Part shown: positions 1 to 40,767 of the stretch, piece by piece | How positions within the stretch are numbered: the stretch's first letter is position 1 | Layout: every line of letters starts with the position of its first letter | Source of the DNA: Chlorobiaceae bacterium | GTDB lineage: Bacteria > Bacteroidota > Chlorobiia > Chlorobiales > Chlorobiaceae | DNA length: 40,767 bases | Direction: 5' to 3' | NCBI GenBank assembly: GCA_013334525.1 | Contig: JAAXXK010000001.1 | Span: 1-40,767 of the forward strand | Notes under the pieces: generated by a model | What the model was told of the DNA's origin: nothing | The model's input: only the letters and a program-made list of their open reading frames with translations | Database searches by the model: none | Translations under genes and position numbers: made by a program

Positions 1-330
1 GAGTTTTTGCTGCAGGTCGGGGCAGGGCCATGCGGGCATCGCCAGACGGTTCTGGTGGGTGTTTCGCGCACGAACCCGAGGCTGCATGTGTTTGGAACCG
101 TTGCCCATCCCAAAACTCCCCTTGTCCTGGAACGCCCCGAAGCATGGACGCAGTTCCTCCGCTCAAAGGGTTCAGCCACCGTTGTCTCCTGGCCCTGCGG
201 CGATCACGGATCGGAGGAGCAGGGTGATGTCGAACTCATGGCGGAAGGCAACGGCATAAGGGCGTTTCGTCTGCGCTACAGTTGCGGTGAAGAGGGGCGC
301 GGGCGGCTTCTGGAGCGGACAGAGCAATGA
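1..330 (+). CDS. C-terminal part of an unidentified protein (truncated by window edge)
   Basis: The reading frame is open from base 1 to a TGA at 328-330, so the gene very probably begins upstream of the window. The visible 109 residues have no membrane segment and no motif I recognise. They contain short beta-like stretches (QTVLVGVS, ATVVSWPCG) and a basic/acidic C-terminus. A strong hairpin at 399-444 follows, consistent with the end of a plus-strand transcription unit. I cannot assign a function. The alternative that it is a spurious open frame cannot be excluded from this fragment. Confidence 0.45.
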   Translation, partial: EFLLQVGAGPCGHRQTVLVGVSRTNPRLHVFGTVAHPKTPLVLERPEAWTQFLRSKGSATVVSWPCGDHGSEEQGDVELMAEGNGIRAFRLRYSCGEEGRGRLLERTEQ

Positions 331-398
331 TGTCTCAGGACAGGAAGCTTGTTTTGAAACATTCTCACCCAAAATCAGGCGACCCTGCTATTTAAATT

Positions 399-444
399 AA
401 AGTCCCCTTTTCCGTTACATGCAAGCTGCGGGAAAGGGGACTTT
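399..444. terminator. 15-bp hairpin, probable terminator
   Basis: Arms 399-413 (AAAGTCCCCTTTTCC) and 430-444 (GGGAAAGGGGACTTT) pair over 15 bp with one G-U wobble and a 16-nt loop. The stem ends in A/T runs on both sides, so it could stop transcripts from the left-edge gene and from the minus-strand genes at 623-1263. The rest of 331-622 shows no gene. Confidence 0.65.
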
Positions 445-622
445 GAATTGAGCTGTACTCGCCGATGGCGCCCTCATGTTCCTGAGGGAAGCGGGACCGG
501 TTATTGGTCAGTCAAAATCTTGAATTGAGTGCGTAAGAATCACAAGCCCGCTCGATTTATTCAAATATGAGTCCGTTGGTTTGCATACGGGGTTGTGTCT
601 CTCCGGTCGCAAAGTTCAATGA

Positions 623-889
623 TTATGGCCTGTTGTTGGTCTGCTCGACAGATGACAACGTGTCACCCTTGAAATGATAGACCGTGTAAAGGGTTCCGGC
701 ATTGGTGGTGACGTTGATGGCTTTCTCATAAGCGTACACATCATCGCCGATAACAACTGCGGCAGCAGGTGACTGTGCTACGGCAACGTCGTTCTTCGTT
801 GATTTTCCAACCTGCAGGTCACTCGGGCCGAATGCATAGGATGTTGAGCAAACCATTGCCATCGAGATTGTTAACAGTAACTTTTTCAT
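623..889 (-). CDS. Small exported protein, SmpA/OmlA (BamE)-like
   Basis: An 88-residue protein. Residues 1-19 form a signal peptide (KK, hydrophobic LLLTISMAMVCS, then SYA before the mature part), so it is probably periplasmic. The mature part reads like the small SmpA/OmlA fold: a 'LQVGKSTKNDV' opening (family pattern G-x-T/S-xx-x-V), then 'YAYEK' and a closing 'YHFKGDTLSSVE' (family pattern of an aromatic strand and a V-x-F-x-D/G-x-x-V strand). In known members this fold is used in envelope lipoproteins such as BamE, but there is no lipobox here. Its ATG overlaps the stop of the upstream 125-residue gene as ATGA, suggesting translational coupling. The family assignment is inferred from pattern only. 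Confidence 0.6.
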   Translation of the reverse strand: MKKLLLTISMAMVCSTSYAFGPSDLQVGKSTKNDVAVAQSPAAAVVIGDDVYAYEKAINVTTNAGTLYTVYHFKGDTLSSVEQTNNRP

Positions 890-1263
890 CTTTTTATGAT
901 TTTGTCGTTTGTGATATCCTGCACCACGCAGAATTCCTTGTAAACATGGCTTCTCGAGCTTGACAGCCCGTTACTCCTGCCAGGATACGTTTGTCTACCA
1001 AAGGCATTGAATAACTGAACCTGGTCGTCGAGATGTGTTCTGATCCATTCAGCACAACTCATTCCCACGCGCAAAAGAGCGTTTTTTACATTTTCCGACA
1101 CGTCATCACACAACCAATGAGACGCGTTTCGGTTGAGATCATCATCGCTCACTACGGGTAGACCAGGTTCGAATCCAGGGACGATTACTACCTGCATCGC
1201 CGCACAACGGCTGTTGACCGAAAAGGGTATGTCAGGAATAACTGTCCGCAATTGCTGCCTCAT
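886..1263 (-). CDS. Unrecognised small protein upstream of the SmpA-like gene
   Basis: A 125-residue frame with ATG at 1263, ending in an ATGA overlap with the exported protein gene. I do not recognise the family. It has no signal peptide or membrane segment, includes three cysteines in the central part and a basic C-terminus (NDKIIKR), and its composition is mixed. Reality is supported by the 4-bp overlap with the next gene and by the 30-bp dyad 16 bp upstream of its start. Against it are the weak ribosome binding site and unremarkable composition. It could be a small regulator or simply a leader frame of the operon. Confidence 0.4.
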   Translation of the reverse strand: MRQQLRTVIPDIPFSVNSRCAAMQVVIVPGFEPGLPVVSDDDLNRNASHWLCDDVSENVKNALLRVGMSCAEWIRTHLDDQVQLFNAFGRQTYPGRSNGLSSSRSHVYKEFCVVQDITNDKIIKR

Positions 1264-1278
1264 CTTTTTGTCTTGTAA

Positions 1279-1308
1279 ATCTAATCATTAGAATACTAAC
1301 GATTAGAT
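1279..1308. promoter_or_regulatory. 30-bp dyad, probable operator for a MarR-type regulator
   Basis: Outer arms ATCTAATC (1279-1286) and GATTAGAT (1301-1308) are perfectly complementary. Inner arms ATTAG (1287-1291) and CTAAC (1296-1300) match at 4 of 5, giving 13 of 15 pairs around the centre AATA. Each half is itself palindromic (CTAATCATTAG at 1281-1291, CTAACGATTAG at 1296-1306). The site lies just upstream of the minus-strand gene starting at 1263 and downstream of the marR-type gene. MarR dimers bind dyads of this size; that this particular protein binds here is inference. Confidence 0.5.
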
Positions 1309-1529
1309 AGCGAAAGAACAAATAAAAAAAGCGGAGATTGCTTTCAGGGTGACGCAGAAAGATTTCGGGGCGAGCTATAAGTGGGAAACAAGAGAGAGGT
1401 GGGGGAGTCGGTTACCGACAGGGTACAGGAGCTCTATCTGCAAGTGGTACGCTGTTGGCGCATCGAGGTGGCGAATCGGCCAGGAAAAAGGCTTTTATTC
1501 GATGCAATGCCAGTCTCGCATTTTGTCGA

Positions 1530-1991
1530 TCATCCCCTGGCCTGTTGCCAGAAGGTACTGACTTTCGATTCGAGAGTGTAGATGAATTTGCCGATTGCCG
1601 CAATGTCCTTGTCGCTGAAATCGCTGAGAAGGTCTTGTTGCAACGGGTCGATAATCTTCCTGAGCCTGTCGACGGTAACCTGGCCCGCCTGCGTCAGGCT
1701 GATGAGGTTTTTGCGCCGATCCGAAGTGTCTTCGGTGCGCTGAATCAATCCCTTTTCAACAAGGGTATCGATAAGACGCACGAGCGTGGCCCCTTCGATA
1801 CCGACCGATGTGGCCAGATCTTTCTGCTTGCTCTGGTCTCCAAGGATATGGAGATGCAGGAGCGGGCGCCATGTCGCCTCCGTCAGTCCGGCATCGTGAA
1901 ACTCATGGTCGATGATCTGGCGACAACGCCTTGTCAGGAGGGAGAGGCGGAAAACAAGGTTATCTCGGGTGATTTCGGAATTGGCTGGCAT
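1530..1991 (-). CDS. MarR-family winged-helix transcriptional regulator
   Basis: A 153-residue cytoplasmic DNA-binding protein. Residues about 25-125 carry the MarR winged helix: a helix with 'TEATWRPLLHLH', the recognition region 'KDLATSVGIEGATLVRLIDTL', and the wing 'EDTSDRRKNLISLTQAG', where DRR is the family's conserved wing motif. N- and C-terminal helices (about 10-24 and 126-150) would form the dimer interface. Family members usually repress nearby genes and are released by small aromatic ligands or oxidants; no ligand can be read from the sequence. Transcription runs toward the dyad at 1279-1308 and the two small genes beyond it, which are the obvious candidate targets. Confidence 0.88.
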   Translation of the reverse strand: MPANSEITRDNLVFRLSLLTRRCRQIIDHEFHDAGLTEATWRPLLHLHILGDQSKQKDLATSVGIEGATLVRLIDTLVEKGLIQRTEDTSDRRKNLISLTQAGQVTVDRLRKIIDPLQQDLLSDFSDKDIAAIGKFIYTLESKVSTFWQQARG

Positions 1992-2300
1992 TAATGGGTG
2001 TTTTCTGGATTTTCATTTCTGATTAAAAGTACGGTAAGCTTTCAATAAAGCAAAAGCGGCACGGCGCATTTCATTTCTCACCGTTGTTATGCGTTCACGG
2101 GGAGAGTGTTCCCGCGGTGTTGGATTCCCTGTGTCGCAAGTTAACCGTCAAGAGGCGACAGGGGTGGACGAACGTCTCTGACGCCTATGTTTTCAAAAAA
2201 GCAGTAATGCAAAAAGCAGCAAAAGAGAGCCGTATATACCCTCTTTTGCTGCTTTTTCATAAATGTGCAGTTGGTCGTTGCGAGCAGTCAACTGCTGCCC
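1992..2300. other. Intergenic stretch upstream of the marR-type gene
   Basis: This 309-bp gap separates two minus-strand genes. It should hold the promoter of the MarR gene in its left part; the only small dyad seen there is CATTAATG at 1989-1996, overlapping that gene's start. The right part holds the terminator at 2211-2257. Short open frames here lack ribosome sites or recognisable content, and I see no gene. Confidence 0.5.
2211..2257. terminator. Perfect 17-bp bidirectional terminator
   Basis: AAAAAGCAGCAAAAGAG (2211-2227) and its exact complement (2241-2257) enclose a 13-nt loop. Stem ends are A-rich on one side and T-rich on the other, so it can act in both directions. Its main role is probably to end the minus-strand repeat-protein gene at 2301-2786. 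Confidence 0.85.
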
Positions 2301-2786
2301 TTACTTGTTTTCCTTGAACCTCTTGTCGGGAGTTCCGTCTTTTTTGAGCGGTCCTGCGGCAGGTTTTGTAGCTTCCTTGTTTGCCTTGAATCTCATATCG
2401 GGAGTTCCGTCCTTCTTGAGCGGTCCGGCAGCCGGCTTTGCTGCGGCTTTGTCAGCGGCTTTTGCGGCCGGCTTTTCGGCTGGTTTATCTGCGGCCTTGG
2501 CGGCTGGTTTTTCCGCTGGTTTTGCGGTAGCTTTGTCAGCCGGCTTTTCGGCTGGCTTGTCGGCAGGTTTTACCGCAGGTTTGGCTGCTGATTTGTCGGC
2601 AGGTTTTGCGGCGGCTTTGTCGCCGGGTTTGTCGGCAGGCTTTGCGGCCTCCTTTTTGCCCGGTTTCACCTTCTCGGTTTTTACTGCGGGTGCTTTGTCA
2701 TCTTTTTTTTCTGCAAGGGTTCTTGTCGGGCCAAATGCAGCGGTAGCGAAGAAAGCCATGGCCAAAAGAAGAGCTGATTTTCTCAT
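2301..2786 (-). CDS. Exported Lys/Ala/Pro-rich repeat protein with C-terminal GPLKKDGTPD repeats
   Basis: A 161-residue protein. Residues 1-25 are a signal peptide (MRKSALLLAMAFFATAAF, then TLA before the mature part). Residues about 40-118 are a low-complexity region built from 4-residue units such as KPAD, KPAE, KAAD and AAKP, very rich in lysine and alanine and resembling histone H1 tails. The C-terminus has two copies of a unit of the form AAGPLKKDGTPDxRFKxNK, separated by a few residues; this unit also occurs in small Bacteroidetes/Chlorobi proteins as I remember them. With a signal peptide, a periplasmic or cell-surface role (polyanion or peptidoglycan association) is more likely than DNA packaging, but function is unknown. 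A perfect terminator follows its stop. Confidence 0.75.
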   Translation of the reverse strand: MRKSALLLAMAFFATAAFGPTRTLAEKKDDKAPAVKTEKVKPGKKEAAKPADKPGDKAAAKPADKSAAKPAVKPADKPAEKPADKATAKPAEKPAAKAADKPAEKPAAKAADKAAAKPAAGPLKKDGTPDMRFKANKEATKPAAGPLKKDGTPDKRFKENK

Positions 2787-3123
2787 GATTTTTGTGTTTT
2801 TAGTTCGTTAAACAACAGGTCATTCAGCGTCCAAAAAAAGCGCAGTAGATATTTCAGGGGAGTTGATGTAAAAACTTACATATTTTTTTACTGATTATTT
2901 CTTCGTTTTGGTGGAAAAAAGTATATGCAGATGTTTTAAGTCAAAGGATACTGATGTTGCTGTATACGTCTTTGAGTATTTATTGAGATAAAAAAGTACA
3001 GCTGCGAAATACGCGAGTGTTTCCAGTACTATATTTTATGGTTGCCTTTCCCGCTTTTGTGATATCCCTGAGGCAGGATTGGAAAGAGGAGGATGGTTTA
3101 ATGATTGAATTCATACTATTGCC
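2787..3123. other. Intergenic stretch between divergent genes
   Basis: The 337-bp gap lies between the divergent repeat-protein gene (minus) and the deaminase gene (plus) and must hold both promoters. It is AT-rich around 2880-3000. A weak 6-bp stem (2866-2871 with 2876-2881) followed by seven T residues is present but has no upstream plus-strand gene to terminate. I see no coding sequence. Confidence 0.4.
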
Positions 3124-3570
3124 ATGAAAAACGATCTTGACTTCATGCGGATGGCCTTCGACGAGGCCTTGAGGAGTTACCATGAAGGAGGCGTCCCAGT
3201 CGGTGCCGTGATGGTTGAAAACGGCAAGGTCATTGCCTCAGGTCATAACAGGCGGGTGCAGGATGGCGATCCTGTCTCACACGGCGAAATGGACTGCATC
3301 AGGAGAGCGGGGAGGCGTAACCGGTATGATGATGTTACGCTGTATACGACGCTCTCTCCCTGCATGATGTGTTCCGGCGCCATCGTTCAGTTCGGGATCA
3401 AAAGAGTCGTGGTGGGTGAAAACAGGAACTTCAACGGGAACATCGGGTTCCTCGAAAAGAATGGCGTCGAAGTGCTCCTCCTGGACGATACGGAGTGCGC
3501 AACGCTCATGGCGCGATTCATCGGCGAGCGCCCGGATCTGTGGGACGAGGATGTGGCCGGCAACGACTGA
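3124..3570 (+). CDS. Cytosine deaminase, fungal Fcy1-type (CDA superfamily)
   Basis: A 148-residue zinc-dependent deaminase. Expected reaction is cytosine to uracil (pyrimidine salvage) in the cytoplasm. Zinc and catalytic residues are readable: H53 and E55 in 'SHGEMD', C80 and C83 in 'TLSPCMMC'. It resembles yeast Fcy1 more than TadA or nucleoside deaminases: the segments 'EGGVPVGAV', 'TLYTTLSPC', 'VVVGENRNF' and the C-terminal 'ERPDLWDED' all have direct counterparts there, including W140, E142 and D143, which correspond to the C-terminal residues lining the Fcy1 pocket. Length is close to Fcy1 (158). It is not related to the E. coli CodA amidohydrolase. A role on another base or a guanine-like substrate remains possible. 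Confidence 0.87.
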   Translation: MKNDLDFMRMAFDEALRSYHEGGVPVGAVMVENGKVIASGHNRRVQDGDPVSHGEMDCIRRAGRRNRYDDVTLYTTLSPCMMCSGAIVQFGIKRVVVGENRNFNGNIGFLEKNGVEVLLLDDTECATLMARFIGERPDLWDEDVAGND

Positions 3571-3619
3571 TTAACACTGAGAGATTCCATTATTCGGTTA
3601 TTGATTTACCAGTGTTCTT

Positions 3620-4411
3620 ATGGATCAAAAACAACAGTCCGATAAAGGGGGCGAAGATCCAACAACGCTCTTCCGTGACTATTTTTCCACGGTATCCTCA
3701 AATTATGCGCTGTTTCGTCCTTCCTATCCTGATACGCTTTTTGCATGGCTTGCCTCTGTTGCCCCTGCTCGCAGGATGGCGTGGGACTGTGCGACGGGAA
3801 GCGGTCAGGCTGCGGCAGGACTGGTCGCATATTTTGAGCGTGTGGTCGCCACCGATGCCAGCCAGGCGCAGATTCAGGGCGCCGTATTGCATCCGCGTGT
3901 CGAGTATCGGGTGGCGCTTGCGGACGCTTCAGGGTTGAACGATCGTTCGGTTGATCTGGTGACGGTTGCCCAGGCGCTTCACTGGTTCGATATGGAGCGC
4001 TTTTATGATGAGGTGCGACGGGTGCTTGTGGCGGATGGAGTGCTCGTGGTTTGGTGCTATGGGCCACTCGTTGTCGAAGGGGAGGAGATCAATGCAATCG
4101 TCAGGAGGTTTTATGACGAAGTTGTCGGCCCTTTCTGGCCGGCGGAGCGGGCAATTGTAGATGATGGCTATCGAGAAATCTCATTGCCCTTTACACGGAT
4201 TGATGTTCCGGTTTTCGATATGTCGGTTTTGTGGAACTTGCACGATCTTCTCGGATATATCAGTACATGGTCGGCGACCGCCCGCTTTATACAGGCAACC
4301 GGCATCGATCCGGTGCTGCAGCTTGGCAGGCAACTTTCGGAACGCTGGGGTCAGGCCGATGATCGCAAAGCCATTACCTGGCCGATGGTTGTTCAGGCCG
4401 GCCGGGCATAA
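3620..4411 (+). CDS. Class I SAM-dependent methyltransferase (UbiE/type 11-like)
   Basis: A 263-residue cytoplasmic methyltransferase. SAM-binding motif I is 'DCATGSGQAA' (about 56-65), followed by 'VVATDAS' (acidic residue D79), then 'VDLVTVAQALHWFD' (motif IV, about 115-128) and 'RRVLVADGVLVVW' (post-motif). The 'ALHWFD' element is typical of a subgroup that includes trans-aconitate-type and small-molecule methyltransferases; the acceptor cannot be told from sequence. It starts 49 bp after the deaminase gene, so the two may be cotranscribed. It is convergent with the ABC operon, with only 20 bp between the two stop codons. Confidence 0.85.
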   Translation: MDQKQQSDKGGEDPTTLFRDYFSTVSSNYALFRPSYPDTLFAWLASVAPARRMAWDCATGSGQAAAGLVAYFERVVATDASQAQIQGAVLHPRVEYRVALADASGLNDRSVDLVTVAQALHWFDMERFYDEVRRVLVADGVLVVWCYGPLVVEGEEINAIVRRFYDEVVGPFWPAERAIVDDGYREISLPFTRIDVPVFDMSVLWNLHDLLGYISTWSATARFIQATGIDPVLQLGRQLSERWGQADDRKAITWPMVVQAGRA

Positions 4412-4431
4412 TATTTTGCTGCGGACGGGAA

Positions 4432-5517
4432 TCAGTTAAGCAGCATGGTCAGCCTGTTGGTGTCGTTCACACGCTGATAGTCGATGCTTTGGGTCATGCT
4501 GCCGATGCCTGTCGAGCCTGATTCATCGGAGGAGAGCGATTTTTCGAGCGGGTTGAACGGCTTTCCTGTATTTTCGAAAACCAGCTCGACACTCTCTTTC
4601 TTTTCCGAATAGGCGAGAGTCATCTCGACCGGTGATGTGGAGAGAACCGGCGTATACATCTTCAGCATCTCCTCTACGATCGTCAGCAGGTTCTGTCGGG
4701 TTTTCATCGGCAGTATCTGCTTTTCACAGAAGGCCCCTATTTCGGCATGCAGGGTGTAGATGTCGTAAGTGGGGGAGGTTATGTGATGGTTGATGCTTCT
4801 TATCCTGTTGATGAACGCTTTTGTTTTCTCCTTCCGGGGGTTGTTGAAGAGCTCATCGGGGGTTCCGCTCTCATAGATTACCCCCTCGTCTATGTAAAGC
4901 ACGCGGTGGGAGACATCCCTTGCGAAGTCCATTTCATGGGTGACGATCACCATGGTCATGCCCCCCCTTGCCAGGCGTCGAATTACCGAAAGAACCTCGC
5001 TGACCATCGTCGGGTCGAGCGATGAGGTCGGTTCGTCGAACAGGATGATCTGGGGATCCATGGTCAGGCATCTGGCGATGGCAACCCTCTGTTTCTGGCC
5101 TCCGGAGAGTTCATCCGGGAAGTTGCCGGCTTTATCGGCCACCCCGACCAGCGTGAGCAACTCGATCGCCTTGCGTTCTGCCTCCGCCCTGCTTTTGCCC
5201 AGCAGTTTGATGGGGGCCAGTGTCAGGTTTTCCATGACGGAGAGGTGATCGAACAGGTTGAATGACTGGAACACCATGTTCATCTTCTGGCGAATCTTCG
5301 GTACGTTGGTTTTTGGGTCGAGCAGGTCGACGCCATCGATCCGGATTGAGCCGCCGCTTGGGCGTTCAAGCAGGTTTATGCAGCGCAAAAGGGTGCTTTT
5401 TCCGCTGCCGGAGGGGCCGATGACCGAGATCACCTCTCCCTCCCTGATTTCGATGTTGACGTCTTTCAGGACGGAAAGCTGCCCGAAATTTTTCGAAAGA
5501 TGCTCTACCTTTATCAT
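4432..5517 (-). CDS. Amino-acid-type ABC transporter ATPase fused to a GHKL/RsbW-like domain
   Basis: A 361-residue protein. Residues 1-240 are a standard polar-amino-acid importer ATPase (GlnQ/HisP class): Walker A 'GPSGSGKST' 34-42, Q-loop Q84, signature LSGGQ 137-141, Walker B 'IILFDE' 157-162, H-loop H194. Such ATPases normally end near 240-250. Here residues about 248-361 continue as a domain patterned like anti-sigma-factor GHKL kinases: helix with 'LLTIVEEML' (N-box position), 'VFENTGKPFNP' (G1 box) and 'STGIGSM' (G2), ending 'NDTNRLTML'. The N-box asparagine is missing (K/M instead) and the G1 aspartate is E315, so ATP binding there may be lost. The gene overlaps the permease gene by 4 bp. 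The ATPase call is firm; the C-terminal domain call is pattern-based. Confidence 0.9.
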   Translation of the reverse strand: MIKVEHLSKNFGQLSVLKDVNIEIREGEVISVIGPSGSGKSTLLRCINLLERPSGGSIRIDGVDLLDPKTNVPKIRQKMNMVFQSFNLFDHLSVMENLTLAPIKLLGKSRAEAERKAIELLTLVGVADKAGNFPDELSGGQKQRVAIARCLTMDPQIILFDEPTSSLDPTMVSEVLSVIRRLARGGMTMVIVTHEMDFARDVSHRVLYIDEGVIYESGTPDELFNNPRKEKTKAFINRIRSINHHITSPTYDIYTLHAEIGAFCEKQILPMKTRQNLLTIVEEMLKMYTPVLSTSPVEMTLAYSEKKESVELVFENTGKPFNPLEKSLSSDESGSTGIGSMTQSIDYQRVNDTNRLTMLLN

Positions 5518-6446
5518 GCGCCTTGAACCTGCTTTCTTCTTGTTTTTGGATCGGCCAGCTTTTCGACATGCTCAATCGCGAGCATGACTACCCATGAGAT
5601 GAAAATATAGAGGATTGCCACCATGCATAGCGGGAAGAACGCGTCGAAGGTACGGCTGCGGATGATGTCGCTGGCCTTGGTCAGGTCCTGGACGGCGATA
5701 TAGCCGACAACCGATGTCATTTTGAGGAGTGAGATGAACTCCCCCTTGTATACCGGCAGGATGCGCCGGATGGTTTGCGGCAGGATGATGTAGAGAATCG
5801 TCCTGAATTTCGTAAATCCCATGGCGATGCCGGCTTCCATCTGCCCCTTGTCGATGCTGTTGATGCCTGCCCTGTAGATTTCGGCGACGTATGCGGCAAA
5901 ATTGAGGCCGAACGCGATGATGGAGACGATGACCGGGTTGATATCCACAGACGCGAAGACGACATAGTACATCAGCATCAGGGAGACCAGCAACGGGGTG
6001 CCTCGCTGGACAAAGATATAGGCTTTCGCCGGCAGGTTCAGGAGCGGGTTGCGCGACATTCGCATGAAGCAGACCAGTGCGCCGAGGAAGGTTCCCAGGA
6101 TGGTGGAAAGAACAGCGATAATGGCTGTGGTTTTCAGTCCCCTCACGATCAGGAGATATCGGTTTTCCTCGATAATGTTGCTTTGAAAGCTTTGGGCCAG
6201 GCCGGAAAGAAAGGAGGGCGTTTGGGGGATTGCCGCCCTGTCATGCAGGTGGGCTTCCGGTGCGGTGGCGCTTGTTGCGCCTGAAGCCGGTTTTTCGGTA
6301 CCAACGGTTTCGGCATGGGCGGATGGAGGCATCAAATATCGCCCTGCCGTGGCTGGCAGATATACCCCGTCTCCGAGGCAGAGCGCAAGGTGGATGCTTC
6401 CGCCAAGAATAAAGAGCAACAGATATCGTATGGTCGACTTTACCAT
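5514..6446 (-). CDS. Amino-acid-type ABC transporter permease with N-terminal extension
   Basis: A 310-residue inner-membrane protein. Residues about 95-300 are a HisM/GlnP-family permease: several membrane helices and the EAA loop 'EAGIAMGFTKFRTILYIIL' (about 204-222) that docks on the ATPase. The N-terminus is unusual: residues 1-45 look like a signal sequence (hydrophobic YLLLFILGGSIHLALCL, later 'PSAHAE'), followed by an Ala/Pro/Thr-rich linker to about residue 85. The family usually starts directly with the first permease helix, so this adds about 80 residues, perhaps an extra helix or a cleaved leader. It is the middle gene of the operon, separated from the binding-protein gene by 193 bp that hold a hairpin. 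Substrate is not readable. Confidence 0.9.
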   Translation of the reverse strand: MVKSTIRYLLLFILGGSIHLALCLGDGVYLPATAGRYLMPPSAHAETVGTEKPASGATSATAPEAHLHDRAAIPQTPSFLSGLAQSFQSNIIEENRYLLIVRGLKTTAIIAVLSTILGTFLGALVCFMRMSRNPLLNLPAKAYIFVQRGTPLLVSLMLMYYVVFASVDINPVIVSIIAFGLNFAAYVAEIYRAGINSIDKGQMEAGIAMGFTKFRTILYIILPQTIRRILPVYKGEFISLLKMTSVVGYIAVQDLTKASDIIRSRTFDAFFPLCMVAILYIFISWVVMLAIEHVEKLADPKTRRKQVQGA

Positions 6447-6535
6447 TGAGGCAAATATTATTGTGTGTTCCAGTTCGATTGTCCAGGTCGGCTCACCTGA
6501 AATTGCAATAAAAACAGGCCGTTGCCTTGAAACGC

Positions 6536-6577
6536 GCCAGCCGCCGGGTCAATATCTCTGTCGTCTCGGCGGCTGGC
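6536..6577. promoter_or_regulatory. Intercistronic 11-bp hairpin in ABC operon
   Basis: GCCAGCCGCCG (6536-6546) and CGGCGGCTGGC (6567-6577) pair perfectly around a 20-nt loop. It lies between the binding-protein and permease genes and has no T-run on the minus strand. Such stems often protect the upstream mRNA so that the binding protein is made in excess over the membrane parts; that role is inferred. Confidence 0.55.
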
Positions 6578-6639
6578 GATGCTCATCCTCGCCCTTCCGG
6601 ATGTTAAGGACCGATCCGGACAGGGCTGAAAGAAGGAGG

Positions 6640-7419
6640 TTATTCCTTTACGAGGGCGGCGATGCCTCCGACGTAGTAGGGATCAGAGAAGAGTACCTGC
6701 TTTTTCCGTTCTTCAGTTATGGTGATGCAGGCGGCAATCATGTCGACTTTGCCGGACATCAGTGCCGGGATCATACCGCCGAAGTCCATGTTGACGACCT
6801 CGAGCCTCTTGCCGGCTTTGTTGGCAATGTGTTTGGCAAGTTCAATGTCATAGCCGACAACCTCCCCTGAGCCATCCACGAACGAAAAGGGTTCGGTCAC
6901 GCTTGCCGTTCCGAGCCTGAGCACTCCGTTTTTTCCGGTTGATGCGATTTTCGGCATCGGGGCAGGGCTGCCCGTTTTGGGGAACCAGCGTTTCATCATC
7001 TGATCGGTGGTGCCGTTATCCTTGAGCTCCTTTACCACCGAATCGATCGCCTGCTTCAGTTCCGGATTATCCTTTCGCACGGCAAATCCGTAGTTGTCGA
7101 CGGTGATCATCTCCTTGAGCACGACCATTCCCCCTTTTTTTGCTGCGATGTTCTGCAGTATCGGCTCATCATACGCAGCGGCATCGGCCTTTCCATCCTT
7201 GACGGCAAGGGCTGCATCCAGGACCGTGTTGAAATACTTGAATTTTGCAGTCGGCAGTTTTGAGAGCACAAGCTGGTCGGCAACGGTGCCGGTAGGGATG
7301 GCGAACTCTTTGCCTTCAAGCTGCTTCAGCCCGGTGACTTTCTCCCTTTTGGCGCATCCCGAAAGGCTCAGGCATGAGATCAACAATACAACGGCGATCC
7401 TGAAGCTATGGCTCTTCAT
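6640..7419 (-). CDS. ABC substrate-binding lipoprotein with permuted SBP_bac_3 halves
   Basis: A 259-residue periplasmic lipoprotein. The signal peptide ends in the lipobox LSGC with C22 as the lipid site. The order of parts is reversed relative to GlnH/HisJ-type proteins. Residues 30-146 match the family's second half ('LEGKEFAIPTGTVAD', 'KADAAAYDEPI', 'DNYGFAVRKDNPELKQAID', 'MKRWF'). After a Pro-rich linker (147-163), residues 164-259 match its first half ('GVLRLGTASVTEPFSF', 'VVGYDIELAKHIA', 'GKVDMIAACITITEERKK', 'VLFSDPYYVGG'). Both halves are complete, so this is a circular permutation and not a truncation. A strong ribosome site (AGGAGA, 7425-7430 on the minus strand) fixes the start. 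It is first in the importer operon. Confidence 0.9.
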   Translation of the reverse strand: MKSHSFRIAVVLLISCLSLSGCAKREKVTGLKQLEGKEFAIPTGTVADQLVLSKLPTAKFKYFNTVLDAALAVKDGKADAAAYDEPILQNIAAKKGGMVVLKEMITVDNYGFAVRKDNPELKQAIDSVVKELKDNGTTDQMMKRWFPKTGSPAPMPKIASTGKNGVLRLGTASVTEPFSFVDGSGEVVGYDIELAKHIANKAGKRLEVVNMDFGGMIPALMSGKVDMIAACITITEERKKQVLFSDPYYVGGIAALVKE

Positions 7420-7743
7420 AATGATTCTCCTTTATTTCATTTTATCATCCTGCAAGGCAGTGGGGGCGCCGGTACGTCAAAATCCTCTGCATCGTTGATG
7501 TTAACGTTGCGGTATTCTTGCAAATATACGTCTTGCGACACTTCTTGCTATACAAAATCGGCTCGAAAAGCTTATCCGTAAGCGCAATACCCCTCTTTTT
7601 TCCCCGCCGTGCCGCCAGGGCGCCCCGATATCTCCTGCGGCCCTGCTGTACGATGTTCGTTCAGGATTTGTGCTGGGAAATTCGAAGATTATTTGCTACT
7701 TTCCCACGTCTCTTACCATAACCATTACAGAATAAATGCGACT
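7420..7743. other. Intergenic region between ABC operon and pyrophosphatase gene
   Basis: A 324-bp divergent gap that must carry the promoter of the minus-strand ABC operon and that of ppa. The only element I can support is the ribosome site AGGAGA (7425-7430, minus strand) for the binding-protein gene. The pyrophosphatase frame stays open back to 7609, but that part has no ribosome site and does not resemble the family. Confidence 0.45.
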
Positions 7744-8277
7744 ATGAATTTCAACCCGTGGCACCACGTCGAGATCGGTGAAGATTGTCCGAATGTTGTG
7801 AATGCGATTATCGAGATTTCCAAAGACAGCAAGACCAAGTACGAGCTTGACAAGAAGACCGGAATGCTTAAGCTTGACAGGGTTCTTTTCTCCTCGATGC
7901 TTTATCCCGAGAACTATGGGTTTATTCCCAAGACCCTCGGCGAAGACCATGACCCGCTTGATATTGTCGTGATTTCACAGTGCCAGATTGTCCCGATGTG
8001 CGTTGTTCAGGCAAGGGTGATCGGCGTTATGCGCATGATCGACCACGGCGAAGGCGACGACAAGATCATCGCGGTTGCCGAAGATGACATGAGCGTCAGC
8101 GGCATCAACGACATCACCGATCTTGGCAAGCATTTCAAGTCGGAGCTTCAGCACTTTTTCGAAGAGTACAAGGCCCTCGAAGAGAAGACCGTTCTTGTCG
8201 AGGATTTCATGGACGCCAGGATTGCAAAAGAGATCGTCCTCGAATCGATCGCCAGGTACAAAGAGGTCTACGCTTAA
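7744..8277 (+). CDS. ppa: Inorganic pyrophosphatase, family I
   Basis: A 177-residue soluble enzyme that hydrolyses pyrophosphate to two phosphates, pulling biosynthetic reactions forward. Family I hallmarks are clear: '[12 protein letters not shown]' (53-63 region) and the catalytic acidic cluster '[10 protein letters not shown]' with D68, D70 and D73 as Mg ligands, then '[20 protein letters not shown]'. The start at 7744 ([10 protein letters not shown]) was chosen because the frame upstream lacks family similarity; 'NPWHH' near the N-terminus is typical. Length matches the bacterial hexameric form. It is monocistronic, with a hairpin terminator at 8314-8343. Confidence 0.96.
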
Positions 8278-8313
8278 GCCTCTTTCCCGAAACGATTTTC
8301 ACATAGGCCCTCG

Positions 8314-8343
8314 GGGCGACATGGTGTTAAAGCCATGTCGCCC
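8314..8343 (+). terminator. Rho-independent terminator of ppa
   Basis: GGGCGACATGG (8314-8324) and CCATGTCGCCC (8333-8343) form a perfect 11-bp stem with an 8-nt loop, followed by TTTGTCATTT. It lies 36 bp after the ppa stop codon. Confidence 0.8.
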
Positions 8344-8463
8344 TTTGTCATTTATCAGCTATTTTACCATTCCGCACCAGGGGCACGAACGAACTGGGAG
8401 TGTGCCGGGTTGATGGAACAATGACCGTCATTTTCTGCTGAACCTACTTTCCGGAACCAAGTT

Positions 8464-9867
8464 ATGGAGTGGCGTATCGAGAAGGACAGCATGGGGGAGG
8501 TCCGTGTGCCGGCGGATCGCTATTGGGGCGCGCAGACCCAGCGTTCAATTGACAATTTCAGGATCGGCCCTCCCGGCAGCATGCCCATGGAGCTCATCCA
8601 CGCCTTCGGCTATCAGAAAAAGGCTTCAGCAATGGCCAACGCGGCCCTTGGAGTGCTGCCTGCGGAGAAGATGGAGGCGATCGTCAGGGTTTGCGACGAA
8701 ATCACGTCAGGAGTGCTCGATGAGCATTTTCCGCTCGTTATCTGGCAGACCGGCTCCGGCACCCAGACCAACATGAACCTCAACGAGGTGATCGCCAACA
8801 GGGCTCATGCCTTATCAGGCGGCTCTTCCGGAAGCGATGCGAAGCAGCTGCATCCCAACGATGACGTGAACCGTTCCCAATCCTCCAACGACACCTTCCC
8901 GACAGCCATGCATATTGCCGCCCGCATCCTGCTCGAGCGCTCTACGCTGCCTGCACTGCATCAGCTGCATGGCGTTTTCACCGAGCTCTCAGGGCGGTTC
9001 ATGCAGGTGATAAAGGCGGGACGAACACACTGGATGGATGCCGTGCCGATCAGTTTCGGCCAGGAGCTTTCAGGGTATGCCGCACAGCTTGAGGGGGCCA
9101 TCGGCGCCATCCAGCGGACGCTGCCCCGCCTTGAGCGCCTCGCGCTCGGGGGGACGGCTGTCGGCACGGGGCTGAACGCTCCTGCAGGATATGCCGAAAA
9201 GAGTGCAGCTATCATTGCGGAGTTGACCGGATTGCCTTTCGTTACAGCACCGAACAAGTTCGAGGCGCTCGCTGCGCATGACGCCATTCTCGAATCGCAC
9301 GGCGCACTCAGGCTTGCTGCCGTGAGCCTCATGAAAATTGCCGGGGACATCAGGGCGATGGCATCGGGACCCCGCTGCGGCCTGGGTGAGATTACCCTGC
9401 CGCAGAACGAGCCGGGTTCATCCATCATGCCGGGCAAGGTCAACCCTACGCAGGCCGAAGCGCTGGCGATGGTCTGTGCCCGCGTGATCGGTAACGATGT
9501 CACGCTATCCGTCGCCGGCTTCGGCGCTCCTTTCGAGCTGAATGTCTTCAAGCCGGTCATGATTTCAGCGTTTCTGGAGTCGGCCGGCCTGCTTGGCGAC
9601 GCCTGTCGTTCGTTCGCCCGTCTATGCGCTTCCGGGATCGAACCGGTACAGGAGGTTATGGAAAGGAACGCCGGAATGAGCGCGATGCTGGTGACGGCGC
9701 TTGCTCCCCATATCGGTTACGACCGGGCGGCCAAAATTGCAGGCAGGTCGATAGAAGATGGGGTTTCGATCCGTGAGGCGGCCATTGCTTCAGGATGGGT
9801 GACAGGAGCCCAGTTCGACGGTTGGGCGGATCCACGGGCCATGGCTGGATTGCCGGAAACTCCTTGA
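8464..9867 (+). CDS. fumC: Fumarate hydratase, class II
   Basis: A 467-residue, cofactor-free enzyme of the aspartase/fumarase superfamily interconverting fumarate and L-malate. Signatures in order: 'WGAQTQRSI' (about 21-29), '[10 protein letters not shown]' (about 97-106), '[11 protein letters not shown]' (about 140-150), '[10 protein letters not shown]' carrying the active-site histidine (about H189), and the superfamily loop '[11 protein letters not shown]' (about 318-328) with the catalytic serine. Length fits FumC (about 460-470). '[14 protein letters not shown]' differs from the E. coli form and is closer to the 'MDAVP' seen in other phyla. A second, unrelated class I fumarase lies at 17,857-19,389, so this oxygen-stable enzyme may be the backup. 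In a reductive TCA organism it would run toward fumarate. Confidence 0.95.
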
Positions 9868-10267
9868 TTCCCTTGCCGACATGCGCCTTTTAAAAACAAA
9901 GAGCCAGAAAGCCTTGTGAATGTTGAGAAGTGTGGATGTTTGCCCGAATCTGCGTAACGCCCTTAATGGATCACGCCGTTTGCATCGTATGCGCCAATGG
10001 TGGAGAAATCTATATAAATTATTATATAATATGCAGATAGTCTCGATAACCGTTTTGGGCTACACCATATGAGGCACCCGCAAAACCGCGTCATTCCGTA
10101 TGTTCGTTATTTGTGGACGAAATGTTGATAACTTGTTGATGGAGTCGGAAAATCTTGATTGATGCGGGTTTGGCGGTGAAAAATCGATGAAATAACAGAA
10201 AAGTGATATATTGGCCGAAGCGCTGAAAACATCGCAGTCAATCATCGAAACAGAACGTCAGGATTCC
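9868..10267. other. 400-bp intergenic region
   Basis: There is no convincing gene between fumC and the phosphatase gene. A strongly AT-rich block at 10009-10032 contains the perfect palindrome ATTATATAAT (10021-10030) and is a plausible promoter region. The TTG-initiated extension of the next gene (from 10211) lacks a ribosome site. A small minus-strand frame in 10060-10245 has no recognisable content. Confidence 0.45.
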
Positions 10268-10786
10268 ATGATCCTTCTTTCCCCAGAAGAGCTGAAATCA
10301 AGAGCATCGAGAATAAAGCTTCTCCTTTCCGACAATGACGGGGTTTTTACGGATAACGGCGTCTATTATTCAGAAAAGGGCGAGGAGTTCAAGCGATATT
10401 CCATCCGGGACGGCATGGGGGTCGAGCGGCTCCGGGCTCATGGAATAGAGACGGGAATCATTACCGGAGAGGTTTCGCCAAGCCTTGTCAGAAGAGCCCA
10501 GAAGCTTCATATAGAAAGTCTTTATCTCGGAGTCAGCGACAAACTCTCGCGGCTCGACGATGTCCTGCGCGATACGGGGCTCACCGTTTCGGAGATCGCC
10601 TATATCGGCGACGATGTGAACGATGTTGCCATCATGAACGCCATCGCTCTTTCCGGCATCGTGGCATGCCCGGGGGATGGAATGCATTTTGTAGAGCCTT
10701 GCGTCCATTATCGTTGTGTTGCGGTCGGCGGTCGCGGCGCTTTCAGGGAGTATGCCGAGTGGCTGATTGCCCTGAGGGCTTCATAA
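10268..10786 (+). CDS. KdsC-family HAD phosphatase (probable nonulosonate-9-phosphate phosphatase)
   Basis: A 172-residue capless HAD phosphatase of the KdsC type. Start ATG at 10268 is chosen because AGGA sits 5 bases before it; a longer TTG start at 10211 has no ribosome site. Motif I 'LLLSDNDGVFTDNG' holds the nucleophile and acid/base aspartates (D22 and D24 from this start), 'DGMGVERL' and 'GIITGE' follow (motif II), and the end has 'YIGDDVNDVAIM' (motif IV). KdsC itself dephosphorylates KDO-8-P, but close relatives act on KDN-9-P or Neu5Ac-9-P. The next gene is a NeuB-type synthase and not KdsA, so the nonulosonate role is favoured. It is expected to be a cytoplasmic tetramer. The substrate call is inference. 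Confidence 0.85.
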   Translation: MILLSPEELKSRASRIKLLLSDNDGVFTDNGVYYSEKGEEFKRYSIRDGMGVERLRAHGIETGIITGEVSPSLVRRAQKLHIESLYLGVSDKLSRLDDVLRDTGLTVSEIAYIGDDVNDVAIMNAIALSGIVACPGDGMHFVEPCVHYRCVAVGGRGAFREYAEWLIALRAS

Positions 10787-10882
10787 GCCGGAAAAAGTAT
10801 TGTTTATCATCTATCCATAACCTGAGGCGCGCAACCATCCTTTAGGTGATTCCGCTCTTCCTCATTTTACTGACTAATATCT

Positions 10883-11752
10883 ATGGCTGAAGTTAAAATC
10901 GGAAATTGCATGGCCGGGGATGGCCATCCCGTCTATGTGATCGCTGAAATCGGGATTAACCACAACGGCTCCCTGGAAGTGGCGAAAAAGCTGATCGAGG
11001 GAGCTGCGCTGGCTGGTTGCGATGCGGTCAAGTTCCAGAAACGCACACCCGAGCTCTGTGTCCCGATGGACCAGCGCCTGATCGAGCGCGATACCCCCTG
11101 GGGCCGGATGACCTACATGGACTACCGGTACAAGGTCGAGTTCGGCTATGACGACTATGCTGAAATCGACGCATACTGTCGCGAGAAAGGCATCGCATGG
11201 TTCGCATCCTGCTGGGACGAAGAGGCTGTGGATTTCATGGAGAAGTTCAATCCCCCCTGCTACAAGGCAGCATCCGCTTCGCTGACCGATCTCACCCTGC
11301 TCAAAAAGACCAAGGCCACCGGTCGTCCACTGATCATCTCGACCGGCATGTCCACCATGGAGGAGGTCAATGCGGCAGTCGATGCGCTCGGACGCGACAA
11401 CCTGATGATCGCCCATACCAACTCCACCTATCCCTGCCCGGTTGATCAGCTCAACCTCAGGATGATCACTACCCTGAAGCAGATGTATCCCGATAACCCG
11501 ATCGGTTATTCCGGCCATGAAGTGGGTCTTTCCACAACGTGGGCGGCCGTTGCGCTCGGGGCTATTTTCGTCGAGCGGCATGTTACCCTCGATCGTGCCA
11601 TGTGGGGTTCCGACCAGGCCGCTTCGGTCGAAATATCCGGTATGTCGAGGCTTGTTTCCAACATAAGGGATATCGAAAAGGCTCTTGGGGACGGCGTAAA
11701 GCGCGTCTACGAGGGGGAGGCCGCAGCGAGGAAAAAACTGCGCAGGGTCTGA
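10883..11752 (+). CDS. NeuB-family sialic/nonulosonic acid (phosphate) synthase lacking the SAF domain
   Basis: A 289-residue TIM-barrel synthase that condenses phosphoenolpyruvate with a six-carbon sugar (phosphate). Signatures: 'VIAEIGINHNGSLEVAK' near the N-terminus, 'AGCDAVKFQKR', 'FASCWDEEAVDF', 'KAASASLTDLTLLKK', 'LIISTGMST', 'YPCPVDQLNL', 'GYSGHEVGLSTTWAAVALGA' and 'VERHVTLDR'. E. coli NeuB is about 346 residues, with a C-terminal SAF (antifreeze-like) domain that covers the partner's active site. This protein stops right after the barrel ('EGEAAARKKLRRV'), so that domain is absent. It is preceded by a KdsC-like phosphatase, a pairing known for KDN synthesis in Bacteroides. No CMP-transferase lies in the window. 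The exact sugar is not known. Confidence 0.88.
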   Translation: MAEVKIGNCMAGDGHPVYVIAEIGINHNGSLEVAKKLIEGAALAGCDAVKFQKRTPELCVPMDQRLIERDTPWGRMTYMDYRYKVEFGYDDYAEIDAYCREKGIAWFASCWDEEAVDFMEKFNPPCYKAASASLTDLTLLKKTKATGRPLIISTGMSTMEEVNAAVDALGRDNLMIAHTNSTYPCPVDQLNLRMITTLKQMYPDNPIGYSGHEVGLSTTWAAVALGAIFVERHVTLDRAMWGSDQAASVEISGMSRLVSNIRDIEKALGDGVKRVYEGEAAARKKLRRV

Positions 11753-11774
11753 TACTGGCGGATAAGAATTAAAG

Positions 11775-11812
11775 AAGGCTGTCTCAAATGTCGAGTTGAG
11801 GCAGCCTTTTGT
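11775..11812 (+). terminator. Hairpin terminator after the NeuB-type gene
   Basis: AAGGCTGTCTCAA (11775-11787) pairs with TTGAGGCAGCCTT (11796-11808) over 13 bp with one G-U, followed by a short T-run. It lies 22 bp after the stop codon. Confidence 0.8.
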
Positions 11813-11911
11813 CGTTAGGGCGAAACTCCTGGGCTGGACGTTGCCGCGGGAAATGCTCTGGTAATGGGTGAGAGTGTCAAGCAGTGTCGACTTAGTGTTG
11901 GAGCACAGGGA

Positions 11912-12092
11912 GGGCAGACACGCAGGTCTGCCCCTACGGGTAATGTGGATAGCCGCAAACGTCAAGTCTTGGCAGCTTTTTTTCATTGTAAATTCCAGGG
12001 TTTGAAATCGTCCCTTTCAGGGAAGGTTCGTTGGTGGTACGGGCCTCGATTCGTATGTGGATCCCCGTAGGGGCGGACCTGCGTGTCCGCCC
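11912..12092. repeat. Pair of inverted 29-bp palindromic repeats
   Basis: Positions 11912-11940 and 12064-12092 are inverted copies of one 29-bp unit. Each copy folds on its own: GGGCAGAC-ACGCAG-GTCTGCCC in the first and GGGCGGAC-CTGCGT-GTCCGCCC in the second, so an A-T pair in one stem is a G-C pair in the other. Both have the flank CCCTACGGG or its complement. From memory, closely similar 'GGGGCGGACC...GTCCGCCC' repeats are scattered through many unrelated genomes. The 546-bp gap 11753-12298 shows no gene. Confidence 0.75.
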
Positions 12093-12114
12093 GGCAATTA
12101 CTGCAAAACAGGGG

Positions 12115-12150
12115 AGGCTGTCTCTGAGTCGATTCAGGGATAGCCTATTT
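12115..12150 (+). terminator. 13-bp hairpin, terminator-like
   Basis: AGGCTGTCTCTGA (12115-12127) pairs with TCAGGGATAGCCT (12134-12146) entirely by Watson-Crick and G-U pairs, followed by ATTT. Its left arm begins like that of the hairpin at 11775 (AGGCTGTCTC), so the two may be copies of one element bracketing the palindromic repeats. Confidence 0.5.
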
Positions 12151-12298
12151 ATCTGTTGAAATCAGGGGAGCACAGCTCAGAGTCCTCTTGCTATATTTGC
12201 CGTTCTCGGTTAAATTTACACCGATTTCAAACGGCGCGTCGCTTTCCGGAAATACCGGCAGGACGATGCATTTTCAACCAGATAACCATTTGACTGCA

Positions 12299-14185
12299 AT
12301 GAGCGACAAAAAATCCCCCTCAGTAAAGGAGTTCGAATACAAGGCCGAGATGAAACAGCTACTGGACCTGATCGTCCATTCGCTCTACACCCATCCCGAA
12401 ATATTCCTGCGCGAGCTGATCTCCAACTCTTCAGACGCGCTTGGCAAGGCGAGGTTCAGGATGCTCTCTTCCGAAGAGGGCTTTGACAGGGAGGGTGAGC
12501 TGAAGATATCGATCAGCGTCGATCCCGAACAGCGGAGTTTCGTGATCGAGGACAGCGGCATAGGCATGAGCCAGGAGGAGCTGATCGCCAACCTCGGCAC
12601 GGTCGCAAAATCGGGCACGCTGGGCTTCATGGAGGCCCTCAAGTCCAAACAGGATGGCCCTGCCATCGATGCAAACCTGATCGGCCAGTTCGGCGTGGGC
12701 TTCTACTCGGTGTTCATGGTGACCGACGAGGTCACTGTCGAGACGCGCAGCGCGGAGAGCGGTGCTGAAGCCTGGACGTGGCGCTCTTCCGGCCAGGGAA
12801 CCTACACCATCGAACCGGCTGATCGCGAGGTGCGCGGAACAAGGATTTCGTTCACGCTCAAGGAGGAGTTCAAGGAGTTTGCCGAAGAGTACCGGCTGGA
12901 GCAGATCATCAAGAAATATTCGAACTTCGTCGACTACCCGATCTTTCTCGGCAGCAAACAGGTCAACAGCATCAGCGCGCTCTGGCAGCGCTCGAAAAGC
13001 GAACTGAATGATGAGGAGGTGAACGAGTTCTACAAGTTCATTTCGAACGACTACAAGGAGCCGCTCGATTACCTCCATATTTCGATCGAGGGGGCGGTCA
13101 GCTTCAAGGCATTGCTGTTCATTCCCGCCGAGGCCCCGATGGAGCTGCTCTACCAGCAGGGGGCGCTCGAAAAGCATGGCCCGCAGCTCTACGTGAAGAA
13201 GGTGCTCATCCAGCACGAGTGTCGCGATCTCCTGCCGGAGTACCTGCGATTCGTGAGCGGGGTAGTCGACACCGAAGACCTTTCGCTGAACGTTTCGCGC
13301 GAGATGGTTCAGTCCAGCCCGGTTATGTCCAAGATCCGCCAGATCCTTACCGGCAAGATTCTCGGGTGGTTCGAAACCCTTGCAAAAGAGCAGCCGGAGA
13401 AGTTCAAACAGTTCTATAAAGCGTTCGGCCCTATTATCAAGATGGGTCTCAACACCGATTACTCCAACCGCGAAAAACTGATCGACCTGCTCCGCTTCGA
13501 GACCACCAAGACCGCAGAAGGGGAGTACGCTACCCTAAGGCAGTATGCCGACCGAATGGCCGAAGGGCAGACCGAAATCTATTACCATGCAGGCAGCAAC
13601 AGGAGTCAGATGCTCGCCCATCCGAACCTCGAGTATTTCGTGAAGCGCGACATCGAAGTGCTGCTTCTGCTCGATCCGGTCGATGTGTTCGTCGTCCCTT
13701 CCATATTCGAGTACGACAAGAAACCGTTGAAATCGATCGAAAAGGCGGAGATTGACGCCAGTTCGGTGGAACCGGAAGGGGAGCGGCTTGCCGCTGAAGG
13801 AACCGCGGGCGTCATATCGCTTTTCAAGGAGGTTCTCGGCGATCAGGTCGCCGATGTGGTTGAGTCCAAAAGGCTGGTCAGCTCACCGGTGACGCTGGTG
13901 AGTGGAAAGGATGCCATGGACAGCCAGTTCGAAAAGGTCATGAAGATGATGCAGCAGGGTGTGCCGACGTCGAAGAAGATCCTCGAGGTCAACACGTCGC
14001 ATCCGATCATCAGGAACCTCGCAGGCAAGCAGGCTGTCGGTCTTTCAGGCGACCCGGTCGTCCGCGCCGCTGTCCTGCAGCTTTTTGAAGGCGCGCTTCT
14101 GCTCGAGGGCGATCTTGAATCGATCTCCGGCTATGTATCGCGGATGAACGAACTGGTGGAGGCGGCGACAAGGGCAGGCAACTGA
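12299..14185 (+). CDS. htpG: Hsp90-family chaperone HtpG
   Basis: A 628-residue cytoplasmic ATP-dependent chaperone. The GHKL ATPase domain (about 1-235) has the N-box '[17 protein letters not shown]', G1 '[12 protein letters not shown]', 'GTVAKSGT' and G2 '[14 protein letters not shown]'. The middle domain includes 'LYVKKVLIQ' and '[15 protein letters not shown]', which carries the arginine that contacts ATP phosphate. The C-terminal dimerisation domain ends '[13 protein letters not shown]'; there is no eukaryotic EEVD tail. The start at 12299 (MSDKKSP) gives the usual bacterial length; the frame is open back to 12188, but that part looks non-coding. Its flanking gaps are filled with palindromic repeats. 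No CIRCE element was seen upstream. Confidence 0.97.
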
Positions 14186-14704
14186 TCGGCATGGCCATTT
14201 ACCTGTTGCGCGATTCGATAGCTTCGTTGTCCCGACGAGTCGGGATTCCTGAATATGGGAGGTTGAAACCCGGGGCAACTGGGGAGGGAGAAGATCGTAA
14301 TGTAAGAGGCTGAACCCCGCGATATTGAAAGATTGATTTCCGTCTTCCATATTCCGGAGGGTTTCAACCCTCCGGACATTCAGACGTCTTACATTCCAGT
14401 TGCCCCGGGCTTCAGCCCGGGGATAGATGATCCAATTAATTATCCGGACTTCAGTCCAATATCTTCATTTAATAGAAGGAGATAGTCGTTTGAAAAAAGT
14501 GAAGAGGTTGGACTGAAGTCCGAAGAGAATTATTTCTTTTTATTCTCTCTATTCCCCGGGTTGAAACCCGGGGCAACTAAGGAGGGAGAAGAAATGAATG
14601 TCCGTACTCCCGACGAGTCGGGACTTCTGAATATGGGAGCTCCGCGCCATGACGAATTTCCTTGATTGAGTGACTAAAGAAGTAAAACCTAAATCCGAGT
14701 AGTA
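14186..14704. repeat. Cluster of palindromic repeat elements
   Basis: The 519-bp gap contains no gene but at least seven near-perfect palindromes with a two-base centre: 14230-14245 and 14608-14623 (TCCCGACGAGTCGGGA), 14353-14376 (11-bp arms, centre TC), 14403-14422 (CCCCGGGCT arms, TC), 14446-14457 (GGACT arms, TC), 14510-14521 (GGACT arms, GA) and 14554-14573 (CCCCGGGTT arms, GA). Direct repeats also occur: 14261-14294 and 14559-14592 share 32 of 34 bases, and 14246-14261 resembles 14624-14639 (CTGAATATGGGAG). Stem sequences differ while pairing is kept. It may act as a terminator for htpG, but it looks mainly like accumulated repeat insertions. Confidence 0.85.
14202..14246 (+). repeat. 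Copy 1 of a 45-bp dispersed repeat
   Basis: It starts CCTGTTGCGCGATTC and ends CCGACGAGTCGGGAT. The reverse complement of 34536-34580 has the same length, the same two 15-bp ends and a diverged middle. The copy lies 17 bp after the htpG stop. Confidence 0.75.
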
Positions 14705-15580
14705 GTGAGACAGAATTTTGAGATCGATACCCGGCGGATTGCCGAGTTCCAGAAGAACGAGATTACCGAACATTACATTTACAAGAACCTGGCCAAACGG
14801 GTCAACGGGGTGAAGAACCGCAGGATTTTCGCCCAGATTTCCGATGACGAGATGCGGCATTACAACGTCTGGAAGGGCTTTACCCGTAAGGATGTCTCCC
14901 CGAGCCGTTTCAGGATATGGTTCTATTCGCTTATTGGAATGCTCTTCGGCTTCACCTTCGCCGTCAAGCTGATGGAGGGCGGTGAACGGGCGGCCCAGTT
15001 GAATTATGAACGTTTTGCGGGCTCGCTGGACGAAGTTATCGGCATTATCAGGGACGAAGAGGAGCATGAGCACGCACTGCTCACCCTGCTCGACGAAGAG
15101 CGGCTTCAGTATACCGGTTCCATTGTACTCGGCCTTAACGACGCGCTCGTAGAGCTGACCGGTGCGCTTGCCGGACTGACGTTCGCCCTCCAGAATACGA
15201 AGATCGTCGGTTTGACCGCCATGATCACCGGTTTCGCGGCAGCCCTGTCGATGGCCTCTTCAGAGTATCTCTCAACGAAGAGCGAGGCGGGGACAAAAAG
15301 TCCCGTCAAGGCCGCCGTCTTTACCGGCATAGCCTATATCCTGGCTGTGGCGGTGCTGATTATGCCCTATCTGTTCCTGCACGATATCTACCTGAGCCTC
15401 GGGCTTGCTTTTGCGGGGGCGTTCACGATCGTCGCGTTGTTCAACTTCTATATCTCAGTCGCCAGGGGCGTTCCTTTCGGGAGCCGCTTTTTCGAGATGG
15501 CAGGATTGATCGTCGTGGTGGCCGGCATCAGCTTTGCGGCAGGCCTGGCCATGCGCTTCTTTTTCGGGGTTACGGTCTGA
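14705..15580 (+). CDS. Membrane-bound ferritin-like/VIT1 iron (metal) transporter, MbfA type
   Basis: A 291-residue fusion. Residues about 5-130 form a rubrerythrin-type four-helix domain with di-iron ligands of the ExxH kind: E19/E22, 'DEMRHY' (E49, H52), E94 and 'RDEEEHEH' (E118-H123). Residues about 137-290 are a VIT1/CCC1 membrane domain ('[20 protein letters not shown]', '[15 protein letters not shown]', then two helix pairs). In MbfA of alphaproteobacteria this architecture exports Fe2+ and limits peroxide stress; that role is likely but not proven here. The start is GTG at 14705, directly after an in-frame TAA at 14690. It is convergent with the next gene, with 24 bp between stops. Confidence 0.87.
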
Positions 15581-15604
15581 GCTAACCTCATGGATTGCGA
15601 CTGC

Positions 15605-17152
15605 TCACGACAGCAATGTTCTGATGAGCGCCGCAAGATCTACTTTGCCCTGTGTGTCGATTTCGATGCACAGGGTTTTTTCATCCCCCTCCGGCGGCTC
15701 GTCCGAACCTGTCTGGGCCGCTAGTACGTTGAGATCCGCTTCGGATGGGTCGCGTCCCTCCTCATTTCGCTTGCTGACCCTTGCTCGAAGCACATCGATT
15801 GGAGCCTTGAAGCTGAGGATGCGGCACGGGCAGTTCAGCCCGGCAGCCAACGTGATGAACGCTGCTCGCTGGCTCTTTTTGAGGAACGTTGCGTCGACGA
15901 TGGCCGTGTAGCCTCCTGAAAGTGCCGAGGCGGCAGCTTCGAGCATGGATTCGTAGGTTTTTTGCGTGGAGTCTGGCCTGTAGATGTCGAGGCCTTTCGA
16001 GATGCTTTTGTCAAGGCTTTCCATGCCGAAAAGCCTTTTTCGCTCGACATCTGAACGGATATGGACGAAGCCGCCCATGTCGGCCAGGGCTGAAGAGTGC
16101 ATCGATTTACCGCTGCCGGAAAGGCCGTGCGTGACAAGGAGCATCGGAGCCCGGGGCCGGGTATAGTCGAGCGCAAGGTCAAGGTAGGAGCGGTGCTCTG
16201 CCAGGATCTCCTGTTTACGTTGCAGGTCGTACTCCTGTGTTAAACGGATGGAGGTGACTTTGGCCCGTACCATGGCGCGATAGGTGCAATAGAACCTGAG
16301 CACGCGAAGGCCTGCATAATCTCCGTTTTTTGAGAGGTAGGCGTTGAGGAAATGCCAGCAGAGCCCCTGGCGGCCCGAGTGCTGCAGATCCATGAACAGA
16401 AAGGCGGCATCGCTCATCACGTCGATGACGCTGAGCCGGGGATTGAACTCGATGCAGTCGAAGATCCTGATTTTTCCTTTCCATACCACCATGTTGCCGG
16501 TATGCATGTCTCCATGGCACTCCCGCACCATCCCGCCGGCCTTGCGATCCAGGAGCACTTTCGAAAGGCGCGCTGCTTCGGCGATCGTCCACGTTCGAAT
16601 TCTGTCTATTTCGGCGATCTCTTCTGCCGAGCGGGCAACCTGTTCCGTGAGATCGAGATTTTCAAGCATCGGCTTGAGCAGCACAGTGGGGGTGCCGAAA
16701 TCGGAGGAGGGATCCGATCGTGGAGTCTCAGCGTGGAATGCGGCGATGATCGAAGCGGCCTCTTCAAGCTCCAGAAATGTCAGGTTGCCGCTGCCGAGCA
16801 GGCGGTCGAGTTCGAAGCTCCTGTCGAATTCGACCATCCGGACGACATGGTCCACTGCGTCGCCGTCGGCTCCGATGCGAAACCAGTCGTCCGACGCGGT
16901 GACCTGGAGCACGTCGATATAGATGTCGGGGCAGAGCCTCCGGTTAAGGCGCAACTCTTCGAGGCAGCAGTGCCTGCGTCGTTCGATGGTGGAAAAATCG
17001 AGGAAGCCGAGATTGACCGGTTTTTTGAGTTTGTACGCAAAGCTTCCTGTCAGGAAAATCCAGGAGATATGGGTTTCAACGACCTTGATCTCCTTTTCGA
17101 CAGGGTGGGGATAGGCTTCGGGATGACGCAGTGCTTCGGCTACCGGGTTCAT
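15605..17152 (-). CDS. Fused aminoglycoside phosphotransferase-like kinase and P-loop kinase
   Basis: A 515-residue two-domain cytoplasmic protein. Residues about 1-325 are an APH/choline-kinase-fold domain: 'TGSFAYKLKKPVNLGFLD' (nucleotide-site lysine region), catalytic loop 'CHGDMHTGN' (H213, D215, N220) and 'IFDCIEFNPRL' (metal ligand D232). Residues about 335-515 are an AAA_33/gluconate-kinase-like P-loop domain: Walker A 'GLSGSGKS' 343-350, 'IRSDVERKRLFG', 'AIVDATFLKKSQRA' (Walker B-like). The same fusion is found as an uncharacterised family in many bacteria. Despite the APH match it should not be called an antibiotic-resistance enzyme, and no substrate is known. It is transcribed toward the iron transporter and is monocistronic. 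Confidence 0.87.
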   Translation of the reverse strand: MNPVAEALRHPEAYPHPVEKEIKVVETHISWIFLTGSFAYKLKKPVNLGFLDFSTIERRRHCCLEELRLNRRLCPDIYIDVLQVTASDDWFRIGADGDAVDHVVRMVEFDRSFELDRLLGSGNLTFLELEEAASIIAAFHAETPRSDPSSDFGTPTVLLKPMLENLDLTEQVARSAEEIAEIDRIRTWTIAEAARLSKVLLDRKAGGMVRECHGDMHTGNMVVWKGKIRIFDCIEFNPRLSVIDVMSDAAFLFMDLQHSGRQGLCWHFLNAYLSKNGDYAGLRVLRFYCTYRAMVRAKVTSIRLTQEYDLQRKQEILAEHRSYLDLALDYTRPRAPMLLVTHGLSGSGKSMHSSALADMGGFVHIRSDVERKRLFGMESLDKSISKGLDIYRPDSTQKTYESMLEAAASALSGGYTAIVDATFLKKSQRAAFITLAAGLNCPCRILSFKAPIDVLRARVSKRNEEGRDPSEADLNVLAAQTGSDEPPEGDEKTLCIEIDTQGKVDLAALIRTLLS

Positions 17153-17387
17153 GGTTTTTGGTCGGCTTGTCGTTGACGGTCATCGGAGTGGAGGTTGAAT
17201 TGAAAACTACAGGAAAAAACGGAGATTGCCTGAGCATCAGGGTAGTTTAAAAGCCGGAAACGGCGGTTTGGCGCATCGTTGTTGAAGTGGTCTCAAGTTC
17301 AGGGCTTTCTTAAAAAAAATTGTAAATTACCAATCCGTAACCAGCCTTTATTTATCGCCCAAATATCAGTTCCCAAAAGCGTAATCG

Positions 17388-17819
17388 ATGATACAGCTTT
17401 CCAAAATCCTGTGCCCTACCGATTATTCGGACTCCTCGGACAAAGCCGTCCGATATGCCATAGAATTTGCAAGACGCGTCAATGCCCATGTCAGGTTCCT
17501 GCATATCCAGGAGCCGGAAGGAATCGTACGTAAAACCGGAGTCGAAGAGTCAATATCTGACAATTTTAAATCCATGCTCCACACAGCGAAGAAGCAGGGG
17601 TTGCATGCCGACATGAAGATCGTTACCGGAGTGCCTCCGGATGCGATCATCAAACATGCCCATGAGTGGTTTGCCGATCTCATCATCATGGGTTCACACG
17701 GCCGCACCGGCCTTATGCGGATTCTGATGGGCAGCGTCGCCGAAGCAGTGTTCCGCTCTGCGGCTGTTCCTGTGCTGCTGGTCAAGCAGGATGCGGTCGA
17801 CAAGGCCATTCCCGGATAA
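17388..17819 (+). CDS. Universal stress protein, UspA family (ATP-binding type)
   Basis: A 143-residue single-domain Usp protein, cytoplasmic and probably dimeric. It begins with the family strand 'ILCPTDYSDSSDKAVRYA' and has the ATP-binding motif G-2x-G-9x-G-S (G102, G105, G115, S116) in 'GSHGRTGLMRILMGS', followed by 'VPVLLVK'. Members accumulate under stress and starvation; the specific role is not readable. It lies 37 bp upstream of the class I fumarase gene on the same strand, with no terminator between, so the two may be cotranscribed. Confidence 0.93.
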   Translation: MIQLSKILCPTDYSDSSDKAVRYAIEFARRVNAHVRFLHIQEPEGIVRKTGVEESISDNFKSMLHTAKKQGLHADMKIVTGVPPDAIIKHAHEWFADLIIMGSHGRTGLMRILMGSVAEAVFRSAAVPVLLVKQDAVDKAIPG

Positions 17820-17856
17820 ACAGTCACCAATATCACCCACCTTTAGCCGTCGATTT

Positions 17857-19389
17857 ATGAAACATTTCAGGGACTCAATGGTAGCCTTGATCACCGAGAC
17901 CTCCGCGAACCTTCCCAGCGACGTCCGGCGCGCCATTGCCGATGCGTTCTCGAAGGAGGCGCCCGACTCCCGTGCCGATCTTGCCATGTCGACCATCACG
18001 CTCAACATCGATATGGCCGTAGACTGCAACGGTCCGGTCTGCCAGGATACCGGTATGCCCACCTTTTTTGTGCATACTCCAAAAGGTGTCGACCAGCTTG
18101 CCATGAAAAAGGATATCGAGTCAGCGGTCACAGAGGCAACCAGGACAGGAAAGCTTCGTCCCAACGCGGTTGATGCGTTTACCGGCAAGAACTCCGGCAC
18201 CAACCTCGGCGACCATTTTCCGGTCATTCATTTCGAGCCATGGGAGAGGGACGAGGTCGAGGTCAAGTTTATCCTCAAGGGCGGCGGATGCGAGAACAAG
18301 AATGTACAGTATTCGCTTCCTGCGGAAATTCCCGGGCTCGGGCGCGCTGCCAGGGATATCGACGGCGTCCGTAAATGCATCATGCATGCGGTTTTCCAGG
18401 CGCAGGGCCAGGGGTGCAGCCCCGGATTCCTCGGTGTCGGCGTGGGCGGCGACAGGACCAGCGGCTTTGACCTCGCAAAAAAACAGCTGCTTCGTTCCGT
18501 TGACGATACCAATCCCGATCCGGAGCTGGCAGGACTCGAACAGGAGATCCTCGACAGTTCGAACAAGCTGAACATCGGCCCCATGGGGTTTGCCGGAAAG
18601 ACGACGCTCCTTGGGTGCAAGATCGGCAAGTCGCACCGGGTCCCGGCCAGCTTCTACGTATCGGTCGCCTACAACTGCTGGGCATACCGCCGCCTGGGAG
18701 TGATCATCGATCCTGTCGACGGCTCCATTGCAAGCTGGCAATACCGCGATGCCGACGAGATCAAACGCATGGCGCGCGGCGAAGGAATTCCCCTGACCGG
18801 ACGGGAAGTGGTGCTTCAGGCGCCGGTCAGCGAAGAGACGGTCCGGCAGCTGAAGGTCGGCGACATCGTTATCGTCAACGGCGAGGTCCATACCGGTCGT
18901 GACGCCTTCCATCATTATGTGATGCACCACGATCTGCCCGAAAACCTCGATACCCGTGGCGGCATCATTTACCATTGCGGCCCGGTCGTGCTGAAAAATG
19001 AGGAGGGCCAGTACACCATCGTCGCGGCAGGCCCGACCACTTCCATCCGTGAGGAGCCATACCAGGCTGATGTGATAAAGAAACTCGGCCTCAGGGCAAT
19101 CATCGGCAAGGGCGGCATGGGTCCGAAAACGCTTCAGGGACTCAAGGATAACGGTGCTGTCTATCTCAACGCCATCGGCGGCGCGGCACAATACTATGCA
19201 AAGTGCATCGAGAAGGTGACCGGCGTCGACTTCCTTGAAGAGATGGGCGTGCCGGAGGCGATGTGGCATCTGCAGGTCAAATCGTTTCCTGCCATCGTCA
19301 CCATGGACGCCCATGGCAACAGCCTTCACCAGGAGGTAGAAGATGAGTCCCTGGGCATTCTCGAATCCTTTGGAGATGCCGGGCACTGA
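17857..19389 (+). CDS. Fumarate hydratase, class I (4Fe-4S), single-chain
   Basis: A 510-residue iron-sulfur hydro-lyase, alpha and beta halves in one chain, converting malate and fumarate. Likely cluster ligands are C62 ('VCQDTGMPTFF'), C187 ('GCSPGFLGVGVGGDR') and C274 ('AYNCWAYRRLG'), spaced much as in other class I fumarases. The N-terminal (alpha) part runs to about 290; the beta part includes 'VGDIVIVNGEVHTGRDAFHH', 'IYHCGPVV', 'AAGPTTSIREEPY' and 'IIGKGGMG'. The closely related L-tartrate dehydratase cannot be fully excluded, but the context is C4-acid metabolism: a carboxyltransferase-biotin protein follows 119 bp downstream. The start at 17857 (MKHFRDS) is chosen over the frame's upstream extension into usp. 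Confidence 0.93.
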   Translation: MKHFRDSMVALITETSANLPSDVRRAIADAFSKEAPDSRADLAMSTITLNIDMAVDCNGPVCQDTGMPTFFVHTPKGVDQLAMKKDIESAVTEATRTGKLRPNAVDAFTGKNSGTNLGDHFPVIHFEPWERDEVEVKFILKGGGCENKNVQYSLPAEIPGLGRAARDIDGVRKCIMHAVFQAQGQGCSPGFLGVGVGGDRTSGFDLAKKQLLRSVDDTNPDPELAGLEQEILDSSNKLNIGPMGFAGKTTLLGCKIGKSHRVPASFYVSVAYNCWAYRRLGVIIDPVDGSIASWQYRDADEIKRMARGEGIPLTGREVVLQAPVSEETVRQLKVGDIVIVNGEVHTGRDAFHHYVMHHDLPENLDTRGGIIYHCGPVVLKNEEGQYTIVAAGPTTSIREEPYQADVIKKLGLRAIIGKGGMGPKTLQGLKDNGAVYLNAIGGAAQYYAKCIEKVTGVDFLEEMGVPEAMWHLQVKSFPAIVTMDAHGNSLHQEVEDESLGILESFGDAGH

Positions 19390-19508
19390 GATGCTTTGCA
19401 TCGCGAAGTTGAAATCGGTTTACAAATACAAAGCAGCGTTCCCGGCTGTGGACTGAACAGGCGGGAGGTGCGGCATATCGGATCACTAATCACCAACGAC
19501 AGGGTTAT

Positions 19509-21380
19509 ATGAAAAAAATACGGTTTATGGATGTCTCTTTCCGTGACGGATTCCAGTCCTGTTACGGTGCAAGGGTCAAAACCGAAGATTTCCTTCCGGT
19601 GCTTGAGGCGGCTGTCCATGCGGGTACAGACAATTTCGAGATAGGCGGCGGCGCCCGTTTCCAGAGCCTCTACTTCTACTGCCAGGAAGATGCCTTCGAG
19701 ATGATGGATGCCTGCCGCAGGGTAGTTGGCCCCGACATCAACCTGCAGACCCTTTCCCGCGGGGCCAATGTCGTCGGGCTTGTGTCGCAGTCGCGGGACA
19801 TCATCGACCTGCACGCAAAGCTTTTCAAGAAGCACGGCGTCAGCACCATCCGCAACTTCGATGCGCTGATGGATGTGCGCAACCTCGCATGGTCAGGCCA
19901 GTGCATCGTGAACGCGGGCCTTAAACACCAGGTGGTGGTCGCCCTGATGGGCCTGCCTCCGGGCCTGAACGAGTCATACTGCCACACCCCGAAGTTCTAT
20001 CTCGACAAACTCAGGGAGATTCTCGACGCCGGCATTCCGTTCGACAGCGTAGCCTTCAAGGACGCGTCGGGCACCACGACGCCGGCCGTCGTCTACGAGA
20101 CGGTCAGGGGCGCAAGGGCGATGCTTCCTGCAGGCACGGTACTCGAGTTCCACACCCACGATACTGCCGGTATGGGCGTAGCCTGCAACTATGCGGCCAT
20201 TGAGGCAGGTATCGACATCATCGACCTTGCCATGGCCCCGGTCAGCGGCGGTACGGCCGAAGTCGACATCCTCACCATGTGGCACCGCCTGCGCGGAACC
20301 GATTACACCCTCGATATCGATCACGAGAAGTACCTCAATGTCGAGTCGATGTTCATCGAGCACATGGACAAGTATTACATGCCCCCTGAAGCCAAGGAGG
20401 TCAATCCGGTCATTCCGTTCTCGCCGATGCCGGGCGGCGCCCTGACGGCAAACACACAGATGATGCGCGACCACGATACGCTGCACTTCTTCCCGGAAGT
20501 GATCCGCAATATGCGTGAAGTTGTAGCCAAGGGCGGTTTCGGCGCTTCGGTCACCCCGGTTTCGCAGTTTTATTTCCAGCAGGCCTTCGCCAATACCGTG
20601 CAGGGACCATGGAAGAAGATCGTGGACGGATACGGAAGGATGGTGCTCGGCTATTTCGGCAAGACTCCGGCTGAACCCGACCCTGAAGTGGTCAGGCTGG
20701 CCGCCGAACAACTCGGTCTTGAACCGACGGTTCAGGACGTGCATGACATCAACGACCGTCACCCGGATCTTGGCGTCGAGCACAACAGGAAGCTGTTGCG
20801 CGAAGCGCACCTTCCTGAAACGGATGAAAATATTTTCATTGCCGCGACCTGCGGCGCAAAGGGCATCGCGTTCCTGAACGGAGACAAGCCGCTCGGAATC
20901 CGTTACAAGAAAGATGTCGAGGCTGAAGCCGAAGCGAAAAAGGATGAGGAGGAGCTGAAGGTGACCTCCTCTTCAAAGGCTCTGCCGGAACGTCTGCAGG
21001 AGCTTATCAGGCCGGCTACACGAGGCCTTTCGGGCAATTACCTGGTCATGGTCGACGGCAAATCGTTCAACGTGGTCATAGCCGACGGAGTGGCCATGGC
21101 ACAGAGCGTGGCCCCGGGCATGCATGCGGTCACCATTCCGCAGATGGCTCCGGTGCAGCAGCACCATGGCATTCCGGTTACCGCGCCGATGCCGGGCAAT
21201 GTCGTTTCCGTGGCCGTCAAGGTCGGCGATAGTGTGGTCGAGGGTCAGGATGTCGCGGTTACCGAAGCCATGAAGATGGAGGCCTCGGTCAAGTCGCCTG
21301 CATCGGGACTGGTTATCGCCATCACCGTCAAGCCGGGAGACTCGGTCTCGGCAGGTCAGGCGATCATGTACCTGGAATAA
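19509..21380 (+). CDS. Pyruvate carboxylase subunit B / oxaloacetate decarboxylase alpha-type carboxyltransferase with biotin domain
   Basis: A 623-residue protein. Residues about 1-270 are a HMGL-like carboxyltransferase barrel beginning 'FMDVSFRDGFQSCYGARV' (family form is DTTLRDGxQS; the DVS opening is unusual), with 'EFHTHDTAGMG' supplying metal-ligand histidines. Residues 275-470 are the PYC/OADA domain ('FSPMPGGALTANTQMM'). An acidic linker (about 477-495) leads to a biotinyl domain with 'EAMKME', lysine near 589. It transfers carboxyl between biotin and pyruvate. The direction (pyruvate carboxylation or oxaloacetate decarboxylation) depends on partners absent from this window: a biotin carboxylase for the former, membrane beta/gamma subunits for the latter. 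In a reductive TCA organism, carboxylation is the natural reading. Confidence 0.9.
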   Translation: MKKIRFMDVSFRDGFQSCYGARVKTEDFLPVLEAAVHAGTDNFEIGGGARFQSLYFYCQEDAFEMMDACRRVVGPDINLQTLSRGANVVGLVSQSRDIIDLHAKLFKKHGVSTIRNFDALMDVRNLAWSGQCIVNAGLKHQVVVALMGLPPGLNESYCHTPKFYLDKLREILDAGIPFDSVAFKDASGTTTPAVVYETVRGARAMLPAGTVLEFHTHDTAGMGVACNYAAIEAGIDIIDLAMAPVSGGTAEVDILTMWHRLRGTDYTLDIDHEKYLNVESMFIEHMDKYYMPPEAKEVNPVIPFSPMPGGALTANTQMMRDHDTLHFFPEVIRNMREVVAKGGFGASVTPVSQFYFQQAFANTVQGPWKKIVDGYGRMVLGYFGKTPAEPDPEVVRLAAEQLGLEPTVQDVHDINDRHPDLGVEHNRKLLREAHLPETDENIFIAATCGAKGIAFLNGDKPLGIRYKKDVEAEAEAKKDEEELKVTSSSKALPERLQELIRPATRGLSGNYLVMVDGKSFNVVIADGVAMAQSVAPGMHAVTIPQMAPVQQHHGIPVTAPMPGNVVSVAVKVGDSVVEGQDVAVTEAMKMEASVKSPASGLVIAITVKPGDSVSAGQAIMYLE

Positions 21381-21396
21381 TCTCCATACGATCGAA

Positions 21397-21452
21397 TTCA
21401 AAACAGGAATGGCGGCATGTTGAGTGCCGCCATTCCTGTTTTGAAGCTTTTT
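21397..21452. terminator. Very strong bidirectional terminator (about 21-bp stem)
   Basis: Arms 21397-21417 and 21425-21445 are perfectly complementary (core AACAGGAATGGCGGCA), with a 7-nt loop (TGTTGAG) and a TTTTTT run after GC. It ends the plus-strand carboxylase gene, and its other strand serves the convergent LRR gene that stops at 21467. Confidence 0.93.
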
Positions 21453-21466
21453 TCGAATCAGGCGGT

Positions 21467-22669
21467 TCAGCCCTTGACGATGACGTCGCACGCCGGATGG
21501 AGGCGTATGAAATGATCTATTTCCGCTTTTGAAATGTAGTTTCCGGAAATTTCAAGCTTCTCGAGGTTCTGAAGGTGCATGATGGGCGTGAGCGATACGA
21601 CGTTTGTTCCTGTGACGATCAGCTCTTCGAGATCTTCGATTCCGGCGAGGGGTTCAAGGCTCTGAATGCTTGTCTGCTCGGCGCTCAGTTCCTTGAGGCT
21701 CAAGATGTTCCTCAGGGGCTCTAGGGTTGAAATCCCTGTCCGGCTGCAGCGGAGGTATTCGAGCTTGTCAAGGCCTGCAAGCGGTTCGAGAGACGTTATC
21801 TTTGTGCTGTTGATGCCCAGCTCGATCAGGTTTTCCAGATGCCTGATCGGTTCTATCGAGCTTATTTCCGTTTTGTAGCAGCTCAGTTTTTCGAGATTGA
21901 CCAGATTCCTGAGCGGAGACAGGTCGCTGATGAGGGTTTCCGAACAGTAGAGCTCTTCGAGGTTCACCAGGTTGCCGACCGGTTCAAGGTCGCTGACTTC
22001 GGTACTTGAAATCCAGAGCAGTTTCATCGAAACGATGTCGCGCAGCGGTTCGAGCGAGGTGAAGTCGCAGTCGAACGCATAGAGGCGCTTCAGGTTCCTC
22101 AGGTTTTTCAACGGCTCAAGGCTCTCGACAGGCGATTCGTCGCATCGCAGCTGTTGAAGGTTTTCCAGCAGGCTTATCGGGGCGAGGTTGTGAATCCTCA
22201 TGTTGTCGCACCGCACTGTCGTCGAATTGAGGAAGGTAAGCAGTTCGACGTCGGTGGGCTCCTTCTGGATTTTCAGGGTATGCTTAACCACCTCTTTCCA
22301 GTCGTGACCCAGCGCACGAAACCACTCCTGCCGTTTCTGGCCGTCCCTGAGCAACACAGACCTGGAAGCCGCCAGAGCATGCTGTTCGGCGATGGACAAC
22401 GAGGCAACGGAACCGCCATGCAACGGGCCGGTGAGATCGGGCGAAAAGGTCACGGTCGGCGATTTGCCTGAATCGAGATTTTCGGCAAGGCACCTGATGT
22501 ACCATTCGGCTTTCTTGTCCTCTATGATACGGTAGTGTTTTTCGAGGTTCTGTTCGTCGAGCGTATTGATGTCTTCGAGAATGTCATTGCCGCATCTTGG
22601 ACATATGGCATTTTGTTCGGTCAGGGGGAAACTGCAGACCGGACACTGTTTATAGATGTTTTGCTCCAA
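21467..22669 (-). CDS. Zinc-ribbon / leucine-rich repeat protein
   Basis: A 400-residue protein with no signal peptide, so probably cytoplasmic. The N-terminus is a zinc ribbon: C9, C12 ('CPVC') and C23, C26 ('CPRC'). A helical linker (about 30-150) includes 'WFRALGHDWKEVVKHTL'. Residues about 163-382 are ten tandem 22-residue leucine-rich repeats of the SDS22/internalin type, with unit pattern L..L..L....T.I.SLEPL ('LNLEELYCSETLISDLSPL' is one). The repeats form a curved binding surface; partner unknown. Many units carry a cysteine at the same place in the beta strand. It is isolated between a strong terminator and a divergent gene. Confidence 0.82.
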   Translation of the reverse strand: MEQNIYKQCPVCSFPLTEQNAICPRCGNDILEDINTLDEQNLEKHYRIIEDKKAEWYIRCLAENLDSGKSPTVTFSPDLTGPLHGGSVASLSIAEQHALAASRSVLLRDGQKRQEWFRALGHDWKEVVKHTLKIQKEPTDVELLTFLNSTTVRCDNMRIHNLAPISLLENLQQLRCDESPVESLEPLKNLRNLKRLYAFDCDFTSLEPLRDIVSMKLLWISSTEVSDLEPVGNLVNLEELYCSETLISDLSPLRNLVNLEKLSCYKTEISSIEPIRHLENLIELGINSTKITSLEPLAGLDKLEYLRCSRTGISTLEPLRNILSLKELSAEQTSIQSLEPLAGIEDLEELIVTGTNVVSLTPIMHLQNLEKLEISGNYISKAEIDHFIRLHPACDVIVKG

Positions 22670-23007
22670 TGTGGATATGGCATTGAGGAGTTATGTGAGT
22701 TTGATTTGTTATTGCAACATAAGAAAAAAAAAGGCTTAAGCCATAATCGCCCCTTTTGCCTGAAGTATAAATGCAGTGCGGACGTATACGCCGGTTATCC
22801 GAAAGCCGGCAGCAGCAGGTGTTGACATAATGCCTGCCATGAACTTTTTGTGCCGCTCTTTGTTATATAAAGTGGATATGGTATAAGGAAGCGTCTATCA
22901 TGCCCATGTAGGATTCTCGCCAGCAGTCCTGTTGATCCTTCATTAAGACAGAACAACACCATCGTTTTCAGTCAGTAATGAAACGGGCAACAGCCCGGGG
23001 AGAGGTC
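22670..23007. other. Divergent intergenic region
   Basis: A 338-bp gap between the LRR gene (minus) and the GH65 gene (plus). It holds an A-tract next to the palindrome GGCTTAAGCC (22733-22742) and a purine-rich ribosome site (GGGGAGAGG, about 22997-23005) for the GH65 start at 23008. I see no gene and no clear promoter pair. Confidence 0.45.
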
Positions 23008-25377
23008 ATGCCTAAGGATTCTTTGCCGATTTCCAGCCCAGCGGAGAAATCTGTCCTTGATGATTTGCTGGCGCTTTCGTCCGAAGAGTGGCTCATTCGC
23101 ATCAAAGGGTTCAGGAAAGGGAGCAAGGCCATTCAGGTCAACGAAACCATCCTGACCATAGGTAACGGCTATCTCAACATCAGGGGCAGCCTTGAGGAGT
23201 TGCCGACCGGCCATTGCGGAGGAATGTATCTGGCCGGCATCTACGACAAGTCCGAGTCCGATGTGGAAGAGCTGGTCAAATGCCCGATGTGGACCGACGT
23301 CTCTGTCTGGCATGAAGGCGAGAAGTTCTGCCTTTCATGCACCGACCCCATCGCCCACGAGCAGATCCTCGATATGAAAAAAGGGATCCTGCACCGCAAG
23401 ACCACCTTCAGGAACCTGCAAGGCAAGACGCTTATCCTACAGACTTCAAGACTTGCCTTCATGCACGATCCCCACCGGGGCTACATGAGGGTATTGGTCA
23501 CTCCGAAAAATTTCTCCGGCGAGGTGAGGGTTCTGTCGGGTCTGAACGGAGAGGTTTTCAACAGGGGTTACTTTCCCCGCGAATTGTACAAGCACCTGCA
23601 GCTCGAAAGGATCGAGCACGGCAGGAACTTCATGTACCTTGAGATGAAAACCCGCGAGCAGGGAATCCGGATATCAGAAGCGGCATCGTGGAAGATGATT
23701 TCGAATACTGGTCGGATGCTCCAGTGGGAGCCGAGGATCTACGGCGAAAAGTTCACCAGTGAAATCACCATCGACGCTTCGCGGGGACATTCGTATGAAT
23801 TCGAAAAACTCGCTGTCGTCACGACCAGTCGGGAGTTTTCTGCCGGCCTGATGATGAAGGAGTCGATCACCCAGCTCAAGAGTTATGTCCGAACCGGGGC
23901 AGCCGCAGAAATCGAACGCCATCTTGCCGCATGGAACGTGCTGTGGGAGCAGGCCGATGTGCGCATCGACGGTGACGAGGTGGCCCAGAAAGCCCTGCGC
24001 TACAACATATACCAACTGCTGATCAACGGCCCGGTTGCCGCGACCGGTATCGGGGCAAAATTCCTCAGCTCGGAAGGCTATATGGGCCATGTCTTCTGGG
24101 ACACCGAGATATTCATCCTGCCGTTCTATATCCACAACTTCCCGCCCGTGGCGCGCAATATGCTGTTGTACCGATACAACACCCTTCCGGGAGCCATGAG
24201 GAACGCCGTGAAGATGGGGTACCTGGGAGCCAAGTATGCATGGGAGTCGGCAACCACCGGCCAGGACGTCACGCCGCGCTTTGCCTCCAAGCTCGAAAAA
24301 ACCATACGCCTAATCTATACCGGAACCGAGGAGGACCATATCGTTTCCGATGTGATCTATGGTGTGGAGCGCTATTTCAGGGTTACAGGAGACGAGGAGT
24401 TCCTTCTCAGCTACGGCCTGGAGATGGTTATCCTTACCGCCCGTTTCTGGGCGAGCAGGGTGGTCAGGAACGGGGAGCTCTATGAGATCCGCACGGTGAT
24501 CGGCCCCGACGAATTTCACGAGCATGTCGACAACAACGCCTACACCAATTTTCTGGTCAAATGGCACCTGCGGCTTGCGGCCATGCTCTACAAGCATATA
24601 GGAAAGACCAACCCGTCAGTCCTTGGGGAGGTTGTCGCCAGGACGAACCTGACAGAGGATGAACCAGTCCACTGGCTGCAGGTCAGCAGGCAGCTGAAGT
24701 TCAACCAGGATCCCGAATCGGGCCTTGTCGAGCAGTTCGACGGATACTTTGCCCTGAAGGATCATATCATGGGCCGTCCAGACCGTAAGGGACAGCCGGT
24801 GCTTCCCCTTGGGGTGACTTTCAGGAACATCGGCCGAACCCAGCTGATCAAGCAGGCGGATGTGCTGCTCATGATGCTGCTTTTCCCCCACGCATTCAGC
24901 GCTGAGGAGAAACAGGTCAACTACACCTATTACGAACAGCGCACGGCCCATAAATCGTCATTGAGCCACTGCAGCCATGCCATGATGGGGCTCGCCGTAT
25001 CTGAGCGGGTAAACGCATACCGCTACTTCATGAAGACTGCCCTGTTCGACCTTGAGAACCTGCACAACAATACCGAACTCGGCATCCATGCAGCGTCGGT
25101 CGGCGGCACATGGCAGACGGTCATCCATGGATTCGCCGGCCTTACGCTCAAGTCAGACCGCATCGTACTGAACCCATGGCTTCCGAAGAAATGGGAATGC
25201 CTCTCATTCCGGGTCAAATGGCGCGACCGCGTCGTCCATCTTGACATTACTCACCTTGAGGTTTCAATCCGGATAGACGCCGATTCAGATATCACCCTTC
25301 CGTGTACCCTGAACGGCAAAACCTGCAAGATAAGTACCAACGAAACGCATCGGTTGACATACTGCCCAACAAGATGA
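23008..25377 (+). CDS. Glycoside hydrolase family 65 disaccharide phosphorylase
   Basis: A 789-residue enzyme, no signal peptide, so cytoplasmic. Start 23008 is chosen for its strong ribosome site; a further ATG at 22978 has none. Layout: N-terminal beta-sandwich (about 20-280), helical (alpha/alpha)6 barrel (about 330-690), small C-terminal beta domain. Signatures: 'GYMGHVFWDTEIFILPF' at the barrel entry, catalytic acid E502 in 'IGPDEFHEHVDNNAY', 'KQADVLLMMLLFP' and the phosphate-loop region 'AHKSSLSHCSH'. Family members phosphorolyse maltose, trehalose, kojibiose or nigerose to glucose 1-phosphate plus a sugar; which one cannot be told. A glycosyltransferase gene follows 16 bp later, so they are likely one operon and may act on the same glycoside. 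Confidence 0.92.
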   Translation: MPKDSLPISSPAEKSVLDDLLALSSEEWLIRIKGFRKGSKAIQVNETILTIGNGYLNIRGSLEELPTGHCGGMYLAGIYDKSESDVEELVKCPMWTDVSVWHEGEKFCLSCTDPIAHEQILDMKKGILHRKTTFRNLQGKTLILQTSRLAFMHDPHRGYMRVLVTPKNFSGEVRVLSGLNGEVFNRGYFPRELYKHLQLERIEHGRNFMYLEMKTREQGIRISEAASWKMISNTGRMLQWEPRIYGEKFTSEITIDASRGHSYEFEKLAVVTTSREFSAGLMMKESITQLKSYVRTGAAAEIERHLAAWNVLWEQADVRIDGDEVAQKALRYNIYQLLINGPVAATGIGAKFLSSEGYMGHVFWDTEIFILPFYIHNFPPVARNMLLYRYNTLPGAMRNAVKMGYLGAKYAWESATTGQDVTPRFASKLEKTIRLIYTGTEEDHIVSDVIYGVERYFRVTGDEEFLLSYGLEMVILTARFWASRVVRNGELYEIRTVIGPDEFHEHVDNNAYTNFLVKWHLRLAAMLYKHIGKTNPSVLGEVVARTNLTEDEPVHWLQVSRQLKFNQDPESGLVEQFDGYFALKDHIMGRPDRKGQPVLPLGVTFRNIGRTQLIKQADVLLMMLLFPHAFSAEEKQVNYTYYEQRTAHKSSLSHCSHAMMGLAVSERVNAYRYFMKTALFDLENLHNNTELGIHAASVGGTWQTVIHGFAGLTLKSDRIVLNPWLPKKWECLSFRVKWRDRVVHLDITHLEVSIRIDADSDITLPCTLNGKTCKISTNETHRLTYCPTR

Positions 25378-25393
25378 AAAGGAGACAGCCTTT

Positions 25394-26491
25394 ATGAAAA
25401 AGCTCAGAATTGCTCAAATCGCACCGCTCGTCGAAAGCGTACCGCCGAAGAAGTATGGGGGCACCGAAAGGGTAGTCTACTACCTGACCGAAGGACTTGT
25501 CGAAAAAGGGCACGACGTGACACTTTTTGCATCCGGTGACTCAAAGACCAGCGCCCGGCTTGTTGCACCGGTTTCCCAAAGCCTGAGGCTCGGCCGCAAA
25601 ACCCGCTCGCCGATCATCATGAACATGATGACTCTTGCCCTGGTGTATGAAGAGATGGCCGGCCAGTTCGACATCATTCACTCCCATTTGGATTTCCACA
25701 CACTGCCTTATGCCGCCCGTTCATCCACTCCGACCGTGCTGACCATGCACGGCAGGCTCGATACTCCCGATTATCCGCTGATCCTGAACCAGTATCACGA
25801 TACCTCCTATGTTTCGATCAGTGATTCACAGCGGATTCCGGCGCCCAACATCAACTGGGCGGGGACGGTCTATCACGGCTATCCTGAGGAACTGTTCAGT
25901 TATAACGCAGATCCTGAAGATTACTTTCTCTACCTTGGTCGATTTTCGGAGGAGAAGCGGCCGGATCAGGCCATCATGCTTGCCAAGGCATGCAACATAC
26001 ACCTGAAGATCGCAGCAAAGATCGATCCCGCGGACAAGGAGTACTTCAAAAACCGGATTGAGCCGCTCCTTGACAGCCCGCTCATCGAGTATATCGGTGA
26101 GGTCGGCGACGAGAAGAAAGGGGAGTTGCTCCGCAACGCGCGCGCCCTGCTCAATACCATAGACTGGCCTGAACCGTTCGGGCTGGTAATGATCGAGGCC
26201 ATGGCCTGCGGTACACCGGTCATCGTGCGTCGCTGCGGCTCCTCTCCGGAAATTATTACCGATGGCCTCAATGGTTTCATCTGCGACAGCAAGCAGGACT
26301 TCATATCTGCGATCCGCAATGTCGACAGGATTTCGAGGCTCGCCTGCCGCCAGGAGTTCGAAAAACGCTTTACGCTGCGACACATGACCGATAACTATGA
26401 GTCGCTCTATTACAAGATTATGGCGGATTCGGCACTGCGTCGGCCCATTGAGCGCAGAGTCATGGAAAAAGGCGCTGAAATCGCAGCATGA
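25394..26491 (+). CDS. Glycosyltransferase, family 4 (GT-B fold)
   Basis: A 365-residue cytoplasmic GT-B enzyme that should use an activated nucleotide sugar. N-terminal half: 'YGGTERVVYYLTEGLVEKGHDVTLFASGDS' region (acceptor side, about 21-48) and 'FDIIHSH'. C-terminal half: 'LYLGRFSEEKRPD' (about 180-192), then the family's E-x7-E motif in 'EPFGLVMIEAMACGTPVI' (E260 and E268). Ribosome site GGAG lies 9 bases before the ATG. It follows the GH65 gene by 16 bp, hinting that it makes or extends a glycoside metabolised by that phosphorylase. Acceptor and donor are unknown. Confidence 0.9.
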   Translation: MKKLRIAQIAPLVESVPPKKYGGTERVVYYLTEGLVEKGHDVTLFASGDSKTSARLVAPVSQSLRLGRKTRSPIIMNMMTLALVYEEMAGQFDIIHSHLDFHTLPYAARSSTPTVLTMHGRLDTPDYPLILNQYHDTSYVSISDSQRIPAPNINWAGTVYHGYPEELFSYNADPEDYFLYLGRFSEEKRPDQAIMLAKACNIHLKIAAKIDPADKEYFKNRIEPLLDSPLIEYIGEVGDEKKGELLRNARALLNTIDWPEPFGLVMIEAMACGTPVIVRRCGSSPEIITDGLNGFICDSKQDFISAIRNVDRISRLACRQEFEKRFTLRHMTDNYESLYYKIMADSALRRPIERRVMEKGAEIAA

Positions 26492-26556
26492 AAAGGTTTG
26501 GCGCAGGACTCATTTTTGGTGTTGCAGGAACCTCTTGAAAGCTTATAATGATGAGT

Positions 26557-26596
26557 GGTACCTCTGAAAATCTGCACGACGATTTTCAGGGGCGCC
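26557..26596. repeat. 40-bp imperfect palindrome between GT4 gene and dnaE
   Basis: Positions 26557-26572 pair with 26581-26596 over 16 bp with one mismatch and two G-U pairs (core CTCTGAAAATC / GATTTTCAGGG), loop TGCACGAC. There is no T-run. It could be an attenuator or an interspersed repeat. Confidence 0.5.
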
Positions 26597-26660
26597 ACTT
26601 GTTCAGGCGGGTTGGATACACCGCCCGGTTAAACCATTGATGTCCTGTAGACCAAGTTCC

Positions 26661-29600
26661 ATGGAGTTCGTTCACCTTCATACGCACACCCACTATTCGA
26701 TGCAGAGCAGCCCGATTTTTCCGGGCGAACTCTTTGCTGCCTGCCGAAAGCACGGCATGACGACCGTAGCGGTTACCGACTATTCGGCCATGTTCAACAT
26801 GCCTGAACTGTTCGGCCTGGCAAAGAAGGCTGAGGTGAAACTGATCATGGGTTCCGAGATCTACATTGCCGGTACCGATTCAAGGGAGAACGGCCGTCCG
26901 GCAACGCTTGTCCTGCTGATCCGGGACGAGGTCGGTTACCGCAACATGTGCATCCTGCTGTCGCGAGCCGCCAGGGAGGGATTCCACAACGGAACGCCCC
27001 AGGTAGAGAGGAAAACCCTGGAATCATGCTCCGAAGGGCTCGTTTGCCTCTCTGCGGCCCATTCCGGCCTGATCGGTCGCGCCCTGATGGCCGGTGACGA
27101 TGCGACGGCGGAAAAGTGGGCCGACGCTTACCGCTCGCTGTTCGGCGACAACTTCTACCTTGAACTGCAGCGCCATGGCGTGCCTTACGACGATCATCTG
27201 GTTGACTCCACCATTCGGCTCTCCGACAGGTTGTCCATCCCTCTGGTGGCGACCAACAACGTTCATTACCTTGAAAAGAAGGATTCCGGCTGTTACCGGG
27301 CGATGATCGCCAACAGGACCAAGGAGCGGCTCAACAACAAGAACCTTCAGTGCCTTCCGGGCAACGAGAACTATTTCAAGTCGGCCGGCGAAATGGCCGC
27401 CTTGTTCGACAACGTGCGCGGAGAACTTGACAATACGGTACGGATCGCACAGGGTTGCTCATACGCATTCACTACGCAGGAGCCCAGGCTGCCTGTTTTC
27501 CCGCTTCCGGAGGGTTTTGCCGACGAGAAGAGCTACCTCAGGCACCTGACCTGGGAGGGAGCCAGGGAGAAGTATGCCGATGCGGAGTCGATCGGCATCG
27601 ATCCCCAGGAGGTCAAGGATCGGATTGAAATGGAGCTCGGCGTCATCGAAAAGATGGGGTTCAGCTCATACTTCCTGATCGTTAGCGACCTGATCGCCGC
27701 ATCGCGGCGTATGGGCTACTCGGTCGGTCCGGGCCGGGGCTCTGCGGCAGGCAGCATCATAGCCTACCTCACCGGGATCACCCGGATCGATCCGATCATG
27801 CACAAGCTTCTGTTCGAGCGCTTCCTCAACCCCGAGCGCCTTTCGATGCCCGATATCGACATCGATTTCACACCGGTCGGCAAGCAGAAGGTTCTCGACT
27901 ACACGGTAGAAAAGTACGGTACGGCAAGCGTGGCCAAGGTGATCGCCATCGGCACCCTCGGCGCCAAGGCGGCCATACGCGACGCCGGGCGCGTGCTTGA
28001 CGTCCCCCTCAAGGCGGTAGACCAGTTGGCAAAGCTGGTGCCCAGCAGGCCGGGGACGACCCTTGAGGACGCCTTCAGGGATGTCAAGGAGCTCAAGCGC
28101 CTGGCCGACAGCGACCCGCAGTACCAGCAGCTCATGCAGTATGCAAGGGCCATGGAGGGACGTGCCCGCAACGTTTCGATGCATGCCGGGGCGGTGGTGA
28201 TCACCAACGGCGTGCTTGAGGAGCAGGTGCCGCTCTATATATCGAACAAGATTGAAACGGAGGAGCGCAAGTACGCCGACGAGTTCGACGCGAGCGACAT
28301 TGACGGCACCAGCGGCAAATCCTCCGATGGTGCGGATGAGAAACAGGTGGTGACCCAGTTTGACAAGAACTGCATCGAACAGGCCGGCCTGCTGAAGATC
28401 GATTACCTCGGACTTGAGACCCTGGCGGTGATCGATGAGACCCTCCGCATGATCAAAAAGCGTCATGGCGTCGATATCGAGCTGGAAAAGCTTCCCCTGA
28501 ACGATCGCCAGACCTTCAGGATTTTCCAGGAAGGCAAGATGGCGGGCATCTTCCAGTTCGAGTCTTCCGGAATGCAGAGCTACATGACCCGGCTGCAACC
28601 GACCCAGATCGGCGATATCATCGCCATGAGCGCGCTTTACCGTCCAGGCGCGCTGAACGCCGAGATAGACGAAGATCGCAACGCCGTCGACCTGTTCGTA
28701 GACCGCAAGCACGGCCGGGAGGAGATCGACTACATGCACCCCATGCTTGAGGGAATACTGAAGGAGACCTACGGAGTCATCGTATACCAGGAGCAGGTGA
28801 TGCAGATCTCCCAGGTCATGGGACGCTTCTCGCTCGCCAAGGCCGACAACCTGCGCAAGGCAATGGGCAAGAAGGACCCGAAGCTGATGCAGAAGTTCAG
28901 GGACGAGTTTGTCGAAGGGGCAGTCACCATAGGGGTGAACCAGGTGCTGGCCACGAGGATCTTCGACCTGATGGCCGAGTTTGCCGGATATGGCTTCAAC
29001 AAGAGCCACTCCGCAGCATACGGTGTGCTCGCCTACTGGACCGGTTACCTGAAGGCGCACTACACCATAGAGTTCGTGACTGCCGTCCTGAACAGCGAAA
29101 TCGGCGACACAGAACGCATGAAGCACCTGACGGACGAGGCCAAGGGGTTCGGTATATTCACCCTTCCGCCTTCGATCAACAGGAGTGACGCGCTGTTTTC
29201 GGTCGACGAGCACAAGGGGCGATCCTGTATCAGGGTCGGACTGAGCGCCATCAAACAGGTCGGCGCCGGAGCCAGGGCTGTGGTGGCGGCAAAGCTTCGC
29301 CGCAACGGCAAGCCCTTCGTCAACCTGTTCGACCTTACCGTGTCGGTCGACCTGAGGGCCATGAACCGCAAAGCGCTTGAGTCGCTCATCCAGGCCGGTG
29401 CGCTTGACGAAATCGACAACAACCGGGCCAGGCTTCTGGCCAACGTCGACAAGGCCATCAAGTTCGGCCAGATGCAGAACAAGGCCGTAACACTAGGCCA
29501 GGGGGGCTTCTTCAACGACGATTCCAACGACGGCCAGATCGGGGTGCACTATCCTGAGCTCGACAACGCTGAGCCCATGCCCGACAGCGAAAGGCTGCAA

Positions 29601-30224
29601 CATGAGAAACGGCTTGTCGGATTCTACCTCAGCCATCATCCACTCGACCGTTTCCGTCGCGATTGGGAAGCGTTTGCGAACCTTCCGCTCGATACACGAG
29701 AAGTGGTGAAGTCAAGGCTCTACAAGGCGATCGGTGTCATCGTATCGGTCAAGCCCTATCAGGACAAGAAAGGCAAGCAGATGCTTTTCGGTGTGATCGA
29801 GGATTTTACCGGGAAAGCCGACTTCACGGTATTCGCCAGCGTATACGAACAGTTCCGTCACCATCTTCGCCCCGATGAGGTCGTGATGCTGGCTGCCGAG
29901 GCTGATGTAAAGGACAGCAGCCTGAAACTCCTGGTACGCGAGGTGGTGCCGATGAAAAAGGTGCGTGACGGCCTGGTCAGGAAAGTCGTCCTCAAGATCG
30001 ATGCCGATGACCCGTCGCAGGTCGAAAAACTTAAGGAGGTGCGTCAGATATTCGAGCAGCACAAGGGAGGAACCCCGGTCGATTTTGAAGTCAGGGCCAT
30101 GGTCTCTTCATGCAGTGAAACCGTGAAAATCTTTGCCCGGAACACCCCGATCGAGCCCGATGACGAAACGCTTGAAAAGCTTGAAGAGGTGCTCGGGCCT
30201 GACAACGTAAAAATCACAGGGTAG
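26661..30224 (+). CDS. dnaE: DNA polymerase III alpha subunit
   Basis: A 1187-residue replicative polymerase. Start 26661 puts the N-terminus at the conserved PHP segment 'EFVHLHTHTHYSM'; ATG at 26640 would add seven residues. PHP domain about 1-280: the usual 'TDHG' is 'TDYS' here, so a metal ligand is missing and proofreading by this domain is doubtful. Polymerase core: 'GPGRGSAAGS' (about 356-365) and the catalytic aspartates in 'MPDIDIDF' (D398, D400). Then 'VVTQFDKN', 'GLLKIDYLGLETL', and 'VIVYQEQVMQI'. A charged insert (about 535-555, rich in D/S/G) precedes 'VVTQFD'. Tandem HhH region 'YGFNKSHSAAYG' and a C-terminal OB domain ('IGVIVSVKPYQDKKGK') follow. It is a full-length E. coli-type DnaE, not PolC. 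Confidence 0.97.
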   Translation: MEFVHLHTHTHYSMQSSPIFPGELFAACRKHGMTTVAVTDYSAMFNMPELFGLAKKAEVKLIMGSEIYIAGTDSRENGRPATLVLLIRDEVGYRNMCILLSRAAREGFHNGTPQVERKTLESCSEGLVCLSAAHSGLIGRALMAGDDATAEKWADAYRSLFGDNFYLELQRHGVPYDDHLVDSTIRLSDRLSIPLVATNNVHYLEKKDSGCYRAMIANRTKERLNNKNLQCLPGNENYFKSAGEMAALFDNVRGELDNTVRIAQGCSYAFTTQEPRLPVFPLPEGFADEKSYLRHLTWEGAREKYADAESIGIDPQEVKDRIEMELGVIEKMGFSSYFLIVSDLIAASRRMGYSVGPGRGSAAGSIIAYLTGITRIDPIMHKLLFERFLNPERLSMPDIDIDFTPVGKQKVLDYTVEKYGTASVAKVIAIGTLGAKAAIRDAGRVLDVPLKAVDQLAKLVPSRPGTTLEDAFRDVKELKRLADSDPQYQQLMQYARAMEGRARNVSMHAGAVVITNGVLEEQVPLYISNKIETEERKYADEFDASDIDGTSGKSSDGADEKQVVTQFDKNCIEQAGLLKIDYLGLETLAVIDETLRMIKKRHGVDIELEKLPLNDRQTFRIFQEGKMAGIFQFESSGMQSYMTRLQPTQIGDIIAMSALYRPGALNAEIDEDRNAVDLFVDRKHGREEIDYMHPMLEGILKETYGVIVYQEQVMQISQVMGRFSLAKADNLRKAMGKKDPKLMQKFRDEFVEGAVTIGVNQVLATRIFDLMAEFAGYGFNKSHSAAYGVLAYWTGYLKAHYTIEFVTAVLNSEIGDTERMKHLTDEAKGFGIFTLPPSINRSDALFSVDEHKGRSCIRVGLSAIKQVGAGARAVVAAKLRRNGKPFVNLFDLTVSVDLRAMNRKALESLIQAGALDEIDNNRARLLANVDKAIKFGQMQNKAVTLGQGGFFNDDSNDGQIGVHYPELDNAEPMPDSERLQHEKRLVGFYLSHHPLDRFRRDWEAFANLPLDTREVVKSRLYKAIGVIVSVKPYQDKKGKQMLFGVIEDFTGKADFTVFASVYEQFRHHLRPDEVVMLAAEADVKDSSLKLLVREVVPMKKVRDGLVRKVVLKIDADDPSQVEKLKEVRQIFEQHKGGTPVDFEVRAMVSSCSETVKIFARNTPIEPDDETLEKLEEVLGPDNVKITG

Positions 30225-30321
30225 TATTAAAAGTCGGAATTTTTTATTAATATTAATTCTTGTTTACTGTATTGGTATGGAGTGTTGACTATCTTATCAT
30301 TTCAATTCTTATTTCACGATT

Positions 30322-30651
30322 ATGAGCGGAAAATATTTAACGGCGAGCGATCAGAATTTCAAGGCTTCGATCCTCGATTCGGATAAGGTTGCCCTTGTGG
30401 ATTTCTGGGCTTCATGGTGTGGACCATGCATGATGCTCGGTCCGGTCATTGAGGAGCTTGCAGGTGAGTACGAAGGAAAAGCCATCGTTGCCAAACTCAA
30501 CGTCGACGATAATCCGAATACCGCTGCCCAGTACGGCATCCGCAGCATTCCTACCATGCTTATCATCAAAAACGGCCAGGTTGTCGACCAGATGGTAGGT
30601 GCCATGCCGAAAAACATGATCGCCAAAAAGATCGACGAACACATCGGTTGA
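30322..30651 (+). CDS. trxA: Thioredoxin
   Basis: A 109-residue cytoplasmic thiol-disulfide oxidoreductase with the active site WCGPC (W32-C36), preceded by 'ALVDFWAS' and followed by 'SIPTMLIIKNGQ', whose cis-proline is diagnostic. Length is standard. The thioredoxin reductase gene follows 86 bp downstream with a hairpin between. In this window the obvious client is the ArsC-type arsenate reductase at 35,124, which needs reduced thioredoxin. Confidence 0.97.
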   Translation: MSGKYLTASDQNFKASILDSDKVALVDFWASWCGPCMMLGPVIEELAGEYEGKAIVAKLNVDDNPNTAAQYGIRSIPTMLIIKNGQVVDQMVGAMPKNMIAKKIDEHIG

Positions 30652-30674
30652 CAGGCTCCCGTCTCTACTACTTC

Positions 30675-30698
30675 TTATCCCGGCATCAGCCGGGATAA
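30675..30698. terminator. Hairpin between trxA and trxB
   Basis: TTATCCCGGC (30675-30684) and GCCGGGATAA (30689-30698) form a perfect 10-bp stem with an ATCA loop, followed by CTATTTT. It may partly terminate trxA transcripts and lower trxB expression. Confidence 0.6.
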
Positions 30699-30737
30699 CT
30701 ATTTTATGATACACCAACGTACACTCGGAGGAGAGTA

Positions 30738-31673
30738 ATGCAGAATGAAATCAGGGATGTCGTCATCATCGGCACCGGCCCGGCAGGCTATACTGCGGCT
30801 ATTTATACCGGACGGGCCAATCTTAAACCCCTGGTCATTGAAGGGCATCAGCCCGGCGGCCAGTTGATGATCACGACGGATATAGAGAATTTTCCAGGTT
30901 TTCCTGAAGGTATCCCGGGGCCTGAACTCATGGGGAAAATGCGGCAGCAGGCTGCACGCTTCGGCGTCGAATTCCTTTACGGCAGCGTAACCGAAGCCGA
31001 CGTATCGCGCAGTCCGTTCTGCCTGACCCTGGACGACGGACGTGAGATCCTCGCCAGGACCCTTGTCGTAGCCACAGGCGCCAACGCGAAATGGCTCGGC
31101 ATCGAATCGGAAACCCGCTATCGGGGGCGCGGTGTATCGGCATGTGCCACCTGTGACGGCTTTTTCTTCAGGAACAGCAGGGTATTTGTGGTAGGCGGAG
31201 GCGATACGGCAATGGAGGAGGCGCTCTATCTTACCAAGTTCGCATCAGAAGTTGTGCTTATACATCGTCGTGAAGAGTTCAGGGCATCGAAGATCATGAG
31301 CCTGAGAGCCGGCAAGAACCCGAAAATCAGCACCATCCTTAACGTGGTGGTTGACGAGATTCTCGGAGACGGCATGAAGGTTACCGGTATCCGCCTCAAA
31401 AACGTCAAGAGTGGCGAACTGACCGAACAGGCATGCGACGGCGTTTTCATGGCTATCGGCCACGAGCCGAACGCAGGTTTGTTCAGGGGGCAGCTTGATA
31501 TGGACGATTACGGCTACATCCTCACCAAAGGCCGCTCCACGGAAACCAGCGTCAAGGGCGTATTCGCCTGCGGCGACGTCCAGGACTTCACTTATCGCCA
31601 GGCAGTTACCGCTGTAGGTACCGGTTGCATGGCAGCCGTCGAGGCCGAGCGTTTCCTCGAATCGATCAGGTAA
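30738..31673 (+). CDS. trxB: Thioredoxin reductase
   Basis: A 311-residue FAD-dependent enzyme passing electrons from NADPH to thioredoxin. FAD site 'GTGPAGYTA' (12-20), redox-active 'CATCDG' (C136 and C139), NADPH site 'GGGDTAMEEA' (about 153-162), and the C-terminal FAD motif 'VFACGDVQD'. A strong ribosome site (GGAGGAG) precedes the ATG. It is an ordinary low-molecular-weight bacterial TrxR, paired with trxA. Convergent with the glycosyltransferase gene, with 28 bp between stops. Confidence 0.96.
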   Translation: MQNEIRDVVIIGTGPAGYTAAIYTGRANLKPLVIEGHQPGGQLMITTDIENFPGFPEGIPGPELMGKMRQQAARFGVEFLYGSVTEADVSRSPFCLTLDDGREILARTLVVATGANAKWLGIESETRYRGRGVSACATCDGFFFRNSRVFVVGGGDTAMEEALYLTKFASEVVLIHRREEFRASKIMSLRAGKNPKISTILNVVVDEILGDGMKVTGIRLKNVKSGELTEQACDGVFMAIGHEPNAGLFRGQLDMDDYGYILTKGRSTETSVKGVFACGDVQDFTYRQAVTAVGTGCMAAVEAERFLESIR

Positions 31674-31701
31674 AAACCGCTGTTCTACGATTCCGGAATA
31701 T

Positions 31702-32484
31702 TCAATGCGTAACCTGGCCAAAGGTCGGGAACGCATTGTCCGGAAGATGGGGCAACAGCCCCTCCACACCGTTTTGTATTCCAAGGGAGCCGATGTTTTT
31801 AAGACGGATAAGGTGGACCGTGTCTGCCACGACCTGGTGGTGAACCCCGGCGTGAATCGTCTCGATATTCCAGGACCAGTCTTCGACACCAAATCCGGTT
31901 GCGGTATCTTTTTTCTTGTAGGGATATTTCAGGTGGAGCTTTTTAAGGGCGAATCCGTTTGCCGAGTAGAGGTTTTCCAGGAACAGGGCATTTCTGTCGA
32001 ACCCTTTACTGTTGCTCGGATGGTGGACGAAATGAAACGAACCTGCTGCCGGATGAGGCTGATCGTTGACTGAATGCCGGTCGAAGTCGTCCGCCGAGAA
32101 GTAATAAAGATATTGCGGGTGCCATATGGCTTTGCTGGCTTCTTCTGTAAGGGTTGCCGCCCTGTAGGCATTGACCAGCCAATCTTCGCCCCAGAGGTCG
32201 TCTCCGTCGAGGAAAGAGAGAAACCGGCCCTGAGCCGAGTCGATGCCGGCATTGCGCGACAAGCCAAGGTCACCGAACGAGACCTCCTCAATTCCATCAA
32301 GCCAGTTGCCGCGTTCTGCCACGATTTTCAGTGTCATATCGTCAGGTCGGTCCATGACAGCCCGTGCCTCGACGTTAAGCCCCGAAGCTCTTGCCCGGTC
32401 TGTGAGGAGACGCATGCTGGAAAGGGCAGGGATGGCGTAAGCACCTTCCCGATGAAAGATCACGGTAACGGTAATGTCAATCAT
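31702..32484 (-). CDS. Glycosyltransferase, family 2-like (GT-A fold)
   Basis: A 260-residue cytoplasmic GT-A enzyme. It opens with the strand 'ITVTVIFHREG', has 'GLSRNAGIDSAQGRFLSFLDGDDLW' across about residues 73-98 (the DGDD serving as the DXD metal and nucleotide-sugar site), and a C-terminal 'GVEDWSWN' element typical of family 2, where the ED pair contains the catalytic base. Its start overlaps the end of the upstream glycosyltransferase gene by 8 bp, so they form a two-gene operon for one glycan. Donor and acceptor are unknown. Confidence 0.85.
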   Translation of the reverse strand: MIDITVTVIFHREGAYAIPALSSMRLLTDRARASGLNVEARAVMDRPDDMTLKIVAERGNWLDGIEEVSFGDLGLSRNAGIDSAQGRFLSFLDGDDLWGEDWLVNAYRAATLTEEASKAIWHPQYLYYFSADDFDRHSVNDQPHPAAGSFHFVHHPSNSKGFDRNALFLENLYSANGFALKKLHLKYPYKKKDTATGFGVEDWSWNIETIHAGVHHQVVADTVHLIRLKNIGSLGIQNGVEGLLPHLPDNAFPTFGQVTH

Positions 32485-34267
32485 GGTTCAAAGCGAAAAC
32501 TTTTTCTACAGAAGAGGTGAACGCTTCCGGACTGTGTTTTTCGATCGCCAGAGCCCTTGCCAGCCTGACAAGTCGCTCAACCTGCGGCGGATCAAAAGCG
32601 CCCAATGACTCCAGTCGGTTATCGAACAACAGGGCGGTCTGTTCATCACTCTCTTCGTTGGCCACAAAGAGTACCGATTCGTCAGTGAAGGTTTCCCTCA
32701 GTCCGCCCACATCCGACAGGACCATTGGAATGCAACGCTGGCTCATCTCCAGCACGACATTGGGCATCCCTTCGCACTTGCTTGTGAAGATAAATCCATC
32801 GTATTGCGACAACTCCATCGTCAATACATCATCGACGATACCCCTGTAGCTTATATTCGGAAGATCAAGGCCATATTGTTGAAGATCGCCGGTGACCGGG
32901 CCGAAAAGGTCAAAGCGCTCTTTACTCCGGATGCCGGCGAGCCTTGCCAGTGTTGCGGCTCCCTTCAGGGCCTCGATCCGTGAAACCCACAACCAGCGTT
33001 TCACCCTGCTGCTGTTCTGGAAACGTCCTGAAAGCGCGGATATCTGTTCTTCGACGATCGCTTCGCCGGAACATGCTATACGGGGTGGAATCGTTGCAAC
33101 ACCTTTCTGAGCCAGGGGTCCCCAAAGTTTGGCAAGGCTGGTCGCCATTCGTCCGTTATCGGTAAGGGCGACCGAAAACGGCATGCATCTTTGCGGATAG
33201 CGGGTGCCGTTGGGGACTCCGAGCCCATTCAGCCCCATGCTGAAAAAAGTACAGAATATTTCCATGGAGGTAGAGAGGCCGCGACCGTAATCGGCAACAG
33301 CATCCAAAGCCAATTTCGAATTATTGACGATCAGGGTTTGCGGCCGGATGCTGTTCAGGAACCTGGCGAATATAACCGGAGAGTTATATCCCGGACCGAA
33401 CACATCGGGACAGTGGATGATTTGCGCCTCTTTCAAGGGATCCAGTATTGCCAGGCGATCCCATCCCGAAGCGGATTCTTGTGATTGTTCCGTAACCAGC
33501 ACAAGGACCTTTTTATTCCATTTTTTTACAAAAACATCCACAATATCTGCGGCATACTTTTCTGCTCCCCCTGCACAAAGGAATGGTGTGCAAATCACCA
33601 TGTCGGGGCGCTCCCTTACGGCGCTGAATATGGCTCCTGTGTCAATATTGCGGCGATCGGCGAGGTTTGGTGCATCGAATTCCCTGAGTGACGGGATGCA
33701 CAACGCCCCCGGGGCGAGAATGGTGGGTTCGAACGGCGTCTGGCCCATTATCTGGGCGACCACATTATCCATCGAATTTTTCAACCGGTAGGCAACCGGG
33801 ACCCCGAGAAAGGTCAGTTTGTTCCAGAACTGGGCGTCGCAGCCATTCATCCTGGCAGCCTCTCCCGACAGCACGGTCAGTAAAGGGTTGAACGGACGCC
33901 CTTCAAACAAGCCATATTCGAGCCAATGCTTAAATGGGTCCAGCCTGGCGGCAGCAACGTCGGGATACCTGCGCAAATAAAGATCCCCATTGAAATGGCT
34001 TGATACCAGGTCAATAAACTCCTTTTCTGCGGCGTCCAGTGTATCATAGTCAAACGAACGGTTCGCAACACCTGTCAGTGTTGAACCTGAATGGCCGGGG
34101 AGGCCAGGGTTCAGTAACCCGAGGCTATCAGGTGCTGGCTGAGAAGCCGGATCGGCCCCGGAAAATTTATTTATTGCCCTCTGAAATGATAATCGGAAAG
34201 TTTTTAGGGATTTCATCGGTATCGATTCATCTTGGACAGCTTTCTGGATATGGATCTTGCGGAACAT
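32477..34267 (-). CDS. Large glycosyltransferase with GT4-like C-terminal domain
   Basis: A 596-residue protein. The C-terminal half is GT-B, family 4-like: 'LWVSRIEALKGAATLARLAG' (a variant of the 'GRL...KG' strand), 'DGFIFTSKCEGMPNVVLEM' (E-x7-E motif) and 'PMVLSDVGGLRETF'. The N-terminal ~120 residues include 'NGDLYLRRYPDVAAA' and 'FKHWLEYGLFEGRPFNPLL', a short module I recall at the N-terminus of many surface-glycan glycosyltransferases. The middle has 'VICTPFLCAGGAEKYAADIV', the acceptor-side loop of GT4 enzymes. The start at 34267 is uncertain; M18 is an alternative. Followed by the overlapping GT2 gene. Confidence 0.84.
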   Translation of the reverse strand: MFRKIHIQKAVQDESIPMKSLKTFRLSFQRAINKFSGADPASQPAPDSLGLLNPGLPGHSGSTLTGVANRSFDYDTLDAAEKEFIDLVSSHFNGDLYLRRYPDVAAARLDPFKHWLEYGLFEGRPFNPLLTVLSGEAARMNGCDAQFWNKLTFLGVPVAYRLKNSMDNVVAQIMGQTPFEPTILAPGALCIPSLREFDAPNLADRRNIDTGAIFSAVRERPDMVICTPFLCAGGAEKYAADIVDVFVKKWNKKVLVLVTEQSQESASGWDRLAILDPLKEAQIIHCPDVFGPGYNSPVIFARFLNSIRPQTLIVNNSKLALDAVADYGRGLSTSMEIFCTFFSMGLNGLGVPNGTRYPQRCMPFSVALTDNGRMATSLAKLWGPLAQKGVATIPPRIACSGEAIVEEQISALSGRFQNSSRVKRWLWVSRIEALKGAATLARLAGIRSKERFDLFGPVTGDLQQYGLDLPNISYRGIVDDVLTMELSQYDGFIFTSKCEGMPNVVLEMSQRCIPMVLSDVGGLRETFTDESVLFVANEESDEQTALLFDNRLESLGAFDPPQVERLVRLARALAIEKHSPEAFTSSVEKVFALNHD

Positions 34268-34535
34268 CCACGACCGCCTGACAGCTCACTCATTCCCCCA
34301 CCTGCATTAAGGACATATTTTGCAATCCCCGGGTAATGTTGCCTTGTCATGCTTTACGGATTTCGACTGATCGATATGTTACCATTTTTATACGTTAAGC
34401 GTCTCGATTTATTTTAATAAAAAAATATTTTTCCTATGCGATTTTTCAGCAAGGTTCGAGATGACTTTTTGACGCTCTCCTCTGGTATATGCATCTTCTG
34501 TTCGACGAACGTGCAGGAGACAGGCGAGAATCTCT

Positions 34536-34580
34536 ATCCCGACTCGTCGGTACGAGCAGGCAATTGAATCGCGCAACAGG
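34536..34580 (-). repeat. Copy 2 of a 45-bp dispersed repeat
   Basis: Its reverse complement begins CCTGTTGCGCGATTC and ends CCGACGAGTCGGGAT, the same ends and same length as 14202-14246, with about eight differences in the middle. The copy contains the small palindrome CCGACTCGTCGG. Confidence 0.75.
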
Positions 34581-34649
34581 ATAACAGGGGTTTCGTAAAT
34601 GTGTCGGTTTTGAAAACTCCTGCAGTCCAGTGCGGGATTCTTTTGAATA

Positions 34650-34681
34650 ATATTTCAACTGTTCAACAATAGTTGTAATAT
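34650..34681 (+). promoter_or_regulatory. Probable ArsR operator (32-bp dyad)
   Basis: ATATTTCAACTGT (34650-34662) and ATAGTTGTAATAT (34669-34681) are inverted repeats matching at 11 of 13 positions, separated by TCAACA. The dyad ends 5 bp before the arsR start codon, where a bound repressor would block transcription or translation of its own operon. ArsR/SmtB proteins bind dyads of this kind. Confidence 0.65.
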
Positions 34682-34686
34682 AGATC

Positions 34687-35046
34687 ATGAACAAAAATAC
34701 AGCCATAACGATTTTTGAATCCCTCTCCTCGGCCATACGCCTTGATGTCTATCGTTTGCTTATCAGGATGGGCAATGAAGGCATGGTTGCCGGTGAGATT
34801 TCTTCAACGCTCGATGTCCCGTCGACCAATCTCTCGTTTCACCTGAAAGCCCTTACGCATTCAGGACTGATCAACGTAGAGCAGGAAGGGCGTTTCCAGC
34901 GCTACCGGGCCAACCTTCCCATGATGTTGGGAGTGATTGCCTATCTCACCGATGAGTGCTGCGCAGGAACCCCAGGAAAGTGTGGTGACTTCAGCGCCGG
35001 GACAATCTGCTCACAGGGCGCAGAGTCCGGATCGGGTAAGTGCTGA
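34687..35046 (+). CDS. arsR: Arsenite-responsive repressor ArsR
   Basis: A 119-residue ArsR/SmtB winged-helix repressor. DNA-binding part about 8-78: 'AIRLDVYRLL', recognition helix in 'STNLSFHLKALTHSGLI' and wing 'EQEGRFQRYRAN'. The arsenite site is not the classical CVC in the recognition helix; instead the C-terminus has C91, C92 and C99 ('ECCAGTPGKC'), like the Acidithiobacillus-type ArsR where two vicinal cysteines and a third bind As(III). Two more cysteines (C108, C119) lie in the tail. Release from the dyad at 34650-34681 on arsenite binding would induce the genes that follow. Confidence 0.92.
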   Translation: MNKNTAITIFESLSSAIRLDVYRLLIRMGNEGMVAGEISSTLDVPSTNLSFHLKALTHSGLINVEQEGRFQRYRANLPMMLGVIAYLTDECCAGTPGKCGDFSAGTICSQGAESGSGKC

Positions 35047-35123
35047 GGCCAGGGGCCTGAAAAAGGCAATGGCAATAATAGAGGGATTATTGAAATCAAA
35101 GGAAGAGCAAACAATTCAGCCCG

Positions 35124-35603
35124 ATGAACATTCTTTTTCTGTGTACAGGAAACTCATGCCGATCGATTCTCGGAGAAGCCACCTTCAACCACCTTGCCCC
35201 GGATGGCTGGAGAGCCATGAGTGCCGGCAGCAAGCCAGCTGGTTATGTACATCCCCGATCAATTGCCCTTCTGGAGCGGGAAGGCATATCGACAGCCGGA
35301 TACCATAGCAAGTCCTGGGACAATCTTCCCTTAAGGCCCGATATTGTCATCACCGTATGCTCAAATGCCGCAGGAGAAACATGCCCGGCGTTCCTCGGCC
35401 CGGTGATGCGCGCCCATTGGGGGGTAGAAGATCCGGCTCACGCTACTGGCACAGAGCTGGAGATCGACGCGGCCTTCAAGGCAGCTTACGACATCCTGCG
35501 CTTCCGGATCGAAGCGTTCCTCTGCCTGCCGCTCGAAGAGCTGAAGAATCTTCCCGGCCGCATGAAGATCGAACTGGATCGTATAGGCACACTGTTACCG
35601 TAA
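35124..35603 (+). CDS. arsC: Arsenate reductase ArsC, thioredoxin-coupled (LMW phosphatase family)
   Basis: A 159-residue cytoplasmic enzyme reducing arsenate to arsenite. The P-loop 'CTGNSCRS' places the nucleophile at C7 with R13, and the redox relay is C79 and C86 in 'VCSNAAGETCP', the same spacing as the C82/C89 pair of the plasmid pI258 enzyme. This family regenerates through thioredoxin, unlike the glutaredoxin-type E. coli ArsC; trxA and trxB lie about 3.5 kb upstream. 'WGVEDPAHATG' near residue 110 is also typical. The C-terminus is longer than in pI258 ArsC (131). Second gene of the operon, 77 bp after arsR. Confidence 0.94.
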   Translation: MNILFLCTGNSCRSILGEATFNHLAPDGWRAMSAGSKPAGYVHPRSIALLEREGISTAGYHSKSWDNLPLRPDIVITVCSNAAGETCPAFLGPVMRAHWGVEDPAHATGTELEIDAAFKAAYDILRFRIEAFLCLPLEELKNLPGRMKIELDRIGTLLP

Positions 35604-35636
35604 ACATCATTATAAAATCAAACGGAGATATTGAGC

Positions 35637-35993
35637 ATGAAATCAATACAGGTATTTGAGCCGGCCCTTTGCTGCAGCACAGGCGTTTGCGGCGTCGACG
35701 TCGACCAGGCCCTCGTCACATTCACGGGGGATATGGCATGGGCAAAGCAGAACGGCGTTTCGGTCGAGCGCTTCAACCTCGCCCAGCAGCCGCTGCTTTT
35801 TGCCGAAAACGCGATAGTCAGGGAGTTTCTTGATCGCTCGGGACAGGAGGCATTGCCGCTTACCCTGGTCGGAGGCGACATCGTCCTTGCCGGCATCTAC
35901 CCCTCCCGTGCAGATCTGGCCCGCTGGTCAGGCGTTTCCCTGACGACAGCGGCGGCAACGAAAAGCTGCTGCTCCGGCAAGAGCTGTTGCTGA
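35637..35993 (+). CDS. arsD: Arsenite chaperone / weak repressor ArsD
   Basis: A 118-residue thioredoxin-fold metallochaperone that hands As(III) to ArsA. Required cysteines are C12, C13 and C18 ('LCCSTGVC'), and the two C-terminal vicinal pairs are C111-C112 and C117-C118 ('SCCSGKSCC'), matching the E. coli pattern closely. 'LPLTLVGGDIVLAG' is the usual core strand. Start 35637 has GGAG upstream. Its stop (35991-35993) runs into the AAGGA ribosome site of arsA, so the two are translated together. Confidence 0.95.
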   Translation: MKSIQVFEPALCCSTGVCGVDVDQALVTFTGDMAWAKQNGVSVERFNLAQQPLLFAENAIVREFLDRSGQEALPLTLVGGDIVLAGIYPSRADLARWSGVSLTTAAATKSCCSGKSCC

Positions 35994-36007
35994 AAGGAAT
36001 TGAACCA

Positions 36008-37792
36008 ATGAAGTTTCTTCATCAACCTCCTCGCTATCTCTTTTTTACCGGAAAAGGGGGCGTGGGCAAGACCTCCATTGCCTGCGCGACGGCCATGCAG
36101 CTCGCCGATCAAGGCCGGCGCGTACTCCTGGTCAGCACTGATCCCGCATCAAACGTGGGGCAGGTATTCGGCGTGGAGATAGGCAACCGGATTACCCCCA
36201 TGGTTGAAGCGTCGCCCAATCTCTTCGCGCTCGAGATCGACCCCCAGGCAGCAGCCCGGGCCTATCGGGAGCGGATTGTCGCTCCTGTTCGAGGCATATT
36301 GCCCGAAGCAGTCGTGAAGGGCATCGAAGAGCAGCTCTCCGGTGCATGCACTACGGAAATCGCCGCATTCGACGAGTTTACAGCCCTTCTTACCGATACG
36401 GCATTGACGGAGGGTTATGAGCACATCGTTTTCGATACGGCCCCAACAGGGCACACCATCCGCCTGCTCCAGTTGCCCGGGGCATGGAGCGGCTTTCTCG
36501 AAGCCTCAAAAGATGGCGCATCATGCCTTGGCCCCCTTGCCGGGCTTGAAAAACAGCGCACGCAGTACAGGGGAGCCGTCGAGGCTCTCGCTGACCCGTC
36601 AAAGACACGTCTTGTCCTGGTCGCCAGAGCACAGCAGGTTACGTTGCGCGAGGTTGCCCGGACCCATGACGAACTCGCCGCAGTCGGTCTCTCAAGGCAA
36701 TACCTCGTCATCAATGGCTTGCTGCCTTCATCTGAAGCGCAGCAGGACCAGCTTGCGGCAGCAATCCATGAGCGTGAGCAATCGGCGCTCTCTTCCATGC
36801 CGGAGTCGCTGAGATCGCTGCCCTGTGACCGGCTCCTACTCAAGCCCTTCAACCTCGTCGGGCTCGATGCACTTCGAAAGCTGCTTCATGAAGGCGCTTC
36901 CGTCGCGACTGAAGCCGAAAAGATTGATCTGCCATCGGCAATACAGGCGCCGGATCTATGCTCGCTGGCTGACGAAATCGCATCCGCTGGTCATGGGCTC
37001 ATCATGTTCATGGGCAAAGGCGGGGTAGGGAAAACCACTCTTGCGGCCGTTCTTGCCATTGAACTTGCCCATCGGGGCCTGCCGGTGCATCTGAGCACTT
37101 CAGATCCGGCGGCGCACCTTGCAGAAACGCTGGAAGGAACCCTGGAGAACCTTTCAGTCAGCAGGATCGATCCGCTCGAGGAGACCGAACGATATCGCCG
37201 AAAGGTGCTGGAGACCAACGGCGCCACTCTCGATCAGGAGGCTCGGGCGCTCCTGGAAGAGGACCTGCGCTCGCCCTGTACCGAAGAGATTGCGGTATTC
37301 CAGGCATTTTCGAGAATCATCCGAGAGGCGGACAGGAAGTTCGTCGTCATGGATACCGCTCCGACAGGACATACCCTTTTGTTGCTTGATGCGACAGGCG
37401 CCTACCACCGGGAAATCACACGCCAGAGCGGTGACTTGTCCCAGCCGGCCTTCACTCCGATGATGCAGTTGCAGGATCCCGCCCATACAAGGGTGATCAT
37501 TGCCACCGTCGCTGAACCGACACCTGTGCTGGAGGCGGCAGGGCTCCAGGAGGATCTGCGTCGTGCAGGCATCGAACCATGGGCGTGGGTAATCAACAAC
37601 TGTATTGCCTTGAACCCTCCACAATCGCTCCTCTTGAGGCAGCGGGCTTTCAACGAGCTGCGGGAGATAGAGGCTATCGCTACCCGGTTCTCAAAGCGAT
37701 TCGCCATCGTTCCGCTCCTGAAAAATGAGCCTGTAGGCATCCCCCAATTGCTTCATTTGATACATCGGAATGCTCCTGACAGGAGCGAGTAA
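36008..37792 (+). CDS. arsA: Arsenite-translocating ATPase ArsA (two-domain)
   Basis: A 594-residue cytoplasmic ATPase that energises arsenite export. Two homologous halves each have a P-loop 'GKGGVGKT' (about 15-22 and 336-343) and a signature 'DTAPTGHT' (about 143-150 and again in the second half). The metalloid-site cysteines are C114 ('SGACTTEIAAF'), C173 ('GASCLGPLAG') and C424 ('SPCTEEIAVF'), aligned with C113, C172 and C422 of plasmid R773 ArsA. Start 36008 is chosen for the AAGGA at 35994-35998. Its partner here is an Acr3 carrier and not ArsB, so coupling to the membrane protein is less certain than in E. coli. Confidence 0.96.
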   Translation: MKFLHQPPRYLFFTGKGGVGKTSIACATAMQLADQGRRVLLVSTDPASNVGQVFGVEIGNRITPMVEASPNLFALEIDPQAAARAYRERIVAPVRGILPEAVVKGIEEQLSGACTTEIAAFDEFTALLTDTALTEGYEHIVFDTAPTGHTIRLLQLPGAWSGFLEASKDGASCLGPLAGLEKQRTQYRGAVEALADPSKTRLVLVARAQQVTLREVARTHDELAAVGLSRQYLVINGLLPSSEAQQDQLAAAIHEREQSALSSMPESLRSLPCDRLLLKPFNLVGLDALRKLLHEGASVATEAEKIDLPSAIQAPDLCSLADEIASAGHGLIMFMGKGGVGKTTLAAVLAIELAHRGLPVHLSTSDPAAHLAETLEGTLENLSVSRIDPLEETERYRRKVLETNGATLDQEARALLEEDLRSPCTEEIAVFQAFSRIIREADRKFVVMDTAPTGHTLLLLDATGAYHREITRQSGDLSQPAFTPMMQLQDPAHTRVIIATVAEPTPVLEAAGLQEDLRRAGIEPWAWVINNCIALNPPQSLLLRQRAFNELREIEAIATRFSKRFAIVPLLKNEPVGIPQLLHLIHRNAPDRSE

Positions 37793-37828
37793 TCAGCCTT
37801 GATTCATACATCACAACCATGAATACCT

Positions 37829-38902
37829 ATGTCCGTTCAATGTGAAATCACAGCTAAAGCATCAGAAGATGCGCCTATGAGCGTTTTCGAACGTTACCTG
37901 ACCGTCTGGGTGTTTCTCTGTATCCTCATCGGTATCGCGCTTGGCCAGTTCCTTCCCGGCCTGTTCCAGGCAATAGGACGCATGGAGGTCGCGCAGGTCA
38001 ACCTTCCTGTCGGCCTTCTCATCTGGGTGATGATCATTCCGATGTTGGTCAAAGTCGATTTCGGTGCCCTGCACGAAGTTCGCCAGCACGTTCGCGGCAT
38101 CGGCGTCACACTGGTGGTGAACTGGCTTGTCAAGCCATTCTCGATGGCCTTTCTTGGATGGTTCTTCATTCGTAACCTTTTTGCGCCGATGCTGCCCGCC
38201 GGGCAGATCGACAGCTACATTGCCGGTCTTATCCTCCTTGCGGCGGCCCCCTGTACGGCGATGGTCTTTGTGTGGAGTCGCCTGACCAAAGGCGATCCAC
38301 TCTTCACGCTCTCGCAGGTTGCACTGAACGACCTCATCATGGTTGTGGCCTTCGCCCCGCTGGTGGCCCTGCTGCTCGGTATATCGGCCATCACGGTGCC
38401 GTGGGCTACGTTGATCACCTCGGTTGGGCTCTACATCGTCATTCCGGTCATTCTTGCCCAGCTTTGGCGAAAATCGCTGTTATCAAAAGGGCAGGCGGCT
38501 TTCGATACCGCGATGGAGAAGATCGGGCCATGGTCCATCACAGCCCTGCTGGCCACGCTTGTGCTCCTGTTTGCGTTTCAGGGGGAGGCGATCCTGAAAC
38601 AGCCGCTCGTTATCGCCCTGCTTGCCGTTCCCATTCTCGTCCAGGTGTTTTTCAATTCGGCCCTGGCCTACGGGCTTAATCGCCTGCTTGGAGAAAAACA
38701 CTCCGTTGCCGGCCCTTCGGCCCTGATCGGCGCTTCCAACTTTTTCGAGTTGGCGGTTGCCGCCGCAATCAGTTTGTTCGGATTTAACTCCGGCGCTGCA
38801 CTAGCAACCGTAGTGGGCGTACTCATCGAGGTGCCGGTGATGCTTCTTGTGGTCCGTATCGTCAATGGGTCAAAAGATTGGTACGAACAAAAAACGGCTT
38901 AG
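37829..38902 (+). CDS. acr3: Arsenite efflux carrier, Acr3 family
   Basis: A 357-residue inner-membrane protein of about ten helices exporting As(OH)3/arsenite. Family hallmarks: 'RYLTVWVFLCILIGIALG', 'GLLIWVMIIPMLVKVDF', conserved C142 in 'APCTAMVFVWS', 'QVALNDLIMV', and E334 in 'GVLIEVPVML'; the Cys and Glu correspond to residues essential in characterised Acr3. ATG at 37829 gives a 16-residue extra N-terminus; a start at 37877 (MSVFERYL) is equally plausible. Last gene of the ars operon, followed by a strong terminator. Confidence 0.94.
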   Translation: MSVQCEITAKASEDAPMSVFERYLTVWVFLCILIGIALGQFLPGLFQAIGRMEVAQVNLPVGLLIWVMIIPMLVKVDFGALHEVRQHVRGIGVTLVVNWLVKPFSMAFLGWFFIRNLFAPMLPAGQIDSYIAGLILLAAAPCTAMVFVWSRLTKGDPLFTLSQVALNDLIMVVAFAPLVALLLGISAITVPWATLITSVGLYIVIPVILAQLWRKSLLSKGQAAFDTAMEKIGPWSITALLATLVLLFAFQGEAILKQPLVIALLAVPILVQVFFNSALAYGLNRLLGEKHSVAGPSALIGASNFFELAVAAAISLFGFNSGAALATVVGVLIEVPVMLLVVRIVNGSKDWYEQKTA

Positions 38903-38942
38903 TCCGCAGGGCAACCCTGGCGGTTCAGGTTTTACCGGCAAG

Positions 38943-38980
38943 AGAAAAGGCGCTTCGATGAGGCGCCTTTTCTTTTTTTA
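38943..38980 (+). terminator. Terminator of the ars operon
   Basis: AGAAAAGGCGC (38943-38953) and GCGCCTTTTCT (38963-38973) form a perfect 11-bp stem with a 9-nt loop, running into TTTTTTT. It lies 41 bp after the acr3 stop. Confidence 0.92.
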
Positions 38981-39062
38981 CCTTTCCCGGTTTGCTGAAA
39001 TGCGGCTCATGCCGGCGTTATCATCAAGCAACGTCTGCATGAGCTGGAGCGCATTGTCTCAA

Positions 39063-40712
39063 TCAAAGATGAGGTCGTACCAGGTTTATGAGTGTATCAG
39101 CGCCGAGCTTGGTCGGCACGATGCCTGGTTTGGTTATCTTGTTCGGCGCCGAAAAGCCGAATGGCAGCTTTTCAGCTACTGGAATTGCCTTTTTCAATAT
39201 CACAGGCGATCCCGGTTTAATCACGGTCAGCGTGCGGAAATCAGATGTCCAGCCATATGGCCAACTGTAACCGTTTGTCACCCTGGCAGTTGCGGAGATA
39301 CGGAACAGATAGGCGCATGTCCTTGGCGGAACCCATTCGGCAGGCGAGGCGGGATAGGTCTTGTTGGTAACCCCGTTCCAGCTGTGGGCCGGAGTCCGGT
39401 GAGCCGGATACGAATCAGTCGCTATATCCACCCTGGAACCGGCACCATACTCTGCCGAAAGGGTATATGACCAGAGATCTCCTTCGGGGTCTGTGGCGTT
39501 GAATACGAACTGCAGGCCATCGGCGGCATCGGTCATCGTTTCGATGGCGCATGGCGCAACCGAAGCGCCGTTGTGCAGCACATCGATAAGCTGGACATTG
39601 GGAAGGGCGTTGTCCAGGCGTAGCGTAAGGGTTTGTGCCGGTGAGGCAACCGGCGCATTGAGCGGGTTGAAGAAAGCGATCTGGAACTGGTGCAGATTAT
39701 TCGAAAACGAGGTCGATGACCACTCAAAGAGCAGTGCCTTGATGGAGTAGTCCAGTGCCGGGTCGACGAAGCGATACATATCATCGGCGTCCGGGGAGAA
39801 TGATTCCCATACGTGGGTCACTCCGGTCCAGCGGAAATTGCTCCAGCTCTGTCGTATCGGCAGGAATGTAGCGGCAGCGATCTCGGCAGGAGTGTTGCCA
39901 GACCGATGCAGCACCCTGTACTTGCGGGCTCCTGCACTCCAGAGTGACGGAAGCGCGGTCGTATTGCCGATAAAGTCAAGAACTCCTCCGAATGCAGCTT
40001 CATCGGGCATGATCCTGTAGGTCTCGGTGATCGTTGCATAACCGTCTGGTCCGATGCGTGATGCCGGGATGAGCCCGACCCCGCCGATCAGGACTCCTGC
40101 TGTCCCGGCCGGATAGATTGGTGTTGGGCCAGTAGCGAGCACGATCTGGTTGAAGTTGTTGAACGCGCTCATCGGACTGGCAGGGAATTCATAGACGAAT
40201 CCCGGGGTGCTGGACGCTACCCTGAGGCCGAAACGAATGATGGGCGGGGGTAATGACGGGTCGATGGTGATTCCGAGTTCGCTGAGTTTCAGGCGCATCT
40301 CCCATATGCGATGATTTGCGGCCGAACGGGGCGATGGACCGAATCCCACCCTTGTGGATGATGGGATGACCTGAGAGTTAGGTGCAGGATAACAGGCATC
40401 AGGATAGGCCATCAGCCAACGGCCAAGCCGGTTTGGATCATCAGGCCAGGGGCTGAAGAGCAGGTCTCGGTTCGTTGAAACAGCCCTGTTGTTGTCGATG
40501 TCGATGACGAACCAGAAATAGTCGTTGGTTCCGACATCATTGCCGGTATCGCCGACAAGATCAAGCGCGATATACACGCTGTCATCATCGTTCTTGACCA
40601 GCAGCCACCCGGCAGGGATTGGCATGATACCTGCACTTGCCCACTCTGAATCAGGCAAAATACCGTCAAGCGCAATCGTTGCGCCTGGCCATACACTTCT
40701 TACAATAGCCAT
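39063..40712 (-). CDS. Unidentified large protein with CBM9/DOMON-like N-terminus
   Basis: A 549-residue protein, start fixed by a strong ribosome site (GGAGGTG, 40717-40723 on the minus strand). Residues about 8-90 resemble carbohydrate-binding family 9/DOMON beta-sandwiches: 'IALDGILPDSEWASAG', 'DDDSVYIALDLVGDTG', 'YFWFVIDIDNN'. The rest is beta-rich, with a mid-region 'YRVLHRSGNTPAEIAAATF' and C-terminal Ig-like strands ('FVFNATDPEGDLWSYTLS', 'YGWTSDFRTLTVIK'), ending in a Lys/Pro-rich tail. Surface-binding architecture is expected, yet no signal peptide is visible at the N-terminus, which begins 'MAIVRSVWPG'. Function unknown. The upstream region runs off the window. Confidence 0.8.
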   Translation of the reverse strand: MAIVRSVWPGATIALDGILPDSEWASAGIMPIPAGWLLVKNDDDSVYIALDLVGDTGNDVGTNDYFWFVIDIDNNRAVSTNRDLLFSPWPDDPNRLGRWLMAYPDACYPAPNSQVIPSSTRVGFGPSPRSAANHRIWEMRLKLSELGITIDPSLPPPIIRFGLRVASSTPGFVYEFPASPMSAFNNFNQIVLATGPTPIYPAGTAGVLIGGVGLIPASRIGPDGYATITETYRIMPDEAAFGGVLDFIGNTTALPSLWSAGARKYRVLHRSGNTPAEIAAATFLPIRQSWSNFRWTGVTHVWESFSPDADDMYRFVDPALDYSIKALLFEWSSTSFSNNLHQFQIAFFNPLNAPVASPAQTLTLRLDNALPNVQLIDVLHNGASVAPCAIETMTDAADGLQFVFNATDPEGDLWSYTLSAEYGAGSRVDIATDSYPAHRTPAHSWNGVTNKTYPASPAEWVPPRTCAYLFRISATARVTNGYSWPYGWTSDFRTLTVIKPGSPVILKKAIPVAEKLPFGFSAPNKITKPGIVPTKLGADTLINLVRPHL

Positions 40713-40767
40713 AAGTCACCTCCGCTTGAATATTATTAAGTGTGGACGTTCCGGATATCAATTATTG

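Follow-up and report, generated by a model that had tools for sequence, protein, structure and literature searches.

A degenerate RsbW-type GHKL domain on an ABC importer ATPase, and the partner-switching genes found beside related fusions

Importer ATPases can carry C-terminal regulatory additions, as in the NIL domain of MetN, the CBS domain of OpuA and the regulatory domain of MalK. Partner switching, for its part, is known mainly as transcriptional control, and the SiaABCD system of Pseudomonas is reportedly a partner-switching system with a non-sigma target. One published account likewise presents partner switching mainly as transcriptional control, the phosphorylation of the STAS protein RsbV being set by a kinase and a phosphatase (PMC8256260). 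A STAS protein can also be the partner of an ABC ATPase: MlaF is bound by MlaB and depends on it for stability, and the abstract of that paper describes the post-translational regulation of ABC transporters as poorly understood (PMC7367683). Here we describe an importer ATPase fused to a degenerate GHKL domain of the RsbW/SpoIIAB type. A previous sequence-only reading had suggested that such a domain would give an undescribed mode of ABC control, and in agreement with it no title or abstract start in a literature search describes such a fusion, most subscription papers and all preprints being outside the scope of that search.

The window, a stretch of 40,767 nucleotides from a Chlorobiaceae bacterium, encodes on its minus strand (as for all window features below) a three-gene importer in the order solute-binding protein (6640..7419, read from 7419 to 6640), permease (5514..6446, read from 6446 to 5514; BPD_transp_1, 72.9 bits) and ATPase. 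The ATPase gene (4432..5517) is an open reading frame that runs from 5517 to 4432 with an ATG start overlapped by the permease stop codon, and its 361-residue translation was analyzed with Pfam and NCBIfam. Residues 1-239 are of the GlnQ/HisP type (domain boundaries 1-238, 4804..5517; Pfam ABC_tran, 127 bits). The NCBIfam GlnQ model covers the whole of residues 1-239 with 299.5 bits, under its 379-bit cut-off for the glutamine-specificity equivalog. The translation contains GPSGSGKST, LSGGQ and ILFDEPTSSLD, which we take to be the Walker A, signature and Walker B motifs. The N-terminal part is thus a complete GlnQ-type ATPase, as had been read from the sequence. Among the 80 loci kept from the homologue search, the closest protein is that of L001 (78% identity), with some neighbouring genes in common.

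The ATPase is followed, almost without a linker, by a fused domain of 121 residues (241-361, 4435..4797). In the full-length AF2 model (pLDDT 90.0, pTM 0.74), the first strand of this domain (residues 239-246) lies almost directly after the last ATPase helix (230-236). At E ≤ 1 the only Pfam match of the window domain is HATPase_c_2 (E 0.0045; 17.4 bits, below the cut-off of 27.4), and the same family matches 9 of 13 homologous domains at E ≤ 1, with a best E of 9e-4. The AF2 model of the domain built from 13 sequences (pLDDT 90.4, pTM 0.83) has a Bergerat fold with anti-sigma topology. When it was compared with the PDB using Foldseek, all 14 matches at E ≤ 0.001 (TMq 0.59-0.76) were entries for the anti-sigma factors RsbW, SpoIIAB or SigF. 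Eleven of the 14 entries are complexes that include the STAS antagonist, and the identity of the chain was taken from the fold match. Moreover, hhalign matched the domain to eight RsbW-like kinases from fusion loci at 98.1%, with an E of 9.9e-14 that applies to that one profile pair. Structure prediction, fold search, profile-profile comparison and Pfam therefore agree, supporting a predicted Bergerat/GHKL fold of the RsbW/SpoIIAB type, and the fold assignment made from the letters alone holds. A NIL, CBS, TOBE or OB identity, which that reading had already thought improbable, is rejected, Pfam giving the window domain no match to any of the four. A chance extension of the ATPase reading frame is ruled out by conservation, constraint and predicted fold: the fused domain occurs in 12 of the 80 loci and in five genome samples, and it is under purifying selection, confirming the C-terminal run-on as a real feature.

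To describe the distribution of the fusion, the domain profile was searched in five whole-genome samples, whose group names are the MAG titles of their centre loci and many of whose genomes are metagenome bins in which single placements may be wrong. In the phylum of the window, 53 of 394 genomes had a match at E ≤ 1e-6 and 43 at E ≤ 1e-12, two of the latter being partial; within the genus of the window, 3 of 21 genomes carry the fusion. In the Clostridia (class of L012; 391 genomes), 34 genomes matched at E ≤ 1e-5, in many cases through SpoIIE-RsbW proteins, and the fusion reading frame was confirmed in 12 genomes, with G432 and G207 as further candidates and G175 cut by a contig end. The Verrucomicrobiota (phylum of L009; 240 genomes) gave 30 matches and 13 confirmed fusions, the Alphaproteobacteria (class of L008; 289 genomes) 11 matches, four of them strong and three confirmed, and the Gammaproteobacteria (class of L005; 274 genomes) three matches, all three confirmed. 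The retrieved set comprises 83 fusions from several phyla, covering the family of the window, other Bacteroidota, Verrucomicrobiota, Clostridia, and Alpha- and Gammaproteobacteria; this set does not include L265, which has a strong domain match from which ORF picking recovered no ABC fusion, or L198, which is truncated by a contig end. One fusion (L003 / L307), from a MAG titled Geobacter, sits inside the clade of the window family on the tree, so its contig may be misbinned. In seven of the 83 fusions the whole importer, from binding protein through permease and ATPase to GHKL domain, is a single polypeptide of 893-1170 aa (for example L012:2574-6086, L187:7653-10385, L188:5031-7712 and L199:5259-8714), a form met in Clostridia.

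GHKL is an ATP-binding fold, in whose kinases the N-box Asn binds Mg and the G1 Asp is needed for adenine recognition. By alignment with intact RsbW, the three motifs seen in the sequence-only reading are located at residues 277-288 (N-box region, 4654..4689, with Glu282-Glu283 kept), 314-323 (G1-like FENTGKPFNP, 4549..4578) and 333-342 (a degenerate G2-like segment, 4492..4521). The N-box Glu is Glu283. The column of the Mg-binding Asn reads Lys286, or Met287 when the gap is ignored, so this residue is absent as had been noted. The G1 Asp had been described as replaced by Glu, but its column actually holds Asn316, and the Glu that was named, Glu315, stands beside it. In a single MAFFT alignment of the 83 fusions with RsbW-like kinases, on which all these residue counts rest, 79 fusions retain the N-box Glu, 10 the Asn (nine of these belonging to the Verrucomicrobiota sample) and one the Asp, and no fusion has Asn and Asp together. 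In contrast, Glu, Asn and Asp are all kept in 18 of 18 standalone RsbW-like kinases of the fusion loci, as well as in five of five SpoIIE-RsbW proteins (two from fusion loci and three from other Clostridia). The G2 of the standalone kinases reads GGLG in 18 of 18, a string absent from the eight commonest in the fusions, the most frequent of which is DELG (10/83). The segment is poorly conserved in the fusions, most of all in the clade of the window; its difference between linked and unlinked fusions (15/31 versus 9/52, Fisher p 0.005) is confounded by descent and is not proof. Because Asn and Asp are mostly lost in the fusions and always kept in the standalone kinases, the fused domain is unlikely to work as a kinase. 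The Asn-bearing Verrucomicrobiota fusions may represent an intermediate state, which fits descent from an active kinase.

A STAS, RsbW or SpoIIE match lies within 5 kb of 31 of the 83 fusions and of none of 68 plain GlnQ-type loci, with a match threshold of E 1e-5 for the fusions and E 1e-3 for the plain controls. Restricted to loci that have about 5 kb of flanking sequence on each side, the comparison is 20/56 fusions versus 0/52 plain ATPase loci (Fisher p 3e-7), where the fusion loci are not independent, several coming from the same genome (G021, G031, G183, G293, G766) and many from one family, and the controls are mostly from Bacillota. The neighbouring matches share the strand of the fusion in 66 of 66 cases, a STAS gene lies directly downstream (≤ 320 bp) in 23 fusions, and an SS[AVS]GLR-type motif is present in each of the 27 STAS matches. 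All three parts are found near the fusion in L127, L274, L296, L297, L116, L259, L260, L262, L263, L252 and L187. Within the Verrucomicrobiota sample, L263 and L259 have the strict order ABC-GHKL, STAS, RsbW, SpoIIE, and L252, L260 and L262 also carry the three genes downstream. Within the window family, L127, L274 and L297 have SpoIIE upstream and STAS and RsbW downstream. An RsbW-like kinase is also present in L127, L272, L274, L296, L297 and L116. The L117 operon consists of a binding protein resembling the NMT1-type one of L116, a dCache-HAMP-SpoIIE phosphatase, a binding protein-permease, ABC-GHKL and STAS; in L116 and L117, the two loci whose phosphatases were scanned, the phosphatase has a dCache-HAMP sensor attached. 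In Clostridia, partner-switching parts are near the fusion, yet more scattered. Two near-identical importer and partner-switching operons (L118 and L119) lie about 206 kb apart in one single-contig genome. At L189:10820-12043 and L202:7809-8984, a STAS domain is fused to an APH-family (PF01636) phosphotransferase domain beside a SpoIIE-RsbW protein.

The other 52 fusions, some of them on short contigs, have no partner-switching match within 5 kb. They include the window gene, around which no STAS, RsbW or SpoIIE match was found within 5 kb, one side reaching only 4.4 kb to the contig end. The proposal that the domain binds an antagonist-like partner is favoured by the neighbours in relatives, though not by those of the window gene itself. 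The linkage label was placed on a tree of 79 fusions, which omits L119 and three short-contig rows; L191 was scored as linked even with its kinase and phosphatase more than 5 kb away. On this tree the label requires 14 changes, no fewer than 11 of which fall on well-supported branches; shuffling the label gave a mean of 24.6 changes, and none of 500 shuffles was as low as 14. Linked copies lie on both sides of the midpoint root, suggesting that repeated loss of linkage is likely and repeated gain possible, and the linked operon arrangement is probably ancestral.

The window belongs to a clade of 16 sequences (support 99/96), all without linked partners. Between the window and its closest relative, G014 (85% identity), dN/dS is 0.18 for the GHKL domain and 0.07 for the ATPase. 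Over 59 pairs with dS between 0.05 and 1 in both parts, drawn from 25 unlinked loci that belong almost entirely to the window's family, the medians are 0.22 and 0.078, and no GHKL pair reaches 1. As judged from these substitution rates, the domain in its unlinked form is kept by purifying selection, with weaker constraint than on the ATPase. In the genome search of G014 and G008, the other two fusion-bearing genomes of the window's genus, no SpoIIE match was found; each of the two encodes a STAS protein of about 200 aa and an RsbW-like protein, and a second STAS domain lies in a frame of about 590 aa, probably SulP. In G014, G000 and G008 (L312, L313, L315) the C-terminal tail of the STAS protein of about 200 aa is charged, and this protein is a possible trans partner of the fused domain. 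A STAS frame of 200-240 aa is present in all 11 genomes searched and is therefore not specific to the unlinked form. The genome of the window additionally has STAS, RsbW-like and SpoIIE genes in a cluster that, judged by eye, is exopolysaccharide-like. The STAS/RsbW copies of its contig C49 and of L120, L121 and L123 were set aside as belonging to such clusters, again by eye.

The binding protein of the window importer has circularly permuted lobes, with lobe II before lobe I. SBP_bac_3 matches it in two stretches, with the start of the profile at residues 167-258, and the permuted order was also found by an order test against canonical proteins. The sequence-only reading had asked whether the fusion always co-occurs with such a protein. 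It nearly does, in 79 of the 83 fusion loci; the four exceptions are L011, L276 and L278, with contig ends near that side, and L307, with a partial binding-protein ORF. The association is not exclusive. A collinear match to the permuted profile was found in 9 of 68 plain loci, seven of them being tandem canonical proteins matched across their junction, and a permuted protein stands beside a plain GlnQ-type ATPase in two (L023:1192-1977, L040:3485-4993), so a permuted binding protein can occur without the GHKL fusion. Many relatives have two to four binding-protein copies in tandem, fused to the permease, so the permuted order may stem from a cut within such an array.

On balance, we favour the reading that the fused domain is a pseudokinase on which a STAS protein docks to control import. 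The fold, the loss of catalytic residues, the recurrent neighbourhood and the purifying selection are computed; STAS binding, the effect on transport and the direction of the signal are what we infer. In the linked arrangement, the importer shares an operon with a SpoIIE phosphatase, an intact RsbW-like kinase and an RsbV-like STAS antagonist that carries the serine motif. How far the STAS protein is phosphorylated would depend on the kinase and the phosphatase; in its unphosphorylated form it would dock on the pseudokinase domain and alter the activity or assembly of the ATPase, and import would thereby follow the sensed signal. Docking might be either activating or inhibiting, and the importer may also report outward. 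In the clade of the window, the domain would be served in trans by STAS and RsbW-like proteins encoded elsewhere in the genome, or have been repurposed; docking in trans is possible in the genome of the window. The recurrent linkage in relatives suggests that cells may switch such importers on and off by protein docking.

The signal could also run the other way. That importers can act as sensors is known in general, and a substrate-bound or turning-over importer might expose or hide its pseudokinase domain, which would sequester or free the STAS protein and so pass the signal to the RsbW kinase and to whatever that kinase targets, be it a sigma factor or another protein. The STAS/RsbW/SpoIIE neighbourhood fits this equally, and the intact RsbW kinase of many loci could have a separate target, but in both scanned phosphatases the dCache-HAMP sensor already gives an input, and we regard a reversed signal as rather unlikely. 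Somewhat more room, though still at tentative strength, is left for a STAS-independent structural element that stabilizes or shapes the ATPase dimer, the link to partner switching being ancestral and now idle at least in the clade of the window. The unlinked state of that clade, the missing SpoIIE match in G014 and G008, the strand placed directly after the ATPase helix and the persisting purifying selection all fit such an element, which leaves unexplained both the recurrence of the linkage in distant groups and the related domains on other transporter families. Two further explanations carry little weight. A vestigial, decaying domain is very improbable: motifs are progressively lost in the clade of the window and the domain evolves faster than the ATPase, but dN/dS largely refutes pseudogene decay, and the alignment yields a confidently predicted fold. 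Least credible of all is a nucleotide sensor, in which ATP or ADP bound to the domain would gate transport according to the energy state. Nucleotide sensing had been among the roles first proposed and agrees with the general nature of the fold and with the widely kept N-box Glu, but the G1 Asp and N-box Asn are mostly missing and never found together, and G2 is degenerate; it is rejected because the ATP-site residues are lost.

In addition, RsbW-like domains are present on other transporters. L190, L191, L203 and L204 encode, beside a SpoIIE-type phosphatase gene, a MATE protein whose C-terminal domain is RsbW-like; of the two MATE proteins scanned, that of L190 has Pfam HATPase_c_2 above threshold and that of L204 lacks it. 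Asn is present in three of the four aligned MATE domains (L190, L203, L204, L011) and Asp in three, so these domains do not appear clearly dead. An SDF symporter in L187 and L010 has an N-terminal domain matching RsbW (95.4% in profile-profile comparison, two sequences), and an NCS2 permease in L118 and L306 has a C-terminal domain matching the fusion domain (83.1%, three sequences, one profile row sharing 11% identity with the first row). The profiles built for this analysis, searched at E 1e-4, missed the domains of the NCS2 and SDF proteins, as did Pfam, and only profile-profile comparison speaks for them. The NCS2 case seems less sure than the MATE and SDF cases, and the evidence for MATE, though uneven, is firmer than for the other two. 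The ABC, SDF and NCS2 proteins observed have mostly lost their ATP-site residues. Taken from few sequences, these cases suggest a general design. We give an even chance to the view that partner-switching modules directly control up to four unrelated transporter families, namely ABC amino-acid-type importers, NCS2 permeases, SDF symporters and MATE transporters, via fused RsbW-like GHKL domains, which would be a widespread, undescribed mode of post-translational transport control. If true, a phosphorylation switch would act directly on transport, joining partner switching to the regulation of ABC importers; the operons offer a small, testable set of parts, and the related domains seen elsewhere among transporters suggest that this could be a general principle.

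In comparison with known systems, the window domain resembles the anti-sigma kinases RsbW, SpoIIAB and UsfX (HATPase_c_2) in its Bergerat fold, topology, N-box Glu and profile similarity, and differs from them in being on an ABC ATPase, in having lost Asn and Asp, in scoring below the Pfam threshold and in having no known sigma factor target. The NIL, CBS and regulatory domains of MetN, OpuA and MalK have other folds, and Pfam matches the window domain to none of them. The SiaABCD system, whose SiaB-SiaC structure (6kko) ranked 15 in the PDB fold search, likewise has a SpoIIE-type phosphatase, a STAS protein and a GHKL kinase encoded together; in the fusion loci, in contrast, the transporter itself contains a further GHKL domain, a dead one. 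MlaFB also has a STAS protein as the partner of an ABC ATPase, but MlaB binds its ATPase directly, and that paper leaves its phosphorylation open (PMC7367683), whereas the fusions would use an added pseudokinase domain to receive the STAS protein, with a kinase and a phosphatase alongside.
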